Positions 1-64,000 of a stretch of 64,000 nucleotides of DNA are shown here, in pieces. The position numbers were made by a program, and so were the translations under genes. The notes under the pieces are model-generated. The model was not told the origin of the DNA, did no database searches, and was given only the letters and a program-made list of their open reading frames with translations. Source of the DNA: Halorubrum sp. BOL3-1 (GTDB lineage: Archaea > Halobacteriota > Halobacteria > Halobacteriales > Haloferacaceae); the NCBI RefSeq assembly GCF_004114375.1, contig NZ_CP034692.1, positions 1,798,001-1,862,000 of the forward strand. Direction: 5' to 3'. How positions within the stretch are numbered: the first letter of the stretch is position 1; every line of letters starts with the position of its first letter.

Positions 1-100
1 CGCTGCGCGAGTGGGTCCGTCGGGAACGGTGAATGGCCTCGGAGATTGGCCCCGAGGCACTCGCCCCGAACCGGCTGTAGACGTCCGGTCGGATCGACCG

Positions 101-874
101 CTACGGCGCGTCGACGCGCTCCGTGAAGCCGAACCGCGGCTTGACATCGGTCACGGCGACGGTGAGCGTCTCGTCCACCTCGGCGTCGACGAAGAGGGTG
201 TACCCGTCGACGTAGGCGATGCCGTCGCCCTCGTCGCCCTCCTCCTCGACGGTCACCTCAACCCGGTCGCCTTCGGAGACGGGTGACTCGGTGTACCCCT
301 TCGCGACGAGGTACACCTCCGAGGAGGCGTCCCGCGAGGCGGGCGGCGAGACGGTTCGGACGTACTGGAACGACTCGCTCACGTCGTCGCGGAAGGCGTC
401 GAGGTCCTCGCCTTGGAACACCTTGACGACGAAGTCGCCGCCGGACGCGAGCAGCTCGGCGGCGGCCTCGAACGCCTGCCGAGCGAGGTGGACCGACCGG
501 GCGTGGTCGAGGTTGTACTCGCCGGTCATGTTCGGCGCCATGTCGCTCACCACGACGTCCGCGCCCCCCTCGTCGACCGCCTCCCGAAGGTAGTGGCGGG
601 TGCGCTCCTCGGTCATGTCGCCGCGGATCGTCTCCACGTCGTGCTCCTCAAGATCGTCGATGCGCTGGAGGTCGACGCCGACGACGGTCCCGCTCTCACC
701 GACTTCCTCGGCCGCGACCTGGAGCCACCCGCCGGGCGCGGCGCCGAGGTCGACCACGGTATCGCCGCGGTCGAGCAGGTCCGCCTCCTCGTCGAGCTGT
801 TTCAGCTTGTAGGCGGACCGGGCGCGGTACCCCTGCTGTTTGGATCGGTTGTAGTAGTCGTCTTTGCCGCTCAT
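101..874 (-). CDS. rlmE: 23S rRNA (uridine-2'-O-)methyltransferase RlmE/FtsJ with C-terminal TRAM domain
   Basis: A 257-residue protein predicted to 2'-O-methylate a uridine of 23S rRNA during 50S assembly, using SAM. The N-terminus (RSKQQGYRARSAYKL) is the typical FtsJ start. The SAM-binding loop VVDLGAAPGGW is near residue 40. The catalytic K-D-K-E set is recognisable: Lys in the N-terminal segment, Asp in SDMAPN, Lys in VVKVFQG, Glu in the SSEVYLVAK strand. Residues about 200-257 form a TRAM-type beta-barrel RNA-binding tail, a common archaeal addition absent from E. coli RlmE. The gene stands alone, about 60 bp from the GNAT gene on the same strand. The annotation is secure; only the exact target nucleotide is inferred from the family. 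Confidence 0.95.
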   Translation of the reverse strand: MSGKDDYYNRSKQQGYRARSAYKLKQLDEEADLLDRGDTVVDLGAAPGGWLQVAAEEVGESGTVVGVDLQRIDDLEEHDVETIRGDMTEERTRHYLREAVDEGGADVVVSDMAPNMTGEYNLDHARSVHLARQAFEAAAELLASGGDFVVKVFQGEDLDAFRDDVSESFQYVRTVSPPASRDASSEVYLVAKGYTESPVSEGDRVEVTVEEEGDEGDGIAYVDGYTLFVDAEVDETLTVAVTDVKPRFGFTERVDAP

Positions 875-935
875 TGGCGGCTCGTAGGCCGGCCGGCCGT
901 TTATCGGCGTCGTTCGGCGGAGAACGCCGGAACGG

Positions 936-1391
936 TCACACTCGCCGGCGGCCGACGCGTCGGCCCTCGTCGGCGTCGTCGTCGACCGAGAACCCGACTC
1001 CCTCGTAGAAGCGGCTCAGTTCGGCGTCGAAGCCCGACGTAACGCGGTCGACGTGGGAGTCCGACTCTCCCCGGCGGACCGCGGCCGCGACGAGCGCCGA
1101 GCCGATGCCGCGGCCGCGCCGAGACCGCCGCACAGCGACGGCGTCGACGTGGAGTCGAGCGGGGTCGGGACGCGTCGCGACGAGCGCGCCGACGACCCCG
1201 CCGGTGCGCGTCGATCGGGCGACGAGCGCGTCGCCGGCCGCGATCCGGTCGGCGACGGTGTCGGCGTCGGTTTCGAGCATCGCGGCATCGAGGACCCGGA
1301 GGATATCGAGCCGGTCGTCGGGAGTCGCCGGCTCGACGGCGACATCGGCGGGCGAGTCGGTGTCGGCGGCGGGCGAGTCGTCGGCAGTCAC
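936..1391 (-). CDS. GNAT family N-acetyltransferase
   Basis: A 151-residue protein of the GCN5-related acetyltransferase fold. The acetyl-CoA pyrophosphate-binding motif A is clear (RRSRRGRGIGSALV, about residues 88-101), preceded by the beta-4 strand LHVDAVAVR and followed by the FYEGVGF segment typical of the C-terminal half. The acceptor substrate cannot be told from sequence. The ATG overlaps the stop of the upstream SAMP-like gene by 4 bp (ATGA), so the two are probably translationally coupled. This is notable because lysine acetylation and sampylation compete for lysines, but a functional link is only an inference. The arginine-rich C-terminus runs up to the stop. Confidence 0.85.
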   Translation of the reverse strand: MTADDSPAADTDSPADVAVEPATPDDRLDILRVLDAAMLETDADTVADRIAAGDALVARSTRTGGVVGALVATRPDPARLHVDAVAVRRSRRGRGIGSALVAAAVRRGESDSHVDRVTSGFDAELSRFYEGVGFSVDDDADEGRRVGRRRV

Positions 1392-1606
1392 AGTGTGAAC
1401 TCGCCCGAACCGCCCTTGATCAGTCGCAGAATTTTGACCGACTCGGCGTCGACGACGCCGTCGCCCGGCACCGGCGAGCCGTCGACCAGCGCCGACGCCT
1501 CCTGCGGGTGGTAGCCCGCCGCGCGGATCAGGTCGTCGTACGTCGCGTCGGCGGCGAGGCTGTACTCGTCGGTCCCCTCGCCGACGACCTCGACGGTCAC
1601 GTCCAT
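1388..1606 (-). CDS. samp2: Small archaeal modifier protein (SAMP2-like ubiquitin fold) with a six-residue C-terminal tail
   Basis: A 72-residue beta-grasp protein. The start (MDVTVEVVGE) and the end of the fold (VKILRLIKGG) match SAMP2-type proteins, which are attached to lysines or donate sulfur for tRNA thiolation after C-terminal adenylation by the E1-like UbaA. Known SAMPs end exactly at the diglycine. Here translation continues for SGEFTL before TGA, and those codons run into the start of the GNAT gene. The tail would have to be removed by a JAMM/MPN-type desampylase before activation, as for ubiquitin precursors. Alternatively this is a ThiS/MoaD-like homolog that is not conjugated. 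The reading was checked base by base at 1388-1420. Confidence 0.85.
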   Translation of the reverse strand: MDVTVEVVGEGTDEYSLAADATYDDLIRAAGYHPQEASALVDGSPVPGDGVVDAESVKILRLIKGGSGEFTL

Positions 1607-1649
1607 GGGCGCGGTAGCGGGTGGGCGGGCGTCAATCGCACGGTTCGGG

Positions 1650-1967
1650 TCACCGCGTCGACCGCTGTTCGCGGACGTTCCACTTCCAGAGGAGCCACAC
1701 CGTCGGGGCGGCGACGGCGGCGGTCACGAGCGCTCCGGGCCGGGGGACCGCGCCGGTCCACGCGTCGACGGCGAGGAGTCCGACTCCCGCGGCCGCGGCG
1801 ACGAGGACGGCCGCCGCGTCGCGGGCGAGTTCCGCCTCGCGCTCGGGCGGGAGGTCGCCGTCGTAGCCGGCGATCAGGCCGACCGCGCCGCGGCGGTGAA
1901 TGGTCCAGGCGAGCAGGAGGCAGAGCCCGGTCGGGAAGCCGAGCAGGAGGGTTTCGGCAACGGCCAT
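1650..1967 (-). CDS. Small haloarchaeal membrane protein, unknown function
   Basis: I do not recognise a named function. With the ATG at 1967 the product is 105 residues (MAVAETLLLGFPTGLC...). It has a first membrane segment at residues 3-20, a short acidic stretch containing DGDLPPEREAELARDAA, then two hydrophobic segments separated by a short loop and a basic end (WKWNVREQRSTR). The reading frame stays open for 56 further codons upstream, but those run through repetitive DNA and lack haloarchaeal codon preference, so the internal ATG is preferred. A TATA-like GGTATAAG about 25 bp upstream supports a leaderless start. The shape resembles DUF3784-type small membrane proteins, but only weakly. 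Confidence 0.65.
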   Translation of the reverse strand: MAVAETLLLGFPTGLCLLLAWTIHRRGAVGLIAGYDGDLPPEREAELARDAAAVLVAAAAGVGLLAVDAWTGAVPRPGALVTAAVAAPTVWLLWKWNVREQRSTR

Positions 1968-2051
1968 GTGTGCGGCTACGCCGCGCGATCGGTATAAGAA
2001 TGTCCGGCAGGAGCGGGTGGATCGGGTCGAGGAACCGTCTAATGAATCGGT

Positions 2052-2420
2052 GAGCGACACGGAGACCGCCGAAGCCCCAGCCGCTCGGCTGTGCGGTGCT
2101 GTCATCGGGTATAAATCGCCGACCGACACGAACACCGCCGAAGCCCCAGCCGCGAGGCGGGCGCACGCTCGCTGCGCTCCTCGTCACTCACTCCGTTCGC
2201 TCCTGCGGTGCTTGCTTCGCCTGCGCCCGCCTCGCGACTGCCCCTTCGAGTCCCACCCGGCACAGCAACCGCACCTCTCACCTCCCCAACCTCGTCGCTG
2301 GCGGTCTTCGCTTCGCTCGACCGCCAGCGACTCCCTCGCGCGGTGCTACTCGCGGGCCGATGGCCGGCTCGCAGGCACGCGCCGACTGCGTAGTTCTTTA
2401 TAAATGATCGTCGCCGTCGA
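2052..2420 (+). repeat. Structured dispersed repeat, copy A (full length)
   Basis: This intergenic stretch holds the most complete copy of an element that recurs at 24.1, 45.5 and 52.9 kb. It begins with two tandem units carrying GCCGAAGCCCCAGCCGC (2068 and 2137, 69 bp apart); a TATA-like GGTATAAAT lies between them. Hairpin 1 pairs 2151-2165 with 2222-2236 (15 perfect pairs). Next come the conserved CTGCCCCTTCGAGTCCCACC and CTCCCCAACCTCGTC. Hairpin 2 pairs 2295-2306 with 2319-2330 (12 perfect pairs). Then come CTCCCTCGCGCGG, a weaker GGCC hairpin, and a tail ending in TTTATAAATGATCGTCGCC. It has no convincing protein; the short ORFs across it lack a consistent frame between copies. It could be a structured RNA gene or a small non-autonomous mobile repeat. 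Confidence 0.75.
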
Positions 2421-2495
2421 TCGCGGTCGAATAAATACCGGATCGACGACGAAAAACTGCGGTGCGTGTCGCCGCCGTCGTTCGACACCGACCGC

Positions 2496-3983
2496 TCAGC
2501 CGTCCAACTCCTCGCGGAGCAGCCCGTTCACCTGCCCGGGGTCGGCGCTACCGCCGGTCGCCTGCATCACCTGCCCGACGAGGAAGTTGATCGCGCCCTC
2601 GTCGCCGTCGTGGTAGTCGCTCACGGCGTCGGGGTTCTCGTCGATAGCGGCCGCGACGGCGGTCTCGACCTCGCCGCTCTCGGCCTTCCCGAGTCCCTCG
2701 CGGTCGATGATCGTCCCGGGGTCGTCACCTTCGTCGAGCATCTCGCGGAGGACGATCTCCTCGGCGTTCTTGGTCGTCAGTTCCTCGGCGGCGACGAGCT
2801 CGATCAGACGCGTGAACTCGTCGAGTCGGCCTTCGACGTCCGTGATCGACATCTCGCGGTAGTTGAGCTCGCCGAGCAGGTTGTCGGCGACCCACGTCGC
2901 GGCCAGCTCGGGGTCGAACTCGCTCGCCACCTCCTCGAAGAAGTCCGCGACCGCCTTGGTGGAGGTGAGCTTGGAGGCCGCCTCGCGGTCGAGACCGTAC
3001 TCCTCGCGGAAGCGCTCACGGCGCGCGTCGGGGAGCTCCGGGATCGCGATCTGTTCTTTCCAGTCGGCCACCTCCAGGGCGGGGAGGTCGCCCTCGCGGA
3101 AGTAGCGGTAGTCCTTCTCGGCCTCCTTCGAGCGCATCCCGACGGTGACGCCGCGGTCCTCGTCCCAGTGGCGCGTCTCCTGTTCGATATCGCGGCCGCG
3201 ACGGAGCACGTTCTCCTGACGGGTGACCTCGTAGGCGAGCGCCTGCTCCGCGCCCTTGTGACTGGAGATGTTCTTCACCTCGGCGCGGTTCACGGCTTCG
3301 AGCGCCTCGTCGGCTATCGACCCGTCGGCGGCGACGTGCTCGGCGGGGACGAGGGAGACGTTGGCGTCGACGCGCAGGCTCCCGTCGCGGCCGGGGTCGA
3401 ACACGCCGAGGTACTCCAGCACCTCCTCCAGTTTCGCCAGGAACGCCCGCGTCTCGTCCGGCGACCGGAAGTCCGGCTCCGTGACGATCTCCATCAGCGG
3501 CGTGCCCGCGCGGTTGTAGTCCACCAGCGTGTGCGACGCCGACTCGATGGATCCGCCGGCGTGCTGGAGGCTACCGGGGTCCTCTTCGAGGTGCGCGCGA
3601 GTGATCCCGATGGTCCGCGGCTCGCCGTCGACGCGGACCTCCAGCTCGCCCGACTGACAGATCGGCGCGTCGTACTGGGTGAGCTGGAAGTTCTTCGGGA
3701 GGTCGGGGTAGTAGTAGTTCTTCCGGTGGAACGTGGTCGTCTCGGGGATGTCGGCGTCGATCGCCTTCCCGACCTTCACGGCGGCCTCGACGGCGGCCTC
3801 GTTGAGGACGGGGAGCGCGCCCGGCAGCCCGAGACAGGTCGGACACGTGCGCGTGTTCGGCTTCTCGTCGTCTGTCGGCTCCGTCGAGCAGCCGCAGAAG
3901 ATCTTCGTGTCGGTCTCGAGCTGGACGTGAACCTCCAGCCCGATCACGACTGTCCGGTCCGCCGTCGCGGCCTGCGTACTCAT
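2496..3983 (-). CDS. gatB: Aspartyl/glutamyl-tRNA amidotransferase subunit B
   Basis: A 495-residue GatB. It forms the glutamine-dependent amidotransferase GatCAB, which converts mischarged Glu-tRNA(Gln) and Asp-tRNA(Asn) to the correct aminoacyl-tRNAs in archaea lacking the direct synthetases. Visible signatures are VVIGLEVHVQL at the N-terminus, the zinc-site cysteines (FCGCS and CPTCLGLPG), FHRKNYYYPDLPKNFQ, and the LVDYNRAGTPLMEIVTEPD block. The C-terminal GatB/YqeY helical domain (about residues 340-495) ends with the tRNA-binding tail containing NFLVGQVMQATGG. Length and order are normal. gatA and gatC are not adjacent, as is usual in haloarchaea. A repeat element lies just beyond the 3' end. 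Confidence 0.97.
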   Translation of the reverse strand: MSTQAATADRTVVIGLEVHVQLETDTKIFCGCSTEPTDDEKPNTRTCPTCLGLPGALPVLNEAAVEAAVKVGKAIDADIPETTTFHRKNYYYPDLPKNFQLTQYDAPICQSGELEVRVDGEPRTIGITRAHLEEDPGSLQHAGGSIESASHTLVDYNRAGTPLMEIVTEPDFRSPDETRAFLAKLEEVLEYLGVFDPGRDGSLRVDANVSLVPAEHVAADGSIADEALEAVNRAEVKNISSHKGAEQALAYEVTRQENVLRRGRDIEQETRHWDEDRGVTVGMRSKEAEKDYRYFREGDLPALEVADWKEQIAIPELPDARRERFREEYGLDREAASKLTSTKAVADFFEEVASEFDPELAATWVADNLLGELNYREMSITDVEGRLDEFTRLIELVAAEELTTKNAEEIVLREMLDEGDDPGTIIDREGLGKAESGEVETAVAAAIDENPDAVSDYHDGDEGAINFLVGQVMQATGGSADPGQVNGLLREELDG

Positions 3984-4156
3984 TACCGGCCCGTTGTGAG
4001 CGGGCCACCTAAATCGTGTCGGGACAGTAGGGGGACCCGTCGCGTCGGCCTCACCGACGTGTCAAGCCGTCCTTCCCGGCGCACTCGCCGGCGACGGCCG
4101 CGGGCGACGCCGCGCGTTCCGACCCGTTTATTGCGGCCGGGCAACCTCTCAGAGAC

Positions 4157-4705
4157 ATGACCGACGACGAGCGCCGATCGGAACTGATCGCCGCGCTGCG
4201 GGCGGCCGACGCCGTCCGGTTCGGTGAGTTCGAGCTGTCGCACGGCGGGACGAGCGACTACTACGTCGACAAGTACCTGTTCGAGACCGACCCGGACGCG
4301 CTGACGCTCGTCGCGGAGGCGTTCGCGGACCGGCTCGCGGACGCGGACGCGAAGCTCGCGGGCGTCGCGTTGGGCGCGGTCCCACTCGTGGCGGTGACCG
4401 CAGCCGAACTCGGCCGCCCGTACGTCATCGCGCGCAAGCAGGCGAAGGAGTACGGCACGGGCAACCGGATCGAGGGGGGGCTCGACGCGGGCGAGGAGGT
4501 GGTCGTGATCGAGGACATCGCCACGACCGGACAGTCCGCGGTCGACGCCGTCGAGGCGCTCCGCGAGGCGGGCGCGACGGTGGACCGCGTACTGATCGTC
4601 GTCGACCGCGAGGAGGGCGCGCGGGAGCTGCTCGCGGAGCACGACGTCGAGCTGGAGTCGCTGCTGACCGCGACGGAGCTGCTCGCGGAGCGCGACGAGG
4701 AGTAG
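4157..4705 (+). CDS. pyrE: Orotate phosphoribosyltransferase
   Basis: A 182-residue PyrE that joins orotate to PRPP to give OMP in UMP synthesis. The PRPP-binding motif [13 protein letters not shown] is near residues 115-127. The orotate-side element [11 protein letters not shown] is near residue 28, and [16 protein letters not shown] is the flexible catalytic loop with its lysines. Length is typical for archaeal OPRT. The gene is monocistronic; it diverges from gatB with a 173-bp gap and converges on the MoxR gene. Loss of this gene is known to give uracil auxotrophy in haloarchaea. Confidence 0.95.
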
Positions 4706-4726
4706 GAAGTAGTTTTCCCGCCGTCC

Positions 4727-5689
4727 TCACGCCTCGGGCGCGTCGACCGTCGGCACCGCGACGCGGTCGAGGACATCGGCTATCACGTCGCGCTCGTCGA
4801 CGGCGTTGACGGCCGCGTCCGGTGTCAACACGAGCCGGTGGGCGAGCGTCGGCTCCGCGACGCGCTTCACGTCGTCCGGCGTGACGAACGCCCGGCCGGC
4901 GACGACCGCCGCCGCCCGCGCCGTCTCGAAGAGGCGCTGGGTGCCGCGGGGGGAGACGCCGGCCTCGACGCGGCGGTCCTCGCGGGTCGCCCGCGCGAGC
5001 GACGCCGCGTAACGCAGGAGGTCGTCGTCGACGCGGACTGACTCGGGCACCTCTCGCAGCGCCGCCACGGCGTCGGGGTCCAACACGCGGTCGACGGTGG
5101 GCGACTGCTCGACGCGACCGGCGCGCCGTCGGAGAAGCTCCAGCTCGCCGTCCTCGTCGGGGTAGCCGATAGAGGTCTTGATCGTGAACCGGTCGAGTTG
5201 GGCCTCCGGCAGCGGGAACGCGCCCTCGCTCTCGACGGGGTTCTGCGTCGCGATCACGTAGAAGGGCGAGGGCAGGTCGTGGGTCTCGCCGTCGACGGTC
5301 ACCTGTCCCTCCTCCATCGCCTCCAAGAGGGCCGCCTGCGTCTTCGGCGGGGCGCGGTTGATCTCGTCCGCCAAGACGACGTTCGCGAAGATCGGTCCGG
5401 GCGAAAACGAGAAGGAGCCGTCGCGCTCGTCGAACACGTTGGTTCCGGTGACGTCGGCCGGCAGCAGGTCGGGGGTGAACTGGACCCGCGAGAACTCCAG
5501 GCCGAGCGCGGTCGCAAACGAGCGCGCCGAGAGGGTCTTTCCGGTCCCGGGCACGTCTTCGAGGAGGACGTGGCCGCGGGCGAGGATACCGAGGGTGACG
5601 CGTTCCAAGAACTCGCGGTCCGCGACGACCGCGCCGCCGACCTCCTCGACGACGCGGGCGCAGGCGTCGGCGGCTTCGGGGACGTCCAT
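4727..5689 (-). CDS. MoxR-family AAA+ ATPase
   Basis: A 320-residue AAA+ ATPase of the MoxR/RavA group, which act as chaperones inserting cofactors or assembling complexes with von Willebrand (VWA) partners. Walker A is GHVLLEDVPGTGKT (residues about 38-51), Walker B is VVLADEINRAPPKTQ, sensor 1 is YVIATQNP, and the arginine-finger region includes EAQLDRFTIK. The C-terminal AAA-lid-2 helices complete the fold. MoxR genes are often followed by DUF58 and VWA genes. Here the next features downstream are pyrE (convergent) and upstream a tRNA, so the partner is not adjacent and the client cannot be named. Confidence 0.9.
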   Translation of the reverse strand: MDVPEAADACARVVEEVGGAVVADREFLERVTLGILARGHVLLEDVPGTGKTLSARSFATALGLEFSRVQFTPDLLPADVTGTNVFDERDGSFSFSPGPIFANVVLADEINRAPPKTQAALLEAMEEGQVTVDGETHDLPSPFYVIATQNPVESEGAFPLPEAQLDRFTIKTSIGYPDEDGELELLRRRAGRVEQSPTVDRVLDPDAVAALREVPESVRVDDDLLRYAASLARATREDRRVEAGVSPRGTQRLFETARAAAVVAGRAFVTPDDVKRVAEPTLAHRLVLTPDAAVNAVDERDVIADVLDRVAVPTVDAPEA

Positions 5690-5822
5690 ACCGACCGCAC
5701 GGGAGCCGGGCCGAAAAGCGTTGCCGGGACCCGAAACGGCGAGGCGTTCGACTGAGGGTCGGAGACCGCGCCGCGGGCGCGATCGAAACGCATAACAGCG
5801 GAACCGGTCAAGTTCGAATCGA

Positions 5823-5907
5823 GCCGAGGTAGCCTAGCCTGGCCAAGGCGGTAGATTCGAAATCTACTGTCCATTCGGACACCGGAGTTCAAATCTCCGC
5901 CTCGGCG
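5823..5907 (+). tRNA. tRNA-Ser (anticodon CGA)
   Basis: A full cloverleaf can be folded by eye. The acceptor stem is GCCGAGG (5823-5829) with CCTCGGC (5900-5906) and discriminator G5907. The anticodon stem-loop GTAGA-TTCGAAA-TCTAC has CGA as the anticodon. A long variable arm (TGTCC-ATT-CGGACA region) is the hallmark of class II tRNAs and fits serine. The T-arm is CGGAG-TTCAAAT-CTCCG. No intron is seen and CCA is not encoded. It reads UCG codons, common in this GC-rich genome. A box-A-like ACGCATAAC lies about 35 bp upstream. Confidence 0.95.
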
Positions 5908-5977
5908 CTTCTCGCAGTCTCGTTCGGTGAGCGACGGCGCCGTCGCGTCCGACGGCGAAACGCGCCGAGCGGTCGCG

Positions 5978-6601
5978 CTACGCGATCAGGGCGGCCGCGA
6001 GGAACATTCCGGACGCGGCCGCCGGCGGGATCGTGAGGTTGTCGTCGACGGCCACGCCGCGTATCAGCGGCGGGAGTCCGTCGGCGGCCGCCGCGGGGAC
6101 GGCGCCCGCGAGCGCGACGATCACGCCGGGGTCGGGACCGAACTCGGGGATCGCGTACGGGACGGCGATCCCGAAGCAGACGAAGACCATCGCCGCGACC
6201 ACGGGGAGCCGCTTCGGCTCCGTCGCCGCGTTCTCTCCGAGACCGCCGCTTATGGGGTCACCGACGGAGAGCATCCACATCGCGGGCACGGCGAACACCG
6301 GCGCGAAGACGAGGGCGGTCGCCGCCATGCCCACCTGATACAGCGCGTAGCCCGCGATCCCGTCGGCCTCGTACTCGCGGACGAGCGCGTCGTACAGGGG
6401 GTCGAGCGGGCCGACCGAGTCGGAGAGGCGCAGCGCTTCGAGCAGGGCCGCGACCGCGACGCTACCCACCAACAGCCGGCCGGTGGTCTCCCAGGAGATC
6501 CAGCCGAGCAGGAACGGGACCGGGTACAGCGTGCCGCTCGCGTGGACCAGGCGCCGCTCGAACTCCACGCGCTCGCGCCACGCCGCCGCCGGGAGGGTCA
6601 C
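5978..6601 (-). CDS. Dolichol kinase-like / CTP-transferase family membrane protein
   Basis: A 207-residue polytopic membrane protein with about six hydrophobic segments. The N-terminal EFERRLVHASGTLYPVPF resembles the conserved start of the SEC59/dolichol kinase and VTE5/6 group. The middle loop MWMLSVGDPISGGLG carries the D-x-x(S/A) signature that binds CTP in this family. The likely role is CTP-dependent phosphorylation of dolichol for lipid-linked sugar carriers used in N-glycosylation. Phytol or geranylgeraniol kinase is a possible alternative. It follows glyS with only 4 bp between them, so it is the last gene of a CBS-protein/glyS operon. Confidence 0.75.
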   Translation of the reverse strand: MTLPAAAWRERVEFERRLVHASGTLYPVPFLLGWISWETTGRLLVGSVAVAALLEALRLSDSVGPLDPLYDALVREYEADGIAGYALYQVGMAATALVFAPVFAVPAMWMLSVGDPISGGLGENAATEPKRLPVVAAMVFVCFGIAVPYAIPEFGPDPGVIVALAGAVPAAAADGLPPLIRGVAVDDNLTIPPAAASGMFLAAALIA

Positions 6602-6605
6602 GCCT

Positions 6606-8408
6606 TCAGTTCCCCGCGGTCTCGACGTCGGTGTCGACCGCGTCGTAGCGGTCCGCGACCGACTCGAACGGTTCGCCCCCGCGCAGCGCGGTCAGTTCGC
6701 CCGCGAGGTCCGCGACCGGAATTCGGATCTGCGCCGCGGAGTCGCGCTCGCGGAGCGTGGCCGTGTCCGGACCGTCGCCCTCGACCCCGTCGCGGTCGAC
6801 GGTGACGCAGAACGGGGTCCCGACCTCGTCCTGTCGGCGGTAGCGCCGGCCGATCGAGCCGGAGTCGTCGTACGCGACCGCCAGCCCGGCCGCCCGGAGG
6901 TCGGCCGCGACCTCGTCGGCGAGCGCGGTGAGCCGGTCGTCGTTCGTCACCAGCGGGAAGACGGCGGCGTCCTGCGGCGCGACCTCGGGTTCTAAGGAGA
7001 GGTACGTCCGCTCCTCGCCGTCGACCTCGTCCCGGTTGTAGGCGTGCGCGAGGACCGTCTGGACGGTCCGGCCGACGCCGAACGACGGCTCGACCACGTG
7101 CGGAGTGATGTGCTCGCCGTTCTCCGTGACCTCCTCGACCGAGAAGTTCGCCACGTCGACGTCGACCTCGCGGGCCTCCGCGTCGTCGCCGTCACCGGTC
7201 TCGACGGTGACGGTCTCGCCGTCGAACGCGCCGGGGTCGCGCTCGGCGAGGGTTTCGAGCGCGTCCGCGACCGCGGCGGCGTCGCCGCCGAACTCGGGAC
7301 CGAGGACCGACATGTCGGGGTCGACCGTCGCTCGCTCGACCGTCTTCGGCTCGTCGTACCGCTTGAACACGGTGAAGGAGTCGTCGCCGTGTTCGTCGTG
7401 TTTCGAGAGGTCGTAGTCGCCGCGGTACGCGAAGCCGGCGATCTCGATCCAGTCGCCGTCGACCTCGCTCTCGGCGTCCCAGCAGTCGGCCGCGTAGTGG
7501 GCGCGCTCGCCCGCGAGGTGCTGGCGGAACCGGAAGCGGTCGAGGTCGACGCCGACGCGCTCGTACCACTCCTGGGCGACGCCGAGGTAGTAGCCGACCC
7601 ACGGGGAGCCGATGACGCCCTCGTCGACCGCCGCGCCGACCGTCGTCTCCAGGTACTCGCCGTCGGCGGCGTCCTGTTCGGTCGCGGGGTACAGCCGCAC
7701 GTCGACGTCGCGGACGCGGTCGAGCGGCGGCTCGTCGTCCTCGGGGTCGATGAACTGCTCTAACTCGGCCTGCGTGAACTCCCGCAGGCGGAGGAGGCCG
7801 CCGCGCGGCGAGATCTCGTTGCGGTAGGCCGGCCCGATCTGGGTGATCCCGAACGGGAGGTTCCCCCGGGCGTACTCCTTGAGGCGCGGGAACTCAACGA
7901 AGATGCCCTGCGCGGTCTCCGGGCGGAGGTAGCCGGGCTGGGCGTCGCCGGGACCGATGTCGGTCGCGAACATGAGGTTGAACGCCTCGACCGGCTCGCC
8001 GGCGAGCGCGGTGCCGCAGGACGGACAGGCGATCTCGTTGTCGGCGATGAGCTCCGCGACCTCCTCGCCGGGCAGCGCCTCGGCGTCCTCGATCTCCGTG
8101 ACGGCCTCGACGAGGTGGTCGGCGCGGTGGGACTCGCCGCACTCGGGGCACTCGACGAGCATGTCGTCGAACCCCTCCAGATGGCCGGAGGCCTCGAAGA
8201 CCGGCTCGGGCATCACCGTCGGCGCCTCGATCTCGCGGTTCCCCTCGCGGATCGTGAACCGGTCGCGCCAGGCGTCCTCGACGTTGCGCTTCAGCGCCGC
8301 CCCCTGCGGCCCGAACGTGTAGAAGCCGGCGGTGCCGCCGTACGCGCCGTTGGCGCCGAAAAAGAACCCCCGGCGCTTCGCGAGTTCGACGAGCGCGTCC
8401 GCGGCCAT
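6606..8408 (-). CDS. glyS: Glycyl-tRNA synthetase (alpha2 class II type)
   Basis: A 600-residue synthetase charging tRNA-Gly. It opens with ELAKRRGFFFGANGAYGG, the usual archaeal GlyRS start. An inserted zinc-ribbon-like pair of CPECG and CPSCG motifs lies at about residues 85-145. Class II motif 2 (AYRNEISPRGGLLRLREF) and the motif 3 arginine region (PSFGVGRTVQTVL) are intact. The anticodon-binding domain occupies the last ~110 residues. The gene sits in an operon: the upstream CBS gene ends one base before its start and a dolichol-kinase-like gene follows by 4 bp. Confidence 0.97.
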   Translation of the reverse strand: MAADALVELAKRRGFFFGANGAYGGTAGFYTFGPQGAALKRNVEDAWRDRFTIREGNREIEAPTVMPEPVFEASGHLEGFDDMLVECPECGESHRADHLVEAVTEIEDAEALPGEEVAELIADNEIACPSCGTALAGEPVEAFNLMFATDIGPGDAQPGYLRPETAQGIFVEFPRLKEYARGNLPFGITQIGPAYRNEISPRGGLLRLREFTQAELEQFIDPEDDEPPLDRVRDVDVRLYPATEQDAADGEYLETTVGAAVDEGVIGSPWVGYYLGVAQEWYERVGVDLDRFRFRQHLAGERAHYAADCWDAESEVDGDWIEIAGFAYRGDYDLSKHDEHGDDSFTVFKRYDEPKTVERATVDPDMSVLGPEFGGDAAAVADALETLAERDPGAFDGETVTVETGDGDDAEAREVDVDVANFSVEEVTENGEHITPHVVEPSFGVGRTVQTVLAHAYNRDEVDGEERTYLSLEPEVAPQDAAVFPLVTNDDRLTALADEVAADLRAAGLAVAYDDSGSIGRRYRRQDEVGTPFCVTVDRDGVEGDGPDTATLRERDSAAQIRIPVADLAGELTALRGGEPFESVADRYDAVDTDVETAGN

Positions 8409-9257
8409 CTACAGCCCCTCCAGCAGGTCCACGTCGCGGACGACGCCCTCGATCTCGGTGCCCGAGACGAGCGGGACCTGCTCGATGTCGTTCGTGATCA
8501 GCTCCTGGGCGACCTCCTTGGCCGTCCGCGTGGCGTTGACGGTGATCAGGTCGGCGGTCATGAAGCGGCGGACCGCCTCCGCTGGGATCTCGACGTTTCG
8601 GGTCGGGAGGTAGCGCGCGCCGGTCGCTTTGATCCCCTCCCACGACCACTCGGAGTCCTCCTCCGCGATCGAGTCGCCCGTGCTCGCCTCGCCCTCGACG
8701 ACGCGGGCGACTTCGAGGATGTCGACCTCGGTGAGCATCCCGGCGATCGCGGCGTCGTCCGCGAGGACGACCGCGTACGGGACCCCCGAGAGCGCTATCT
8801 CCCGCTCGGCGACCGGGAGCGGCGTCTCGGTGTGGGTCGCGTTGACCTCTCGCGTCGCCAACTCGCCGACGCGGGTCTCGCCGTCGACCTCGCCGCGAGC
8901 GATGGCCCGCACCACGTCCGTCACCGTGAGGATGCCGACGAGTTCGTCGCCGTCGACCACGGGGAGGCGGCGCGACTCCTCCGCGACCATCGTCCGGGCG
9001 GCGTCGACGATGCCGTCGTCGGCTCCGACCGTCGGGACCTCGCGCAACAGCAGCGCGAGCTGGTCCTCGTCGGGCTGGTCGATCAGGTCGTCACGCGTGA
9101 CGAGCCCGCGGTACACCTCGTCGCCGCCGACGTCCTTCACGACCGGCACCGACGAGAAGCCGTGGTCCTGGATGTACTCCAACACGTCGTTCCGGCTCCC
9201 GGGGATCTCGACGACGACGAGCTCCGAGCGCGGCGTCATGGCGTCTGCGACGTTCAT
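8409..9257 (-). CDS. Protein with four CBS domains
   Basis: A 282-residue soluble protein built from four CBS motifs, i.e. two Bateman modules that bind adenosine nucleotides and sense energy or SAM status. The repeats start near residues 3 (MTPRSELVVVE), 75 (VPTVGADDGIVDAA), 130 and 225 (MTADLITVNATRTAKEV). Each ends in a typical V.D.L or T..D motif. A linker containing SEWSWEGIKATGARYLPTRN separates repeats 3 and 4. There is no catalytic domain, so the job is regulatory or as a partner. Its stop abuts the glyS start exactly, suggesting coupling to translation capacity or to glycine charging, which is inference. Confidence 0.9.
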   Translation of the reverse strand: MNVADAMTPRSELVVVEIPGSRNDVLEYIQDHGFSSVPVVKDVGGDEVYRGLVTRDDLIDQPDEDQLALLLREVPTVGADDGIVDAARTMVAEESRRLPVVDGDELVGILTVTDVVRAIARGEVDGETRVGELATREVNATHTETPLPVAEREIALSGVPYAVVLADDAAIAGMLTEVDILEVARVVEGEASTGDSIAEEDSEWSWEGIKATGARYLPTRNVEIPAEAVRRFMTADLITVNATRTAKEVAQELITNDIEQVPLVSGTEIEGVVRDVDLLEGL

Positions 9258-9545
9258 GCTCGTCTTTCAGCGTGACACCTCTTGTATACTGCGAAGGTGC
9301 GCGGACCCGGGCCGTCGTCACGCGGAGGCGAGTGGCGCGCAAAGTCGGGCCGTCGTCACGAGGAGACGAAGCATTGCGACGGCCGCTGAGCGTCCCGAGA
9401 GGACTCGCGAGCCGATGAGAAACCCGACACGTTTCTGCGGATCGTCGTCCGCGGAGCGGCTTTTCGGGAAAACTGTCGGCCGCGAGTCCCCGGGATCTCC
9501 GATTCGCCGGGAGGTCCCGTCGGGGTTCGCAACTATTATATATAC

Positions 9546-9560
9546 TGTGAACTATTCACA
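9546..9560. promoter_or_regulatory. Perfect inverted repeat between TATA box and start codon (candidate operator)
   Basis: TGTGAACTATTCACA has 6-bp perfect arms around CTA. It lies 3 nt before the ATG at 9564 and just after the AT-rich TATTATATATAC (9533-9544). With a leaderless start the palindrome would cover the transcription start, the classic place for an archaeal repressor site. The surrounding 9258-9545 gap (about 290 bp) shows no gene or other clear structure. Confidence 0.55.
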
Positions 9561-9563
9561 ACC

Positions 9564-9785
9564 ATGTCACGGAGTTCCACTCCTTGGGACGACCCGGACC
9601 CCGACCGCCGCCGGACGGCGCTGCCGACAGATCCGGCGCTCGACGCTCCCGACGCGCCGGACGTGATGGCGTCCGTCGACTCCTCGTCGTCGCGACCGGA
9701 GCTCGTGATCGCAGACGTCTCGCGGGAGAACGCGTGGGTGACGGTCGACGAGACCGACGCGACCGTCCTCGAAGAGTGGTGTTGA
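9564..9785 (+). CDS. Small acidic haloarchaeal protein, unknown function
   Basis: A 73-residue acidic protein. The C-terminal half (LVIADVSRENAWVTVDETD) resembles short conserved haloarchaeal proteins of unknown function that end near a Trp and a Cys (EEWC). No catalytic motif or membrane segment is present. The ATG is preceded by a TATA-like AT stretch about 25 bp upstream and no Shine-Dalgarno, so the transcript is likely leaderless and controlled through the palindrome at 9546. I do not recognise a function; a regulator or stress-induced small protein is possible. Confidence 0.6.
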   Translation: MSRSSTPWDDPDPDRRRTALPTDPALDAPDAPDVMASVDSSSSRPELVIADVSRENAWVTVDETDATVLEEWC

Positions 9786-9865
9786 ACGCGTCCCGACCGT
9801 GAGCGCCGCCCGCGTTCGTTTCCTTTTCCGAGACGGCTCTCGACCTTCCGGAAACCACTCTCGAC

Positions 9866-10762
9866 CTACCGGAGCCCCCGCTCCGCTTCCCACCCGCGGA
9901 TCAGCGAGTCGACCGTCCAGCAGGTCGGCACCGACACGCCGTGCCGGTCCGCCCGGTCGGTGACGGCGCCGTAGATCGCGTCGACCTCGGTGCGGCGGCC
10001 GTTCGCGACATCCTCACGCATCGACGACCGGTTGGCGGCGGTGTCGGCGGCGACGCGCTCGACGGCGTCGACCGCGCGTTCGTCGGTCAGGGCGATCTCG
10101 GCCGCGCGAGCGACCCGGGCCGTCTCGCGGGCGGCCTCGCGGGCGACCCCGCCCCCGGGACCGTCGAGCGTCGGTCCGTTCTCGGTCCGCGCCAGCGCCG
10201 AGGGGCCGTTGATCCCGGCGTTGACCGCGAGCTTCTCGAAGCGGCGCACCGGCATGTCCTCGGCGACGACCGTCTCGATACCGGCCGCGTCGAAGGCGGT
10301 CCCGACGCGCGCGGCCTGCGGGCTGGCACCGCCGGAGAGGGCCCCGACGGCCACCTCGCCGACGCCGGTACAGGTGACCCGGCCCGGCTCCGCGAACCGG
10401 GCTCCGTAGCTCGCGGTGCCGGCGAGGACGGTCGCGTCGAGCGCGGCGACCAGCCCCTCCTCGGTGAGTCCGTTCTGGAGCGAGCAGACCGCCCCGTACT
10501 CGCCGGTCGCGAGCGCTCGCGCGGCCGCGTCGGTGTCGTACGCCTTGGTCGTGACCACGGCGAGGTCGGCAGCGCGGTGCGTCCCGTCGGTGAGCGCGCG
10601 CGGCGCAACGCGAACGTCCGCCTCGCCGTCGATCCGGAGTCCGTCCTCGCGAATCTGCCGCATGTGCGGGTCGCGGCCGACGAGCGTCACGTCGTGCTCG
10701 CGCGCCAACAGCCCGCCCACGAGGCTCCCGAGCGCGCCGGCGCCGTAGACGAGCACCTCCAT
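9866..10762 (-). CDS. panE: 2-dehydropantoate 2-reductase (ketopantoate reductase family)
   Basis: A 298-residue NADPH-dependent reductase. The N-terminal Rossmann loop VYGAGALGSLVGGLLA (residues 4-19) is the ApbA/PanE signature. VTTKAYDT is near residue 73, the catalytic lysine lies in RRFEKLAVNAGINGPSAL (about 176), and the C-terminal domain carries SSMREDVANGRRTEVDAIYG, which binds ketopantoate. It would supply pantoate for coenzyme A. Archaea make CoA by a route with pantoate kinase, and PanE-type reductases are normal there. It lies 73 bp downstream of the threonine synthase gene on the same strand and may be cotranscribed. Confidence 0.9.
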   Translation of the reverse strand: MEVLVYGAGALGSLVGGLLAREHDVTLVGRDPHMRQIREDGLRIDGEADVRVAPRALTDGTHRAADLAVVTTKAYDTDAAARALATGEYGAVCSLQNGLTEEGLVAALDATVLAGTASYGARFAEPGRVTCTGVGEVAVGALSGGASPQAARVGTAFDAAGIETVVAEDMPVRRFEKLAVNAGINGPSALARTENGPTLDGPGGGVAREAARETARVARAAEIALTDERAVDAVERVAADTAANRSSMREDVANGRRTEVDAIYGAVTDRADRHGVSVPTCWTVDSLIRGWEAERGLR

Positions 10763-10835
10763 ACGGGACAGATTGGCACCCGCGCTGAAAAGAGGTACCG
10801 TCCGCCGGTCTCGGACGTCATCGACCGCGTCCGGT

Positions 10836-12065
10836 TCAGCTCTTCAGTCCGCTCCCGGTTAGCGGGACGACGACGTCCTCGTCGGGACCGATCTCGCCGC
10901 GCTCGCGGAGGGTCCGCAGCGCCGCGGGCGCGACCGCGCAGGTCGGCTCCGCGTAGAAGCCGGCGGCGTGGAGGCGGTCGAGCTCGCGCGTCGCGGCCGC
11001 CTCGGTGACCGCGAGCGCGTCGCCGCCGGTCACCGCGATCGCCCCTCGGATCGCCGCCTCGCGCGCCGGCTCGGCGATCTGGATCCCGTCGGCCGCGTCG
11101 TTGACGACTCCCGTCGGATCCGCCGCCTCCGGACCGTGAAGCGCGCGGACGACCGGTGCGACGCCGGCCGCCTGCGCGCCGTAGAGCCGGGGCACGGCGT
11201 CGATCCAGCCGGCGCGTTCGAGCCGCCGGAAGCCCCGGTACGCGCCGAGGAATAGTGTCCCGTGGCCGAGCGGCGTCACGACGGCGTCGGGCGCGTCCCA
11301 CCCGCGCTGGAGCGCGATCTCGTACGCCACCGTGGCGGTCCCCTCGAGGAACGCCGGACTCCACGCGTGGCTGGCGTACCAGGCGTCGGGGCCGTCTTCG
11401 TCGGCGGGGGCGGACCCGCTCTCCGCGGTGGCGCCGCCCTCGCCCTCGACCGCGCTCACGCACGCGTCCGTCACGTCCTGCCGGCTCCCTTCGATCCGGA
11501 CCGGGTCGGCGCCGGCGCGCCGGATCGCGCGGAGCTTCGACTCCTTCGCGTCGGCCGGGACATAGATCTCGGCCGCGATCCCGGCGCGGGCGGCGTAGGT
11601 CGCGATCGCGGCGCCCGCGTTCCCGGACGAGTCCTCGACGACGCGCTCGACGCCCAGTTCGCGGGCCCGGGTCAGCGTCGTCGTCGCGCCGCGGTCCTTG
11701 AACGAGCCGGTCGGGAAGACGTACTCCAGCTTGAACGACGCGTTCCAGGGGTCGACGCCGCGTCTCCCACTCTCCGCGGGCGCTCCTCTACTGTCGGCGG
11801 CGACGAGCGGCGTCGTCCCCTCACCGAGCGTCACCCGATTCCCGGGGTCGCCGCCGACGGCGAGCAGGTCGTCGAACGCCCACAGACCGTCGCGAACGTC
11901 GAAGGAGCCGGGGGCGGGCGCGGCGCCCTCGGGAATCGGCGGGTCAGCGAAGTCGAGGGGAGCGCCGCACCGGCAGCGCCACCGGTCGCGGTACGTCTCA
12001 CCGCAGTCCGGACACCGGAGTCGCTCGGAAGCGCGCGTCTCCCGCCCCGGAGCATTAGACCCCAT
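10836..12065 (-). CDS. thrC: Threonine synthase
   Basis: A 409-residue PLP enzyme converting O-phosphohomoserine to threonine. An N-terminal zinc-ribbon-like segment (CPDCG...RCRCG) is common in archaeal ThrC. The PLP lysine is in PTGSFKDRGATTT (about residue 127). The PLP phosphate loop is SSGNAGAAIATYAA, and near the C-terminus VPLTGSGLKS closes the fold. A low-complexity insertion lies around residue 220. The gene is 2 bp from the end of the upstream succinylglutamate-desuccinylase-like gene, so they are an operon. Cysteate synthase or threonine dehydratase are less likely because of the fold order. Confidence 0.93.
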   Translation of the reverse strand: MGSNAPGRETRASERLRCPDCGETYRDRWRCRCGAPLDFADPPIPEGAAPAPGSFDVRDGLWAFDDLLAVGGDPGNRVTLGEGTTPLVAADSRGAPAESGRRGVDPWNASFKLEYVFPTGSFKDRGATTTLTRARELGVERVVEDSSGNAGAAIATYAARAGIAAEIYVPADAKESKLRAIRRAGADPVRIEGSRQDVTDACVSAVEGEGGATAESGSAPADEDGPDAWYASHAWSPAFLEGTATVAYEIALQRGWDAPDAVVTPLGHGTLFLGAYRGFRRLERAGWIDAVPRLYGAQAAGVAPVVRALHGPEAADPTGVVNDAADGIQIAEPAREAAIRGAIAVTGGDALAVTEAAATRELDRLHAAGFYAEPTCAVAPAALRTLRERGEIGPDEDVVVPLTGSGLKS

Positions 12066-12067
12066 TA

Positions 12068-13024
12068 TCAGTACTTGTCGACGCTGGTCCCGACCGAGCA
12101 GACGTACTCGCCCTGCGCCACCTGCGGGAGCCGACGCGTCCGCCAGAAGACGCCGTCCGCGTCGGCGGTCACGCGGCCCTCCAAGGCGCCGAAGGTGTCC
12201 GTCACCTCGAACAGGACGTCGCCGGCGGCGACGCGCTCACCGAGTTCGCGCTCGAACCGGACCAGCCCGCCGGCGGGCGAGCCGTACTGGTTGAAGCCGC
12301 GGGCGCGCGTCTGCGCTTCGAGGTCCGCCGCCCCGTCGAGGAGACCGTAGTGGCGGAGGACGTTGAACACGCCCTCGACGCCGTACCGGATCGACTCCTC
12401 GTCCCAGCCGACGCAGCCGCCGAGCTCGGGGTCGACGGTGGGGATACCGTGTTCGGGACCGGCCCGGGCGAGCTGTCCGTCGGGTCCCTTGATGTCGAGG
12501 ACGTGCCCGCAGCCGAACGCCTTCGCGAGCTCCAGGCAGTCGCCGTGGAGTCGGTGGCGGACGCCGCAGCGCACGCGCGTCTCGTTTATCATCCGGCTCG
12601 TCGATCCCTGATGGAGGTCGAGGATGTAGTCGGCGCGCGTGGCGGCCTGGAACGTCTCGTGGGCGATCCGCTCGCTCGTGGTCCCGTCGGCGTCGCCCGG
12701 GTAGCCGCGGTTCATCTTCCGGTCGTCGACCGGGTTTCGGTGTTCGGCGGCCTGGAAGCCGAAGTGGTTCACGACCCCGACGACGAGGACCGAGCCGGAC
12801 AGCTCCGCCGGATCGAGCCGCGGAACGACGCGGTTGACGACGCCCAGTCCGTTCAGCTCGTCGCCGTCGCTCACCGCCTGTACGTACAGCGTCGGCCCGT
12901 CGCTCGCGCCGTTGACCACGGCGACCGGCAGCCGGACGGGACTCCCGTCCCGCATCTCTCCCACCTCGAGACGGCCCGTGTCCGTCTCGCTCGGAGAGGC
13001 GCGGGCCGTTCCCAGAGCTATCAT
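12068..13024 (-). CDS. Succinylglutamate desuccinylase/aspartoacylase family zinc hydrolase
   Basis: A 318-residue M14-like zinc deacylase. The zinc ligands are recognisable in the middle of the protein: RKMNRGYPGD precedes the block, then YILDLHQGS contains the histidine of the third strand. GHVLDIKGPDG lies further along. The C-terminal beta domain (GGLVRFERELGERVAAGDVLFEV) is a lipoyl-like barrel seen in this family. The substrate, some N-acyl amino acid, cannot be told. It heads the thrC/panE run. The ATG at 13024 is preceded by a TTTATCC-like box on its strand about 25 bp upstream, fitting a leaderless start. Confidence 0.85.
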   Translation of the reverse strand: MIALGTARASPSETDTGRLEVGEMRDGSPVRLPVAVVNGASDGPTLYVQAVSDGDELNGLGVVNRVVPRLDPAELSGSVLVVGVVNHFGFQAAEHRNPVDDRKMNRGYPGDADGTTSERIAHETFQAATRADYILDLHQGSTSRMINETRVRCGVRHRLHGDCLELAKAFGCGHVLDIKGPDGQLARAGPEHGIPTVDPELGGCVGWDEESIRYGVEGVFNVLRHYGLLDGAADLEAQTRARGFNQYGSPAGGLVRFERELGERVAAGDVLFEVTDTFGALEGRVTADADGVFWRTRRLPQVAQGEYVCSVGTSVDKY

Positions 13025-13173
13025 TACGCGAAGGTGGGGCGGCCGGGACTTTATCCGTTCGGTCCGCGGCGATCCACCGACACAAGCTTTATCGCCGCTA
13101 TCGCACTACGGTGTGGCACGCACCACCGCGATCCCGGTCCCCGTCCGCTCCGACGACCGACGCGGCGATCCCC

Positions 13174-15363
13174 ATGAGCATCGATATCGACCCGCTGTGT
13201 GAGACTGACGGGATAACCGTCACCGACCACATCGAGAACACGCAGTTCGAAGTGTACACCGACCGCCCGGTCGACCCGCGCTCGCGCCCCGAGTCGGAAC
13301 ACTACTTCCCGGTGGACGCCAGCGTCGCGGTCGAGACCGGATCGGTCGAGATCCCGCGCGTCGCGGTCGTGGAGACGCGGGCCGGCGACGGGACGCTCCT
13401 CACTCACGGGGACTGTTACACGATGCCGGACGGGACGTATCACGTCGGGATCAACCCGGCACCGACGAAGCTGTACCTCACCTTCGAGTCCGGGTTCGCC
13501 GTCTCTACGACCGATCGGACGACGCGGATCGACCTCGACACGCCCGGGACGGTGGGTCTCGGGTTCCGGTCGCTCCACCAGACCCCCTCCGGAACCGTCA
13601 CGACGCCGACGGACCCGGAGTCGCTGATGGACGCCGTCTCGCTGCTCGGGTCCGCGCTCCAGACGACGAGCCCGGAGCGGTCGTTTCCCACCCTGCGAGG
13701 ACACCCGCCGCTCGTCGAATCGGGCGACGAGTTCCGCGTCCCCGAGCGGGTCGAGCCGGTCGACAGCGGGATCCGGATCGTCGTCCCGCCCGAGTACCGC
13801 TACCTCTATCCCGTCGTCTCGCTGGCGTACTACTTCGCGGCCGACGTCGTCCCGGGCGATTCGCCCCGGATCGAGGGCGACGGGTGGACGTACCCGCTCG
13901 AACCGGGGTTCGAGGCGCGGACCGCAGAGGTCCTCAGGCAGTCGTTCCACATGGACTGTCTCGCCCGCACGGAGGGGTTTTACCCGGTCGACCTCCACGA
14001 GCGCGAGACGACCGACCTCGACCTCGACTGGAAGCGGCTGTACGACCTCCCGCTCGCGGAGCGGCTCGGAGAGTACCTCGACGTGCCCTTCGAGGCGGTC
14101 GAGCCGGAGTTACCGCAGTGGACGCTGACGACGGACGTCCGCCCTGATCCCGGGAACGTGGAGCAGCTCCCGTTCGTCGCCGGCGAGCTGTCGATCGTGC
14201 GCTCGCCGGAGACCGTCACGCCGGCCGACGAGGACGGCGGCGTCGGCGTCGGCTTCCTCCGAGCGTCGGACGGCGACGCGTCGGGGACAAGCGGTCCGCC
14301 GGGTCCGAACGGCTCCGATCCGGCGACGAGCGCGGTCGAGGGGTTCGACGGGGGCGAGTTCGTCCGCGGCGGGGCGAGCGCGGAGGCACCCCCGGACGCC
14401 GACCCGCTCCGGGGCGCGGGCGCGTCGACCGACCGCGGCGCGGTGGCGGCCGACACCGAGTTCGTCCGGCCGGAGCCGGTCGACACCGTCGAACACGCGT
14501 GGGTCGGGGACGGCGTCCCCCTCGGGGCGAACAAGGCGACGCTCGACGCGTACCACCGCCGGCTCGAAGCCGGACAGGTCGAGCAGTCCCGGATCTCCGT
14601 CCTCGTTGTCTGTAACGACGAGCAGATGCGCGAGGAGGGCGAGGTCGCGGACCTGTACGGCCTCCGCGACATGGTCCAGTTCGACATCGAGGTGCGACAC
14701 GACCTCGACCGCGAGGAGATGCGCGAGGCGCTCGCGTCCGACGTCGACTTCCTCCACTACGTCGGCCACGTCGACGACCGCGGGATGCAGTGCGCCGACG
14801 CCTACATCGATCTGACCGACGAGGACCTCGAGATCGGCGTCAGCGCCTTCCTGCTCAACGCCTGCCAGTCGTACCAGCAGGGCGAGGCCCTGGTCCACCG
14901 CGGCTCGCGTGGCGGTATCGTCACCCTCTCCGACGTGGCGAACTCGCCCGCGACCAAGCTCGGCCGGATCATCGCTCGCCTGATGAACAGCGGGTTCAAC
15001 CTCCGGACCGCGCTCCACGTCGCGAAACGCGAACTGATTACGGGCAACCAGTACATCGTGGTGGGAGACGGGGGAGCAACTATCTGTCAGAGTCGAAGTG
15101 GATCCATAATGGCACTTGACATTTCAAAAAGATCAAATAACGCTTGGGATTTAGTCGCGAGGATGTTTCCCAATGGACCATATGGCAAGGGATCTCTTAC
15201 AGGAATAAATCTGTCAAAGTCAGAAAAAAATCACTACATACCTTCAAATATACAAATAACAGATGTTACAGAAAAAAACATAAAGGAGTTTCTGAATCTG
15301 GAAACAGCACCGGTTTTCTTTAATAACGAACTAACTTGGAGTGACGAATTCAATACAAATTAG
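13174..15363 (+). CDS. CHAT-domain (caspase-fold) protein with AT-rich 3' end
   Basis: A 729-residue haloarchaeal protein from the ATG at 13174 (MSIDIDPLCE); an in-frame GTG at 13111 would add 21 weakly coding residues. Residues ~1-330 are a conserved beta-rich N-terminal region. A Gly/Ala/Ser-rich acidic linker follows (~350-440). The C-terminal third looks like a CHAT protease: histidine in VDFLHYVGHVDDRG and cysteine in FLLNACQSYQQG form the expected His-Cys dyad, followed by RGSRGGIVTLSDV and the TALHVAKRELI helix. CHAT proteins are caspase relatives used in programmed death and defence, for example against gasdermins. GC falls from about 67% (14881-15060) to 34% (15121-15360), although the tail still reads as folded protein (LNLETAPVFFNNELTWSDE). 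Its stop overlaps a convergent small gene. Substrate and role are unknown. Confidence 0.8.
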   Translation: MSIDIDPLCETDGITVTDHIENTQFEVYTDRPVDPRSRPESEHYFPVDASVAVETGSVEIPRVAVVETRAGDGTLLTHGDCYTMPDGTYHVGINPAPTKLYLTFESGFAVSTTDRTTRIDLDTPGTVGLGFRSLHQTPSGTVTTPTDPESLMDAVSLLGSALQTTSPERSFPTLRGHPPLVESGDEFRVPERVEPVDSGIRIVVPPEYRYLYPVVSLAYYFAADVVPGDSPRIEGDGWTYPLEPGFEARTAEVLRQSFHMDCLARTEGFYPVDLHERETTDLDLDWKRLYDLPLAERLGEYLDVPFEAVEPELPQWTLTTDVRPDPGNVEQLPFVAGELSIVRSPETVTPADEDGGVGVGFLRASDGDASGTSGPPGPNGSDPATSAVEGFDGGEFVRGGASAEAPPDADPLRGAGASTDRGAVAADTEFVRPEPVDTVEHAWVGDGVPLGANKATLDAYHRRLEAGQVEQSRISVLVVCNDEQMREEGEVADLYGLRDMVQFDIEVRHDLDREEMREALASDVDFLHYVGHVDDRGMQCADAYIDLTDEDLEIGVSAFLLNACQSYQQGEALVHRGSRGGIVTLSDVANSPATKLGRIIARLMNSGFNLRTALHVAKRELITGNQYIVVGDGGATICQSRSGSIMALDISKRSNNAWDLVARMFPNGPYGKGSLTGINLSKSEKNHYIPSNIQITDVTEKNIKEFLNLETAPVFFNNELTWSDEFNTN

Positions 15364-15491
15364 GGTCCCGGATTGGTAGTCGCCATATTTGCCGCCGCGG
15401 GCGCCGCCTGCGTCAACAACAGCAGCGCGGTGAACAGGACGCCAGCCATTTTCGGGTGCTCTGCCACGTAATCTGCTACACTTTCGTGCAT
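15360..15491 (-). CDS. 43-residue hydrophobic peptide convergent with the CHAT gene
   Basis: A 43-residue ORF. An amphipathic N-terminus (MHESVADYVAEHPK) is followed by one hydrophobic segment (MAGVLFTALLLLTQAAPAAA) and a short tail ending NPGP. It could be a single-pass membrane peptide or a secreted peptide cut after an A-x-A site. It is preceded on its strand by AT-rich DNA with a TATTTATTTA-like box about 25 bp upstream and no Shine-Dalgarno, as expected for a leaderless archaeal gene. Its TAA overlaps the TAG of the CHAT gene by 4 bp, tail to tail. Short proteins of this form recur in haloarchaea from memory, but I could not check. A toxin, pore peptide or protease substrate are guesses. 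The rest of the 15492-15704 gap is AT-rich and shows no gene. Confidence 0.6.
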   Translation of the reverse strand: MHESVADYVAEHPKMAGVLFTALLLLTQAAPAAANMATTNPGP

Positions 15492-15704
15492 ACAACAAAA
15501 GTATCAGGATAAATAAATATTAAGATTGTTCTGCGGTATAGTAATAAAGATATTTAAAGTATTTATTTTTTGTATTAAATTGTCAGAACCACAGAGAGCC
15601 GATATAACGGTTATCTGCTACGGACAGCCGAAAAATAACGCGGGCTTCGGGACACGACCCGAGGACCCCGTTTTTTTACGGCCGAGCGCGGAAGTCGAGT
15701 CGCT

Positions 15705-15953
15705 ATGACCGACATCGAGTCTACGATCCGAGAGGCGTTCGAGCACACGGAGTACGACCTCGGCGACGTCGCGGTCAACCGTCGACAGGTGCGCGTACCG
15801 GTGATACAGGAGGGGGCCGACCCCGACGCGCTCCGGGCGGTAGTCGAGGAGGCGCTCGGCGCGGACGCGCTCGCGGCCGTGACGGTGACCACGGAGCGCA
15901 TCGCCGGCGAGGACACCGTCGGCACCGTCGTGTCGTTCCGGCACCGAGACTGA
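15705..15953 (+). CDS. Small conserved haloarchaeal protein, unknown function
   Basis: An 82-residue acidic protein of alternating alpha and beta character (IRQAF-like helix near residue 8, strands QVRVPVI and AAVTVTTERI, then VGTVVSFRHRD). The fold looks like a small alpha/beta two-layer domain. There is no zinc site, membrane segment or catalytic motif. The ATG is preceded by TTTTTTTACGG, which may serve as the TATA-like element. I do not recognise a function. It is separated by about 90 bp from the next regulator gene on the same strand. Confidence 0.6.
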   Translation: MTDIESTIREAFEHTEYDLGDVAVNRRQVRVPVIQEGADPDALRAVVEEALGADALAAVTVTTERIAGEDTVGTVVSFRHRD

Positions 15954-16043
15954 CGCCGCTCGGAGTGCCGGGGGCGCTGACTCGACCCCGCGCCGCGACG
16001 CGGTACGGTTAACAGGGCGGTACCCGTACACACGGATCGTACG

Positions 16044-16841
16044 ATGACGGCCGAAAAGGGACACGACGGCGCACAGTATCTCGCCGGCTCGCCCGTTCGG
16101 GTCGCGATGCTCCGGGCGTTACGCGAGGAGTCGCGGCGTCCGGCGGATCTGACCGACGCGGTCGACGCGACGCGAACGACGGTCCAGCGGATCCTCGCGG
16201 GGTTCCGCGAGCGCGACTGGGTGGTGAAACGCGACGCCGCCTATCGGGTGACGCCGACCGGAGCGCGCGTCCACGACGCGTACGAGACGGTGCTGGCAGA
16301 GGTCGAACGCGGGGAGCGCTACGGGCGGTTCGCCGCGACCGTTGAGCGCGTCGGCGTGGACTTCCCACCGGCGGGGATCCCCGATAGCGACCTCACCGTC
16401 GCGTCCGACCAGAACCCGCTGGCGGCCGTCGACCGGCTCACGGAGCTGCTCTGCGAGAGCCACGACGCCGAGATCCGAGCGGTCTCCCCGGTCGTGATCC
16501 AGCAGTTCAACGACGCCGCGGCCGCGGCGCTGGACGACGGCGCGAGCGTCGAACTGATCGTCGATCGCGACGTGGTCGACACCTCGATTACGGAGTTCGG
16601 ACCGGCGACCGACCGCGCGTTGGACGACGACGACGCCGAGGTGTACGTGAGCGCCGAGCCGATCGAGTACGGGCTCTTCCGGTGCGACGACGTGGCCTGC
16701 GTGACCGCGTACGACGAGCGGAACAGCCCGCGGTGCGTGCTCGAATCGACCGAATCGACGGTCGTCGACTGGGTCGACGACGCGTTCGCGTCGCTTCGAG
16801 ACGACGCGACGCGTCTCTCGTCGGTCGTCGAACGCGCCTGA
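16044..16841 (+). CDS. Winged-HTH transcriptional regulator with FilR1-like sensor domain
   Basis: A 265-residue regulator. Residues ~15-95 form a winged helix-turn-helix (LAGSPVRVAMLRALREESRRPADLTDAVDATRTTVQRIL), followed by the wing VVKRDAAYRVTPTGARV. Residues ~120-260 resemble the FilR1-type middle domain found in many haloarchaeal regulators: IRAVSPVVIQQFNDAAAAAL, VELIVDRDVVD, then VYVSAEPIEYGLFRCDD and CVTAYDERN. The ligand is unknown. It is likely to be leaderless; GTACGATGA gives no Shine-Dalgarno. A target cannot be assigned, but the divergent or neighbouring small genes are candidates. Confidence 0.82.
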   Translation: MTAEKGHDGAQYLAGSPVRVAMLRALREESRRPADLTDAVDATRTTVQRILAGFRERDWVVKRDAAYRVTPTGARVHDAYETVLAEVERGERYGRFAATVERVGVDFPPAGIPDSDLTVASDQNPLAAVDRLTELLCESHDAEIRAVSPVVIQQFNDAAAAALDDGASVELIVDRDVVDTSITEFGPATDRALDDDDAEVYVSAEPIEYGLFRCDDVACVTAYDERNSPRCVLESTESTVVDWVDDAFASLRDDATRLSSVVERA

Positions 16842-16859
16842 GAAGGGCGTCAGACCTCC

Positions 16860-16982
16860 CTACGCGTCATCGCTCGCGGCGGTTCCGTCGCCCGTCGCGT
16901 CAGTCGCGTCACCGTCCGGGTCGAAGTTCGCGGGAACGACCGTCGGATGGTCGATGGCGACGGAGGGCGTCGTGGCACTCAT
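16860..16982 (-). CDS. Possible 40-residue acidic small protein
   Basis: A short ORF reading MSATTPSVAIDHPTVVPANF then an Asp/Gly/Thr-rich tail (DPDGDATDATGDG...) to TAG. The N-terminal half looks like a real small domain or peptide; the tail has haloarchaeal acidic bias. The stop lies 18 bp from the stop of the convergent wHTH gene. An AT-rich TAATTTTTAG on its strand lies about 35-40 bp upstream of the ATG, a possible promoter. It is not supported by any recognised motif, so it could be a chance ORF. Confidence 0.4.
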   Translation of the reverse strand: MSATTPSVAIDHPTVVPANFDPDGDATDATGDGTAASDDA

Positions 16983-17078
16983 GATTCTAACAGGTGGTAG
17001 ACGACCGGCGCCCTAAAAATTACCCATAGGCATAACGCATCCGGTCGCGGGTGAGGGATGCGCTTCGGTTATATACGC

Positions 17079-17612
17079 CTACGCGACCTGCTCGTCGTAC
17101 AGGTCCTGTGCGTGTTCGATGGCGTCCTTGGCCGTCGCCTTGTCCTCCCAGCCGAGCGTTTCGACCTCTTTGCCGGCCTCGAGGTTCTTGTAGGTCGAGA
17201 AGAACTCGTCTATCTCGTCGCGGGTCTGCTGGGGGATGTCCTCAAGGTCCTCGATGTGGTCGAAGCGGGGGTCCTCGGTCGGCACCGCGATCACCTTGTC
17301 GTCCTGCTCGCCGTCGTCGTCCATCTTCATCAGCGCGACGGGGCGGGCCTCGACGACGCAGCCCGGGAACGTCTGGTCTTCGACGAGTACCATCACGTCG
17401 AACGGGTCCTCGTCGTCGTAGTACGACCGCGGGATGAAGCCGTAGTCGTACGGGTAGTGAACGTTCGAGTGAAGGACCCGGTCGAGGACGACGCCCGGGA
17501 CGTCCTTGTCGTACTCGTACTTGTTGCGCTCGCCTTTGAGACACTCGACGACGGCGTAGATCTCGTCCGGCGCGTTCGGTCCCGTCTCGAGATCTTCCCA
17601 GAGGTTGACCAT
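17079..17612 (-). CDS. ppa: Inorganic pyrophosphatase (soluble, family I)
   Basis: A 177-residue family I pyrophosphatase that hydrolyses PPi to two phosphates and drives biosynthesis. The family signature DEDPFDVMVL (about residues 65-74) holds the metal-binding aspartates. The basic pyrophosphate-binding region includes KGERNKYEYDKD and HYPYDYGFIPRSYY. DDKVIAVPTEDPR and the C-terminal FFSTYKNLE segment complete it. Length and order are normal. The gene is monocistronic; the 344-bp gap to the PadR gene contains a palindrome (17874) but no other gene. Confidence 0.97.
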   Translation of the reverse strand: MVNLWEDLETGPNAPDEIYAVVECLKGERNKYEYDKDVPGVVLDRVLHSNVHYPYDYGFIPRSYYDDEDPFDVMVLVEDQTFPGCVVEARPVALMKMDDDGEQDDKVIAVPTEDPRFDHIEDLEDIPQQTRDEIDEFFSTYKNLEAGKEVETLGWEDKATAKDAIEHAQDLYDEQVA

Positions 17613-17873
17613 GTGTCCCCTGATGCGTCGATGGCGGTCAAAATCCTTTCGGGATCCATCGATTCGACGCGGTCGACATCGCGACCGCGCGGGTCGGGCC
17701 TCAGCCGTCCGGAACCCCCAAAACGACCGATCGACCGGTTTCGATCGCGAGTCGAATCCGGGACTACACCGACGATTCGTCGGCGTATCCGGTGAGAACG
17801 GAACCGATCGGTCGAACCCGCCACGCGCCGGCGCACACGGGTATCAGCCGACAGACCCGTGAATACCGACGTA

Positions 17874-17891
17874 TCCGGACGCTCGTCCGGA
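17874..17891. promoter_or_regulatory. Perfect inverted repeat upstream of the PadR regulator gene
   Basis: TCCGGACGCTCGTCCGGA has 7-bp perfect arms with a 4-nt loop. It lies about 40-45 bp upstream of the TATA-like GACTATAAG (17928-17936) of the PadR-type gene. It could bind the regulator itself or another factor; no T-run follows, so a terminator is less likely. It does not match any binding motif that I can recall for haloarchaeal PadR proteins. Confidence 0.4.
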
Positions 17892-17956
17892 ATGAAGCAT
17901 CGCAACGATCGTGAATGTTAAGAAAGACTATAAGCTCGGGTTCCCTTCACCTGAGT

Positions 17957-18307
17957 ATGTCAGAGGCACAAACAGTCACTGATGAGTTGACGGCCGCAAG
18001 CGACCTCACGGCGTTCCAACAGAACATCCTCACTATCCTCGCCGAGGAGCCGATGTACGGTCTCGCCGTCAAGCGGGAGCTGGAGTCGTACTACGGCTCC
18101 GAGGTGAACCACGGCCGCCTGTACCCCAACCTCGACGACCTCGTCGACATGGGGCTGGTCGAGAAGAGCGAGCTCGACAAGCGGACGAACCAGTACGAGC
18201 TCACCGACGAGGGGCACGACATCGTCCTCGGCCAGATCGAGTGGGTCATCGACCGGTTCGTCACCGACGAGGCGCGGGCGGACGAGGTCCGCGCGCTGCT
18301 CGAGTAA
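17957..18307 (+). CDS. PadR-family winged-helix regulator (RosR-like)
   Basis: A 116-residue PadR-type regulator from the ATG at 17957; the longer frame from 17915 is not favoured because the TATA-like ACTATAAG sits about 25 bp before 17957. The DNA-binding domain LTAFQQNILTILAEEPMYGLAVKRELE is followed by the wing region VNHGRLYPNLDDLVDMGLVEKSELDKRTNQYELT and a C-terminal dimer helix. The sequence pattern resembles RosR, the oxidant-responsive regulator of Halobacterium, but I cannot confirm orthology. Dimeric binding to a palindrome such as 17874-17891 is plausible. Confidence 0.82.
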   Translation: MSEAQTVTDELTAASDLTAFQQNILTILAEEPMYGLAVKRELESYYGSEVNHGRLYPNLDDLVDMGLVEKSELDKRTNQYELTDEGHDIVLGQIEWVIDRFVTDEARADEVRALLE

Positions 18308-18414
18308 GCGACGGGCGAGGCGCGTCTCCCGCGCGGCCGGACGAATCGATTACGACCAACCTTTTGGCACACGGCGCGGCGAAAGCCGCGTTTTCAACGG
18401 GCTTCGAGCCGTTT

Positions 18415-19176
18415 CTACGCCGAATCGTCGACGTCGGTGGGATCGTCGGCGTCGGTAGGATCGTCGGCGTCAGCCGGGTCGTCGACGTCGGCGGCGACCG
18501 TCTCGATAACGGACAACGACTCGTCGACGACGTCGAGCTGCTCGTCGGTCGGCCACCCGTTCCGGACGAGGTACTCCTCGCGGAACTCGGCGCGCATCGC
18601 CGGGGTGGCGTCGTCGACCGGGCGGACGTAGTGGTTGCTCATGAACGTCGCGAACGTCTCCGCCGTCCGGGCGTGGACCGCCGCCTCCCGCTCGACAACT
18701 TCTGCGGCGACCGTCTCGTTGTACGCGGCCACCTCGCGGTAGCGGTCGGCGTCGCCGGGACCGGACAGCGACACCTCGACGGCGCGGTCGGTGTCCTCGA
18801 CGCGGTCGAGTCGGACCGTGCCGTCGTCCATCCACTCGTCGGGGTACAACACGAGCGCGTCGTCCTCGTCGCGGACGCGCGCGGTGTACCCGTACTCGGC
18901 CGCGAGGGCGTCTCGCCGCTCCCGGTACTGTTCGGCCGCCTCCTCGATCTCGGGAGTCGGCTCCGAGGACTCGGCCTCGCGGGCGAGCCGCGTGAGCCGC
19001 TCCGCCTCGTCGACCGCCGCGACCGGCACGTCCGGAGCGCGGTCGTTGTCAGCGTCGGGATCGACGGCGCCCTCGTCGTCGGCGTCGCCCGCCCCCTCGC
19101 TGTCGTCATCCGCGGCCATCATCTCCCGCGCCCGTTCTTTCGCCCACTCCGGCGGGTCGTCATCAGTTCGCGTCAT
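18415..19176 (-). CDS. RnhA operon protein (acidic, unknown function)
   Basis: A 253-residue acidic protein encoded directly after rnhA with a 14-bp overlap. The start DDPPEWAKERAREMMA is a recognisable haloarchaeal feature. The middle (residues ~90-215) is a conserved helical/strand domain (RERRDALAAEYGYTARVRDEDDALVLYPDEWMDDGTVR... HVRP) that may act in RNA or DNA metabolism with the RNase H. The C-terminus is low-complexity Asp/Ala/Pro (DADDPTDADDPTD), encoded by a degenerate GTCGTCGG-type repeat. No catalytic residues can be named. The link to RNase HI rests on the overlap alone. Confidence 0.7.
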   Translation of the reverse strand: MTRTDDDPPEWAKERAREMMAADDDSEGAGDADDEGAVDPDADNDRAPDVPVAAVDEAERLTRLAREAESSEPTPEIEEAAEQYRERRDALAAEYGYTARVRDEDDALVLYPDEWMDDGTVRLDRVEDTDRAVEVSLSGPGDADRYREVAAYNETVAAEVVEREAAVHARTAETFATFMSNHYVRPVDDATPAMRAEFREEYLVRNGWPTDEQLDVVDESLSVIETVAADVDDPADADDPTDADDPTDVDDSA

Positions 19177-19759
19177 CGAGTGCCTCGTTCGCCAGATCGT
19201 CGGCGCGGTCGTTTATCTCCCGCGGTACGTGGGCGATCGACCAGCGGTCGAACCGCTCCAACAGCTCCCGGGCTCGGACTCGCTTCTCGCGGAGCTGCGG
19301 ATCGTTGGCGTTCCACTCGCCGCGGACCTGCTTGACGGTGAGCTGGGAGTCACCGCGGACGTCGACGGCGTCGAAGCCGTACTCGTCGGCCCCCTCCAGC
19401 GCGCGGATCAGCGCGGCGTACTCGGCCTGGTTGTTCGTCGCGCGGCCGACCCGTTCGCCGCCCTCCGCGACGACCCCGTCGGACGTGACCAGACACCAGC
19501 CGACCGCGGCCGGACCCGGGTTCCCGCGGGACGCGCCGTCGAAGTAGACGTGTGCGCGGCCGCCGCCGTCGCGGAGCAGGGCGGTCAGCCGTGTCGGGTC
19601 GCTCCCCTGGACGACGACCTTGTCGTCGTACGCGACCGCGACGGCCCCCTCGCGCTCGGCGCGCCACCGCTCGTGGGGCGTGTTCCCCTCGTCGACCCGG
19701 ACGCCCGCGTCCGCGAGTCGCTCGCGCGCGGCGGTCGGATCGCAGTCGATCGTCGGCAT
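19163..19759 (-). CDS. rnhA: Ribonuclease HI
   Basis: A 198-residue RNase HI with an N-terminal extension (about 65 residues). The DEDD active site is complete: Asp in HVYFDGASRGNPGP, Glu in ATNNQAEYAALI, Asp in DVRGDSQLTVKQV, and Asp near INDRADDLANEA. It cleaves RNA in RNA/DNA hybrids, acting on R-loops and primers. The frame remains open far upstream (to 21277), but that part is antisense to mobB and the macro-domain gene. The ATG at 19759 (MPTIDCDP) gives the normal length. It forms a two-gene unit with the downstream RnhA operon protein. Confidence 0.95.
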   Translation of the reverse strand: MPTIDCDPTAARERLADAGVRVDEGNTPHERWRAEREGAVAVAYDDKVVVQGSDPTRLTALLRDGGGRAHVYFDGASRGNPGPAAVGWCLVTSDGVVAEGGERVGRATNNQAEYAALIRALEGADEYGFDAVDVRGDSQLTVKQVRGEWNANDPQLREKRVRARELLERFDRWSIAHVPREINDRADDLANEALDDAN

Positions 19760-20044
19760 TCCCCCGAGTTCCGCGCCCGGCGGACAAAGGGCTGTCCGTC
19801 CGCCGTTGAAATGAAAAGGCCGAATATATGAGACACAGGCGACAGGGGCGGCGCGTCCCTCGATCGAAACGCAGTGACCGCGTCGAACGTCGGTCCGGAC
19901 GGTGCGGGACCCCTCGGCGCTCGTCCCCGTCGCGCTTCCGGCGGGCGCCGACCCGGAGACGGCCGCGACCCCCGACGAACGATCGGAGACGGACGAGGAG
20001 GGGCGCGACGGTGACAAAGGGACGGGGCCCGCAGGAAACGACAC

Positions 20045-20584
20045 ATGAACCCCACGACCCGCGACCGAACCGCGACGGACGACTCGCCCGCAGACGATCC
20101 GCTGCCGACCGTCGTCGGCGTCGTCGGTCCGAGCGGCGCGGGGAAGACGACGCTTGTCGAACGGCTCGTCGACGCGTTCGCCGCGGACGGGGAGCGCGTG
20201 GCGACGGTGAAGTCGATCCACCACGCGATCGAACCGGACGAGCCGGGGACCGACACCCACCGCCACCGGACCGCGGGCGCGGCGGCGACGGTCGGGATCA
20301 CGCCGCGGCACGCCTTCGAGGTCAGCCCGCACGACCCCGAAGAGAACGGAGACGCCGACGCTCGGAAGCGGGCCGCGTTCCGCGAGGCGGTGGCGCGGTT
20401 CGCGGCAGCGGGACACGACCTCGTGATCGTCGAGGGGTTCGCCGCGGTGCCGATCCCGACGGTCCTCCGCGGCGACGCCGACCCGGAGACCGTCGCCGGC
20501 GAGGTCATCGCCGGGGAGGACGACCCGTTCGACGCGGTCTGCGAGGCGATCCGGGCCGTCGACCCGCCGGAATCGCTCGGCTGA
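20045..20584 (+). CDS. mobB: Molybdopterin-guanine dinucleotide biosynthesis protein MobB
   Basis: A 179-residue P-loop GTP-binding protein. Walker A is VVGPSGAGKTTLVERL (about residues 22-37). The MobB-specific elements ATVKSIHHAIEPDEPGTDTHRH and TVGITPRHAFEV follow, and the Walker B-like strand is LVIVEGFAAVPIPTV. MobB assists MobA in attaching GMP to molybdopterin for molybdoenzymes such as nitrate or DMSO reductases. It is not adjacent to other mo- genes here. The start is chosen at 20045, the first ATG after the upstream GC-rich gap, which carries no other gene. Confidence 0.92.
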   Translation: MNPTTRDRTATDDSPADDPLPTVVGVVGPSGAGKTTLVERLVDAFAADGERVATVKSIHHAIEPDEPGTDTHRHRTAGAAATVGITPRHAFEVSPHDPEENGDADARKRAAFREAVARFAAAGHDLVIVEGFAAVPIPTVLRGDADPETVAGEVIAGEDDPFDAVCEAIRAVDPPESLG

Positions 20585-20725
20585 CGGCGGCGACGGCGGC
20601 AGCCACGGCGACGGCAGCGACCCGCCGAGGGCCTCGACCCGGACTCCGGCGGCGGGGGCGGACGGGACGAGACCGCCGCGACGGTCGCCCCCGGAATTTT
20701 GACGGAGCGGAGCGTACCCCGACGC

Positions 20726-21232
20726 ATGGAGTTCAGCGTCGTTCGGGGCGACATCGCGGCGGAGTCGGCCGACGCGCTCGTGAACGCCGCCGGGACGGGC
20801 CTGCGGATGGGCAGCGGCGTCGCGGGGGCGCTCAGACGCGGGGCGAACGGTCCGATAAACGAGGAAGCGACCTCGAAGGGACCGGTCGACCTCGGCGGCG
20901 TCGCGGTCACGGACGCGTACGACCTCGACGCCGACAACGTGATCCACGCCGCCGCGATGCCGCACTACGGCGACGGGAGAGCGACCGAAGCGAGCATCCG
21001 TGAGGCGACGCGGCGGTCGCTCGAACGCGCCGACGAACTGGGGTGTGAGTCGGTCGTGATCCCGATTTTCGGGACCGGCGCCGCGGGGTTCGACTTCGAA
21101 GCGGGCGCTCGGATCGTGTGTGAGGCGGTCCGCGACCACGACCCGGCGACGCTGCGCGACGCGAGGGTGATCGCCTACACGGACCGAGACGCGAGGACCG
21201 TCGAGACCGTCGCGGACCGAGTTCGGTCGTAA
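20726..21232 (+). CDS. Macro-domain protein (ADP-ribose binding)
   Basis: A 168-residue single macro domain. It starts at the ATG at 20726 (MEFSVVRGDIAAESADALVNAA); the upstream in-frame ATG at 20699 adds only a spurious tail. The ADP-ribose pocket is recognisable from GDIAAESADALVNAA, GTGLRMGSGVAGAL, VIHAAAMPHYG, and IPIFGTGAAGF (the second phosphate loop). These proteins hydrolyse ADP-ribose esters, Appr-1''-phosphate or O-acetyl-ADP-ribose. No partner transferase is adjacent, so the exact substrate is unknown. Confidence 0.92.
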   Translation: MEFSVVRGDIAAESADALVNAAGTGLRMGSGVAGALRRGANGPINEEATSKGPVDLGGVAVTDAYDLDADNVIHAAAMPHYGDGRATEASIREATRRSLERADELGCESVVIPIFGTGAAGFDFEAGARIVCEAVRDHDPATLRDARVIAYTDRDARTVETVADRVRS

Positions 21233-21345
21233 GCGGACGTCGTCGATCGGATTTCGTCGAGGGTCACGCGACCGCACCCAGCGTGCTACTCACCAGCATG
21301 GTAACGAACTTTTAAGTTAGATCATTTCGATAGCATATAAATGCG

Positions 21346-22341
21346 ATGACACGGCCCACCCGGCAACGGGATCACGACCGGCAGCGCGTGGGGGACGAAG
21401 ACATCGAGGAAGCGGGGTTCGACATCGAGGAAGTCGAGGACGTCGACGAACTGGACCCCGAAGACTTCGATCCGGAGGATCTCACCCGGACGGCCGACGG
21501 GGAGCTGATACACGACGAGACGGGGCTCGTCATCGAGGACGAGCAGATCGACCCCGGCCCGGAGTGGCGGGCGTTCAACCACTCGGAGCGACAGGAGAAG
21601 TCGCGCGTCGGCGCCCCGACGACGAAGACGATGCACGACAAGGGGCTGACGACGACGATCGACTGGAAGGACAAGGACGCGTACGGCCGCTCCATCTCCT
21701 CGAAGAAGCGCTCCCAGATGCACCGCCTGCGCAAGTGGCAGGAGCGAATCCGGACCAAGGACGCGGGCGAGCGCAACCTCCAGTTCGCGCTCTCGGAGAT
21801 CGACCGCATGGCCAGCGCGCTCGGCGTCCCGCGGTCGGTACGCGAGGTAGCCTCCGTCATCTATCGACGGGCGTTGAACGAGGACCTCATCCGCGGGCGC
21901 TCGATCGAGGGCGTCTCTACCTCCGCGCTGTACGCCGCCTGCCGCAAGGAGGGGATCCCCCGCAGTCTCGAAGAGATCTCCGAGGTCTCGCGGGTCGACC
22001 GCAAGGAGATCGGCCGGACGTACCGCTACGTCTCTCAGGAGCTCGGCCTGGAGATGCGGCCGGTCGACCCGAAGAAGTACGTTCCGCGGTTCTCCTCCGA
22101 ACTCGAACTGAGCGAGGAGGTCCAGTCGAAGGCCAACGAGATCATCGAGACGACGGCCGAGCAGGGGCTTCTCTCCGGGAAGTCGCCCACCGGCTACGCC
22201 GCGGCCGCGATCTACGCCGCCTCGCTGCTCTGTAACGAAAAGAAGACCCAACGCGAGGTCGCAGACGTCGCGCAGGTCACCGAGGTCACCATCCGGAACC
22301 GATACCAAGAGCAGATCGAGGCGATGGGGATACACAGCTAG
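21346..22341 (+). CDS. tfb: Transcription initiation factor TFB lacking the zinc ribbon
   Basis: A 331-residue TFIIB paralog. Both cyclin-fold repeats are present ([32 protein letters not shown] and [35 protein letters not shown]), followed by the HTH ending [21 protein letters not shown]. The B-reader block [25 protein letters not shown] and linker [19 protein letters not shown] are intact. The N-terminal zinc ribbon, normally with two pairs of cysteines, has no Cys at all. It is replaced by an acidic stretch containing [21 protein letters not shown] and a shortened [15 protein letters not shown]. It may therefore recruit RNA polymerase differently. Its own AT-rich promoter lies just upstream. 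Confidence 0.93.
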
Positions 22342-22417
22342 ACCCCTCGGAACCGCTCCGTCCTTTGCCGTCGCCGCCGGAAACGTTCAAGCCGTCGCAC
22401 CGCTAACGCGGATCCGA

Positions 22418-23743
22418 ATGCGGCTCGACGAGTTCATCGAGTGCGAGGCGAACGAGCGCGCCGAGCGGCGGCGCCTCGCGAGCGAGAAGGACTACGGCAT
22501 CGTCGATCACCTCGACTCCTTCGAGCGGCGCTTCGACGAGCACGTCTCCGACGACGCCGTGGTCGGCAGCGTCTCCCCCTCCATCTTCGTCGGGCGCGCG
22601 GACTACCCGAACGTCTCGACCGGGCTGCTCTCGCCGGTCGGCCGCGAGGAGCGCGCGGCGGCGTTCGAGACCTCCGCGGCGTGGTACGACGAGGGCGTCT
22701 CGATCGCCGACGTGTTCGACCGGCGGACGAGTCTGCTCAACTCGACCCGCGGGGTCGACGTCGCGGACGCGGGCGCGACCGACGGAGCGAAGGCAGTCGG
22801 CGGCGACGGTCCGCCCGGGAGCGTCCACGACGCGTGGAACGGCTGGCTCGGGGTCCAACGCGAGGTCGCGATCGCGGACCGCCCCGTCGACGTCGAAATC
22901 GGACTCGACGGCCGGCCCGACCTCGACTTCGACGTCGGCACCGAGGACATCAAGACGCCGACCGGTCCGCGCGCGGCGGCCCGGACCGCCGACCTGGGCG
23001 AGAACCCGCACGTGCCGCGTCCCGTAAAGAAGACGCTCGAAGACGACGACTGGCGGGCCGAAGGGGCGATGACGTACCTCTACCGCCGCGGGTTCGACGT
23101 CTACGAGATCAACACGATCCTTTCGGCGGGCGCGCTCGGACGGGGAGAGAACCGGCGGCTCGTCCCGACGCGCTGGTCGATCACGGCCGTCGACGACGCG
23201 GTCGGGCGGTTCCTCCGCGGCTCGATCCGGTCGAATCCGACGGTCGACCGGATCGAGGTCCACCGGAACGAGTACCTCGGCAACGCCTTCTGGGTGATAT
23301 TGGTCCCGGGGCAGTGGGAGTACGAGCTCGTCGAGATGAAATCGCCCGGCTCGATCTGGAACCCCGACCCCGAGGCCGGGGTGTACCTCGCGGCCGCCGG
23401 CGAGGGCCGCGAGGGCCGGACCGGCTACGTCGAGGAGACCGCGGGCGCCTACTACGCCGCCCGGCTCGGCGTGTTAGAACACCTCGACGACTGCGGACGA
23501 CAGGCGAAGGCGCTCGTCTTGCGCCACGTCTCGGACGACTACTGGGGACCGGTCGGCGTCTGGCAGGTTCGCGAGGCGGTCCGAAACGCCTTCGACGGCG
23601 AACGCGGCACCGCCGAGACGTTCGGGGGGGCGGTCCGCGGCGTCGCCGACCACCTCCCCGTCTCGCTCGGTCGCCTCCGGCGGAAGTCGACGATGGCGGC
23701 GGGGCTTCAGGCGGACCTCGGCGACTTCGTCGACGCGGCGTGA
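22418..23743 (+). CDS. nreA: NreA-family archaeal DNA repair protein
   Basis: A 441-residue NreA-type protein, a conserved archaeal family linked to DNA repair after alkylation or crosslinking and known to bind PCNA. Visible landmarks are SVSPSIFVGRADYPNVSTG near residue 50, RKSTM near the end, and KTPTGPRAAARTADLGENP. The last residues read QADLGDFVDAA, a PIP-like (QxxLxxFx) motif placing PCNA at the extreme C-terminus. Length is typical. It lies 76 bp downstream of the TFB gene in the same direction, but they are functionally distinct. Confidence 0.88.
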   Translation: MRLDEFIECEANERAERRRLASEKDYGIVDHLDSFERRFDEHVSDDAVVGSVSPSIFVGRADYPNVSTGLLSPVGREERAAAFETSAAWYDEGVSIADVFDRRTSLLNSTRGVDVADAGATDGAKAVGGDGPPGSVHDAWNGWLGVQREVAIADRPVDVEIGLDGRPDLDFDVGTEDIKTPTGPRAAARTADLGENPHVPRPVKKTLEDDDWRAEGAMTYLYRRGFDVYEINTILSAGALGRGENRRLVPTRWSITAVDDAVGRFLRGSIRSNPTVDRIEVHRNEYLGNAFWVILVPGQWEYELVEMKSPGSIWNPDPEAGVYLAAAGEGREGRTGYVEETAGAYYAARLGVLEHLDDCGRQAKALVLRHVSDDYWGPVGVWQVREAVRNAFDGERGTAETFGGAVRGVADHLPVSLGRLRRKSTMAAGLQADLGDFVDAA

Positions 23744-23792
23744 GCCGGCGCGGCCTGGCGCTCGGCTCAGTCAGTCCTCGGCTCGGTAGCGG

Positions 23793-24089
23793 TCAGTCCC
23801 CGGCCCAGTAGTACAATTCCTCGCGCGGCGCGTCGCAGTTCGGGCAGTTCGCGGGAAGCTCGCCGCTGATCTCGCCCATCTCGCCGCACTCCCAACAGCG
23901 CCACATCACGTACGCGGTGCCGAACACGTCACGGGCCTCGGTGAGCGGTAGCGACTTCGAGCCCGCCGGTGAGGAGACGTAGAAGCCGTCGTCGTCGACA
24001 CCGCGGACCGTCCCCAGCCGCTCGCCGTCCTCGTCGTACACCTCTTGGTCGATACTCACGTCGGCGAACACGGGTTCTTCGGAGGCCAT
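23793..24089 (-). CDS. Small zinc-ribbon (rubredoxin-like) protein
   Basis: A 98-residue protein with an N-terminal beta-barrel-like domain (PVFADVSIDQEVYDEDGERLGTVRGVDDDGFYVSS), resembling PRC-barrel folds, and a C-terminal zinc ribbon. The ribbon has WRCWECGEMGEIS and PANCPNCDAP, giving four Cys in a CxxC...CxxC arrangement, and ends EELYYWAGD. Such proteins are frequent in haloarchaea (a DUF7130-type annotation from memory). Metal and function are unknown; a redox or protein-interaction role is plausible. It converges on nreA and diverges from repeat copy B. Confidence 0.75.
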   Translation of the reverse strand: MASEEPVFADVSIDQEVYDEDGERLGTVRGVDDDGFYVSSPAGSKSLPLTEARDVFGTAYVMWRCWECGEMGEISGELPANCPNCDAPREELYYWAGD

Positions 24090-24145
24090 ACCTGAGGATA
24101 CGTGCCATGTTGTATTAAATCATGATCCACGTTGACAAGGAACTC

Positions 24146-24381
24146 GTGTGGTGGCGCGTGCCGACGAGCGCCAGAAAGGGCGCGAGTCGCACGGGCGAGG
24201 GAGTCGCGAGCGGAGGGGCGACCGAAGGGAGCCCGGAGCGAGCGACGAGGTTGGGGAGGTGTGAGGTGTGGTTGCTGCGCCGAGCGGTGCGGGGCGGGAC
24301 TCGAAGGGAGTGTTCGTGTCGATCAGCGATTGGTAAGCAACTGCGTACGGCCGAGCGACTGGGGCTTCGGCGGTCGTGTCA
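24146..24381 (-). repeat. Structured dispersed repeat, copy B (shortened)
   Basis: On the minus strand this gap reads as the same element found at 2.05, 45.5 and 52.9 kb. It begins with ACCGCCGAAGCCCCAG and keeps CTTCGAGTCCC and CACCTCCCCAACCTCGTCGC, then GCGACTCCCTCGC, a GCGCC/GGCGC hairpin and GGCACGCGCCACC at its end. The first large hairpin is missing or strongly degraded, so the copy is short. The 290-bp gap holds no other gene. Its orientation relative to the flanking genes differs from copy A, so it is not a shared 3' UTR. Confidence 0.7.
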
Positions 24382-24410
24382 CAAAACGCTGATCGGTAGA
24401 CCCGAGTTTG

Positions 24411-25409
24411 TCACGCGACGGGCGTCCGTTCGACGACGGTACCGTCGACGGTCGGGTACTGCTCGACGATCTCGCCGCGATCGAGGTCGCCGTCCTCGAC
24501 CATCTCTTCGAGGAGCCACCACGCGATCTCGACGTGGTCCGACTTCGCGGTGTAGAACTCCTCGGGGACGCCGAGCGACTTGAACCGCTCGGCGTCTGCG
24601 AACGCCTTCCCGTAGACCAAGGTCCCGTCGTCGGTCACCTCGTCGAACTCGCGGCGGATGTTCTTCGCCATCCGCTTGAGCCGGTTCCGGTGTTGGGCGG
24701 CGTCTTTGAACACCGACGTACAGAAGTACACCTTCTCGTGGCTCGCCATGTCTTCGAGGATGGCGTCGTCTTTCGACCCCTCAACGGCGGACATGTGGCC
24801 CTCTTGGAGTTCGAACCCCTCCGCCTGCATCCGGCGGTAGTTCCCGTCGGACATCTCGAACTCGTTGATGTTACAGAAGTCGGCCGCGCCCTCGTCTAGG
24901 AACTCCAGGAACTCCGGCTCCGCGCGGATGCCGGGGATCTCGAAGGCGGGCGTGAGCCCCTCCTCGCGGGCGATATGGAGGATCTCTTCCCACTCGGTGC
25001 CGTGCATGTCGCCCCACATCTCTAAGGGCGGATGGAAGCGGATCTCGTCGAGACCGGCCTCCGAGAGGCGACGCATGTTCTCGCGGCCGCCCGTGATCCC
25101 GGTGTAGAGGTGGGTGTGGTGGTCCTCTCCGAACTCGTCTTTCAACAGTTCGAGATACCGGGTCGTCTTCGCCATCGCCTCCTGCGGCTCGCCGCCGGTG
25201 ATCGAGGTGCCGAGCGCGCTCATGCGCTTGGCCTCTTGAATCACGTCCTCGTCGGATTCGACCTTCCGCTCGTTGGCGTACACGTCGGTGACGTTCTTCC
25301 GGTTCTCTCCGAGGGGGCAGTAGAAGCAGTCCCGCTGGTCGCAGTAGCCGTAGACGAAAAGCACCATTTTCCCGCCCTTGGCGCACTGTTCACAGCCCTT
25401 GGAGATCAT
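24411..25409 (-). CDS. Radical SAM protein, unknown substrate
   Basis: A 332-residue radical SAM enzyme from the ATG at 25409 (MISKGCEQCAKGGKMVLFV); the frame continues upstream but with no haloarchaeal coding character. The [4Fe-4S] cluster motif is GYCDQRDCFYCPLG (CX4CX2C rather than the usual CX3CX2C). TSITGGEP is the SAM-binding GGE-type strand. Additional cysteines (FCNINEFE, YFCTS) may hold a second site. The family is conserved in archaea but I cannot name its product. It is preceded by a divergent lipoprotein gene and followed by repeat copy B. Confidence 0.85.
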   Translation of the reverse strand: MISKGCEQCAKGGKMVLFVYGYCDQRDCFYCPLGENRKNVTDVYANERKVESDEDVIQEAKRMSALGTSITGGEPQEAMAKTTRYLELLKDEFGEDHHTHLYTGITGGRENMRRLSEAGLDEIRFHPPLEMWGDMHGTEWEEILHIAREEGLTPAFEIPGIRAEPEFLEFLDEGAADFCNINEFEMSDGNYRRMQAEGFELQEGHMSAVEGSKDDAILEDMASHEKVYFCTSVFKDAAQHRNRLKRMAKNIRREFDEVTDDGTLVYGKAFADAERFKSLGVPEEFYTAKSDHVEIAWWLLEEMVEDGDLDRGEIVEQYPTVDGTVVERTPVA

Positions 25410-25576
25410 CTGCTTTCCCCTACCGGCCGCGGCCTGAAAAAGTGCCCGAACCGCGCGTTCCCGGGAGATCCGTTGGCACAGGTTCGAAGCCGGCGGCCGA
25501 CGGCGGGTCGAATCCCACCGGATCGTCGAACCGGCCGAACACAAAGTATGTACCGCCACCACCGAGACGCAGAGAT

Positions 25577-26287
25577 ATGAATCCCCGTGAGACCGTCGAT
25601 TCCGGCGACGAGAGCGGCTCGAAGACCGACGCGACCACCCGTCGGGGGGCGCTCGGACTCGCGGGCGCCGTCGGGCTGGCGAGTCTCGCCGGCTGTACCG
25701 CGCTCGACGTGGCGACCGGCGGGACGACCGAGTTCACCGCCGGCACCGCGACCGTCCCCGACGCGACGCTCTCCGAGACGGGGTACGAGCTGAACGACGT
25801 CTCCGAGGAGACCCTCAGCCGGGAGGTCGAGGCCGCCGGACAGACCCGCGAGGTCCGGGTGACGAACGCCGTTGCCGAGTACGACAAGGCGGTCGAGCTG
25901 TTCGACGAGCGCTATCAGGCCGCCGTCTTCGCGGCGGTGACGACGCCGCGGATCGAGGTGGCCGGACGAGCGCTCAACCCCGTCGCCGAGCTCGGCACGC
26001 GCGAGCGCGCGGAGCTCATCCTGCGGCGCTTCGAGAACGTCGGCGACCTGGAGCGCGGCTCGGAGTACACGACGACGGTCCTCGGGAGCGACGCCGACGT
26101 CGTCGTGTACACGGCGCAAGGCGAGGTCGAGGGCACCGGCGCGAGCGTCGAACTGGAGCTCCACGTCGGTGAACCGGTCTCGGTCGACGACGACTTCGTC
26201 CTCCCGCTCGCGGCGTACCCTGCCGCGTTCAGCGACGGCGAGAACGTTCGGTCGATGATGAACGGACTCGGACACGAGTCGGACTAG
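25577..26287 (+). CDS. Twin-arginine lipoprotein (DUF6517-like)
   Basis: A 236-residue exported lipoprotein. The signal starts at the ATG at 25577: TRRGALGLAGAVGLASLAGC shows a twin-arginine motif, a hydrophobic core and a lipobox cysteine, fitting Tat export and lipid anchoring outside the membrane. The mature domain (about 200 residues) is beta-rich and ends near MNGLGHESD. I recall such haloarchaeal proteins as DUF6517, but function is unknown. The 45 in-frame codons upstream are not favoured because the typical signal would be internal. Confidence 0.8.
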   Translation: MNPRETVDSGDESGSKTDATTRRGALGLAGAVGLASLAGCTALDVATGGTTEFTAGTATVPDATLSETGYELNDVSEETLSREVEAAGQTREVRVTNAVAEYDKAVELFDERYQAAVFAAVTTPRIEVAGRALNPVAELGTRERAELILRRFENVGDLERGSEYTTTVLGSDADVVVYTAQGEVEGTGASVELELHVGEPVSVDDDFVLPLAAYPAAFSDGENVRSMMNGLGHESD

Positions 26288-26392
26288 CGACCGCGCCACC
26301 GCCCGCGGTTCTCGTCTCGGCGGGTTCCGAAATCGCCGGGCGAGCGCGCCGGAGCCGAAAACATATGCCGACCCCTCGCGTACCTGCGACCG

Positions 26393-27502
26393 ATGCTGCT
26401 CGTCCTCTGCGTCGACCTCGACGACGACCTCGGCCGCAAGACGGGGATCCCCACGCCCGTCATCGGCGACGAGGACGTTACCGAGGCCGCGGCCGCGCTC
26501 GCGACCGCCGACCCCGAGGACTCCGACGTCAACGTCCTCTTTCAGGGCGTCAACGTCCACGACGAGCTGGCCGCCGAGGGCGAGGCCGTCGAGGTCGCGG
26601 CCGTCACCGGCGTCGACGGTCCCGACGTGAAGGCGAACCGCGCGGTCGGCAAAGAGGTCGACCGCGTCCTGGCCGAGCTGTCGACCGGCGAGGAGGTGTC
26701 CGCGGTCGTGATCACCGACGGCGCCCAAGACGAGTCCGTCCTCCCCGTGATCCGGTCGCGGATGCCGATCGACGGGATGCGCCGCGTCGTCGTCCGGCAG
26801 GCGCAGGACCTGGAATCGCTCTACTACACGATCAAGCAGGTGCTGGCCGACCCGGAGACCCGCGGGACGATCCTCATCCCGCTCGGCGTCCTCCTGTTGA
26901 TCTACCCGCTGGTCGTCGTCGCGAACCTCTTCGACGTCGCCGGCGCGGCGGTGCTCGGCATCCTCTCGGGCGCCGTCGGCCTCTACTCGCTGTTCCGCGG
27001 GCTGGGACTCGAAGAGACCGTCGACGGCGCCGCGGAGAGCGTCCGCAACGTCCTCTACACCGGGCGCGTGACCCTCGTCACCTACGTCGTCGCGCTCGCG
27101 CTCGTCGTCGTCGGTGGCGTTCAGGGGGTCGACACCGTCGACGCGGTCAGCGGCGTTCAGGGCGGATCGCTCGCCGCCGGCACCGCCCTCGCGGCGTTCG
27201 TCCACGGGTTCGTCCAGTGGCTCGGCGTCGCCGGCGTCACCTCCAGTCTCGGCCAGATAACCGACGAGTACCTCGCCGGGCGGTTCCGGTGGCGATACCT
27301 CAACGCGCCCTTCTACGTGGTTTCCATCGCCGTCGTGCTGTTCGCGGTCTCGGGCTTTTTCCTCCCGGATGCGTCGGGCGTGACGGCGCTCGGACTCTCG
27401 GAGTTGGCGATGGCGCTCGCGGCGGGAACGCTCATCGGCGTGTTGAGCACGCTCGCGTTCGCCGTCGCGGAGTCGCAACTCCCGTCGGCGGAGCCGGTGT
27501 GA
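26393..27502 (+). CDS. DUF373 family membrane protein
   Basis: A 369-residue protein. The soluble N-terminal domain (residues 1-150) begins MLLVLCVDLDDDLGRKTGIPTPV and has VVITDGAQDESVLPVIRSRMPIDGMRRVVV, the DUF373 pattern. It is followed by about six membrane helices from residue 160 on (GTILIPLGVLLLIYPLVVVA and later segments). The TATA-like AAACATATG sits 26 bp before the ATG, so it is leaderless. Function is unknown; nucleotide or metal sensing coupled to the membrane has been suggested by its shape, which is inference only. It converges on the neighbouring membrane protein gene. Confidence 0.88.
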   Translation: MLLVLCVDLDDDLGRKTGIPTPVIGDEDVTEAAAALATADPEDSDVNVLFQGVNVHDELAAEGEAVEVAAVTGVDGPDVKANRAVGKEVDRVLAELSTGEEVSAVVITDGAQDESVLPVIRSRMPIDGMRRVVVRQAQDLESLYYTIKQVLADPETRGTILIPLGVLLLIYPLVVVANLFDVAGAAVLGILSGAVGLYSLFRGLGLEETVDGAAESVRNVLYTGRVTLVTYVVALALVVVGGVQGVDTVDAVSGVQGGSLAAGTALAAFVHGFVQWLGVAGVTSSLGQITDEYLAGRFRWRYLNAPFYVVSIAVVLFAVSGFFLPDASGVTALGLSELAMALAAGTLIGVLSTLAFAVAESQLPSAEPV

Positions 27503-27538
27503 AAAGGGGCGTTCGCGGGACGGAGAGAGACCGACCGG

Positions 27539-28552
27539 TCAGCGCGGCGTCCAGGAGTCGCAGGCCTCCATGTCGTCCATGACCTCGTCGTAGTGCGCAC
27601 AGTAGGGACGCATTCCGTCGTCGGTCCGGACGTAGTCGAACTTCGCGCAGTTGCCGCAGTAGGCGTCGCCAGGGCCGTCCCGCGCGGCGGGGGATCCGGG
27701 CGAGGGCGCGGCGTCGGGCGTCGCCGGCGACGACGGGGCGTCGGTCGGTCCGGCGTCGTCGAGCGGCGAGGTGATGTCGGTGTCGGCGCTGCCGCCGTCG
27801 CTCACGCCCGGCGAGCCGGGACCGGAGCGAGCGTCCGTTCCGGTGCGGTCGTTCGTTCCGCGCGAACGCTCCGATGAAGACGGGGGCGAGTCGTCCGGCG
27901 AAGACGCGGTCGGCGCCCCCGACGAGGCGCCCGCGGAGTCGCCGCCGGGACGGTTCGTCTGAGTCTCGACGTCGCCGTCGGGGGTCCCGCCGAGGAGCCC
28001 GACGCCGCCGCGGCTCCCGAGCTGTTCGCGGGGGACCTCGACGACCTTCGTCTCGCCTTTGTGCGTCACCTCCATCGAGACGGTGCCGCCGGGGTCGTTG
28101 CGGGTTTTGAAGTTGGCGACGCCGACGAACACGCTCCACAGCGCCGTCGCGGCGCCGAGGAAGTAGACCCCCGCGGTCGGCAGGGTGAGGTCGGTCAGCT
28201 CCGGGCGCGGCCCGCCCACCCACTGCTGGGGGTACGCGTGCGCGAACAGCGCCACACCGAGACACATGACGGCCGCGCCGACGACCGCCGCGGCGTAGGT
28301 GGGACGGTCGGCCGGCAGGACAGCCATCACGCCGAGCAACACGAGGGGGACGCCCACGCCGCCGAGGATTCCGCCGAGTTCGCGGGCCGCGCCCGCGGAG
28401 TAGCCCGCCGGCACCGCCACCTCGGCCGCCACGAGGATCCCAGCGACGGCGAGCAACGCGCCCGCGACGAAGGAACCCACACCGAGATAGAGCCAACGCG
28501 GGTCGACCCCGGAGCGCCCCCGTCCGCCGTACGCCTCCGAGAGACTGGTCAT
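27539..28552 (-). CDS. Haloarchaeal membrane protein with C-terminal zinc-binding motif (DUF7139-like)
   Basis: A 337-residue protein. The first ~140 residues hold four hydrophobic segments (LYLGVGSFVAGALLAVAGIL, LGGVGVPLVLLGVMAVL, AAVVGAAVMCLGVALFAH and GVYFLGAATALWSVFVGVA). A long low-complexity Ser/Pro/Gly/Asp linker follows (residues ~200-285). The extreme C-terminus has CGNCAKFDYVRTDDGMRPYCAHYDE and MEACDSW, four cysteines plus a histidine that may bind zinc. This layout is a known haloarchaeal family of unknown function. The linker is hydrophilic and disordered, placing the zinc knob away from the membrane. Confidence 0.78.
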   Translation of the reverse strand: MTSLSEAYGGRGRSGVDPRWLYLGVGSFVAGALLAVAGILVAAEVAVPAGYSAGAARELGGILGGVGVPLVLLGVMAVLPADRPTYAAAVVGAAVMCLGVALFAHAYPQQWVGGPRPELTDLTLPTAGVYFLGAATALWSVFVGVANFKTRNDPGGTVSMEVTHKGETKVVEVPREQLGSRGGVGLLGGTPDGDVETQTNRPGGDSAGASSGAPTASSPDDSPPSSSERSRGTNDRTGTDARSGPGSPGVSDGGSADTDITSPLDDAGPTDAPSSPATPDAAPSPGSPAARDGPGDAYCGNCAKFDYVRTDDGMRPYCAHYDEVMDDMEACDSWTPR

Positions 28553-28660
28553 AATCCGAGTACGTCGTCCTCCCTGAAAACAGTATGTCAGACGTTCGCC
28601 AGCGACGCGCGACGGAGCGGGGTCGAGAGGACGGAGTCGGCGGCCTCGGACCCGCCTCGC

Positions 28661-29722
28661 TCAGATCAGCGCGTCGACGTCGACGTGGGCGCCGAGCAGC
28701 TCGGCCATCCGGTCGACCGTCCCAACGTCGCGCGTGCGCCCGCCGCGGACGACCGACTCGGCGCGGTCGATGGTGGTGACCGTGTCGGTGTTCACCGCCA
28801 GCACGGGTTTACCGGCGTCCGCGGCCTTTCCCAGCACCGCACCCGGGGGGCGGTGGCCCCCGGTGAGGACGAGGCAGGCGACCCCCGAGGCGTCGAGCGC
28901 GGCGGTCTGGACATCGGCGCGGTCGCCGCCGGTAATGACGGCGGCGTCGCGGGCGCGCCGGAAGTACCGCAACGCCTCGTCGCCGCCCATCGCGCCGACG
29001 AGGAAGCGCTCGACGAACGCGTCCGTCGGCGCGTCGGTGAGCAGCTCGGCGCCAAGCTCGTCGGCCAGCTCCCCGACGGTGACGCCCGCCAGCTCCTTCT
29101 CGTAGGGGAGCGCGCCGGAGACCGTGATACCCTTCGATTCGAGGAACGGAATCCCGTCCTGGTCGAGCGACTCGAAGGCGTCGTCGGACACCTTGTTGAA
29201 CAGGACGCCGGCGAGGCGGTCACCGAACGCGTCGGCGGCCGCCAGCACCTCGTCGAGGTCGTTCGGCGAGCCGTACTCGGCGACGAGGACGACGCGCGCG
29301 TCGAGCAGCTCCGCCACGTCGACGTCGGTGAGGTCGACGACGCCGCCCGTGGTCCAACTGCCGCCACCCTCGACGAACACGCGGTCGCGGTCGGCGGCGA
29401 TCCCGTCGTACTCCTCGCGGATCCGGTCGCGGAGCGCGTCCGGGTCCTCGGTGCCGCGGATCGCACCCTCGACGAACGTGGGGGAGTAGACGACCGGTTC
29501 CATCTGGTGCATCTCGGCGTCGAGACCGAGCACTTCGCGGGCCAACATCGGGTCCTGGTCGAGCGTCTTGCCGACGTTCGACTGGAGCCGGGTGCCCTTC
29601 GGCTTCATGTAGCCGACGCCGCGGTCGCGGTCGGCGGCCAGTCGCGCCAAGGCGACGGTGATCGCTGTCTTTCCGGCGCTGTCTCCGGTCGCGGTGACGA
29701 GTGTCGTGGGTGTGTCAGTCAT
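28661..29722 (-). CDS. Phosphotransacetylase-like / BioD-type P-loop protein with DRTGG-like domain
   Basis: A 353-residue protein whose N-terminal half resembles the dethiobiotin-synthetase-like P-loop module of bacterial Pta: TLVTATGDSAGKTAITVALARL (residues 8-29) and later VFVEGGGSW. The C-terminal half (about 210-350) matches DRTGG-type regulatory domains (FLVGAMGG, AVITGGDRADVQTAALD, LVLTGGHRPPGAVLGKAAD). The catalytic phosphotransacetylase domain itself is absent, so it is a regulatory or partner protein rather than an enzyme. The first 8 bp overlap the acd gene, so it probably modulates acetate/acetyl-CoA metabolism with it. Confidence 0.82.
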   Translation of the reverse strand: MTDTPTTLVTATGDSAGKTAITVALARLAADRDRGVGYMKPKGTRLQSNVGKTLDQDPMLAREVLGLDAEMHQMEPVVYSPTFVEGAIRGTEDPDALRDRIREEYDGIAADRDRVFVEGGGSWTTGGVVDLTDVDVAELLDARVVLVAEYGSPNDLDEVLAAADAFGDRLAGVLFNKVSDDAFESLDQDGIPFLESKGITVSGALPYEKELAGVTVGELADELGAELLTDAPTDAFVERFLVGAMGGDEALRYFRRARDAAVITGGDRADVQTAALDASGVACLVLTGGHRPPGAVLGKAADAGKPVLAVNTDTVTTIDRAESVVRGGRTRDVGTVDRMAELLGAHVDVDALI

Positions 29723-31877
29723 TGTCGAGTACCTCCGGGTCGGGTTCGGCTGCGTCGGCGTCGTCCGAGTCGAGTTCCTCGGGATCGACGGTGAGTCTCA
29801 CGTCGACGGCGGCGGCGTTCGTGCCGCCGTCTCCGTCGGGCAGTGCGACGAGGGGGTTGATGTCGAGTTCTAAGATCGCCGGGAAGTCGGTGACCAACTG
29901 CGAGAGCCGGCCGATCGTCTCGACGACGGCGTCGATGTCGACCGGGTCGCGGCCGCGGGCGCCCCGCAATAGCGGCGCCGACTGGATCTCCTCGGTCATC
30001 TCGCGGGCCTCCGGCTCCGAGACGGGCGCGACGCGGAAGGTGGTGTCCTCCATCACCTCCACGAAGATGCCGCCCAGTCCGAACATCAGCAGCGGCCCGA
30101 ACTGCGGGTCGCGGTTCATGCCGACGATCGTCTCGACGCCGTCGTCGAGATCGACCATCTCCTGGACCTGGACGCCGAGGACGGTCGCGTCCGGCTGGTA
30201 GTTGTGCGCGCGGGTTATGAGGTCCTCGTAGGTGTCGACAACGTCTTCGTCCGCGACCCCGACGGCGACGCCGCCGATGTCGGACTTGTGCAGGATGTCC
30301 GGCGAGACGATCTTCATGACGACGTCGCCGTCGACGCCCGCGGCGACCTCCCGGGCGCGCTCGGGCGAATCGACGATCTCGCCGCCGGGGGTGGGGATGC
30401 CGTAGGCGTCGAGCAGTTCCATCGCCTCGACGCCCAGGCGGTTGTCGTCGCGCTCGCGGACCGTCCCGAGGATCTCGCGAGCGCGCTCGCGGTCGACGTC
30501 GAACGACATCGGCTCGGCGTACTCGCGTTCCTTGACGTCGCGGTATGCCGACAGCGTCGCGAGGCTGTCGACGGCGCGCGCGGGGTCGAAGTAGCAGGGG
30601 ATCCCCTGCGCCTGGAGCTTCTGTTTCGGCTCCCGGGTCCGGTCGCCGCCCATCAGGCAGGCGGCGACGGGGGCATCCATCTCGGCGCTCACGTCGGTGA
30701 TCGCGTCCGCCAGCTCGTCGAAGTCGATCGTCGCGGTCGGCGCGGCCAACACGAGGGCGGCCCCGACGTTATCGTCGCTGACGGTGATTTCGAGCGCCTC
30801 CCGGAACCGGTCGACGTCGGCGTCTCCGATCACGTCGACCGGGTTGTGGATGTTCGCCTCCGCGGGCATCGACTCCGCGAGCCGGTCGCTCGTCTCCCGG
30901 GTGAACGACGCCATGTCGAGGTCGGCGTCACCGACCGCGTCGGTCGCCATCACGCCCGGCCCGCCGGCGTTCGTGACGATCGCGACGCTGTCGGTGTCGG
31001 GCAGCGGCTGGCTCCCGAGGATGCCGGCGGCGTCGAACAGCTCGTCGACCGACTCCGCGCGGATGACGCCGGCCTGGTCGAGACCGGCCTCGTACGCCTT
31101 GTCGGAGCCGGCGAGCGTCCCCGTGTGCGAGGAGGCGGCCTGCGCGCCGGCGCTCGTTCGTCCAGACTTCACCGCGACGATCGGCGTGTCCTGCGTCGTC
31201 TCGCGGGCGGTCTCGATGAACTCGCGGCCGTCCTCGATCCCCTCGAGGTAGCCGATGATCACGTCGGTCTCCCCGTCGTCGCCCCAGTGGTCGACGAAGT
31301 CGGTCTCGTCTAAGACGGCCTTGTTCCCGAGCGAGACGACGTCTTTGAATCCGATTCCGTTGTCATTGGCCCAGTCGAGGACCGCGGTGACGAACGCGCC
31401 GGACTGGCTCATGAAGGAGAGTCCGCCCGGAAGCGCGTTCTCCGGGCCGAACGTCGCGTTCATTCCCGAGGGCGTCGACATGATCCCCAGGCTGTTGGGA
31501 CCGACGAGGTCGAGGTCGTACTCGTCGGCTAGCTCCGCGAGGCGTCGCTCCCTCGCGGCCCCCTCTTCTCCCGTCTCACCGAACCCGGCGGTGATCACGA
31601 CGACGTTGCGAACGCCGGCCTCGCCGCACGCCTCGATCGCGTCCAACACGATCGAGGGCGGCACGACGACAACGGCGACGTCGGCGTCCGCGTCGGCCAC
31701 GTCGTCGACGCAAGGCGTCCCGAGCACATCGTCGTAGTTCGGGTTGACGGGGACCGTGTCGCCGTCGAAGTCGTCGAGGAGATTCGACGTGACGGCGCGC
31801 CCGACGGCGCCCTCGCGGGCGGTCGCGCCGACGACGGCGACCCGATCCGGGTCGAACAGCTCGTTGAGCGTACCCAT
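29715..31877 (-). CDS. acd: Acetate--CoA ligase (ADP-forming)
   Basis: A 720-residue fused alpha/beta ADP-forming acetyl-CoA synthetase, the main archaeal way to make ATP from acetyl-CoA. The N-terminal CoA-binding domain is VAVVGATAREGAVG, then VVVITAGFGE and the succinyl-CoA-ligase-like block with SFMSQSGAFVTAVLDW and VSLGNKAVLDETDF. The C-terminal ATP-grasp part has YGIPTPGGEIVDSPE, VMKIVSPDILHKSDIGGVAVGV and LELDINPLVALPDG. ATG 31877 is preferred over the adjacent TTG. Downstream is the overlapping DRTGG-type gene. Confidence 0.93.
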   Translation of the reverse strand: MGTLNELFDPDRVAVVGATAREGAVGRAVTSNLLDDFDGDTVPVNPNYDDVLGTPCVDDVADADADVAVVVVPPSIVLDAIEACGEAGVRNVVVITAGFGETGEEGAARERRLAELADEYDLDLVGPNSLGIMSTPSGMNATFGPENALPGGLSFMSQSGAFVTAVLDWANDNGIGFKDVVSLGNKAVLDETDFVDHWGDDGETDVIIGYLEGIEDGREFIETARETTQDTPIVAVKSGRTSAGAQAASSHTGTLAGSDKAYEAGLDQAGVIRAESVDELFDAAGILGSQPLPDTDSVAIVTNAGGPGVMATDAVGDADLDMASFTRETSDRLAESMPAEANIHNPVDVIGDADVDRFREALEITVSDDNVGAALVLAAPTATIDFDELADAITDVSAEMDAPVAACLMGGDRTREPKQKLQAQGIPCYFDPARAVDSLATLSAYRDVKEREYAEPMSFDVDRERAREILGTVRERDDNRLGVEAMELLDAYGIPTPGGEIVDSPERAREVAAGVDGDVVMKIVSPDILHKSDIGGVAVGVADEDVVDTYEDLITRAHNYQPDATVLGVQVQEMVDLDDGVETIVGMNRDPQFGPLLMFGLGGIFVEVMEDTTFRVAPVSEPEAREMTEEIQSAPLLRGARGRDPVDIDAVVETIGRLSQLVTDFPAILELDINPLVALPDGDGGTNAAAVDVRLTVDPEELDSDDADAAEPDPEVLDND

Positions 31878-31966
31878 CAAGGCGTGAGTACGCGAAGCGA
31901 CGGCTTAAGATCGGTGGGAGGTTCTTCGAAATCGGAGTCAACGGTGAACGATCGATCGGGTTTCGG

Positions 31967-33592
31967 TCACTCGTCTGTCGATCCCGGCGGTGAGTCAGGG
32001 ACGGCGTCGGAGCCGACGGCGTCGCGCTCCGCGGCGGCTTTCGGGTCGGAGGTCGACGCCGCCGCGCCACCGTCTGGTTCGGCCGCTGTCGGTCCGCTCT
32101 CGGAGGCCGCCGGCATCCCCCGGTCCGCCGCCGGGGAGGACGGTTCGCAGTCGGCGTCGGGGACGCTGACGGTCACCTCGTTGCCGCCGGCGCCTGTGTC
32201 GAACGCCAGGTCCCCGCCGGAGCGGTCCGCGATCCAGTAAACGAGCCACAGCCCCATTCCGCCGGTGTGTGTGAGGTCGTCCATCTTCCACCGGTCGGTG
32301 ATGGGGTCCCGCTCGGCCGGCGGGATCGGCGGCGCGTTGTCCCGAACCGCGATCTCGACGCGGTCGGCGGGAGCCGTGACCTCGACCTCGACCGTCGGGG
32401 TCGCCTCCGCGTGTTCGATCGCGTTCTCGATCAGCTCCGCGATCGCGTAGTCGAGTTCGGGATGGGTGAACGCCCGCGCGTCGTCCGGACAGGAGACGGA
32501 CACCTCCACGCGCGAGTCGCTCGGGTCCCCGACGGCGTCCGCGACCGCGCTCTCGACGAGCGGCGCGACGCGGAGCGGCTGCGGGGGTTCATGCTGCCGG
32601 AGCAGGTCGATCACGCCGCGCTGCTTTTCGGCCGTGGTCAACAGGTCGTCGGCGACCCGCCGGACCGTCTCCGCGTGGTCGATCAGGTCGGCGGCGAGTT
32701 CGGCCACGTCCGCGTGGGGGGCGTCGGGGCCGTCGGACGTCGACGACGACGTTTCGACGGCGTCGTCGAGCCGGTCGACGATCCGCTCCGCGGTGCCGTC
32801 GACGATGTTCATGTCGTTGCGGATCGTGTGCCGGAGCAGGTTGTCCATCACCGTGAGCTGGCGCTCCCGGCGGTACTCGTCGGTGACGTCGCGGGCGAAC
32901 CCGGTGACTGCGACGACCTCACCGTCCTCGATCACGGGGCGGCCGGGCACCCTGACCCAGCTCGTCGGCCCGTCGGGAGAGCCGATCCGGTAGTCGAGGC
33001 TCGTGGACTCACCGGCCGAGAGCCGCTCCATCGCGCGCTCGACGGCAGGACGATCCTCGGGATGGACCGCCTCCAAGAACACCTGCGGCCGCCGTTCGAG
33101 CGCGTCGGGTTCGGTCCCGAACACCGACTCGACCGCCCCGTTGACGAACAGCAGCTCGGTCCAGTCGGCGTCGAACATCCACAGCACGTCCGGCGACGTC
33201 GACGCGATGGTCTCCAAGCGCCGCCGGGACTCGACTTCGAGCGTCACGTCGCGGGAACTCAACGCGTAGCTGTCGAGTCCGGTCTCGGCGGGCGGGAACA
33301 CGCGCGTGCGGAACCACACCCAGTCGCCGTCCGCGGTCGCGTAGCGGTACTCCAGCGGGGAGTCCGACCGCGTTCCGTCGGCGACGAGGGACTCGAAGGC
33401 GGCTCGGACGCGGTCGACGTCGTCCGGGTGGACCAGATCGAACGCGTCCGTCCCGACGAGGTCCTCGGGGTCGAACCCGAGCAGGTCGCGGGTGGCCGCG
33501 TTGAGGTACCGGAACCGTCCCGCCTCGTCGATCACCGCGATCTTGTCTTGCGCGAGGTCGACGAGGGTCTCTGGCTCCGGCGAGCGAGACAT
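31967..33592 (-). CDS. PAS-sensor histidine kinase
   Basis: A 541-residue soluble kinase. Two PAS domains lie at about residues 10-125 (KIAVIDEAGRFRYLN) and 130-250 (SPDVLWMFDADWTELLFVN, then MERLSAGESTSLDYRI). The H-box is MDNLLRHTIRNDMN and the ATPase region has ELIENAIEHAE, IAVRDNAPPIP and TGGMGLWLVYW. There is no membrane segment, so it senses a cytoplasmic or redox signal. The C-terminal ~80 residues are low-complexity. ATG 33592 is chosen; 33601 (three codons upstream, MSYMSRS) is equally possible, with a TATA-like GGTTATACG about 20 bp upstream. No response regulator is adjacent. Confidence 0.88.
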   Translation of the reverse strand: MSRSPEPETLVDLAQDKIAVIDEAGRFRYLNAATRDLLGFDPEDLVGTDAFDLVHPDDVDRVRAAFESLVADGTRSDSPLEYRYATADGDWVWFRTRVFPPAETGLDSYALSSRDVTLEVESRRRLETIASTSPDVLWMFDADWTELLFVNGAVESVFGTEPDALERRPQVFLEAVHPEDRPAVERAMERLSAGESTSLDYRIGSPDGPTSWVRVPGRPVIEDGEVVAVTGFARDVTDEYRRERQLTVMDNLLRHTIRNDMNIVDGTAERIVDRLDDAVETSSSTSDGPDAPHADVAELAADLIDHAETVRRVADDLLTTAEKQRGVIDLLRQHEPPQPLRVAPLVESAVADAVGDPSDSRVEVSVSCPDDARAFTHPELDYAIAELIENAIEHAEATPTVEVEVTAPADRVEIAVRDNAPPIPPAERDPITDRWKMDDLTHTGGMGLWLVYWIADRSGGDLAFDTGAGGNEVTVSVPDADCEPSSPAADRGMPAASESGPTAAEPDGGAAASTSDPKAAAERDAVGSDAVPDSPPGSTDE

Positions 33593-33696
33593 GTAAGACA
33601 TCTTCGCGAACGGGCGTATAACCTTGACCGTGCGATTATCACGTTCGAAATTCATCGCCGTTCGGTGCGAACCCGAGCTTCGCGTCGGGAGACCGG

Positions 33697-34083
33697 TCAG
33701 TCGGCGGACACGCCGGACGCGTCGAGCGCGGCGGCGAGCGGGTCGGTCCCGTCGCCGTCGACCGCGAACGTCACGCCGTCGTCGTCGAGTTCGACGGCGG
33801 CGGCGGCGGCGGCGCGGGCGTACTCGGCGGCGTGGTCGCCGTCCGGGTCGAAGCGGACCCCCTCGGCGAGCAGCGGCGTCTCGCTCAGCAGTTCGACCTT
33901 CCGGTAGGCGGTCGAGAGGGCGATGTCGCAGTCCTCGGCCAGTTCGCTCGTCGTCTTCGGCGTCGCCGCGGCCGCGAGGATCGCCCGGCAGTCAGCGTCA
34001 GCGAGCGCCTCGAACGTCGCGTCGAGCGCCGCGTCGTCCTCGGTCATCGTCGTGGCGTCGTTCGCGCGGGGGGTTCGTCTCAT
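33697..34083 (-). CDS. ArsR-like winged-HTH regulator
   Basis: A 128-residue regulator (start MRRTPRAND at 34083; MTEDD at 34047 is an alternative). Residues ~20-90 are a winged helix: DATFEALADADCRAILAAA, TTSELAEDCDIALSTAYRKVELL and then a wing containing LLAEGVRFDPDGDHAAEYARA. The acidic C-terminus (AVELDDDGVTFAVDGDG) may be a small sensor or dimerisation part. It diverges from the bat-type HTH gene, with the palindrome at 34119 between them, which suggests mutual control, an inference from location. Confidence 0.78.
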   Translation of the reverse strand: MRRTPRANDATTMTEDDAALDATFEALADADCRAILAAAATPKTTSELAEDCDIALSTAYRKVELLSETPLLAEGVRFDPDGDHAAEYARAAAAAAVELDDDGVTFAVDGDGTDPLAAALDASGVSAD

Positions 34084-34118
34084 ATCCGTACGTACCGGCT
34101 CCACGCCCCCGAACCGTG

Positions 34119-34136
34119 ACCCATCATATGCTGGGT
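34119..34136. promoter_or_regulatory. Near-perfect 18-bp palindrome between divergent regulator genes
   Basis: ACCCATCATATGCTGGGT has 8 of 9 symmetric pairs (only position 6 mismatches) around a central CATATG. It sits 35 bp from the start of the ArsR-like gene and 61 bp from the bat-type gene, and immediately left of the TATA-like TATTTTATACC (34137-34147) of the latter. A dimeric wHTH bound here could act on both promoters. Confidence 0.55.
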
Positions 34137-34197
34137 ATTTTATACCGCGGCGGCGGCCCGCCAACGTTTTTGCCCGGGACGGGCACGGACGAACGAG

Positions 34198-34833
34198 ATG
34201 GGATCGGGAATTCGGGCGGAGGTCTCGCTGCCGACCGCGTCGCCGTCGCCGTTCGACGGGGTCGTCGACGGGGCGATCCCGGTCACCGGCGTCTCGCGGT
34301 GCACGCCCGAGGGCGACCGCGAGCGCGTCGTCGTGGAGTTCATCGCGGACGCCGACCTGTCGGTTCCAGAGGCGGTCGAGGTCGTCTTCGATTACGGAGG
34401 GCGGGCGGCCTACCGGTTCGACGCGGCGGTCGACGCCGACTCGCCGTTCGCCGTTCTCGACCGCCACGAGACCCCCGTCTCCGAGGCGGTGGTCCGCGAC
34501 GGGCGGCTGCGGATCACCTTCCACGCGAGCGACCTGCCGACGCTGCGGTCGGTGTTGGAGGCGTTCCGCGATGGATGTCCGGACATGGAGGTGTTGCGCC
34601 TGCTCCAGTCGACGGCGACGACGACGGAGTCGGACCTCGTGACCGTCGACCGGAGCGAACTGACGGAGCGCCAGCGCGAGGTGCTCGCGGCCGCCCACGA
34701 GTCGGGGTACTTCGACCACCCGAAAGGGGCCAACGCCGGGGAGGTGGCGGCCTCTCTGGGAATCGGCCGGTCGACGTTCACGGAACACCTCGCGGCCGCC
34801 CAGCGGAAGCTGTTCGGGGCGCTGCTCGATTGA
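34198..34833 (+). CDS. Bat-type helix-turn-helix regulator (HTH_10)
   Basis: A 211-residue protein with an N-terminal beta-rich sensing domain (residues 1-145; MGSGIRAEVSLPTASPSP) and a C-terminal HTH_10/bacterio-opsin-activator DNA-binding domain. The latter reads ELTERQREVLAAAHESGYFDHPK, then GANAGEVAASLGIGRSTFTEHLAAAQRKLFGALL, the family signature. It lacks the PAS/GAF parts of full Bat proteins. Effectors are unknown. The promoter is AT-rich and next to the 34119 palindrome. Confidence 0.88.
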   Translation: MGSGIRAEVSLPTASPSPFDGVVDGAIPVTGVSRCTPEGDRERVVVEFIADADLSVPEAVEVVFDYGGRAAYRFDAAVDADSPFAVLDRHETPVSEAVVRDGRLRITFHASDLPTLRSVLEAFRDGCPDMEVLRLLQSTATTTESDLVTVDRSELTERQREVLAAAHESGYFDHPKGANAGEVAASLGIGRSTFTEHLAAAQRKLFGALLD

Positions 34834-34897
34834 CCGCGTTCCGAAGCCGCAGGAATCTCATCCGCGTTTGATGGGCGTGGGTACCGTACCCACAGCT

Positions 34898-35056
34898 ATG
34901 ACGCCCCCATCGACGCACACCTTCGTCTGCCCGGAGTGTCGGCGCTCGATCGAGGTGGACGACGCGATGCGGGCGACGCTGCTCGAAACGGGCTGTATCG
35001 TCTGCGGGGCGTCGGTCACCGAGGAGGACATCGACGGAACACCGGCGGTCGAGTGA
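34898..35056 (+). CDS. Small double-CxxC zinc-ribbon protein
   Basis: A 52-residue protein (MTPPSTHTFVCPECRRSIEVDDAM...) from the ATG at 34898. Two zinc knuckles, CPEC and CIVCG, spaced about 27 residues apart make a minimal zinc ribbon; the rest is acidic. Such mini proteins are frequent in haloarchaea, and some affect biofilm, swarming or lipid synthesis, but this one cannot be assigned. The preceding stretch contains GGGTACCGTACCCA, an inverted repeat about 10 bp before the start, which may regulate it. Confidence 0.75.
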   Translation: MTPPSTHTFVCPECRRSIEVDDAMRATLLETGCIVCGASVTEEDIDGTPAVE

Positions 35057-35179
35057 GGGCCGGACTCGCCACGTCCCGGCTCACCGCGTCCCGCCGTCCT
35101 CGCATCCGATCCCGCCGTCCTCGCGTCCGGTCCCGGGTCGTCTCGTACCTTTTATGCCGCCGTGCGAAGAAACTCGGGT

Positions 35180-35632
35180 ATGCCGACGAGCAGCGAGGTC
35201 GAGATGTCACCGGCGGAGGTGGACGCGCTCCTGTCCCGCCACGAGACGGGAGTGCTCGCACTCGCGCGCGACGACGCGCCGTACGCCATCCCGATCTCCT
35301 ACGGATACGACGACGACGACCGCGCGCTGTTCCTCCGGTTGGTGTCGACGCCCGACAGCGAGAAGCGCGAGTTCCTCGCGTCGACGCCGCAGGCCCGCGT
35401 CGTGGTCTACGAGGGCGACGGCGACGAGTACGCGAGCGTCGTCGGCGTCGGGGCGCTCGAACGGGTCGACCTCGACGAGCTGACCCCCGAGACGATCGCG
35501 CAGTACGGCGAGGCCCAGCGCCCGCTCTTCGAGATCTGGGCCGACGACAAGCCGGACCTGGACATCGAACTCTACCGTTTCGCCCCCGAGACGCTGACCG
35601 GACGGACCGTGGTCGTCGAGCGCGACGAGTAG
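35180..35632 (+). CDS. Pyridoxamine 5'-phosphate oxidase-family (split-barrel) protein
   Basis: A 150-residue flavin split-barrel protein from the ATG at 35180 (MPTSSEVEMSPAEVDALLS); the ATG at 35162 adds only six codons of non-typical sequence. ETGVLALARDDAPYAIPISYGYD and LFLRLVSTPDSEKREFL match the F420/FMN-binding PPOX-like group common in haloarchaea, followed by ASVVGVGALERVDLDELTPE. It probably binds a flavin or F420 and reduces some small molecule; the substrate is unknown. Confidence 0.85.
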   Translation: MPTSSEVEMSPAEVDALLSRHETGVLALARDDAPYAIPISYGYDDDDRALFLRLVSTPDSEKREFLASTPQARVVVYEGDGDEYASVVGVGALERVDLDELTPETIAQYGEAQRPLFEIWADDKPDLDIELYRFAPETLTGRTVVVERDE

Positions 35633-35728
35633 GTCAAAAGACCGTGTGACCGGAGTCAGTCACGGCGGCCGTTGGGCGTTTTCAGGCGGGTGTGCGCCCC
35701 AACGGCAACGTCGGACGCGGAGACGCGT

Positions 35729-35860
35729 TCACGACGGAGAGCCGTTCGGTAGCGATTCACACGCCGACGCGTAGCGGTCGACGTCGAGCGCGTCGAACTC
35801 CGCCATCTCCTGGATCCGTGTCACGAGATCCCCGTCGTCGGTGACGACGGGCTCGCGGTC
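35729..35860 (-). pseudogene. C-terminal remnant of a protein (PIN-like?), minus strand
   Basis: The last ~43 codons of a minus-strand frame read EPVVTDDGDLVTRIQEMAEF then DALDVDRYASACESL, with strong haloarchaeal codon preference and a natural end. Upstream of about 35860 the frame becomes meaningless and opposes the plus-strand fragment. It resembles the C-terminus of PIN-domain or similar nucleases (the TDDGDL motif), but that is a guess. It is best read as a decayed gene tail in a 0.8-kb graveyard between 35.65 and 36.5 kb. Confidence 0.35.
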
Positions 35861-35988
35861 GCGCTCGAAAACGCGCGCGAGTACGTTGACGGGTCGATCA
35901 CCCAGCGGATTATGGCTCGCGAGCAGGATCTCTCCCCCGTGGAAGCGGGAGTCGTCTTGGACGCGCTCCGTCCGGTCATCGAGGAGTG
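35828..35988 (+). pseudogene. Antitoxin-like fragment preceding the PIN remnant
   Basis: In the plus frame ending in TGA at 35988, the reading IPVVGDDGLAVALENAREYV then DGSITQRIMAREQDLSPVEA and GVVLDALRPVIEE looks genuinely coded with GC at third positions. It lies 28 bp before the PIN fragment, the usual antitoxin-before-toxin order, with GGAGG between them. No start codon is found in the intact part, so the N-terminus has been lost. Its overlap with the antisense fragment at 35729-35860 means at most one of them is correct over that stretch. Confidence 0.4.
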
Positions 35989-36016
35989 ACACTCGGAGGA
36001 CGACGACGATGCGGTC

Positions 36017-36290
36017 GTGTTCGTCGACTCGTCGGTACTCATCAGCTGCGCTCGACGCGAGAGCACCCGGTTCCGAGCGCTCGCCCGCGAAGCTCAACGA
36101 CGCGACGCCGTCTTCCGTCTCACGCCCCGGGTGTACGCCGAGGTGACCGGCGATACCGCGCTCGGCGCGTACGCCCCGGATGGCGCTCCGGTCGACGAGG
36201 TGATACGGGACGGCTGAACGGCGGTCACCGAGGGCCCGTCGTATTCGGACCCGGATGTCTCGAAGGCCATGGACCAGACGCGGGTTTTGT
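36017..36290 (+). pseudogene. PIN-domain toxin (VapC-like), broken by stop and frameshift
   Basis: The first frame (GTG start at 36017, FVDSSVLISCARRES) is the N-terminal PIN domain pattern with the first catalytic Asp. It runs to VDEVIRDG and then hits TGA at 36215-36217 where the family has Trp. In the same frame the sequence continues TAVTEGPSYSDPDVSKAMDQ, again family-like. After that a shift of one base is needed to reach GFVSEFD, followed by a stop. The gene thus has at least two lesions and no second half. No partner genes are intact. Confidence 0.6.
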
Positions 36291-36498
36291 TTCCGAGTTC
36301 GACTGATCGGACGCGCTCAGAACCGATATCGAACGAAGAATACGGCGCTACTGCGGCGTGTCCCCGCTGAGCGCTGCCGTGACGAGCCTCGTCATCAGCT
36401 TGTAGACACCCCGCCTCCGCACGCGACCGGACACGGGAGGATGGTTTGCTCGGTCGTCCACGGCCGTTTTCTGGGGCCGTCGCGCTCGGACCGGGAGG

Positions 36499-37233
36499 TC
36501 AGTCCGCGGTCGACGCGCCGGTCCCCGCGGGTGCGACGCTCCCGCCGTCGTCGCCGCCGACCGCTGACCCCGTCTCCGCGGCCAGCGTCTCCGCGTTCGC
36601 GAACACGAAGCCCGCGAAGCCGACGCGGAGCAGGAGGTCGAGGTACTCCAGGGTGACCGCCGCGGTGAACGTATCGAACAGCCCGGCGATCTGGAGCATC
36701 GCCCACGCGATGAGGACGCCGAACGCGAACAGCGAGAGGTTCCGCGTCTTCTTGTAGAACAGTTCGCGCTCGGGCGGCCGACGCGACGCCGCGCTCGCCA
36801 CCGGCCCGAAGAACAGCCCGATCAGCGCCGCGTACCCGACGAGGATACCGACGGTGCCCGCCGTCGCGAGCGGTCCCTCGAACGCCTCCGCGAAGTCGTA
36901 CCCGAGCCGCATCGCGACGGTGATCGCGACGATTCCCCCGACGTACCGCCGGCTCGCCCCCGCGACGAACGCTGCGAACCCGAACAGGAACGGGTACGCC
37001 ACGTAGTCGGTGAGCAACTGGCCGGCCTCCAGGCTGCCGCTCGCGACGCCGAACGTCCCGATTCCGGTAGCCCACATCCCGATCCCGACGCTCGCGAGCG
37101 CCACGACCGCGACGAACGGGTAACAGTACCGGCGCAGTTCCGCGGGCTTCCGTCGCGCGAGCGCGAGCAACACGACCGCGGAGACCGCGTAGATCCCCGC
37201 CGACCCGAGCCGCACCGTCGACGCCTCAATCAT
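36499..37233 (-). CDS. Sensory-rhodopsin II-like seven-helix protein lacking the retinal lysine
   Basis: A 244-residue membrane protein that aligns along helices C, E, F and G with sensory rhodopsin II: GP..SAS.R......Y...RNL before helix F, and YLDLLLRVGFAGF in helix G where SRII has YLDLVTKVGFGF. The Schiff-base lysine is Arg, codon CGC at 36625-36627 on the plus strand as GCG. By alignment, the helix C arginine and counterion positions are Gln and Thr (GQLLTDYVAYP), the pocket Trp and Tyr of helix F are Phe and Leu, and Thr before the lysine is Leu. The Tyr six residues before the Lys site, which contacts the transducer in the known complex, is kept. It overlaps the transducer gene by 8 bp. 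It cannot form the usual retinal linkage; the ligand or signal is unknown. Confidence 0.85.
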   Translation of the reverse strand: MIEASTVRLGSAGIYAVSAVVLLALARRKPAELRRYCYPFVAVVALASVGIGMWATGIGTFGVASGSLEAGQLLTDYVAYPFLFGFAAFVAGASRRYVGGIVAITVAMRLGYDFAEAFEGPLATAGTVGILVGYAALIGLFFGPVASAASRRPPERELFYKKTRNLSLFAFGVLIAWAMLQIAGLFDTFTAAVTLEYLDLLLRVGFAGFVFANAETLAAETGSAVGGDDGGSVAPAGTGASTAD

Positions 37234-38878
37234 CGGCGCTCACCCCCGCGTCGCCGGCGGCGTCCGCGAGCGCGCCGGTCCCCGCGTCCGTCGCCGTCTC
37301 TTCCGGGGTCTCCGCCGACGTCTCCCCCGTCACTGCCCGCGTTTTGCCCGTCTCTTCCCGCGTCTCATCCGACTCGCTCCGCGTCTCGAACTGGTCGAGC
37401 CGCCCGGTGAGCGACGCGGTCCGCTCCGCGAGCGCCGTCGCCGTCTCCGCCAAGTCCCCGACGGTCTCGGCGGTGTCGTCCGCGGTCTCCGCCAGCGACC
37501 GGGCGCGGTCCGCGGCATCGGTGGCCGAGCCGTGCACCGCCTCGACGCGCGCGGCGACCGACTCGATCCCCTCGGCGCCCTCGTCGGTCGCCCGGGCGAT
37601 GTCGCCCATCGCGACGTCGACATCCTCGACGGTGCCGGTCAGCTCCTCGATCGCGTCGCCCGCCTCGCGCACCGCCGCGGTCGTCTCGTCTAACTCCGTC
37701 ATCGTCCGGTCCATCTCGCCGGCGACGGCCGACACGTCATCGGTCACCTCCCCGATCGTCGCCTCGATCTCCGTCGTCGACTCGCGTGTCTCCCCGGCGA
37801 GTCCCTTTACCTCGTCTGCGACGACCGCGAACCCGTCGCCGTCACCCCCCGCCCGCGACGCCTCGATCGAGGCGTTCAGGGCGAGGATGTTGGTCTGCTC
37901 GGCGATGTCCGCGATCACGTCGGTCGTCTCCGCGACCCCGTCCATCCGGTCGTCCAACCCGGCGACGAGTTCGTCGACGTCCGCCAGCAGGTCGCCTATC
38001 GCGACGATCGCCTCGACCGCCTCGGCCGCCCGCCGTTCGCCCTCCTCGCCGAGTTCGGCCGCGGCGCTCGCGTCGCCCGCCACCTCGTCGGTGGTGGAGG
38101 CGATCTCCTCGACGGTCGCCGAGAAGTCGTCGGTGTCGGCGGCCGTCTCGCGCAGCCGGTCGGTCTGCTCGTCCAGCTCGTCGGCAAGCGCCCGCATCTC
38201 GTCGGCCACCTCCCGGTTCATCCCGGCGACCTCGTCGGCGCGGGTCGCCATCTCCTCGCTCGTCGACTCCACGTCGCCCGCGAACGACTGGATGTCCTCG
38301 ACCGTCGCGGAGAGTCCGCCGGTCATCTCGTTGTACGCCGCCGTGATCCGCTCGACGGCGTCGACATCGGTGTCTTCGGGAAGCCGTCGCGTGAGGTCGC
38401 CCTCCGCGGTGTCCTCCATGGCGCCGCCGATGTCTTCGGCGCGGTCGAGCAGCGTGTCGGACAGGTCCTCCGCCTCCTCGCGGGCCGACTCCGCCTCGGA
38501 CTTGGCGCGCTCGGACTCCGCGACCGCGTCCCGGAGCGACCGGCGGGTCTCGTCGAAGGCGGCGAACAGCCGCCCGATCTCGTCGCGCCGGTCGGAGGTC
38601 GCGCTCGCGTCGAACTCGCCGCGGCCGACCGCCTCGGCGGTCTCCGTCAGCCGTCGGAGTTCGACCGCGACGTTCCCGACGAGCACGATGCCCAGCAGGC
38701 CGAGGTTCAGCGTGACGACGACGCCGGCCGCGGTCAGCGCCGCCGTCGCCGCCGCCGGCGTCCCGACCGTCGCGACGTGCCCCGCGAAGAGAGCGATGAA
38801 TCCGAGCGTCGCGGCGAGCGTCAGGAGGACGGCGGCCCCGACCCGTCGACCGTACCGCGTGATGATCGCGTTCAACAT
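37226..38878 (-). CDS. HtrII-like halobacterial transducer protein (methyl-accepting)
   Basis: A 550-residue transducer. Two membrane helices lie at about residues 10-35 and 47-70 with a very short extracellular loop, as in the Natronomonas HtrII. TM2 contains TLNLGLLGIVL, with the Asn that pairs with the receptor Tyr. HAMP domains follow (ELRRLTETAEAVGRGEFDAS, DEIGRLFAAFDETRRSL), then a long coiled-coil and the MCP hairpin tip IAEQTNILALNASIEASRAG. Methylation-type glutamates occur in the coil. It would signal to CheA/CheW in phototaxis- or chemotaxis-like control of the archaellum. The ATG at 38878 is chosen; 38905 (nine codons longer) is possible. It is transcribed before, and overlaps, the receptor gene. 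Confidence 0.92.
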   Translation of the reverse strand: MLNAIITRYGRRVGAAVLLTLAATLGFIALFAGHVATVGTPAAATAALTAAGVVVTLNLGLLGIVLVGNVAVELRRLTETAEAVGRGEFDASATSDRRDEIGRLFAAFDETRRSLRDAVAESERAKSEAESAREEAEDLSDTLLDRAEDIGGAMEDTAEGDLTRRLPEDTDVDAVERITAAYNEMTGGLSATVEDIQSFAGDVESTSEEMATRADEVAGMNREVADEMRALADELDEQTDRLRETAADTDDFSATVEEIASTTDEVAGDASAAAELGEEGERRAAEAVEAIVAIGDLLADVDELVAGLDDRMDGVAETTDVIADIAEQTNILALNASIEASRAGGDGDGFAVVADEVKGLAGETRESTTEIEATIGEVTDDVSAVAGEMDRTMTELDETTAAVREAGDAIEELTGTVEDVDVAMGDIARATDEGAEGIESVAARVEAVHGSATDAADRARSLAETADDTAETVGDLAETATALAERTASLTGRLDQFETRSESDETREETGKTRAVTGETSAETPEETATDAGTGALADAAGDAGVSADD

Positions 38879-39056
38879 AAATACTCTGTCCGTACGGAAC
38901 CGCATCCCCTACTTAGGAGTGCAGGACGAGTTACACGGATCGATAATTGCGGGGCGAGGAAGGCCCGAATCCGGGTCGCCGGGGGGCGGGAATCGGAAGC
39001 GGTCCCGCCGAGCCTCGGAGACCGGCGTTTTTCCGCCGGCCGCCCCACTAATCCGT

Positions 39057-39506
39057 ATGCCGAACGTCAGCGACACCTACATCGAGAACCGCCAGCGCGT
39101 CCAGCCCACTCACACGAACAACTACGCGTCGGCCCACGGGGGCAACGTCGTCAAGTGGATGGACGAGGTGGGCGCGATGTCCGCGATGCGCCACGCGGGC
39201 GAGACATGCGTCACGGCGAAGATCAACGAACTCGACTTCAAGCGACCGGTGCCGCAGGGCGACACCTGCGTCATCGAGTCGTACGCGTACGCGGCCGGGC
39301 GGACGAGCGTCCGCGTCCGCCTGCGCGCCTTCCGCGAGGCCCCCCGCACCGGCGAGCGCGAACTCACCACCGAGTCGTACTTCGTGTTCGTCGCCGTCGA
39401 CGCGGAGGGGAATCCGACGCCCGTCCCGGAGCTCGAGATCGGCGGCGAGCGCTGTCGGGAACTCCGCGACGAGGCGCTCGCGGCGGAACCGGACGAGGAG
39501 CGGTGA
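39057..39506 (+). CDS. Acyl-CoA thioesterase (hotdog fold)
   Basis: A 149-residue hotdog-fold thioesterase. HGGNVVKWMDEVGAMSAMRHAGE contains the helix with the catalytic Asp, then NELDFKRPVPQGDTCVIESYAYAAGRTSVRVRL. The C-terminal strand FVFVAVDAEGNPTPVPELE is of YciA/ACOT type. It hydrolyses acyl-CoA; chain length is unknown. The upstream frame is open for hundreds of codons because it is antisense to the transducer gene. The real start is the ATG at 39057. Confidence 0.9.
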   Translation: MPNVSDTYIENRQRVQPTHTNNYASAHGGNVVKWMDEVGAMSAMRHAGETCVTAKINELDFKRPVPQGDTCVIESYAYAAGRTSVRVRLRAFREAPRTGERELTTESYFVFVAVDAEGNPTPVPELEIGGERCRELRDEALAAEPDEER

Positions 39507-39570
39507 GCGGTCGGCCGTCGAACCGCCCGACCGTCGAAGTTACAGGAATCGACGTTCCGACCCGGCGGTG

Positions 39571-39610
39571 CCGTGGGAATCTTCGCCCTTCGGGGCGGGG
39601 AGGCCGTCGA
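39571..39610 (+). mobile_element. Degenerate right-end hairpin of an IS200/IS605-type element
   Basis: CCGTGGGAATCTTCGCCCTT followed by CGGGGCGGGGAGG is the hallmark terminal hairpin of haloarchaeal IS1341/IS605-type insertion sequences, where the stem CGCCC/GGGCG sits between GTGGGAATC and GGGGAGG. No TnpA or TnpB reading frame is recognisable between 39507 and 39776, so it is a solitary remnant. The rest of the 270-bp gap contains no gene. Confidence 0.5.
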
Positions 39611-39776
39611 CCGGTCGGGCGACGGCCGAACTCGGACGTCTCACAGCGGGTGACGGAGCGCTCCGCCGTCTCTCAGGTGTAGTCGTCGGTCGCGAGCGGA
39701 GCTCCGTTCGAATCGACTCCGTCCGGCGGCGGGATCGCGTATCGCGCCGAACGGGAGCAGTAGCTCCGCCGCCGCC

Positions 39777-41552
39777 TCAGAAGGTCCCCGGAACCGCCAC
39801 GTAAACGAGAACCAGCGTGAGGATCCCGGTCGCGACCCCGTAGTACAGCACCGGGATCAGCTCCAGCCGGATGACGCGCCCCTCTTCGCCGATGAGACCG
39901 ACGACGGTCAGCGCGGCGACGACGTTGTGGATGGCGACGAGGTTACCGATCGCACCGCCGACCGCCTGTGCGGCGACCACGATCTGGGTCGGAGCGCCGA
40001 TCTGCTGAGCGGCCTCGAACTGGAAGAGGCCGAACAGGATGTCGCTGACCGTGTTCGAACCGGCGATGAACGCGCCGAACGCGCCGATGAAGCCCGAGAA
40101 GAACGGGAACGCCGCTCCGGTAAGAGTCGCCGTTTCGGCGGACAGCAACTCTAGCATGCCCAGATCGACGGCCGCGGATTCGACCACGACGGAGGCGCCG
40201 GTCTTTTGCATGATCATCACCGTCGCGACGGCGAACCACAGGGCGATGACCGCCGGGATGATGTTCGAGACGGCTTCCCCCCACGAGTCTTTGACCCCCT
40301 CAGCGTCCATGCCGTGGAGGCCGTACGTCACGACCGCGACCAGCACGAACAGCGACCCCGGGAGGTAGAGCATCTCGACGCCCTCGGAGAACGGCGTTCC
40401 GAGGATGTTGTTCCACGTGATGACGCCGGTCGACGAGAGGAAGCCCTGTACGGGGCCGACGATCCGAGTCACGATGAGCAGGGCCGCGACGAGGACGTAG
40501 GGCGCCCACGCCATCCCGAGGGACATGTCCTGATCGTGCATCTCCTCGAAGCGGCTCGTGCCGCCGTCGGTCGCTATCTTCTGGTCGGCGTCGCCCATGC
40601 CCGTTCCGGGCTCGATAGTACCGATCCAGTGGTCCGGCCACTGTTCCTGCGGCCCGAAGTCCCATTCCTCGTCCGGGAGGAAGTACCCCGCGCGCAGCGT
40701 CGAACCGACGATGAGCAGACCGATCATCGCACCCAGCAGTCCCGGGAACGTCGGCCCGAGGAAGTACGCCGTCAGCAGGTACGGAACCACGAAGGAGGCC
40801 CACGCGAACAGCGTGAGGGGAATCACTTCGATGGCGGGCTTGAGCGAGCGTTCCTCGCCGAAGAAGCGAGTCATCATCGCCACGCCGATGAACGGAATCG
40901 CGACGCCCACGATGGCGTGGATGACGGCCGCCCAGAACCCGATCTGTGCGACGTAGGCGCCGACGCTCTCGAAGCCGCCGTTCTGGACGACAGCGTACGC
41001 CGCCGTACCCGCTTCTGTCGGGTCCTGCCCGAAGACGACGTCTTCGAACCCGATGATGAGCGGCGTCCCGACCGCGCCGAAGGTGATCGCGAGGATGTTC
41101 CCGGTCAGGGCGACCACCACCGCGGCCAGCGGCGGGAAGCCGAGTCCGACCAGCAGCGGGCCGACGATCGCGGCCGGCGTCCCGAACCCGGCCGCCCCCT
41201 CGATGAACGACCCCATGAGGAACACGAGCAGAATGACTTGGACGCGCCTGTCGTCGCTGATCGACGAGAAGCCCGCGTTGATCACTTCGAACGCCCCCGA
41301 CTGCTTGAGCGTGTACAGGAGTAGTATCGCGCCGAAGACGATGACGAGGATCCGCGTCGCCGTCATCGCCCCGCGTATGGAGGCCGCCGCGATCAGCGTC
41401 GGAGACATCTCCCAGCCGACGTACGCGGCCGCGGCCGCGATGACCCACGCGATGGGCATCGTGATCGTCGCGGGCTGGTAGAGACCGACCATGATGACCG
41501 CGATCGCCGCGAGCGGCAGCAACGCCAACAGGACGAGAAGCGGGTCAGCCAC
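39777..41552 (-). CDS. lctP: L-lactate permease family transporter
   Basis: A 591-residue membrane transporter with 12 or more helices, likely importing lactate (or glycolate) with protons. [46 protein letters not shown] and [17 protein letters not shown] are LctP-family landmarks. The start is taken as the GTG at 41552 because it is preceded by GGAGGTG 6 nt upstream (41559-41565), a strong Shine-Dalgarno; an in-frame GTG at 41561 lies inside it. It has a leader of roughly 100 nt. It lies 3' of the lactate dehydrogenase gene on the same strand, with its own promoter and a palindrome at 41640. Confidence 0.93.
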
Positions 41553-41639
41553 GGAGACCACCTCCCATCACCGCGGAGTCGTTATTTCCGCTTACGATAC
41601 CCCGGAGGCCCACCCGCCAGTGGACCCGCGACTTGAGTT

Positions 41640-41654
41640 TGCCACGAAGTGGCA
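41640..41654. promoter_or_regulatory. Perfect palindrome downstream of the lctP TATA box (candidate operator)
   Basis: TGCCACGAAGTGGCA has 6-bp perfect arms around GAA. It lies about 25-30 bp downstream (on the minus strand) of the AT-rich TTTAATTAATGAG (41672-41684), so it would cover or follow the transcription start of the lctP leader. The gap 41553-41811 contains no gene. It is a good candidate for a lactate-responsive repressor; which regulator binds is unknown. Confidence 0.55.
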
Positions 41655-41811
41655 TGACAGGAGTGTCGCAATCTCATTAATTAAATCTGCTGGAAACAAT
41701 GATTATGGTCACTTCGCGATCATCCGCGGCGACGGCGCAGTCGGAGGATCCGACTTCGAGCCTGACAGACACTAAACGTGGAGACGGCGGAAAACGAGCG
41801 GCGACCTCGCC

Positions 41812-44800
41812 TCAGTCGTCGGCGGGCGAGGGCGTCGTCGCGTCGGTACCGCCCGGGTCGGCGGCGCTCGCGTCCGTGACGGCGTCGGGCGCAGGACCGG
41901 TCACCGCCTCGGCCACCTTCTCGATCGGGTGCGGCGGCGTCTCGGCGACGCCGTCGCGGTCGCCGAGCTGCGACCGGCAGGACGCCCCCGGCGCGGTGAC
42001 GGTCTCGCCGTCGCTCTCCGACACTTGGTCGAACAGGATTCGACCGATCGCCTTCGAGATGTCGTAGTGCTCCGACTCGTAGCCGAAAGAGCCGGCCATC
42101 CCGCAACAGGAGGAGTCGAGCGGATCCACGTCGTAGCCGGCCCGGCGGAGCACGCCGACCGCGTGGTGGTCCTTGTTCGTCGCCTTCTGGTTACAGTGGC
42201 CGTGATACGTGAGCGGCTCCGAGGGCGCGTCGAACGCCAGTCGCCCGTCGACCCGACCGGCGTCGAGGTACTCCAAGACGCCGTATGCGGCGGCCGAGAC
42301 GGTCTCGACGTCCTCGCCGTCGAGCAGGTCGAGGTACTCGTCCTGGAACATCACCGCGTCCGACGGCTCGACGAAGACGACGGACTGCCCCTCGCGCACT
42401 CTGGGCGCGAGCTTCTCGACGTTGGTCGCGGCGCGCTCGCGGGCGTCGTCGAGGAACCCGGTCGAGAACGCCGCCCGGCCCGAGGGTGCCAAGTCGTCGG
42501 GCACCTCCACGCGGACGTTCGCCGCCTCCAGCACCTCGACGGCCGCCTTCCCGGCCGCCGGGTAGCTGTAGTTGGTGTAGGTGTCCGGGAACAGCGCGAC
42601 CGTGTCGACCGCCTCCTCGGGGGCGACCGTCGACCCGCCGCGGGACCCGAACCACTCCTCGAAGCTCTCGGAGCGGAACGTCGGCAGCTCGCGGTCGGGC
42701 GCGATCCCCGCGACCGCGTCCATCACCGTCCGGGCGCCGGGCACCTTCGTCGCCGCGTTCGAAATCGGCGCGAGCGCGCTCCCCAGCGCGGAGAACCGGT
42801 CGATGTCCCGGAAGATCCGCTCGCGGAGACCGGACCCCTCCTCCTCGTGGTGTTCGTGTTTCACCTCCGCCTTGAGCTTCGCGAGGTCGACGCCGGTCGG
42901 GCAGTCGCTCTTACAGCCCTTACAGCCGACACAGAGACCCAGAACCTCCTCTTGGAACCGGTCGGAGTGGATCTCGTCGTCGTCCAGCTCGCCGCTGATG
43001 GCCGCCCGGAGCATGTTCGCGCGGCCGCGGGTCGCCTGAATCTCCTCCTCGGAGGCGCGGTACGTCGGACACATCACGCCCGAGTCTTCCTCTCGGCACG
43101 TCCCGCACCCGTTACACAGCTCGACGAGGTGTGAGAACCCCCCCTCGTCGTCGAAGTCGAGCGTCGTCTGCGGCTCGATCGACTGGTACTCGGGCCCGTA
43201 ACGGAGGTTCTCGCGCATGTCCGTGTCTGCGGCGGTATCGGGGTAGCCCCGCTCCGCGGCCGTCTCGGCGTCGACGTAGACCACTTTCCCGGGGTTCATC
43301 CGCCACTCGGGGTCGAACGTCGACTTGAGTTCCTGGAACGCGCTCCACAGGTCCTCGCCGTACATCTTCGGGTTGAACTCCGTGCGCGCGAGGCCGTCGC
43401 CGTGTTCGCCGGAGAACGCGCCGTGGTGCTCGATCACGAGGTCGGTGACGTCCTCTGAGATCGAGTGCATCTTCTCGACGCCCTCCTCCTCCTTCAGCGA
43501 GAGGATCGGGCGGATGTGGAGGGTTCCGGAGCCGGCGTGCGCGAAGTAGGCGGCCGAGGTGTCGTGGTCGGTGAGGACCTCCTCGAACTGGCCGACGTAC
43601 TCCGCGAGCTCCTCGGGCGGCACGGTCGCGTCCTCGATGAACGGGTACGGCTTCGGGTCGCCCTGCATGCTCATCAACAGCGGAATCGCCGCCTTCCGAA
43701 GCTTCCAGAGGTCGTCTTGGTCCGCCTGCGTGTACGCCTCCAACACGTCGAATGCGTCGCCCTCGTCGACGAAGTGCGCGTCCGTGTCCGCGATCGCCGC
43801 CTCGAAGTCGTCGACCAGCTCCGAGTCCCACTCCAGCATGAGCGCCGCGGCCGCACGGTCCGGGATCGGCTCGGCGTACTGCGCGAACTCCTGTGAGCTC
43901 GCCGCCAGCGAGAACACCTCGTCGTCCATCAGCTCGACCGCGCTCACCGGGAACTCCAGGGCCTCGGGCACGGCCTTCATCGCGTCGACCAGCGAGTCGA
44001 AGGTGTACAGCGCGAGCGCCGTCTCCTCCGGTCGGGTGACGAGCGAGACCTCGGCCTCGACGATCGTACCGAGGGTGCCCTCCGCGCCGACGAACAGCTT
44101 CGAGAGGTTGATCACCTCCTCGCCGTCGTCGTTCTCGTAGATGGCCTTGTGGAGGTTGTACCCGGAGACGGAGCGCTTGAGGTTCGGGTACTTCTCGTCG
44201 ATCGCGGCCTCGTTGTCCTCGACGAGCGCCCGGGTCGTCTCGTACAGGGAGGCCTCCAAGCCGTCGCCGGAGACGACCTCCTCGTACTCGGGCGAGTCGA
44301 GGACGACCTCACGGGTGTGAATCAGCGAGCCGTCAGCGAGCACGACTTTCAGCTCCTCGGTGTACGCGTCGGTGATCCCGTACCGCACTGAGTGCGCGCC
44401 GGTGGAGTTGTTGCCGATGCCGCCGACGACGGTCGCCCGCGCCGACGAGGCCGGGTCGGGCGCGAACTTCAGCCCGTCTTCGGCGAGCCGGTCGTCGAGG
44501 CGGTCCTGGACGACGCCGGGCTGGACCACGGCCCGCCGGTCCTCGGGCCGAACTTCGAGGATCTCGTCCATGTGCTTCGAGAAGTCTAAGACGACACAGC
44601 CCGGTCCGACCGTCTGCCCGGCCAGCGAGGAGCCGGCCCCCCGCGGGATGACCGGGACGCCGTGGTCGGCGGCGACTTCCATCGCGGCCTGAACGTCCGC
44701 GACCGAGCGCGGGATCACGACTCCGGCCGGCCGCGCCTGATAGATGCTGCCGTCCGTCGCGTACAGCACCTGCGCGTACTCGTCGAACTGGACCTCACCG

Positions 44801-44928
44801 TCAACCCGCTCGCGGAGGTCCTCTGCGAGCGCCCGGTAGGCGGGCACGTCCGGTCGGTCGTGACCGAGCGCGGCCGCCGACGTGTCCAGGTCCGGCGCGT
44901 CGCTTCCTCGCGTGGGTTCGGTTGCCAT
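41812..44928 (-). CDS. dld: D-lactate dehydrogenase / GlcD-type FAD-binding protein fused to Fe-S oxidoreductase
   Basis: A 1038-residue fusion. The N-terminal ~560 residues are a PCMH-type FAD oxidase (VIPRGAGSSLAGQTVGPGCVV, then KFAPDPASSARATVVGGIGNNSTGAHSVRYG, and the C-terminal HAGSGTLHIRPIL/SGEHGDGLARTEF). A linker with CNGCGTCREEDSGVMCPTYR and CVGCKGCKSDCPTGVD gives two [4Fe-4S] centres, and the last third has the CCG-type domain (HGHCNQKA, SSCCGMAGSFGYE). It oxidises D-lactate or another 2-hydroxy acid and passes electrons to the quinone pool. Its leaderless promoter GTTTTATTC lies 25 bp upstream. lctP follows downstream, so this is a lactate utilisation module. Confidence 0.9.
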   Translation of the reverse strand: MATEPTRGSDAPDLDTSAAALGHDRPDVPAYRALAEDLRERVDGEVQFDEYAQVLYATDGSIYQARPAGVVIPRSVADVQAAMEVAADHGVPVIPRGAGSSLAGQTVGPGCVVLDFSKHMDEILEVRPEDRRAVVQPGVVQDRLDDRLAEDGLKFAPDPASSARATVVGGIGNNSTGAHSVRYGITDAYTEELKVVLADGSLIHTREVVLDSPEYEEVVSGDGLEASLYETTRALVEDNEAAIDEKYPNLKRSVSGYNLHKAIYENDDGEEVINLSKLFVGAEGTLGTIVEAEVSLVTRPEETALALYTFDSLVDAMKAVPEALEFPVSAVELMDDEVFSLAASSQEFAQYAEPIPDRAAAALMLEWDSELVDDFEAAIADTDAHFVDEGDAFDVLEAYTQADQDDLWKLRKAAIPLLMSMQGDPKPYPFIEDATVPPEELAEYVGQFEEVLTDHDTSAAYFAHAGSGTLHIRPILSLKEEEGVEKMHSISEDVTDLVIEHHGAFSGEHGDGLARTEFNPKMYGEDLWSAFQELKSTFDPEWRMNPGKVVYVDAETAAERGYPDTAADTDMRENLRYGPEYQSIEPQTTLDFDDEGGFSHLVELCNGCGTCREEDSGVMCPTYRASEEEIQATRGRANMLRAAISGELDDDEIHSDRFQEEVLGLCVGCKGCKSDCPTGVDLAKLKAEVKHEHHEEEGSGLRERIFRDIDRFSALGSALAPISNAATKVPGARTVMDAVAGIAPDRELPTFRSESFEEWFGSRGGSTVAPEEAVDTVALFPDTYTNYSYPAAGKAAVEVLEAANVRVEVPDDLAPSGRAAFSTGFLDDARERAATNVEKLAPRVREGQSVVFVEPSDAVMFQDEYLDLLDGEDVETVSAAAYGVLEYLDAGRVDGRLAFDAPSEPLTYHGHCNQKATNKDHHAVGVLRRAGYDVDPLDSSCCGMAGSFGYESEHYDISKAIGRILFDQVSESDGETVTAPGASCRSQLGDRDGVAETPPHPIEKVAEAVTGPAPDAVTDASAADPGGTDATTPSPADD

Positions 44929-45061
44929 GCCATGACCCGGGGCGAGAACGCGAATAAAACCTTTGTTAATGATAATTCTGCGCGGTGGGCTGGTCGCCGC
45001 CGTCCCCGGCGAGACGCCGTTTCCCGCGGGGATTTATGCCGTCGCCCCGAGAGCCGGACCC

Positions 45062-45430
45062 ATGGAGATACTCCACACGTGTCTCAACGTAGCCGACGCG
45101 GACCGGACTGCGGACTGGTACGTCGGGCAGCTCGGGTTCGAGCGCTCTTGGGAGTTCACGGCCGCGGACGGCGACACGCGGAACGTGTACGTCGCCGACG
45201 ACGCCGGCGTCGAGTTCCAGCTGTCGGACACCGACGGCGAGACGCCGAGCGACGACGGCGACCGGTACGACCACGTCGCCGTCGGCGTCGACGACGTCGA
45301 CGAGACGTTCGAGGCGATCGACCACCACGGCGTCGTGAAGGAGCCGGGCGACCAGCCGGAAGCGGGCGCGCGGACCGCGTTCGTGAAAGACCCCGACGGG
45401 CACGCGGTCGAGCTGATCGAGCCGCTTTAA
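45062..45430 (+). CDS. VOC-family (glyoxalase-like) protein
   Basis: A 122-residue vicinal-oxygen-chelate protein. Two beta-alpha-beta-beta-beta modules are seen: MEILHTCLNVADADRTADWYVGQLGF ending EFQLSD, and HVAVGVDDVDETFEAIDHHGV ending FVKDPDGHAVELIEPL. The conserved His and Glu (HTCLNV and VELIE) are the metal ligands expected for lactoylglutathione-lyase-like enzymes. It diverges from the dehydrogenase gene; a role in methylglyoxal or lactate metabolism is a reasonable guess but is not proven. Confidence 0.85.
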   Translation: MEILHTCLNVADADRTADWYVGQLGFERSWEFTAADGDTRNVYVADDAGVEFQLSDTDGETPSDDGDRYDHVAVGVDDVDETFEAIDHHGVVKEPGDQPEAGARTAFVKDPDGHAVELIEPL

Positions 45431-45514
45431 TCGGAACTGGCGAACGACGAGCGATTTCGGGAGCGGGTATCGCGCGTTGATTGGTCGGTCGTTTATAAAT
45501 GATCAGGCGGTGCC

Positions 45515-45897
45515 GTTGTCGACTGTTTATAAATGAACGACAACGTCGCGGTGAGGACCTCCAGAGTCCCAGCCGCTCGCTTATAAACGGCTAACTGGAG
45601 ATCGACGGCGAGGACTTCCAAAGCCCCAGCCGCGAGGACTCGGTGCGCTCGCTGCGCTCCTCAGTCGCTCGTTTCACTCGCTCCTTGCGGTGCTTACGTC
45701 GCGCGCCTTCGTCCTCGCGGCTGCCCCTTTGAGTCCCACCTACACACCAACCGCACCTCACACCTCCCCAGCCTCGTCAGTCGCCTCCGCTCCGCTCCGG
45801 CGACTGACTCCCTCGCGCGGCGCTCCTTGCGCCCTTAAAAGGGCGCTCAGAGGCGCGCGCCACCGCAGCATTTTCTATAAGCGATCGTCGCCGTCGC
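45515..45897 (+). repeat. Structured dispersed repeat, copy C (full length)
   Basis: This gap (45431-46043, about 610 bp, no gene) holds the same element as copy A, in plus orientation. Two tandem units carry CCAGAGTCCCAGCCGC and CCAAAGCCCCAGCCGCG about 68 bp apart, each with a TATAAA-like box upstream (GTTTATAAATG and CTTATAAACG). Hairpin 1 is CCGCGAGGA/TCCTCGCGG. The blocks CTGCCCCTTTGAGTCCCACC and ACCTCCCCAGCCTCGTC follow. Hairpin 2 is GTCAGTCGCC/GGCGACTGAC. Then come CTCCCTCGCGCGG, hairpin 3 GCGCCCTT/AAGGGCGC, and the end TATAAGCGATCGTCGCCGTCG. Stem sequences differ from copy A while pairing is kept. Confidence 0.75.
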
Positions 45898-46043
45898 TCA
45901 CGGTCTTTTCAAATTCGAGATCGCTCGCACCGGTTCCCGAGACTCGCTCCTGCTACCGTTCAGAACACGACCGCTCCGGGACGCGATCGACGCGAAAAAA
46001 TCGGTGTGTTGGCGGTACGCGGGTCGAACGGTCGGCAGACCGA

Positions 46044-46955
46044 CTACAGGATACCGGCCGCCTCGGCCTTCTCGACGATGTCTTGGGCCATCTTGTTGGT
46101 CGCCTCGTCAACCATCTGGCCGTCGACGCTCACCGCGCCTTTGCCCTCCGCCATCGCCTCGGCGTAGGCGTCGACGATGCGCTTGGCGCGGTCGGCCGTC
46201 TCCGGGTCCGGCGCGAACACCTCGTTGCCGATCTCGATCTGCGAGGGGTGGATCGCCCACTTGCCGTCGCAGCCGATCATGTTGGCGTTGCTCGCTGACT
46301 CGCGGAACCCCTCGGAGTCCTCGATGTCCGCGTACGGGCCGTCGAGACAGGGGAGGCCGGCGGACTTCGCCGCGGAGTTACACTCGGAGAGCGCGTGGTG
46401 CCAGTAGTGCCCGGGGTACTCCGGGAACTGCCCGATGTCGAGTCCGGGCGTCCCCATCGCCGCGGAGTAGTCGCCGGGACCGAAGATGATAGATGAGAGC
46501 CGGTCGGAGGCGTGGGCGATGTCGTGGACGTTGTGGATCCCCTCGCCGTCCTCGATCTGGGGTTCGAGACCGATGGCGCCGACCTCCAGCCCGTTGTTCT
46601 CCTCGACCTGTTCGAGGAGGTTCTCGACGGTGTGAACGTCGCTGGCGGACTTGACCTTCGGGACGATGATGTCGTCGATGTGCTCGCCCGCCTCCCCGAC
46701 GACGGTGATCACGTCGTCGTACCACCACTTGGTGTCGATCCCGTTCATCCGGAAGCTGAGGACCGTGTCGCTCCAGTCCTCCTCGCGGGCCGCCCCGATC
46801 AGCGGCTCGCGCGCGGCCGGCTTCGCGTCGGGCGCGACCGAGTCCTCTAGGTCGAGGAAGACCTCGTCCGCGTCGCTGTCTGCGGCCGAGCGCATCATCT
46901 TCTCGTCGCTCGCCGGCGTCGCCAGCTGCGTCCGACGAAGGGTGACGTCAGTCAT
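46044..46955 (-). CDS. HpcH/HpaI aldolase family: L-malyl-CoA / beta-methylmalyl-CoA lyase-like
   Basis: A 303-residue CitE-superfamily lyase from the ATG at 46955. DEVFLDLEDSVAPDAKPAAR carries the Mg-binding acidic site, FRMNGIDTKWWYDDV the substrate Arg, and IIVPKVKSASDVHTVENLL and IIFGPGDYSAAMG follow. GCDGKWAIHPSQIEIGNEVF is the C-terminal signature of malyl-CoA lyases. Haloarchaea use such an enzyme in the methylaspartate cycle to split methylmalyl-CoA to glyoxylate and propionyl-CoA; citrate lyase itself is unlikely. It is a single gene, with a TATTTT-like box about 28 bp before the start. Confidence 0.85.
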   Translation of the reverse strand: MTDVTLRRTQLATPASDEKMMRSAADSDADEVFLDLEDSVAPDAKPAAREPLIGAAREEDWSDTVLSFRMNGIDTKWWYDDVITVVGEAGEHIDDIIVPKVKSASDVHTVENLLEQVEENNGLEVGAIGLEPQIEDGEGIHNVHDIAHASDRLSSIIFGPGDYSAAMGTPGLDIGQFPEYPGHYWHHALSECNSAAKSAGLPCLDGPYADIEDSEGFRESASNANMIGCDGKWAIHPSQIEIGNEVFAPDPETADRAKRIVDAYAEAMAEGKGAVSVDGQMVDEATNKMAQDIVEKAEAAGIL

Positions 46956-46979
46956 GTGTGACGAGTCTATCACCCTTAT

Positions 46980-47012
46980 GCATGAAAATAAAGCTACCCC
47001 AGTCGGGGCTTT
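46980..47012 (-). terminator. GC-hairpin at the 3' end of the ABC operon / promoter zone of the lyase gene
   Basis: On the minus strand the sequence reads GCCCCGACTGGGGTAGC and then TTTATTTTC. The CCCC/GGGG hairpin followed by a T-rich run lies just after the ABC permease stop (47066). It could end that transcript while the T-rich part doubles as the TATA-like element for the lyase gene. Confidence 0.4.
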
Positions 47013-47065
47013 TTACGGGGTGTCGAAATCGAGTTAACGTCCGCCGTCGAGTGGGTCGAACCCGC

Positions 47066-47896
47066 TCAGTAGTCTCCGAGCACGCCGAGCCGCCGCGCTC
47101 GCCGGGTGGCCAACTGGAACACCAGGTAGCCCCCGGACAGGTAGCCGACCGCCACGGCGACGAGGAGTCCCAAGTCGGCGGGCGGGAACTCCCACAGGCG
47201 GATCCCGTCGACCATGACGCGCTGGAGCATCGCGCTCCCGTGTGCCAGGGGGAAGACGCGCGTCCACGGCAGGTCGAAGACGGGCGCCGAGATCAGCGCG
47301 ACGAACCCGAACTGGAGCAGGTTGAGCCAGTTGCCGATCCGCTTGTAGAGGACGGTGACGCCACCGGCGGCGAACCCGAGCCCGAGGACCGAGGTGATCG
47401 ACAGCCCCGCGACGACGACCACCGTCACCGGTGCGAGGCTGAGCCGCGTCCCGGTCGCGAGGAGCATGACAGCGAGGATCACCGCGCTCGTGAGGAACGT
47501 CCGCACCACCTTCGCGACCCCCTTCAACAGCGCCACGGGCGCGAAGCCGAACGGGGTAGTGATGTGGCGTTCGAGGGTCCCCCACTGGACCTCGCTACCG
47601 ATGTCGTTCGACACCGACGAGTACGCCCCAACCGACAGCGTCCACAGGAAGTAGCCGACGACGATCCCCTCGATCGAGTCCGTCAGCGCCTGCCCCGCGA
47701 GCAGCCGTCCGCCGAGGAACAGCATCGCGAAGAAGAACAGCGAGATCACGATCCCCCCGATCGCGTTGGCCGGATATCGCACGAAGATCAGGAACTCCCG
47801 GTACAGCACGGCTCGGGCCAGGTGGTAGTAGGTGGCCGGTCGCGGCCCATCGTCGTCGAGCGTCGTCTCGGCTGCGGTCGACGCGTCCCGGTTCAC
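47066..47896 (-). CDS. ABC-2 type transporter permease
   Basis: A 276-residue permease with six membrane helices, of the ABC-2/DrrB-NodJ type that exports drugs, polysaccharide or lipids. A cytoplasmic start (ARAVLYREFLIFVRYPANAIGGIVISLFFFAMLFL) is followed by SIEGIVVGYFLWTLSVGAYSSV and later RIGNWLNLLQFGFVALISAPVFDLPW near the C-terminus. The start at 47896 overlaps the ATPase stop region by 4 bp. The substrate is unknown. Confidence 0.88.
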   Translation of the reverse strand: MNRDASTAAETTLDDDGPRPATYYHLARAVLYREFLIFVRYPANAIGGIVISLFFFAMLFLGGRLLAGQALTDSIEGIVVGYFLWTLSVGAYSSVSNDIGSEVQWGTLERHITTPFGFAPVALLKGVAKVVRTFLTSAVILAVMLLATGTRLSLAPVTVVVVAGLSITSVLGLGFAAGGVTVLYKRIGNWLNLLQFGFVALISAPVFDLPWTRVFPLAHGSAMLQRVMVDGIRLWEFPPADLGLLVAVAVGYLSGGYLVFQLATRRARRLGVLGDY

Positions 47897-48954
47897 CGCG
47901 GGTCACCTCCCGCCTCGGGAACGCGGCCGGTGCGTTCGAGGAACACGTCTTCCAGGTCGGGCTGGACCGTCCGGATGTCCGAGACCGTGACGCCGGCCGC
48001 GCGGAGCGCGTCGGTCAGGTCGTACAGGCGGTCGCCGCCCGCGACGACCGTCACCGCGGGCGGGTTCGCCTCGGCGTCGACACCGACGACCTCGAACCGC
48101 TCGCGGAGGCCGTCGACCGTCTCCGCGTCGAGGTCCGGGCTCGCCACGCGGACGGCGTCGCGGTCGGCACCGCCGAGCAGCGCCTCGACGGTGTCGTCCG
48201 CGGCGATCCGTCCGTTCGACAGCATCACCACGCGGTCGCACACCGCCTCGATCGTCGTCATGTCGTGGCTGCTGACGACGATGGTGAGCCCCTCCTCGGC
48301 CGCGAGCCGGCGCAGCTCCGCCCGGAGCGTCCGGGCGCTCTCGACGTCGAGTCCGAGCGTCGGCTCGTCGAGGAAGACCAGCTCGGCGCCGCCGGCCAGC
48401 ACGCTCGCCAGCGACACCTTCTGTTTCATCCCGCGCGAGAGGTCGCGGACGGGCGTGTCCGCCTTGTCCGCGAGGTCGAGCCTGTCGAGCAGGCGGTCGT
48501 GACGGGCCGCCACGGAGTCGGGGTCGACGCCGCTCACCGTCGCGAAGTACCGGAGGTTCTCCCGGACCGTGAGCCGCCAGTAGTCGTTGCGGGCGCCCTC
48601 CAGCATCGCGTCCACGTCGGCGTACGCCACCCGTCGGCCGTCGCGCACGTCGGCGCCGAACACGCGGACCGACCCCGCGTCGGGGATGACGATTCCCAGC
48701 GCGCACTTGATGAGCGTCGTCTTGCCCGCGCCGTTCGGGCCGAGCAGGCCGACGACCGACCCGCGCTCGACCGCGAGGCTCACGTCGTCGACCGCGGTCA
48801 CCGCGTCGGAACCCTCTCCGAACCGCTTCGTGAGTCCCTCGACGGAAAGCGCCGGCGGGCCGGGCGTCTCGTCGGTCGATACGTCGTCGCCCTCGCGCCG
48901 CGTCTCGTCGCGCTCGCGGGGACCACCGCGCTCGCTCGCCGCGCTCCGTGCCAT
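47893..48954 (-). CDS. ABC transporter ATP-binding protein (ABC-2 exporter)
   Basis: A 353-residue ATPase from the ATG at 48954; the longer frame upstream overlaps an opposite gene and is arginine-rich nonsense. It has a short low-complexity N-terminus. Walker A is VGLLGPNGAGKTTLIKCALG, the ABC signature is DLSRGMKQKVSLASVL, Walker B is LVFLDEPTLGLDVES, and the switch His is in VVSSHDMTTIE. A C-terminal ~70-residue tail (residues 270-340) is the regulatory extension seen in DrrA/CcmA-like proteins. It couples with the permease encoded just downstream. Confidence 0.93.
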   Translation of the reverse strand: MARSAASERGGPRERDETRREGDDVSTDETPGPPALSVEGLTKRFGEGSDAVTAVDDVSLAVERGSVVGLLGPNGAGKTTLIKCALGIVIPDAGSVRVFGADVRDGRRVAYADVDAMLEGARNDYWRLTVRENLRYFATVSGVDPDSVAARHDRLLDRLDLADKADTPVRDLSRGMKQKVSLASVLAGGAELVFLDEPTLGLDVESARTLRAELRRLAAEEGLTIVVSSHDMTTIEAVCDRVVMLSNGRIAADDTVEALLGGADRDAVRVASPDLDAETVDGLRERFEVVGVDAEANPPAVTVVAGGDRLYDLTDALRAAGVTVSDIRTVQPDLEDVFLERTGRVPEAGGDPR

Positions 48955-49010
48955 TGCCCCGTCGTACGAGCCGAGCGGGGATATATCCGCGCTCGCCCCC
49001 CAGCGCGACC

Positions 49011-49469
49011 ATGGACCTCGACCGGTTCGCGGCGGACGCCCCGGACGACGACGCGCCCGGCGACGGGCGGGTCTGCGTCGTCGCGACACAGCCGGACACC
49101 TTCGAGCGCTGTCGCGAGGGCTTTTACCCCGCCCCGCGGTCGTACGACCGGACCCGCGCCGACTTCGAGTACGTGGCCTTCTACCGGACCGCACCGGTGT
49201 CGGCGGTCACGCACTACGCCCGCGTCACCGCGCGCACCGAGCAGACGCGCGGCGAGCCGGGACCGATGGACGAGTCCGACTGGGAGAGCCTGATCGATCC
49301 GTTCTCCGAGGAGCGCGTCGTGGTCGTCTTCGAGTTCGACGAACTCGTGCCGCTGGACGCGCCGGTCGAGAACGACCTGAACGGCGTGCGGGGCGCGTGG
49401 TACTGTACGGTCGCGGACCTGCGCGCGGCGGGGACCCTCTCCGCGCTCCGCGAGCGGGCAGAGACCTGA
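49011..49469 (+). CDS. Conserved haloarchaeal protein, unknown function
   Basis: A 152-residue soluble protein from the ATG at 49011 (MDLDRFAADAPDDD). The beta-rich body includes GRVCVVATQPDTFERCREGFYPAPRSYDRTRADFEYVAFYRTAPVSAVTHYARVT, a pattern of strand-turn-strand, then VVVVFEFDELVPLDAPVENDLNGVRGAWYCTVADL. No catalytic signature or membrane segment is visible. It diverges from the ABC ATPase gene with about 55 bp between them. I do not recognise a function. Confidence 0.7.
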   Translation: MDLDRFAADAPDDDAPGDGRVCVVATQPDTFERCREGFYPAPRSYDRTRADFEYVAFYRTAPVSAVTHYARVTARTEQTRGEPGPMDESDWESLIDPFSEERVVVVFEFDELVPLDAPVENDLNGVRGAWYCTVADLRAAGTLSALRERAET

Positions 49470-49514
49470 GACGGCGACGAGGCGGAAATCCGAGACGGCG
49501 GTCGGGCCGACAGC

Positions 49515-50471
49515 TCACCCGCCGTCGGCGCGGACGGACGGGGACGCGGCCTCGCCGCCGTCCCGCGAGACGCGGGCGACCCGGTCGTTCGCGGCCGGCG
49601 GCGTCGCGGCGTGGTCGGGGTGGAGACAGCCGAACAGCGCCTCCAGCGAGTCGACGAGCCGGTGGCTCGGCCGGTTGAACAGCCCGTTGCCGTCGACCGC
49701 GTAGGCGCGGTCGCGGCGGACCGCGCGCAGGTCGTCGAAGCCGGGGCGTTCCGCGAGCTCGCCGACCGCGTCGACGGCGCGGTCGCGGTCGAACCCGCAG
49801 GGCGCGACGACGAGCGCCTCGGGGTCGGCTGCGCGGACGTCCTCGAACGCGACCGGCTCGGAGGGACCGTCGGGCTGAAACGACGGGTCGCCGCCCGCGA
49901 GCTCGACCATGTCGCGCACCCAGTGGCCCGCCCGGATCGCCGGATCCGTCCAGTCGAGGACCGCGGTCCGGGGGCGACCCTCGTCGGCGACCGCCCGCTC
50001 GGCGCGCTCCCGGACCGCGCCGACGCGCCCGCGGAGGTCGGCCAGCAGCGCCCCCGCCGCGTCCGCTTCCCCGACCGCCTCGCCGATCCGGCGGACGTCG
50101 TCGAGGGCGTCGTCGAACGAGTGCGGATCGAGGGCGAGCACGTCGGGCGCGGGGTCGAGGCGCTCGGCGGCGGCCCGAACCTCGCTCGCGTCGACCGCAC
50201 AGACGTCGCAGGTCGCCTGCGTGACGAGGAGGTCCGGCTCCAGGCCGGCGAGCCGGTCCTCGTCGAGGTCGTAGACCGCGCCGTCGACATCGCGCATCTG
50301 GTCGTCGATGTCGCTCGCGGAGCGGTCCTCGTGTTCGACGAACGTACTCGTCAGCGTCGGCAGCTCGCGGGCGGCGGGCGGGTGGTCGCAGCTGTGCGAG
50401 GTCCCGACCGGCTCGACGCCGAGGGCGAACAGCGTCTCCGTGGCGGAGGGCAGCAGGGAGGCGACGCGCAT
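49515..50471 (-). CDS. BtuF-like cobalamin (corrinoid)-binding protein
   Basis: A 318-residue helical/Rossmann-type periplasmic-binding-fold protein. The start MRVASLLPSATETLFALGVEPVGTSHSCDHP is the familiar BtuF-like N-terminus without a signal peptide, suggesting a cytoplasmic protein. DLLVTQATCDVCAVDASEV and VAFEDVRAADPEALVVAPCGFD are further landmarks. It may bind vitamin B12 or another metal complex. No transporter genes are adjacent. Confidence 0.75.
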   Translation of the reverse strand: MRVASLLPSATETLFALGVEPVGTSHSCDHPPAARELPTLTSTFVEHEDRSASDIDDQMRDVDGAVYDLDEDRLAGLEPDLLVTQATCDVCAVDASEVRAAAERLDPAPDVLALDPHSFDDALDDVRRIGEAVGEADAAGALLADLRGRVGAVRERAERAVADEGRPRTAVLDWTDPAIRAGHWVRDMVELAGGDPSFQPDGPSEPVAFEDVRAADPEALVVAPCGFDRDRAVDAVGELAERPGFDDLRAVRRDRAYAVDGNGLFNRPSHRLVDSLEALFGCLHPDHAATPPAANDRVARVSRDGGEAASPSVRADGG

Positions 50472-50501
50472 GGGCGGTTCGACGCGCGCCACGAACTAAA
50501 G

Positions 50502-50771
50502 TCAGGGGTCGCCGTCGGCGACGGCGTTCGCGGTCGCCGCCGCGTACGCGGCCGCGAGGTCGGCGTTCGGGAGCGCGTCGACCGCCGCGGCGCACCCCCA
50601 CCGAATCCGGTCCCGTCGCTCGCCGGCCGGCAACTTGTTCGTCGCGACCGTCTCGGCGGTGTCGAGCGCCGCCCGGGCCGTCTCGTCGTCGCCGTCGGCG
50701 GCCGCCGCCGCCGCGAGCAGCTGTTCGAGGCTCGCGCGCACGTCGTGCGGCACCTCGTCGGAGTGAGTCAC
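50502..50771 (-). CDS. Small helical haloarchaeal protein (unknown)
   Basis: An 89-residue alanine-rich protein, predicted almost entirely helical (VRASLEQLLAAAAAADGDDETARAALDTAETVATN then KLPAGERRDRIRWGCAAAVDAL). No motif is recognised; it might be a helical-bundle adaptor. Its start overlaps the methyltransferase stop by 4 bp, so the two are coupled. Confidence 0.6.
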   Translation of the reverse strand: MTHSDEVPHDVRASLEQLLAAAAAADGDDETARAALDTAETVATNKLPAGERRDRIRWGCAAAVDALPNADLAAAYAAATANAVADGDP

Positions 50772-51424
50772 GGGCTGTCAGCCTCCGTTTCGGTCGCATC
50801 CACCGTTCGGTCCGGGTCCAGCGTCGCGAAGACGAACTCGGTGCTGCTCCCCAGCGGGTCGGTCGCGGTCGTCGTCTCGACATCGGTGAAGCCCGCCGCC
50901 CGGAGCTGGTCGAGGGTCCGCTCGCGGCCGGGCGCGGAGAAGAACATCCGCCCGCCCATCCACCCCCGCCGGACCGTCTCGAACCGGCCGCTCGGGAGGG
51001 TCATCAGGAGTCGTCCGCCCGGACGGAGGACGCGCGCGAACCCCTCGTACACGTCGGGGTGGCGCTCGCGGTCGACGTGAAACACCGCGTGGTACGCCGT
51101 GACCGCGTCGAATCGGTCGTCGCTAAAGGGGAGCGCCGTCATTTCGCCGTTGACGAGTCGGGACTCGGGCACCGTCTCGGCCGCGAGGTCGAGCCCGCGT
51201 CGCGAGACGTCGAGTCCGACGCTGCCCGGCGAGAGGTTCGCGAGCGTCCGCGCACCGTCGCCGCAGCCGACATCGAGAACGACCGGAGCGTCCGCGGACT
51301 CGGAAGTCGACAGCGAGTCGAGCAGGTCGTCGATCAGCGCCGCGTCGGAGCCCTCGGGGTCGCGGCGCGCGGCGTACGTCTCGGCCACTTCGTCCCACGC
51401 GCGGCGCACGGCGTCGCGGTCCAT
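50768..51424 (-). CDS. Class I SAM-dependent methyltransferase
   Basis: A 218-residue methyltransferase. Motif I is VVLDVGCGDGARTLANL (about residues 48-64), motif II region MTALPFSDDRFDAVTAYHAVFHVDRER, and motif III LRPGGRLLMTLPSGRFETV. This is the UbiE/Trm9-like group; the substrate (small molecule, tRNA or lipid) cannot be told. A helical protein gene follows with 4-bp overlap. Confidence 0.85.
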   Translation of the reverse strand: MDRDAVRRAWDEVAETYAARRDPEGSDAALIDDLLDSLSTSESADAPVVLDVGCGDGARTLANLSPGSVGLDVSRRGLDLAAETVPESRLVNGEMTALPFSDDRFDAVTAYHAVFHVDRERHPDVYEGFARVLRPGGRLLMTLPSGRFETVRRGWMGGRMFFSAPGRERTLDQLRAAGFTDVETTTATDPLGSSTEFVFATLDPDRTVDATETEADSP

Positions 51425-51691
51425 GCGGACAGTAGGGGCGCGATCGGCTTGACGATGGGGGTCGAAGACGAGAACGTTCGGCCTCGCGGCTCGGGTCGAG
51501 ACCGCCGACGAAGTCTCGGAGGGGAGCGAATCGATCGCCGCGGTCGGGGGAGGGCCGAATGGGCCGGCCGACAGAGAACCGGCCCGCGTCGTTCGGAGAT
51601 AGCGCGCGTCTGCGGGGAACCTCGTCGGCGACCGAAGCGAGAGCCCCCGATCTCATAGATATTACGCAGACAAAGACAAAAGTAATAACAG

Positions 51692-51722
51692 TGTGATCAC
51701 AACCGTCAATATCGTCACGATA
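51692..51722. promoter_or_regulatory. Two inverted repeats upstream of the DUF6293 regulator gene
   Basis: TGTGATCACA (51692-51701) is a perfect 10-bp palindrome, and TATCGTCACGATA (51710-51722) has 5-bp perfect arms around TCA. They lie between the AT-rich GACAAAAGTAATAACAG (51674-51690) and the GTG start at 51734, so they probably overlap the transcription start. The rest of the 51425-51733 gap (about 310 bp) contains only a GGGCCGG/CCGGCCC hairpin near 51560 and no gene. Confidence 0.45.
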
Positions 51723-51733
51723 CACGGTGAGAC

Positions 51734-52492
51734 GTGAGCGACTTCGACGTTCCGAAGCGCGTCCACGTCGTCCCGCTGGGATACGAGTTAGACCGGATCG
51801 TCCGGCCGGTCGTCGACGGCGACGCCGACGAGGTCCTCTTCCTGGAGCCGAACCTCGATCGGGAGGGCGTTGATCGACCGTCGTACCACGGCGCCGTGCG
51901 CGAGCGGATCCACGAGGAGGAGATCTCGACCGAGACCGTCGAGTGCGACATCTTCGACCTCTTCAGTTCGCTGGGGACGATCGCCGAGATCGCGGACGAG
52001 CTCCGGGATCACAACGTCTACGTGAACCTCGCGTCGGGGTCGAAGGTGACCGCGATCGGTGGGATGATCGCCTGTATGGTCACCGGCGCGATCCCGTATT
52101 ACGTCCGCGCGGAGGAGTACGCGGGCGGCGAGGAGCGACCGGTGGCCTCGGGCGCGAGGGCCCCGGAGACGCTCCCAAAGTACCCGATCGAGGAGCCGAA
52201 GCCCGAACGCGTCGCGGTCCTCGCACACGTCGAACGGGAACAGCCCGTCACGAAGGGGGAGCTCATCGACTACGGCCGCCGGGAGGGGCTCCCCTTCGTC
52301 GAGCGCTACGATACCGAGGGGGTCCGGAACCCGGAGCGTGGATACTACCGGCGGCTCAACGCCCACGTCGTCGACCCCTTGACCGACCGCGGGTTCGTCG
52401 AAGTCGAGGAACACTCCAAGTACCAGTACGTCTCCGTCACCGAGAGCGGGTCGAACCACCTCCGGGCGTTCCGCTACCTGATCGGGGATTGA
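51734..52492 (+). CDS. DUF6293 / HFX_2341-type CARF-like regulator with winged HTH
   Basis: A 252-residue protein (GTG start). The N-terminal ~130 residues form a Rossmann-like domain of the CARF group: VHVVPLGYELDRIVRPVV at the start and the nucleotide-pocket motif VYVNLASGSKVTAIGGMIACM, where the SGS(K) loop would bind a cyclic oligonucleotide. The C-terminal wHTH begins PERVAVLAHVEREQPVTKGELIDYGRR and ends LNAHVVDPLTDRGFVEVEEHSKYQYVSVTESG. CARF regulators respond to cyclic oligoadenylate in CRISPR type III systems, but this subgroup also occurs outside CRISPR, and no cas gene or array is in the window. Ligand unknown. Confidence 0.82.
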   Translation: MSDFDVPKRVHVVPLGYELDRIVRPVVDGDADEVLFLEPNLDREGVDRPSYHGAVRERIHEEEISTETVECDIFDLFSSLGTIAEIADELRDHNVYVNLASGSKVTAIGGMIACMVTGAIPYYVRAEEYAGGEERPVASGARAPETLPKYPIEEPKPERVAVLAHVEREQPVTKGELIDYGRREGLPFVERYDTEGVRNPERGYYRRLNAHVVDPLTDRGFVEVEEHSKYQYVSVTESGSNHLRAFRYLIGD

Positions 52493-52614
52493 GGCGAGCC
52501 GCGACCGACGGTCCGTCCGTATGACTCGTCACGAGCCCGGTGCCGCAGCTCTCGGACCTGAGAGCGGCGCGCGATAGAAAGTCGGGGTTCGAGGCGGGGT
52601 CGCGCCCGACCGCG

Positions 52615-52788
52615 TCAGTCGTCGGCCGGGGCGCGCGGCTCCGCCGGGGGCTCGGTCTCTTCCCGGTCGTCAGCGGGTTCGTCGACCGGGTCGACGTCGG
52701 GGGCCTCGTCGTCGAACTCGTCCGCCTCGTCGGGCCGGTGACGCGCCTCGATCGCCGACGTGCGCGCCTCGTCGTAGTGGTGACACAT
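52615..52788 (-). CDS. Small Asp/Glu-rich haloarchaeal protein
   Basis: A 57-residue protein from the ATG at 52788 (MCHHYDEARTSAIEARHRPDEADEF). The N-terminus MCHHYDE with Cys-His-His could bind a metal; the C-terminal half is low-complexity acidic/Pro (VDPVDEPADDREE). Short proteins with a similar start occur in haloarchaea, to my memory. A TTAATAGTTG-like AT-rich stretch lies just upstream. Function is unknown. Confidence 0.55.
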   Translation of the reverse strand: MCHHYDEARTSAIEARHRPDEADEFDDEAPDVDPVDEPADDREETEPPAEPRAPADD

Positions 52789-52910
52789 GGCAACTATTAA
52801 CACGGTCTTACGGCTCCTAAAAGTTGCGGCGATACTGGGGATTTCTGGCCGCTCAGACCGTCAGAACGTTCGTCCGCTCGCGTGTCCTAGTTGACCTGAT
52901 AATCACCCTC

Positions 52911-53122
52911 GGAGCCCCCGCCGCTCGCTACGACGAAGCCGACGTTGTGACCGAGACCGCCGAAGCCCCGGCCGCCCCTTCGAGTCCCACCCCGCACAGC
53001 AGCCTCAGCCCTCCCCAGCCTCGCGGTTCGCGCTCTTCGAGCGCTCACCGCGTCCCTCGCACGGCGCTCCTCGCGGCCGCCGGTGGCGACCGCTCGGAGG
53101 CGCGCGCCATCACGCAAAGATA
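52911..53122 (+). repeat. Structured dispersed repeat, copy D (partial)
   Basis: A shorter plus-strand copy. ACCGCCGAAGCCCCGG is followed directly by CCGCCCCTTCGAGTCCCACC, so the first large hairpin is missing. CCTCCCCAGCCTCG is kept, then hairpin 2 as CGCGGT/ACCGCG with an inner GCGCTC/GAGCGC. The end is GGCGCGCGCCATCACGC. The 372-bp gap (52789-53160) contains no gene. Hairpin 2 again differs in sequence but keeps its pairing. Confidence 0.7.
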
Positions 53123-53160
53123 GTTTCGCGGAGTCGGAGGAAAACGGGTCTCGCCGTCGA

Positions 53161-54213
53161 TTATACGTCGCCGTGCGGCTTCACCAGCACCTTGATCGCC
53201 TCGCGTTCGTCCATCATGCGGTACCCCTCTGGGACGCCGTCGAGGTCGACCGTCTCGGTGAAGACCGGCGACGGGTCGAGGGTCCCCTGAAGCACGTCGG
53301 CCATCAGCTCCTCGGCGTACGCGCGGACGGGGGCGACGCCGCCCGCGAGCGTGACGTTCTTTCCGAACAGGCCGAACACGTCGAGTCCCTCGTCGTCGAC
53401 GCCGTAGGGAACGCCGACGTACCCGACCGTGCCGCCGGGGCGGACGACGTCGATCGCGGTGTTCATCGCGCTCGCGGCACCGACGCACTCCATCACGTGG
53501 TTCGGGCCGCCGTCAGTGAGTTCGCGGATCCGCTCGACCGCTTCGTCGCCGCGCTCGGAGACGGTCTCGGTGGCGCCGAACTCCGCGGCGAGTTCGAGCC
53601 GGTCCCCGTGGTGGCCCGCCGCGATTATCCGCTCGGCGCCGAGCCGGCGGGCCGCGAGGACGCCGCAGAGTCCGACCGCGCCGTCACCGATGACGGCGAC
53701 CGTCGACCCCGCCTCGACGCCCGCACTGACCGCGGCGTGGTGGCCGGTGCCCATCACGTCGGTCAGGGGAAGTAGCGAGCGGAGGGTGTCCTCGTCGTCG
53801 GCGTGACGGTCCGGGACGCGGACGAGGGTGCCGTCGGCGTGGGTCGACCGGACGTACTCCCCCTGCCCGCCCCCGTTGTCGCCGCCCCACGAGTCGCCGT
53901 TCTCGCAGGAGGTGTACAGCCCCTTCCGGCAGAACTCGCACTCGCCACAGGAGATGGCGAAGGGGGCGAGCACGCGGTCGCCGGGGACAACCGAGGTCAC
54001 ATCGTCCCCGACTTCCTCGACGATCCCCATCGGCTCGTGCCCGACCGCCGATCCGGGGTCGCGGTCGCTCTCCCCGCGGTAGAACCACAGGTCCGACCCG
54101 CAGACCGCGGCGTGGGTGACGCGGACGACCGCGTCGGTCGGCGCCTCGATCTCGGGCCGGGATCGCTCCTCGACATCGATATCTCCGGGACCGTTGAAGA
54201 CGGCTGCGCGCAT
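53161..54213 (-). CDS. Zinc-dependent alcohol dehydrogenase (medium-chain)
   Basis: A 350-residue zinc MDR enzyme. The catalytic zinc ligands are Cys in AAVCGSDLWFYRGES, His/Glu in SAVGHEPMGIVEEVGDD, and the structural zinc site is CGECEFCRKGLYTSC. The nucleotide-binding loop is VAVIGDGAVGLCGVLAA. It oxidises alcohols or reduces aldehydes with NAD(P); the substrate may be a sugar alcohol or formaldehyde-type compound. It is a single gene with a short promoter gap. Confidence 0.9.
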   Translation of the reverse strand: MRAAVFNGPGDIDVEERSRPEIEAPTDAVVRVTHAAVCGSDLWFYRGESDRDPGSAVGHEPMGIVEEVGDDVTSVVPGDRVLAPFAISCGECEFCRKGLYTSCENGDSWGGDNGGGQGEYVRSTHADGTLVRVPDRHADDEDTLRSLLPLTDVMGTGHHAAVSAGVEAGSTVAVIGDGAVGLCGVLAARRLGAERIIAAGHHGDRLELAAEFGATETVSERGDEAVERIRELTDGGPNHVMECVGAASAMNTAIDVVRPGGTVGYVGVPYGVDDEGLDVFGLFGKNVTLAGGVAPVRAYAEELMADVLQGTLDPSPVFTETVDLDGVPEGYRMMDEREAIKVLVKPHGDV

Positions 54214-54318
54214 GGCTCTGCTTCCGGCGCGCGAGACAAAAATGAGCGGGTGCCGGAAATCGGGTGAGACCGAACGGCCGGTCGCTCGGCGGCCCGACTG
54301 AACGGACCTAGCGGGGAA

Positions 54319-55353
54319 TCAGTCGGCCGTCCCGTTCGTCGGCGGCTGGTCCGGACCCGGCGGCGTCGGACCCTGCGGTCCGTTCGGCCCGGCCGGCCCA
54401 GGCGGGGTCCGGTCGTTCGTCACGAGGAAGTTGGCGAGGTTGCCGATCAGCGCGTCGTTGTCGGCGCGTGCGGCGTTCTCCGGCGACAGGAAGTCGCTGT
54501 CGCCGACCATCACGACCTCGTCGTTGCGAACCAGCAGCGGCGCGTCGGTCGACGCGCGCGTCGTCGAGAGCTCGCTGCCCTCGATCGGCCGCAGCACGTC
54601 GGCGCCGCCGGTCGTCGTCCCGACGGGCGTCGCGGACGGGAACACCGCCCGGTCGACGCCCTCGGTCAGCGCGCCGTCGCCGGCCGCCTCGGCGTACACG
54701 CGCTGGTAGTTCAGGTCGTTTTCGGCCATGTTGTACACGTAGCCGGGCTCGGTCGTGACGTCGAGCGTCGCGTCGAGCGACGCCGCGCCCGGCTCCGAGT
54801 AGGCCGCGTCGGGCTCGGTCGCGAGCACGACGTGGCCGCCGGACTCGACGAACGACTCGATCTCGTCGAGCTGGTCCGGCTCGTAGTCCGTCCGGAACGT
54901 CACGAACGCGTCGGCCTCGGCGAGCCGCTCGCCGAGCTGGGTCGGCGCGTCCGCGCCGGGCCGGGCCGGCCGTCGCTGGTTCGGGTCGGGCACGTACACG
55001 CCCACCTCGTGACCGTTCTCGATGAGCGCGTTCGCGAGCGGTCGAATGTCGCGGTCGGCGACGCCGCCGCCGCCGAGCCCGAGGAGGGCGAGGGGGAGCG
55101 CCGGGCCGGGCCGGGTAGCCTCGATGCCGGGGTCGACGAGGACGGTCTGCGAGGCCGCGGAGGCGTCCATCTCGACGTCCGCCTGTCCGGGCGTGGCGTC
55201 GACGGGGAGGTCCTCGTCGAGGTAGTGGTCGTTCTGGATCTCCGGGGCGGGAGCGGCGCCGTCGGCGGTCACGAATCCGGTGACCGCGGCGCCGCCGGTG
55301 ACCGTTGCGAGGGTCACGACGAACGCGGCCGCGAGGGTTGCGAGGCGGTTCAC
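54319..55353 (-). CDS. DUF4350-type exported protein
   Basis: A 344-residue protein. The N-terminal signal/anchor LATLAAAFVVTLATVTGGAAV is followed by a Rossmann-like body with GHEVGVYVPDPNQRRPARPG, DAFVTFRTDYEPDQLDEIESF and GHVVLATEPDAAYSE, and a proline/glycine-rich C-terminus (GPAGPNGPQG). DUF4350 proteins accompany MoxR/DUF58 or signal-peptidase-type genes. Its start overlaps the SppA stop by 4 bp, so they are one operon. A role in cell-surface quality control with SppA is inference. Confidence 0.75.
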   Translation of the reverse strand: MNRLATLAAAFVVTLATVTGGAAVTGFVTADGAAPAPEIQNDHYLDEDLPVDATPGQADVEMDASAASQTVLVDPGIEATRPGPALPLALLGLGGGGVADRDIRPLANALIENGHEVGVYVPDPNQRRPARPGADAPTQLGERLAEADAFVTFRTDYEPDQLDEIESFVESGGHVVLATEPDAAYSEPGAASLDATLDVTTEPGYVYNMAENDLNYQRVYAEAAGDGALTEGVDRAVFPSATPVGTTTGGADVLRPIEGSELSTTRASTDAPLLVRNDEVVMVGDSDFLSPENAARADNDALIGNLANFLVTNDRTPPGPAGPNGPQGPTPPGPDQPPTNGTAD

Positions 55354-56336
55354 GCGCCGACACCTCCGGTGAGCCGTGCCGTCGTGTTCCCCGTCGCTCC
55401 GCGTTCCGTCGAGGTCGCGCCGCCGGAGCGGAGGTCGGGCTCAGAGAACTGTTCTATCGTATCGACATGGGGCACGGCGGGCCAGTGGACGAAGGTCGCG
55501 GGCATCGGCTTCACGTCCGCGTACCCGGGGTCGTTCGCGTGGATCGCGACGATCCCGGCGTCGGTGCGGACGAGGAAGGGGATCCCGAAGGCTCCCCCGG
55601 TCTCGCGGGTGTCGACCGTGTACTCGCCGAGGTTCTCCGCGGTGGCCGCCGCGTGGACCGCCTCGTTGAGCGAGCCGATCTCGTCGGCGTAGCCGTTCTG
55701 TACGGCCTCGGTACCGAGGTAGACGTCGGCCTTCGCGACCTCCTCGCGGGGCATCTCGAACTCGTCGCCGCGCTCCGCCATCATCGCGTCGATGAACGTG
55801 TCCGCGAGCGTCTCCTGCTGGGCCCACGCCTGCGTCGGGTTGCCGCCGGCCTTGTCGGGTCCGCTCGGGCCGAGCGGTGTCGACGTCGTCCTCGGGGCAG
55901 GGGCGTTCAGACCGATGCTACCGACCGTCGAGGTCGGGAGGACGTAGACCTCGTCCGCGGGCGCCATCGCGTAGTAGCCGCCGGAGGCGCTGATCGACTG
56001 GACGCTCGCGATGACGGTCATGTCCTGGCTCGTTCGCTGGACGGCCTTGTACATCCGCTCGGAGGCGACGGGCGCGCCGCCGGGCGTGTCCAACTTGAGG
56101 ACGACCGCGCCCACGGAGTCGTTGGCGCGGATATCGGCGAGTTCGCTCTCGACGTCGTCGGCGAGGGCCGTGGTGACGGGGCCTTCGATCTCGACGACGG
56201 CAACTGTGTCGTCCGGGTCGTTAGTCGCCGCGTACACGCTCGGAGCGAGCACGGCGCCGACTAGGGCCGCGGCCAACACGACGACAGCCACCTGCTGTCG
56301 CGACGTGAGGGCCGTGGAGGGCTTGTCTAATGACAT
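55350..56336 (-). CDS. sppA: Signal peptide peptidase SppA (S49 family)
   Basis: A 328-residue membrane peptidase from the ATG at 56336 (MSLDKPSTALTSRQQVAVVV); the 195 codons upstream are not coding-like. One N-terminal membrane helix (VVVLAAALVGAVLAPSVYA) anchors it. The S49 core has VVLKLDTPGGAPVASERMYKAV, the catalytic Ser in QSISASGGYYAMAPADE, and STVGSIGLNAPA. The catalytic lysine is expected in the GPDKAGGN region, less certain. It removes leftover signal peptides from the membrane. It overlaps the DUF4350 gene. Confidence 0.88.
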   Translation of the reverse strand: MSLDKPSTALTSRQQVAVVVLAAALVGAVLAPSVYAATNDPDDTVAVVEIEGPVTTALADDVESELADIRANDSVGAVVLKLDTPGGAPVASERMYKAVQRTSQDMTVIASVQSISASGGYYAMAPADEVYVLPTSTVGSIGLNAPAPRTTSTPLGPSGPDKAGGNPTQAWAQQETLADTFIDAMMAERGDEFEMPREEVAKADVYLGTEAVQNGYADEIGSLNEAVHAAATAENLGEYTVDTRETGGAFGIPFLVRTDAGIVAIHANDPGYADVKPMPATFVHWPAVPHVDTIEQFSEPDLRSGGATSTERGATGNTTARLTGGVGA

Positions 56337-56503
56337 TGCCAAGTAATGTCTGTGAGAAACAGAACATAAAGACTGCGGATGTGAGACGGCGACAGACACG
56401 GGTCGAAATCGGGAGAGGAGACGTCGGCCGGTCACGGAGACGGGTCGGAACCCGGCAGGGAAACGGGGGGCTATGGCGTTCGCGCGGGCGACGGGGGATC
56501 TGG

Positions 56504-57673
56504 TCAGTCGTCGCTCGCAGCGTCGCCGATCTCCGGGGGAGTCGGTCGCTCCGTACCAGCGGTTTCGCGCTCGTCGGCGTCGGGGAGGACGGCGCGCTCG
56601 AAGCGAATCCGCACGACTTGGCCGTCGCAGTCGGCGTCGAACTCGAGCGCGCCGGCGGAGCGGTCGACGACCCAGCGGACGAGCCACAGCCCGAGCCCGT
56701 CGGCGTGACGCATCGACGTCTCGTACCCGCGGCGGATCGCGTCGACGGTGCCGGGCGGGATCCCCGGCCCGTCGTCGGCGACCCGCACCGTCGCCGAGTC
56801 GCCGTCCCGGCGCACCGACATGTCGACGCGCGACGGACCCTCGCCGGCGTGGACGACCGCGTTCTCGATCACCTCCGAGACGGCGACCTCCGCGAGCGGG
56901 TGCGCGCGAACCGGGCACGCCTCCGCCTCGGGGCAGTCGAAGTCGGCGTCCGGGTGCTCCGCCCGGAGCCGTTCGACGGTGCTCTCGACGGTCTCGACGA
57001 GATCGGTTGTCGTCGCCACGTCGGCTGCGCCGTCGTCGGGTCCGATCACCGCGTCGATGTGCCGAGCGTGGTCGCTGACACTCAGGAGGCGCTCGGCGTT
57101 CTCCTCGATGACGGCCGCGTGGTCGGTGACGGCGGTGTCCGCGTCGCCCGCCTCGCCGCGGGCGCGGACGAGTTGCGCCCGCCCCCGGACGACCGTCATG
57201 GCGTTGCGGATATTGTGCCGGAGCACGCGGTTCAACACGGTGATCTGTCCGTTAGCGCGTTCGAGCTGGTCCTGCGTGCGCTGCTGTCGCGCGTCGGTCA
57301 GCCCGAACGCGAGTCCGAACGCCGACCCGATCGACGCCGCGCCGACGATGACAACGAGCGGCCGGGTCGGCGGCGGGCCCTGGCTCATCTCATAGGTGAC
57401 GAAAAGCAGCGCGACCGCGCCGAGCGTCAGCGCCCCCAAGGCGCTCCACCCGGTGATTCGGAGGGTGTGCGCCGGGGAGAGCGGCGAGCGGGCGACCGGA
57501 ACCGTCGCGGCGACGACGAGCGCGCTACAGGCGACGGGGACTGCGACGCCGGTCACGACCGCGGCGGGGTCGGTCATCGTCGACAGCGAGGCCAAGTGAT
57601 AGCCGAGCGGGACGAGACCCACGGCCGCGAGCAGCCCGATTTTGCCGGCGTTCGTGGCCCGCGTCCGCTGCAT
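56504..57673 (-). CDS. Membrane histidine kinase
   Basis: A 389-residue kinase with about four N-terminal membrane segments (residues 5-115: IGLLAAVGLVPLGYHLASL and others) and no extracellular domain. A short linker (QDQLERANGQITVLNRVLRHNIRNAM) holds the H-box. VSEVIENAVVHAGE, VRVADDGPGIPPGTVDAI and GLGLWLVRWVVDRSAGAL are the HATPase N, G1 and G2 boxes. No response regulator is encoded next to it. The signal may be membrane state or a redox molecule, unknown. Confidence 0.87.
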   Translation of the reverse strand: MQRTRATNAGKIGLLAAVGLVPLGYHLASLSTMTDPAAVVTGVAVPVACSALVVAATVPVARSPLSPAHTLRITGWSALGALTLGAVALLFVTYEMSQGPPPTRPLVVIVGAASIGSAFGLAFGLTDARQQRTQDQLERANGQITVLNRVLRHNIRNAMTVVRGRAQLVRARGEAGDADTAVTDHAAVIEENAERLLSVSDHARHIDAVIGPDDGAADVATTTDLVETVESTVERLRAEHPDADFDCPEAEACPVRAHPLAEVAVSEVIENAVVHAGEGPSRVDMSVRRDGDSATVRVADDGPGIPPGTVDAIRRGYETSMRHADGLGLWLVRWVVDRSAGALEFDADCDGQVVRIRFERAVLPDADERETAGTERPTPPEIGDAASDD

Positions 57674-57939
57674 GTGCCTCCACTCCGCATCGGCGGGGTT
57701 TAATTATTCCCGCGCGGTATCAGCTCGGAGAATTGCGGGCGGAGAGCGGGCCATCGAGGACGGAAGCGGACCGCGCGCCACAGGGGACGAGAGGCGAACC
57801 GGTGACGGGGAGAGCCTCCCGCGACGGACGTACTACTCGTCCGTCGTCGGACCGTCCGATCCGCGGCGGGCGGTAACAGGGCAGTGGCGGGCGGCTATCG
57901 ACGCCAGTATTATATAGTCTGAAAAACATGACGCGGTGT

Positions 57940-59037
57940 ATGGTGGGGGGATCGCTCCTTTCGGAGTCGTACTTGGGGAGCACCATCCCCCAGTATCTCC
58001 TGTTTTTCGCCGTTCTTGGGCTGGGAGCGCTGCTCGGTCGGTCGTTGGCGTTCCTCTACCGCCGTAGACTGAAGGCGAAGACCGAGGCGACCGAGACCGA
58101 GATCGACGACATCATCGCTCACGCGCTCGGGAGGCCGGTCATCCTGCTGGGAGTGGTGCTCGCCGCCGTCGTCGGTCGAGAGGTGTTGACGCCGGTCGAG
58201 CCGCTCCGGTCGGTGGTGAACGCGTCGGTGGAACTCCCGGCGATCGCGGCCGTCGCCTGGATCGCCGTCCGTCTCACCGACGGCCTCATCCAGACGTACA
58301 TGGTGGAGTACGCCGAGCGGACCGAGTCCAGGCTGGACGACGAACTCGTCCCCATCGTCAGTCGGGTCACCAACATCGCCATCGTCTCAATCGCCGTGGT
58401 CGTCATACTGGACACCATCGGGTACGACGTGACGACGGTCATCGCCTCGATCGGCGTCGGCGGCGTGGCGCTCGCGTTCGCCTCTCGGAAGACCGCCGCG
58501 GACGTCTTCGGCGGGGCACACATCCTCACGACCAAGCCGTTCCTCGTCGACGACGTCGTCGCGGTCGACGACCTCGAGGGGACCGTCGAGGAGATCGGGC
58601 TCCGATCGACGCGGATCCGCGACTTCGACGGCCGCGTCGTCACGGTCCCGAACGCGACCATCGCCGACGCCGAGGTGACGAACGTCTCCTCGGAGCCGAC
58701 CCGACGGGTCCTGACGTACCTCCGGTTGACCTACGGGACGACCCCCGAGGAGATGGAGTCTGCCCTCGAGTTGATCACCGAGACGATAACCGCCGTCGAC
58801 GGCGTCGACGCCGACCAGACCGAGGCCTGGTTCTGGGGGTACGACGACGACGCGTTGCGCGTCCGGGTCGAGTACCATATCGCGGACCGCGAGCGCTGGA
58901 AGGCGGTCCGCGACGCCGTCAACCGCGACCTCCACGCGGCGCTGGACGAAGCGGGGATCGAACTGGGGCTACCGACCAGAAGCGTCCGACTCGAAGGCGA
59001 CGACGGAGACGCGTTCGGCGTCGACGCCGACGGGTGA
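57940..59037 (+). CDS. Small-conductance mechanosensitive channel (MscS family)
   Basis: A 365-residue membrane protein. Helices lie at about residues 15-35 (PQYLLFFAVLGLGALLG), 60-80 and 95-115, and the pore helix region is VIASIGVGGVALAFASRKTAADVFGG, the MscS hallmark. The beta domain follows (FLVDDVVAVDDLEGTVEEIGLRSTRIRDFDGRVVTVPN). It releases osmolytes under hypo-osmotic shock, which is critical for a halophile. The ATG at 57940 is chosen over 57928 because the TATTATATAG box (centre 57914) is 26 bp upstream, ideal for a leaderless start. Confidence 0.9.
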   Translation: MVGGSLLSESYLGSTIPQYLLFFAVLGLGALLGRSLAFLYRRRLKAKTEATETEIDDIIAHALGRPVILLGVVLAAVVGREVLTPVEPLRSVVNASVELPAIAAVAWIAVRLTDGLIQTYMVEYAERTESRLDDELVPIVSRVTNIAIVSIAVVVILDTIGYDVTTVIASIGVGGVALAFASRKTAADVFGGAHILTTKPFLVDDVVAVDDLEGTVEEIGLRSTRIRDFDGRVVTVPNATIADAEVTNVSSEPTRRVLTYLRLTYGTTPEEMESALELITETITAVDGVDADQTEAWFWGYDDDALRVRVEYHIADRERWKAVRDAVNRDLHAALDEAGIELGLPTRSVRLEGDDGDAFGVDADG

Positions 59038-59227
59038 CGAGAGGGGCCAGCGCGAGACGTCGCCGGAACCGTCCCCACGCGACCGTCGCGACCGACGTCG
59101 GGGACGTCGCCGTGGTCGCACGGACGCCGTCGTTTCCCGCCGCTGAAACGAGTCTGACAGGTCCGAAAACGAACAGTTAAACCGGATCGTCGACGAGCCG
59201 CGAGGCGATGAGCGGGGAGACGGAGCC

Positions 59228-60934
59228 GTGACCGAGGGACCGACGCTGCGTATCGGCGCGGAGACGAGCGGAGGCGACGAGTCCGTGCCCGCGCCCGTGC
59301 CGCCGGACGACCCGGAGGCGTGGTACGCGCCCGACGTCCAGGCGCAGTACGAGGCCGCGCCGGGCGTGGTGGCGACGGTCCGCGAGCGCGACGGCGGGCG
59401 GTTCGGCTACGACGTGCGCGAGCCGCCGCTGTCGCCAGCCGACGAGCGCGCGCTCGACCGCGTCCGCGACCGCTTCTCCGCGGTGCGACACCGCCGCCCG
59501 CTCACGCGGGTCGGGGTAGTCGAGCGCGCCAAACGTGGGTTCGATCCGAAGTACGCGGAGGCGATCGACCGGCTGGTCGACGCGAGCGCGGCCGCGGGCC
59601 GCCGGATCGACTACCACGCGCTGCGGGAGTTCCGGCTGCTCGGGGAGCTCACTCCGGTCGCCTTGGACGACCGGATCGCGGTGGCGGACGTGGGCGACGA
59701 CCGCGAGCTGGTTGTCCACACCGAGACGTTCGCGCCGCTGGAGACCGGGATCGACGCGGACGCCGACTACGTCGAGCGGGTCGCCGCCGAGCGGCTGGCG
59801 CAGTACGCCGTCGAGTTCGCCGGGCTCGCCGTCGACGTGGTCCTCTACCGCGAACGGCTGCTCGGGTCCGACGCGTTCGAGACGAAGTACGCCGTGCTGG
59901 AGCCGGATTTGCTGCCGGGCGACGAGGCGCTCATCGAGGAGTGTAAATCGCGGATCTGGGAGACGACCGTGAGCGACGTGATCGAGGACCGCGAGTCGTT
60001 CGTCGCCGCCCGCGCCCGACGGTTCCTCTCGCGGCGGCTGACCGCGCGCAACACCCGGGCGTGGCTCGACGCCGCGGCCCACCGGGCGAGGGCCGCGCTC
60101 GCGGAGCGGGGGCTGGCCGCGCCGCCGGTCGACTCGCGGTACGCCCGCGACCGCCTCGACGACCTCGCCTACTACGTGCTGCGCGACTTCGTCGGGGAGG
60201 GAATCCTGACGGTGCCGATCCGCGACCCGCACTTAGAGGACGTGGAGGCGAACCGGGTCGGCGAGCGCGTGAAGGTCGTCCCGCGCGCGTCGGTCCTTTC
60301 GGGCGCGGCCGACGAGGCGGCGGGCGGAGAGGCGGCGGGCGGAGAGGCCGGAGGCGACGCCGACGGCGACACGCCCGAGGCCGGAGAGCGCGTGCCGACG
60401 AACCTCGCGTTCGAGGACGAGACGACGTTCGTCAACGTCGTCACCGGGATCGCCGCCCGCGACGGGACGGAGCTGAACGCCTCGACGCCCTCGGCGAAGG
60501 TGAACCTCGAACTCGACGGCGTGCCGCAGACGATCCGGTGTGCGGTGGCGCTCCCGGTCATCTCCGAGGGCGGGCCGCACGTCTCGATCCGGAAGCAGCG
60601 CGCCGACGCGCTCACCCCGGTCGACCTGATCGAGCGGGGCGCGCTGTCCGTCGACCTGGTGACGCTTTTGTGGCTGCTGTACGAACACCGCGGGGTAGTC
60701 CTCTTCGCCGGCCCGACCGGCGTCGGGAAGACGACGCTGCTCAACGCCCACACCCCATTCATCCCGTTCGACGCCCGGCCGGTCTCCGTCGACGAGGGGT
60801 CGCGCGAGGTGCGGCTCCCGCACGAGACGGGCGTCTCGCTCACCACCCGCGACCACGAGGACGCCTACAAGTCGGTGGGGATGGCGGAGCTGATGACCGA
60901 GGCCAATTACCTCAACCCCTCTACTGTGTATTAA
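59228..60934 (+). pseudogene. Type II/IV secretion-type ATPase (GspE/VirB11/ArlI-like) truncated by an integrated element
   Basis: A 568-residue frame of the archaeal pilus/secretion ATPase group. The N-terminal ~300 residues are the family's extended domain (DPEAWYAPDVQAQYEAAPGVV and others), followed by VDLVTLLWLLYEHRGVVLFAGPTGVGKTTLLNAH, the Walker A site. It then runs FDARPVSVDEGSREVRLPHE and LTTRDHEDAYKSVGMAEL, and stops at ANYLNPSTVY. In intact relatives the chain continues with the Walker B and a C-terminal ATPase half of about 150 residues or more; here that is cut off at about 60,916, replaced by sequence of the integrated element. The product would be inactive unless the element is excised. 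A small GGCGGAGA tandem repeat lies at about 60,320. Confidence 0.8.
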
Positions 60935-60977
60935 CAGCGCAAACACTAAGTGGGAAAGGTAGAGTTGTCGAAGGGAG

Positions 60978-61502
60978 ATGGGCGAGAAGACAACCGTAGC
61001 GTTTCGAGTGGACGAGTCGGTCAAACAAGAGTGGGAAGCCGCCGCAGACGGGCCGGAATACGACAGTCTTAGCCACCTGATACGGCTATCAGTCCAAAAA
61101 GAGATAACAGATACTGAGACGGCAGAAACGGACGCACAAGCGGGCGTCAGTCTGGCGGAGAATAGTGAGGTACTTGATTCACTTACCCGACTGGAAAGGA
61201 CAGTTGAGAACATACAGGACGACATGGAAGCGGTCAGCCGCGAAAGTCGTTCTGAGGAACTATACAATCTGGAACAGGTACTTCTTGAGATTTTACCCAC
61301 CTACACTTCCAGCAAACAGGACTTACAGAATCCAACTGAAACCGACATAGAAACCATCACGCCAGAGGAAGTAGCAGCCCGGATTGACGCCGACGAACAA
61401 GACGTTTCAGACGCACTCAACCGTCTTTCGGACAACACCGGACAGGTGAGAGAACTACAAATGGGGTTTGACAGTAAAACGCACTACGTGGGGTTGGAGT
61501 GA
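60978..61502 (+). CDS. Ribbon-helix-helix protein with C-terminal helical region
   Basis: A 174-residue protein. The N-terminal MGEKTTVAFRVDESVKQEWEAAADGPEYDSLSHLIR is a ribbon-helix-helix DNA-binding motif with the typical RVDE strand. A central coiled-coil-like section (LDSLTRLERTVENIQDDMEAVS) and a C-terminal winged-helix-like part (ITPEEVAARIDADEQDVSDALNRLSDN) follow. In mobile elements such proteins control integration or plasmid partition. Its TGA overlaps the integrase ATG (TGATG), so they are coupled and it probably regulates or assists the integrase. Confidence 0.8.
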   Translation: MGEKTTVAFRVDESVKQEWEAAADGPEYDSLSHLIRLSVQKEITDTETAETDAQAGVSLAENSEVLDSLTRLERTVENIQDDMEAVSRESRSEELYNLEQVLLEILPTYTSSKQDLQNPTETDIETITPEEVAARIDADEQDVSDALNRLSDNTGQVRELQMGFDSKTHYVGLE

Positions 61503-62506
61503 TGAATACTGAGTCTGTCATAGCCGAGTTTCGAGACCGACAGTTGACTAAGAAGGCCGAAAGCACCGCATCAAGTTACACCAATACAGTTGAGAATTGG
61601 GCGGAGTGGCTGGCAAATCCGGAACAGAAAGATTACGATGTTAATAGACGTGATAGGAACTCTAAGACTCTTTACAACGCCACAACGGGAGACCTCCGGA
61701 TACACCTTCGGCAGCAGTTACAGGCAGGCATGGCCGGGGGAACCGTACGAAATCGCAGATGGGCCATATCGTCGTTCTATCAGGAATTGGAAAAAATTGC
61801 TGGTGAGGGTTATGATATACCTGATTTCGAGAACCCCGCCGAAGACCTTGATACCTCAAGCTGGCAGACTCTAAGCGGCGAGTCAAAGAAAGCAAAGGAA
61901 TTGAAGGAGGTCTATTATTTAGAGTCGGGGGAAATCGACCGACTGGCAAAGAACGCACCAAACCCGAAGCTCCGCAATGAACTGATTATCCGGCTGCTAT
62001 ATCACACGGGGCTACGGCGAGGTGAACTGGCAGAAACCCGTCTGAAAGACATAGATACAGAGGAACGGGCTATCAATATTCATGCTTCAAAAACTCATCT
62101 GAACCGCACCGTCTACTACCAGTCATCTCTTGATACTCTAATGAATCGGTGGGTCAATGTTAAGCGGAAAGCGTTGGCGACAGCTGGAAGTGAGTACCTA
62201 TTTCCGACATACAAGACAGAGCAAATCAAGCCAAAACAGATTAACAGAACCGTGCGAAAAGCGGCAGACAACGCGGGGCTTCAGGAACAAGTCTACACCA
62301 ATGCGGAGGGTAACGAACAAATGAAAGTCACCGCTCACGTTCTCCGCCACAGTTTCGCAGTACAGAGTCTCAAGAACGGCATGGACACACGGACGTTACA
62401 GAAGCTATTGGGTCATGCTAAGATTGAGACAACCGAGCGGTATCTTCGGCTGGCAAAGTCAGACGTGAGAGACGCCGCACGGAAGTATGGGGCAGGGACA
62501 GAGTAG
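61502..62506 (+). CDS. Tyrosine recombinase/integrase (XerC/D-like)
   Basis: A 334-residue integrase. The SAM-like core-binding domain is residues 1-145. Catalytic residues are all recognisable: Arg in HTGLRRGELAETRL (about 179), Lys near ASKTHL, His-x-x-Arg in HVLRHSFAVQSL, His in LGHAKIETTERYL and the Tyr in ERYLRL. The length matches archaeal Xer-type integrases. The ATG at 61502 overlaps the RHH stop. It most likely carries out integration into, and excision from, the ATPase gene. Confidence 0.93.
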   Translation: MNTESVIAEFRDRQLTKKAESTASSYTNTVENWAEWLANPEQKDYDVNRRDRNSKTLYNATTGDLRIHLRQQLQAGMAGGTVRNRRWAISSFYQELEKIAGEGYDIPDFENPAEDLDTSSWQTLSGESKKAKELKEVYYLESGEIDRLAKNAPNPKLRNELIIRLLYHTGLRRGELAETRLKDIDTEERAINIHASKTHLNRTVYYQSSLDTLMNRWVNVKRKALATAGSEYLFPTYKTEQIKPKQINRTVRKAADNAGLQEQVYTNAEGNEQMKVTAHVLRHSFAVQSLKNGMDTRTLQKLLGHAKIETTERYLRLAKSDVRDAARKYGAGTE

Positions 62507-62590
62507 GACTAACGCGGGTCAGATTATGTTCGCCAATAATGGGTTCTAAGCAGTAGAGTTCAACCGAGCCAGTAAGCAGTATAAATCTGG

Positions 62591-63214
62591 TTAAGAATTA
62601 AGAAAATCGTACAGTCTTATCGTCTGCTTTGGATGGTTATACAGTACCTTTCTCTGTATTTGGCCCACAAATGTACCGTCTCCATCCCCCAACAACTCAC
62701 GATACCCTTCGATAAAGTGTTTCTCACCAAGCCTTTGTAGAGTGTGGTAATCTGCTATGCTTTCTTCAATTCGAAGAGCAATCAAAAAGCCAGTAAATGA
62801 CAAAATGAAGGGCCATAGAAGCTCAACCAGTATCATAGGAGACGCTCTCCCAAGGACAATGCCAAGAGCTAATTGAAAAATATTATACAAAACTAAGAGT
62901 AAAATCGCAAGTAGTCCCCAAAGAATAGTCTTCCATATTATATTCCTATTTTTGTGGCTCAGCTCATGTGACAGAAGCAGTTGCTGCGCCCGAGGAGAGA
63001 GAGATTCAGTTTTGGATAGGTTCCAAAGAATTGTGCCGAACGGAGTTGCCTGCGCAAATGCTGGGCAATCTTTATCGAAGGTGTACACTTGGATAGTCTC
63101 GTTGAGTAGCGTAATCTCTTTTTTTCCTTGTAAGGTGGTACGTTTTGTAAATATCGCATATATCCACGTTAGGACATATTTAAAGAACTCTACAGGGTTG
63201 TAGTTGGGACTCAT
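62591..63214 (-). CDS. Membrane-bound M48-like zinc metalloprotease on the element
   Basis: A 207-residue protein. The zinc site is LLLSHELSHKNRN (HExxH, about residues 81-85) and the third-ligand region may be RIEESIADYHTLQRLGE. Two hydrophobic segments at about 95-118 and 130-147 make it a membrane protein, as in HtpX/M48 proteases, though shorter. Its DNA is markedly AT-rich, unlike chromosomal genes. Homologs in halophilic mobile elements may process surface proteins; that is a guess. The N-terminal part (NPVEFFKYVLTWIYAIFTKR) is also hydrophobic. Confidence 0.7.
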   Translation of the reverse strand: MSPNYNPVEFFKYVLTWIYAIFTKRTTLQGKKEITLLNETIQVYTFDKDCPAFAQATPFGTILWNLSKTESLSPRAQQLLLSHELSHKNRNIIWKTILWGLLAILLLVLYNIFQLALGIVLGRASPMILVELLWPFILSFTGFLIALRIEESIADYHTLQRLGEKHFIEGYRELLGDGDGTFVGQIQRKVLYNHPKQTIRLYDFLNS

Positions 63215-63313
63215 ATAGTAATGGTATGTTTTTAACTATAAACTATTTCTGGAAATTTACAACAGCGGCCCCACGCACCGCAGCGGCCGCCCACACCTTC
63301 TCGATGTTCTCCT

Positions 63314-63736
63314 TCAGACTGTTTGTTCTGCTGAGCCGTCGCCCGCGTGACGTTTCCTGTGTTCCGCCGGCGTTAGTACCTCAACGTTCTCAAGCGTGTT
63401 GTGCCACTCTACGCCGCTCTTGTGGTGTACGTGCTTGTCTTCCAACTCGGCCAATTCATCTACTTTCAACGTTGCCAGTAGCCGGTGAACCCGTACTTCA
63501 TCGTACCTCCCGCTGGCCCGACACCGCCAACGTTCGTAGCCGCTTGGGTTCATGTCGAACGCGGCTGTATCAGGCTTCTCAATATCGAACTTGTTACGCC
63601 AGCGGTTGATTGTGGAACTACTAACTCCACACTCAGCGGCTATCTCTGCCTGAGAACGGTCTTCCGCAACGTATTGCTGTTCGAGCCACTCTGCGTTTTT
63701 GTACTGTTCGTCGGTCGTGTTCTGCGTAATGCTCAT
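63314..63736 (-). CDS. HNH endonuclease with N-terminal helix-turn-helix
   Basis: A 140-residue protein. The N-terminal HTH is EQYVAEDRSQAEIAAECGVSSSTINRWRNKF, of the type used to contact DNA. A middle part (NPSGYERWRCRASGRYDEVRVHRLLATL) resembles AP2/HNH-linked domains. The HNH core is DKHVHHKSGVEWHNTLENVEVLTPAEHRKRH. This architecture is common in haloviruses and plasmids, possibly a homing-type nuclease. The frame stays in the element and has its own start at 63736. Confidence 0.85.
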   Translation of the reverse strand: MSITQNTTDEQYKNAEWLEQQYVAEDRSQAEIAAECGVSSSTINRWRNKFDIEKPDTAAFDMNPSGYERWRCRASGRYDEVRVHRLLATLKVDELAELEDKHVHHKSGVEWHNTLENVEVLTPAEHRKRHAGDGSAEQTV

Positions 63737-63767
63737 TTAGAAATTGAGTGAAGGCATTACCGTCGAA

Positions 63768-63805
63768 GGGGGGACGGAAGCGGCTAACAGCCGCAGTCTC
63801 CCCCC
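63768..63805. other. Nested GC-rich hairpin in the element
   Basis: GGGGGGA (63768-63774) pairs with TCCCCCC (63799-63805), and inside it GCGGCT/AGCCGC pair around AAC. The structure lies just upstream of the HNH gene on the opposite side from its coding region. It could be a terminator, a replication or transfer origin, or part of an attachment region; there is no T-run after it in plus orientation. The remaining 63806-64000 has no recognisable gene. Confidence 0.45.
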
Positions 63806-64000
63806 TGAGACGGGTTACATCCATCAGCCGCGCCAGCGGTCCGGCTACTTCCTAAAGGCTCTTAGACGCGTAACACGGGCGCAGAAATCCGGGTTGTGTT
63901 CCCCGTCAGACTGCGTTCCCTCCCGTGGCGGCCTACCACCGAAAGCTGAGACGCGAGAGTCCTGCCTGATTGACATGGACCCATTACCTCAAACGGATGT

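Follow-up and report, generated by a model that had tools for sequence, protein, structure and literature searches.

SAMP2 of Halorubrum sp. BOL3-1 is probably made as a precursor, from which JAMM1 would cut whatever follows the diglycine (GG), leaving the residues behind GG free to drift. The gene is located in the window (i.e., the entire stretch of 64,000 nucleotides analyzed in this study), and the comparison across haloarchaeal genomes suggests that such precursors are confined to the members that encode JAMM1. The features of the locus are listed below by position in the window.

1388..1606, minus strand: putative SAMP2 precursor gene, 72 aa, comprising a beta-grasp core of 66 residues followed by SGEFTL and a TGA stop
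1409..1414, minus strand: diglycine codons (residues 65-66), with JAMM1 predicted to cut behind residue 66
1391..1408, minus strand: C-terminal tail SGEFTL (residues 67-72), disordered, hypervariable and predicted to be removed
936..1391, minus strand: acetyltransferase gene of the GNAT type, 151 aa, GTG start, PF13508/PF00583; certain relatives carry a homologue of its domain as a fusion with SAMP2
1388..1391, minus strand: stop/start overlap of the SAMP2 and GNAT genes, four bases with the sequence GTGA

The product of the minus-strand ORF at 1388-1606, MDVTVEVVGEGTDEYSLAADATYDDLIRAAGYHPQEASALVDGSPVPGDGVVDAESVKILRLIKGGSGEFTL, bears the C-terminus IKGGSGEFTL. This ORF and its matches to Pfam PF21965 (E = 1.1e-27; 97 bits against a cut-off of 27) and NCBIfam NF041919 (E = 7e-29; 100 bits against a cut-off of 70) agree with the original prediction of a SAMP2-like modifier with six residues beyond the diglycine. 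The NF041919 model comprises 66 positions, and its end coincides with residue 66, the second Gly. The relatives of the product in PDB were SAMP2 of H. volcanii (2l32 and 4hrs) and the JAMM1-bound SAMP2 of P. furiosus (5lda_B). The AlphaFold model had a pLDDT of 85 overall and of ~90 in the beta-grasp core, while that of residues 66-72 was below 50, disorder beginning at residue 66. The best PDB matches of the model were SAMP2 (2l32 and 4hrs) and next ubiquitin, in line with a beta-grasp fold. As GG is present but followed by SGEFTL, the encoded C-terminus is not the diglycine, and we class the tailed protein as a putative precursor form of SAMP2, not as ready-made SAMP2. Upstream of the SAMP2 gene, 1653-1967 (minus strand) encodes a small predicted membrane protein with no Pfam or NCBIfam match, and downstream of the SAMP2-GNAT pair, 101-874 (minus strand) encodes an FtsJ/RrmJ-type rRNA methyltransferase with a C-terminal TRAM domain.

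The comparison of ortholog C-termini, which the original prediction had called for, revealed that the tails are genus-wide and variable while GG is constant. All of the 49 Halorubrum genomes with detectable SAMP2 encode residues beyond GG and none stops at GG; the agreement among 49 species rules out a sequencing error or a wrong frame behind the tail. In 47 of these genomes the tails are short, at 2-25 residues, 42 of the 47 short tails are distinct from one another, and their identity is ~0.43-0.48 where the SAMP2 cores are 92-96% identical. Both Gly residues are invariant in the 49 genomes, with GGC, GGG, GGA and GGT all in use and synonymous changes at both codons. Since Gly is invariant despite the use of all four codons, we regard the internal GG as being under selection as protein. 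An encoded C-terminus other than GG could also mean that the tailed SAMP2 acts without activation, conjugation and sulfur transfer having been lost. This reading is hardly credible, given the invariance of GG under synonymous codon turnover, the presence of UbaA in the window genome (a single PF00899 hit with an E of 7e-83 and a GAGGLGS motif), and our search of the same genome, in which no second SAMP2 was found.

Of 120 tails, 86 had Ala or Ser immediately after GG (P1'), as opposed to ~23% at later tail positions, in a count that ignores the relatedness of genomes. No motif shared among the tails was found beyond the small residues adjoining GG, and the tail as a conserved pro-peptide was rejected on this ground. 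The same results bear on the control step that had been proposed for the tail, here taken as a regulatory pro-peptide, the slow or conditional removal of which by JAMM1 sets the level of activatable SAMP2. JAMM1 would then be a gatekeeper, as E1 cannot adenylate a blocked C-terminus, and the tail is indeed kept throughout Halorubrum. Nevertheless, neither motif nor length is conserved, the tails diverge much more rapidly than the core, close relatives with JAMM1 lack a tail, and JAMM1 is a general desampylase. We thus consider a regulatory tail unlikely and leave the proposed control step unsupported; the tail appears to be mostly tolerated, although neutrality alone falls short of accounting for its occurrence in all Halorubrum. 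As a separate observation, the loop preceding the helix in SAMP2 of family f7 (L111-L138) is extended by a variable insertion, ~25 residues at its longest.

The window genome has two JAMM genes. JAMM1 (L139) scored 145 bits with the NF041370 desampylase model (cut-off of 130) and retains an intact HxH-x10-D motif (HSH-x10-D). The other gene (L140) encodes a JAMM2-like protein of 135 aa with an HSHP motif. Among 392 genomes of the order, JAMM1 was found in 280 but not in 112, absence being defined as no match at an E of 1e-3 or better with L139 as the single-sequence query, by which a divergent JAMM1 could be missed. For the members of the window's family outside this search, PF14464 scores decided whether JAMM1 was counted as present, and its absence in five of them rests on weak scores. 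The C-terminal ends of SAMP2 were read from 348 haloarchaeal genomes, including 101 without JAMM1. With JAMM1, 119 of 246 SAMP2s were tailed or fused behind the invariant GG and 127 ended at GG; without JAMM1, all 101 ended at GG and none was tailed or fused (Fisher test by genome, p ~3e-23). A tailed SAMP2 was also detected in one genome (G444; 79% complete) of unclassified JAMM1 status. Throughout the classified genomes of this survey, the putative precursor occurred only together with the protease, which favors the precursor form suggested in the original prediction.

The association is phylogenetically structured, as 49 of the 119 genomes with a tailed or fused SAMP2 are of Halorubrum. When counted by genus, tails or fusions were present in 29/67 genera with JAMM1 and in 0/21 without (p = 9e-5), and a permutation of the JAMM1 labels between genera of the same family gave 5.2 expected against 0 observed (p = 0.0005; three unparsed sequences, all ending at GG, were left out of the permutation set and counted later). 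As both the genus-level and within-family tests are still significant, the association stands despite the phylogenetic structure. It does not depend on the neighboring gene either, since the association holds both with an adjacent GNAT gene (70/147 with JAMM1 against 0/68 without) and in its absence (26/76 against 0/33).

Another protease (trimming by a carboxypeptidase or the proteasome) might remove the tail, with the association with JAMM1 reflecting shared ancestry. The presence of JAMM1 is clade-structured, and the cleavage in Halorubrum is a prediction from sequence. On the other hand, shared ancestry hardly agrees with the within-family permutation or with the JAMM1-less clades of several families being uniformly tailless, and HvJAMM1 is required in vivo to cut a linear SAMP fusion (PMC4443979). 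JAMM2 as the processing enzyme was judged insufficient, as a JAMM hit of the strength of L140 persists in the JAMM1-less members of the window's family. Altogether, we see removal by another protease as highly improbable and retain JAMM1 as the candidate enzyme, keeping in mind that SAMP2 is tailless in approximately half of the genomes that encode JAMM1.

The stop/start overlap with the acetyltransferase gene had been taken as ATGA, but the sequence reads GTGA, and it had been suggested that the tail may persist solely for the translational coupling to the GNAT gene. The GTGA overlap is found at 46 of the 47 unfused SAMP2-GNAT loci in Halorubrum, as this idea would predict. However, tailless SAMP2 genes of relatives also overlap the GNAT start via GGA-TGA or GGG-TGA, and the tail as a product of the gene overlap was rejected accordingly. 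Furthermore, 26 genomes have a tail without an adjacent GNAT gene, and the 68 genomes with GNAT but without JAMM1 are all tailless. Coupling as the sole reason for the tail is contradicted by these cases, and we deem it very unlikely. No constant Shine-Dalgarno motif was found inside the tail in the eight genomes inspected.

Natural fusions extend the range of sequences that can follow GG. SAMP2-GG was found in frame with a GNAT domain, homologous to the product of the gene downstream of the window SAMP2, in two genomes of the Halorubrum clade (L035 and L038), in all 10 sampled members of a genus related to Halorubrum (g13), and in a distant archaeon of another family (G063). In four genera (g3, g18, g20 and f17.g37), SAMP2-GG is in frame with an AhpC/TSA peroxiredoxin. 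The Pfam domain check covered six of the SAMP2 fusions. There is no ATG, GTG or TTG start between GG and the GNAT domain in L038, implying that this enzyme is presumably produced solely in the fused form; an internal ATG is present in L035. The model of the L038 fusion displayed two confident domains, with GG within the least ordered segment between them.

UbaA, the E1-like enzyme, needs a C-terminal Gly, and a blocked C-terminus is not adenylated. We propose that SAMP2 is translated with six residues past the diglycine and that JAMM1, a zinc metalloprotease known as a desampylase, the gene for which lies at another place in the genome, cleaves it behind Gly66. UbaA would then activate the Gly thus exposed at the C-terminus, enabling conjugation to proteins and sulfur transfer to tRNA. 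As JAMM1 would remove anything behind GG, the tail may be under little selection, such that it drifts in both length and sequence and the loss of a stop codon lets the next gene fuse in frame. Without JAMM1, any tail would block activation, and the gene would thus need to stop right after GG. From sequence comparison, we infer the cleavage, the identity of the protease in Halorubrum sp. BOL3-1, and the neutrality of the tail.

In the usual account, SAMPs are made ready for use, with GG exposed at the C-terminus, and JAMM1 is the desampylase by which conjugation is undone. Our survey suggests that in much of the haloarchaea JAMM1 also acts upstream of this, in SAMP2 maturation, and predicts that cells can tolerate the loss of jamm1 only where SAMP2 stops at GG. 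In the window genome, the two further SAMP homologues that were found are also tailed (VAGG-A and VSGG-SVGR), and no SAMP encoded with a free GG end was detected among those found in this genome. Whether JAMM1 is a general Ubl-maturation enzyme of haloarchaea, which frees SAMP C-termini, yields equal amounts of modifier and enzyme from natural fusions, and makes the Halorubrum SAMPs dependent on it, is in our view an evenly balanced question. If so, the SAMP2-GNAT, SAMP2-peroxiredoxin and SAMP1-GG protein genes would be ubiquitin-fusion-like, essentially all SAMPs of Halorubrum would need JAMM1 before their first use, and JAMM1 would be near-essential for sampylation and tRNA thiolation in Halorubrum but not in those Haloferax species in which SAMP2 ends at GG. 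Separately, SAMP1-like genes of Halorubrum (L142; L262, L265, L270 and L277) end with VAGG plus a short tail. The SAMP1-like gene overlaps by ATGA the gene for a GG-ending protein of 118 aa that matches neither Pfam nor NCBIfam models (possibly arCOG06308), and the two are a single ORF (Ubl-GG-linker-GG protein) in 4 of the 30 loci examined.

In eukaryotes, ubiquitin is freed from ubiquitin-ribosomal protein fusions, and UFM1, SUMO and NEDD8 from their precursors, by a cut after GG. The proposed release of SAMP2 from its tail or fusion partner is alike, and the eukaryotic comparison drawn in the original prediction is apt as an analogy, which the fusions bring closer; the SAMP2 fusions would be the naturally occurring archaeal equivalent of ubiquitin fusion genes. 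However, the eukaryotic proteases are different and the partners of SAMP2 are GNAT and peroxiredoxin, so the analogy is of mechanism rather than of shared membership. SAMP2 of H. volcanii (HVO_0202; 2l32 and 4hrs) shares the family, fold and LRLIKGG end with the window SAMP2, for which activation by UbaA is expected, but the former ends at GG and the latter is six residues longer.

Archaeal Ubl precursors, JAMM cleavage of linear Ubl fusions, and the SAMP2-GNAT neighbourhood (PMC2948915) are already known. In the open-access literature, to which our search was directed, we found no prior report of genus-wide SAMP2 tails or their restriction to JAMM1 genomes, nor of SAMP2-GNAT or SAMP2-peroxiredoxin fusions; any of these may have been reported in subscription papers. 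The neighbourhood (arCOG00535-arCOG04721) was listed for Halobacteria in 2010, with an adjacency identical to that in the window; the tails and the in-frame fusions with GNAT or peroxiredoxin found here are not described in the consulted portion of that account (PMC2948915). In Caldiarchaeum, CsJAMM cleaves the SAMP precursors, and CsRpn11 fails to cleave CsUb-pre when the P1'/P2' residues are bulky (PMC6043591). This system shares with ours an archaeal Ubl with residues past GG, maturation by JAMM, and small residues favored near the cut, but belongs to another phylum, and neither a lineage-wide comparison of tail and protease nor GNAT or peroxiredoxin fusions are described in the consulted part of that source. 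HvJAMM1 cuts linear SAMP1-MoaE exactly after GG both in vitro and in vivo, restoring function (PMC4443979). As in the tailed SAMP2, Ubl-GG is followed by further polypeptide in SAMP1-MoaE, which is an artificial SAMP1 fusion in Haloferax, whereas the SAMP2 tails and fusions presented here are natural and their cleavage is predicted.

What the first reader, a model, noticed from the sequence alone, without database searches (positions are those of the whole stretch)
51692..52492. Stand-alone CARF-like regulator with its own palindromes
The NLASGSKV loop and Rossmann-like fold fit CARF domains, which sense cyclic oligonucleotides, fused to a winged HTH. There is no CRISPR-cas gene in the window, so it may respond to a separate cyclic-nucleotide signal in antiviral or stress control. 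Two inverted repeats precede it.
Basis: partly seen in the sequence, partly recalled or inferred. Interest (0 to 1): 0.5.

Follow-up and report, generated by a model that had tools for sequence, protein, structure and literature searches.

The report
CARF-type DNA-binding regulator in haloarchaea
This gene encodes a salt-loving archaeon's DNA-binding switch with a pocket of the kind that senses ring-shaped nucleotide alarm signals; it is one of a known family, but several of its relatives sit right beside antiviral gene sets, which suggests what the family may control.

Summary
ORF 51734-52492 (+, GTG start, 252 aa) is a CARF domain fused to a winged helix (Pfam HFX_2341_N 3e-40, DUF6293_C 6e-30; PADLOC CARF3--CARF 6e-92; model pLDDT 89.6; structural neighbours are CARF proteins). 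It is not the HFX_2341/crr orthologue, which lies elsewhere in the same genome with a third paralogue. Both palindromes exist. TGTGATCACA (51692-51701) lies just upstream of a TATA-like box 28 nt before the start codon and is conserved in near relatives; the second (51710-51722) is little conserved. The 10-mer occurs once more in the genome, inside a long ORF, so autoregulation is the best guess. The genome is not CRISPR-free: a type I-B interference set with a 26-repeat array lies on another contig, without Cas1. The gene does not track Cas1, and one Cas10 palm model found nothing in 195 genomes of the order. Beyond the question: some relatives sit beside a CBASS cyclase with Cap15, Bil-like genes, E1/E2-like genes or a partly Mokosh-like helicase; the first and last are the window clade's sister lineage in the tree. 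About half of the plasmid relatives examined show no such neighbour. Ligand, dimer and targets are untested.

The parts
51734..52492 (+). CDS, 252 aa, CARF-wHTH (DUF6293 / HFX_2341-like family) regulator, GTG start
51758..52120 (+). CARF domain (residues 9-129)
   Evidence: Pfam PF19810 3.1e-40 and PF22662 Csa3_N 1.8e-6; listed structural neighbours are CARF proteins, a label recalled for entries whose title does not say so
51773..51796 (+). pocket loop 1, residues 14-21 PLGYELDR; Gly16, Tyr/Phe17, Glu18 and Arg21 in 48 of 49 rows (the 49th is a gap)
   Evidence: compared by eye with Csa3 motif 1 as given in PMC8844856 (passages)
52025..52045 (+). pocket loop 2, residues 98-104 NLASGSK; Asn98 and Gly102 in 49 of 49 rows, Lys104 in 45 (Arg 1, Thr 3)
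   Evidence: CARF [DN]X[ST]XXX[RK] signature as given in PMC4012209 (passages)
52172..52471 (+). winged-helix DNA-binding domain (residues 147-246)
   Evidence: Pfam PF22665 6.1e-30
51692..51701 (.). palindrome 1, TGTGATCACA, candidate operator
   Evidence: two places in the genome, the other inside a 729-aa ORF
51706..51712 (+). TATA-like box TCAATAT, first base 28 nt before the start codon; fits a leaderless transcript
   Evidence: TCAATA or TCAATG in the Halorubrum and Halobellus rows
51710..51722 (.). palindrome 2, TATCGT-C-ACGATA; overlaps the TATA-like box, little conserved, probably not functional as a palindrome

Best explanation
The gene encodes a one-component transcription regulator. 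By analogy with Csa3 and MM_0565 it should form a dimer whose two CARF domains make one pocket for a cyclic or oligomeric nucleotide, while the two winged helices bind a palindrome. The likeliest first target is its own promoter: the dimer would sit on TGTGATCACA, directly upstream of the TATA-like box and about where TFB should bind, and repress its own leaderless transcript until ligand changes its grip. Other targets would be controlled in trans through other or weaker sites. Since no Cas10 palm domain was found in the sampled genomes, the signal, if it is a nucleotide, should come from another enzyme: a CD-NTase of a resident or incoming defence cassette, or the diadenylate cyclase that this genome has. 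Shown here: the domains, the predicted fold, conserved loop residues, the conserved promoter block, its rarity in the genome, no co-occurrence with Cas1. Inferred: dimer, ligand, autoregulation, repression, defence role.
For: Domains and fold. Conserved pocket loops. Promoter block conserved. At the same place orthologues of other genera carry TGT-N2-6-ACA: 19 of 31 near relatives and 8 of 14 hand-picked representatives, with 0 of 1000 shuffle sets reaching either count (pattern chosen after seeing the sequences, rows related). Family upstream stretches are richer in inverted repeats than upstream stretches of neighbouring ORFs: 12 of 50 against 23 of 246 at p <= 0.05, Fisher 0.007. Private site: no other place in the genome within 3 mismatches of the 22-mer over palindrome and TATA. 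No tie to CRISPR: close orthologues with Cas1 5 of 18, other genomes 60 of 177, Fisher p = 0.79; Cas10 palm2 model 0 of 195. DAC-domain protein present. Relatives beside defence genes; the pair beside CBASS and the MkoA-like helicase is sister to the window clade (SH-aLRT 90).
Against: No ligand, dimer or DNA-binding datum for this protein. The inverted repeat upstream of the window gene is not significant alone (p = 0.126). In rows L007-L011 the palindrome is eroded although the ACAA or ATAA and TCAATA parts stay, so part of the conservation may be plain promoter. No neighbour of this gene or of its ten nearest relatives was recognised as a defence gene, though among these only the window's neighbours and those of L007 were profile-scanned. 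Csa3's second stacking Phe is Arg21 here. The +2 Ser/Thr of the CARF signature is Ala100. The studied paralogue acts mainly on metabolic and transport genes (PMC11434293), so a defence role need not follow.
Confidence: 0.5

Rival explanations
1. A global housekeeping regulator like its paralogue crr/HFX_2341, repressing nutrient transport and other metabolic genes, perhaps in response to cyclic di-AMP from a DacZ-like enzyme, with no antiviral role.
For: On the 3.37-Mb contig; its clade of window plus ten loci lies in two chromosomal arrangements without a recognised defence gene; paralogue data and the c-di-AMP suggestion in PMC11434293; DAC protein in the genome.
Against: Patchy: within its own genus 3 of 11 sampled genomes give no match and one only a distant one, unlike a core regulator. 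The sister lineage sits beside defence genes. No second good copy of the promoter site in the genome.
Confidence: 0.3
2. A trans-acting regulator of the type I-B cas operon of the same cell, a Csa3 counterpart.
For: Weak Csa3 similarity (PF22662 28.4 bits, just over its cut-off 27); type I-B interference genes and array on C4.
Against: Below the NCBIfam Csa3 cut-off (28.7 of 60.2 bits). No copy of the 22-mer promoter site within 3 mismatches anywhere else in the genome. No co-occurrence with Cas1.
Confidence: 0.1
3. A CARF protein that has lost its ligand and works as a plain autorepressor.
For: No fixed partner gene and no Cas10 palm hit; three rows of the family have Thr for the pocket Lys.
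Against: The pocket loops are unchanged in this protein's own clade: NLASGSK in all but one row (NLAAGSK) and PLGYE-DR in all eleven.
Confidence: 0.1

Closest known systems
HFX_2341 / crr of Haloferax mediterranei (NCBIfam NF051475)
   Same: Same Pfam N-terminal family PF19810, CARF plus winged helix, haloarchaea, no genomic tie to cas genes
   Different: Different paralogue: 13.5 bits against a cut-off of 500. The orthologue is elsewhere in the same genome, 571.8 bits
PADLOC CARF3--CARF, PDLC01847
   Same: Near full-length match, 305.6 bits, so the group was already catalogued as CARF
   Different: Catalogue entry only; no description given there
Csa3a of Saccharolobus solfataricus (2WTE, 6W11, 6WXQ)
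   Same: CARF plus wHTH, loop 2 Gly and basic residue, loop 1 Gly-aromatic; [quoted passage not shown]
   Different: By eye, Phe14 is Arg21, Arg98 is Lys104, Asn11 is Glu18; not beside cas genes; that paper found Csa3a binding to CAPPa nonspecific and cA4-independent in vitro (abstract)
Ring nucleases Sso1393 / Sis0811
   Same: CARF and long alignments: 192-193 residues, Z 12.5, rmsd 4.5-4.6
   Different: Ser12 of Sis0811 falls on Glu18 by offset; the GxS/T motif is absent, so ring cleavage by that route is not expected
MM_0565 of Methanosarcina mazei
   Same: CARF-wHTH regulator with leaderless transcript, dimer (PMC7465815 section 3.1)
   Different: Beside a type I-B cas operon
CapW / BrxR (WYL-domain regulators)
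   Same: Regulators beside phage-defence cassettes of many kinds, often with inverted repeats upstream (PMC9122601 passages; PMC9122588 start of abstract)
   Different: WYL, not CARF. The likeness holds for relatives of the window gene, not for the window locus

Membership tests
CARF superfamily | CARF fold | tested here: met
   The 50 listed structural matches, Z 10.4-14.9, are CARF proteins. Many entry titles do not name CARF (Csm6, Can2, Cam1, ring nucleases); that label is recalled
CARF superfamily | [DN]X[ST]XXX[RK] after strand 4 | tested here: inconclusive
   N98-L-A100-S-G-S-K104: Asn and Lys fit, Ala stands for Ser/Thr; 12 of 49 rows have S/T there
CARF superfamily | binds cyclic oligonucleotide | not testable with these tools
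   needs biochemistry
Pfam PF19810 + PF22665 (HFX_2341-like / DUF6293) | over the gathering scores | tested here: met
   137.8 bits of 30 and 104.1 of 27
NCBIfam NF051475 (HFX_2341 equivalog) | over the curated cut-off | tested here: not met
   13.5 bits of 500
Csa3 (TIGR01884) | over the curated cut-off | tested here: not met
   28.7 bits of 60.2
Csa3 | cA4-binding motif 1 with both Phe residues | tested here: not met
   G16-Y17-E18-L19-D20-R21; second Phe is Arg, aligned by eye
Csa3 | gene beside cas genes | tested here: not met
   neighbours: a SAM methyltransferase (Pfam), an unidentified 62-aa ORF, an alcohol dehydrogenase
Ring nucleases (GxS/T type) | GxS/T in loop 1 | tested here: not met
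   G16-Y17-E18; Glu in 48 of 49 rows, one gap
Autoregulated repressors | binds own promoter palindrome | not testable with these tools
   site conserved and found at no other promoter by the searches made; binding untested

The most novel reading that the evidence does not exclude
DUF6293 CARF-wHTH proteins are a family of exchangeable archaeal regulators of defence cassettes, the CARF counterpart of CapW/BrxR, reading cyclic nucleotides that come from CD-NTases and not from type III CRISPR. In two genomes of one genus (Halalkalicoccus, inferred for the unnamed one) 85.5%-identical regulators with matching upstream DNA face different payloads, a CBASS cyclase with Cap15 in one and a partly Mokosh-like helicase in the other. 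The window gene would be a chromosomal, cassette-free member that watches for such signals and acts in trans.
Probability: 0.27. Interest if true: 0.7.

Novelty: new member of a known kind. Interest (0 to 1): 0.42.

Why it matters
CARF regulators are mostly read as servants of CRISPR. This one lives in an order where a Cas10 palm model found nothing in 195 genomes, so it and its paralogues make a testable question: what nucleotide do they sense? The CBASS-linked sister in genome G065 gives a cyclase-regulator pair that could be assayed directly.

Tried and rejected
Cas-linked role: tested by Cas1 and Cas10 searches over 195 genomes, no association. Cas10 was sought only with the Pfam palm2 model; it rang in 5 of 14 control genomes, E. 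coli among them, and type I-D Cas10d or very divergent forms may be missed. The Halocatena plasmid stretch carries a type I-D operon with a csa3 gene.

Regulon search: TGTGATCACA and the 22-mer with 3 mismatches found no other promoter. Looser patterns were not tried.

Palindrome 2 as an operator: set aside for lack of conservation.

Virus-borne copies: the pattern scans of viral contigs found none for alignment A2 nor for the E2 protein of L029.

Sequence search of the PDB: no convincing hit; only fold comparison shows the kinship.

Defence association as a family-wide rule: not supported as a rule. One search gave 23 plasmid records; 20 were opened, two (H1, H3) were seen as loci L030 and L032, and H18 was not opened. 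Within three genes either side, 10 of 22 (H1-H5, H7, H11, H14, H20, H23) have a helicase, nuclease, AAA, restriction, ThiF, E2 or JAB gene, against 28 of 134 genes in four control stretches of such plasmids (one-sided Fisher p = 0.017). I counted both by eye and chose the stretches; TnpB, PIN, ParA and 'ATPase domain' proteins were not counted. 28 counts every Cas protein, 27 if only the named words count. 22 (or 21) of them come from the one stretch with a CRISPR operon; 6 come from one other stretch and the remaining two give none. H11 and H14 rest on product names alone or on weak profile matches. 12 of 22 have no such neighbour.

Dropped or faulty rows: one search dropped rows with identical 75-nt upstream; one search left out L032, L053 and L058. 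Searches used some loci on the wrong strand, so the L035 row of alignment A1 is wrong; one search used only the window, L004, L005 and L006 rows of that alignment. The 62-aa ORF at 52615-52803 was scanned in a wrong frame, so it has no valid Pfam result. The shuffle and Fisher tests treat related rows as independent.

Full report
What is there. The ORF at 51734-52492 (+) has 252 codons and a GTG start where its close relatives start with ATG. Pfam finds HFX_2341_N over residues 9-129 and the DUF6293 winged helix over 147-246, both far over the cut-offs, and Csa3_N just over its own. PADLOC files it as CARF3--CARF at 6e-92. An AlphaFold model from an alignment of 49 rows has pLDDT 89.6. The 50 listed structural neighbours are CARF proteins: Can2, Csm6, Cam1, the ring nucleases Sis0811 and Sso1393, Csa3 and others; where the entry title does not say CARF, the label is recalled. 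Sequence search of the PDB gave nothing convincing.

Pocket. Csa3a holds cA4 by a Gly-Phe-(Asn/Asp) loop and a Gly-x-Arg loop (PMC8699464 section 3.5; PMC8844856 passages). The window protein has Gly16-Tyr17-Glu18 and Gly102-Ser103-Lys104. In 49 rows, Gly16 and Glu18 stand in 48 (one gap), Gly102 in 49, Lys104 in 45. The second stacking Phe of Csa3a is Arg21 here, and the catalytic Ser position of Sis0811 is Glu18. I aligned these by motif and offset, not by superposition. So a nucleotide pocket is likely, cA4 is not assured, and ring cleavage by the known route is unlikely.

Promoter. TGTGATCACA (51692-51701) is followed by a TATA-like TCAATAT at 51706, 28 nt before the start codon, which fits a leaderless transcript (that such transcripts are common in haloarchaea is recalled). 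The block 51685-51712 is identical at 22 of 28 positions in four loci of the window's clade, against 65 of 146 elsewhere in 51560-51733. More distant orthologues carry other TGT...ACA forms at the same place. The exact 10-mer occurs at two places in the genome, the other inside a 729-aa ORF, and the 22-mer within 3 mismatches only here. Palindrome 2 is little conserved. Against this: in rows L007-L011 the palindrome is worn while ACAA (ATAA in L008) and TCAATA remain, and the inverted repeat of the window itself is not significant alone (p = 0.126).

Family and genome. The genome (3.67 Mb, 4 contigs) has three PF19810 proteins: this one, a paralogue 32% identical over residues 71-250, and the HFX_2341/crr orthologue. 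crr was studied in Haloferax mediterranei: deletion changed many metabolic genes, over-expression lowered cas transcripts, and no ligand is known (PMC11434293, parts 1 and 2 of 5 read). In 195 genomes of the order 111 match the window protein at E <= 1e-3, paralogues included. Cas1 is in 65; the Cas10 palm2 model hits none, while it rings in 5 of 14 control genomes. Close orthologues have Cas1 in 5 of 18 genomes, the others in 60 of 177. The host genome lacks Cas1 but holds Cas3, Cas5b, Cas7b, Cas8b, a Cas6 piece and a 26-repeat array on contig C4.

Neighbours. Around the window gene and its ten nearest relatives I recognised no defence gene, and the surroundings fall into different arrangements; only neighbours in the window and in L007 were profile-scanned. 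Elsewhere in the family it can be different. In genome G065 the regulator (49% identical) faces, 122 nt away, a 111-aa ORF, a CBASS cyclase (PADLOC Cyclase 1.7e-87, SMODS over its cut-off) and a Cap15 receptor protein. On Halalkalicoccus jeotgali plasmid 1 a regulator 85.5% identical to that one, with DNA similarity reaching about 220 nt upstream, faces a helicase whose C-terminal half matches MkoA (4e-72). A Natrinema zhouii plasmid has BilB-, BilC- and BilD-like genes opposite (1e-5, 1.8e-10, 1.2e-29). In L027-L030, L032 and a Halorubrum plasmid an E2-like protein lies opposite, in four of the six with a ThiF protein; L027, L029 and L086 were profile-scanned, the rest placed by sequence cluster, and the JAB part is below Pfam's cut-off. 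Others adjoin SngC/BrxC-D-like, type IIG-like or LmuB/Rad50-like genes. The tree joins the Halalkalicoccus pair to the window clade with SH-aLRT 90, under the 95 mark. The keyword count, 10 of 22 against 28 of 134, is a weak test, and 12 of 22 show nothing of the kind.

Literature. The word DUF6293 is in one held paper. Searches for CARF with CBASS, wHTH or CapW, and for haloarchaea with CBASS, listed no paper whose title or abstract start describes a CARF regulator of CBASS or Bil; I saw 15 of 69, 9 of 9 and 4 of 4 listings. The 2020 CARF classification paper is not held. So I can say only that I did not find it in print in that library.

Verdict. A real CARF-wHTH regulator, a new member of a known family, probably autoregulated. 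The signal and the target genes are open. The defence link is a lead from relatives.

Noticed in passing
L105 (G065:C7:12000-28000), regulator 8533-9354, cyclase 7177-8088, Cap15-like 6513-7199: CARF-wHTH gene divergent from a CBASS cyclase and Cap15 effector; a GmrSD-like gene further on.
   Followed up: partly
L087 3099-6732 (Natrinema zhouii plasmid): CARF-wHTH gene divergent from BilB/BilC/BilD-like genes and an 86-aa ORF without a match that may be the ubiquitin-like protein.
   Followed up: partly
L027-L030, L032, L086: CARF-wHTH gene divergent from an E2-like protein, in four of these six with a ThiF protein too; three of the six (L030, L032, L086) are plasmid records.
   Followed up: partly
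L084 (G000:C4:1-20000), 915-10420: Type I-B interference genes and a 26-repeat array without Cas1 in the genome; the Cas6 ORF matches only positions 157-256 of a 257-position model.
   Followed up: partly
G000:C3:2231830-2232636 and G000:C3:2808908-2809849: Two more HFX_2341_N proteins in the same genome, the second being the crr orthologue.
   Followed up: partly
window 52615-52803 (-): Small acidic 62-aa ORF behind the gene; its cluster has three gene calls, one of them in L004. Not validly profile-scanned.
   Followed up: no
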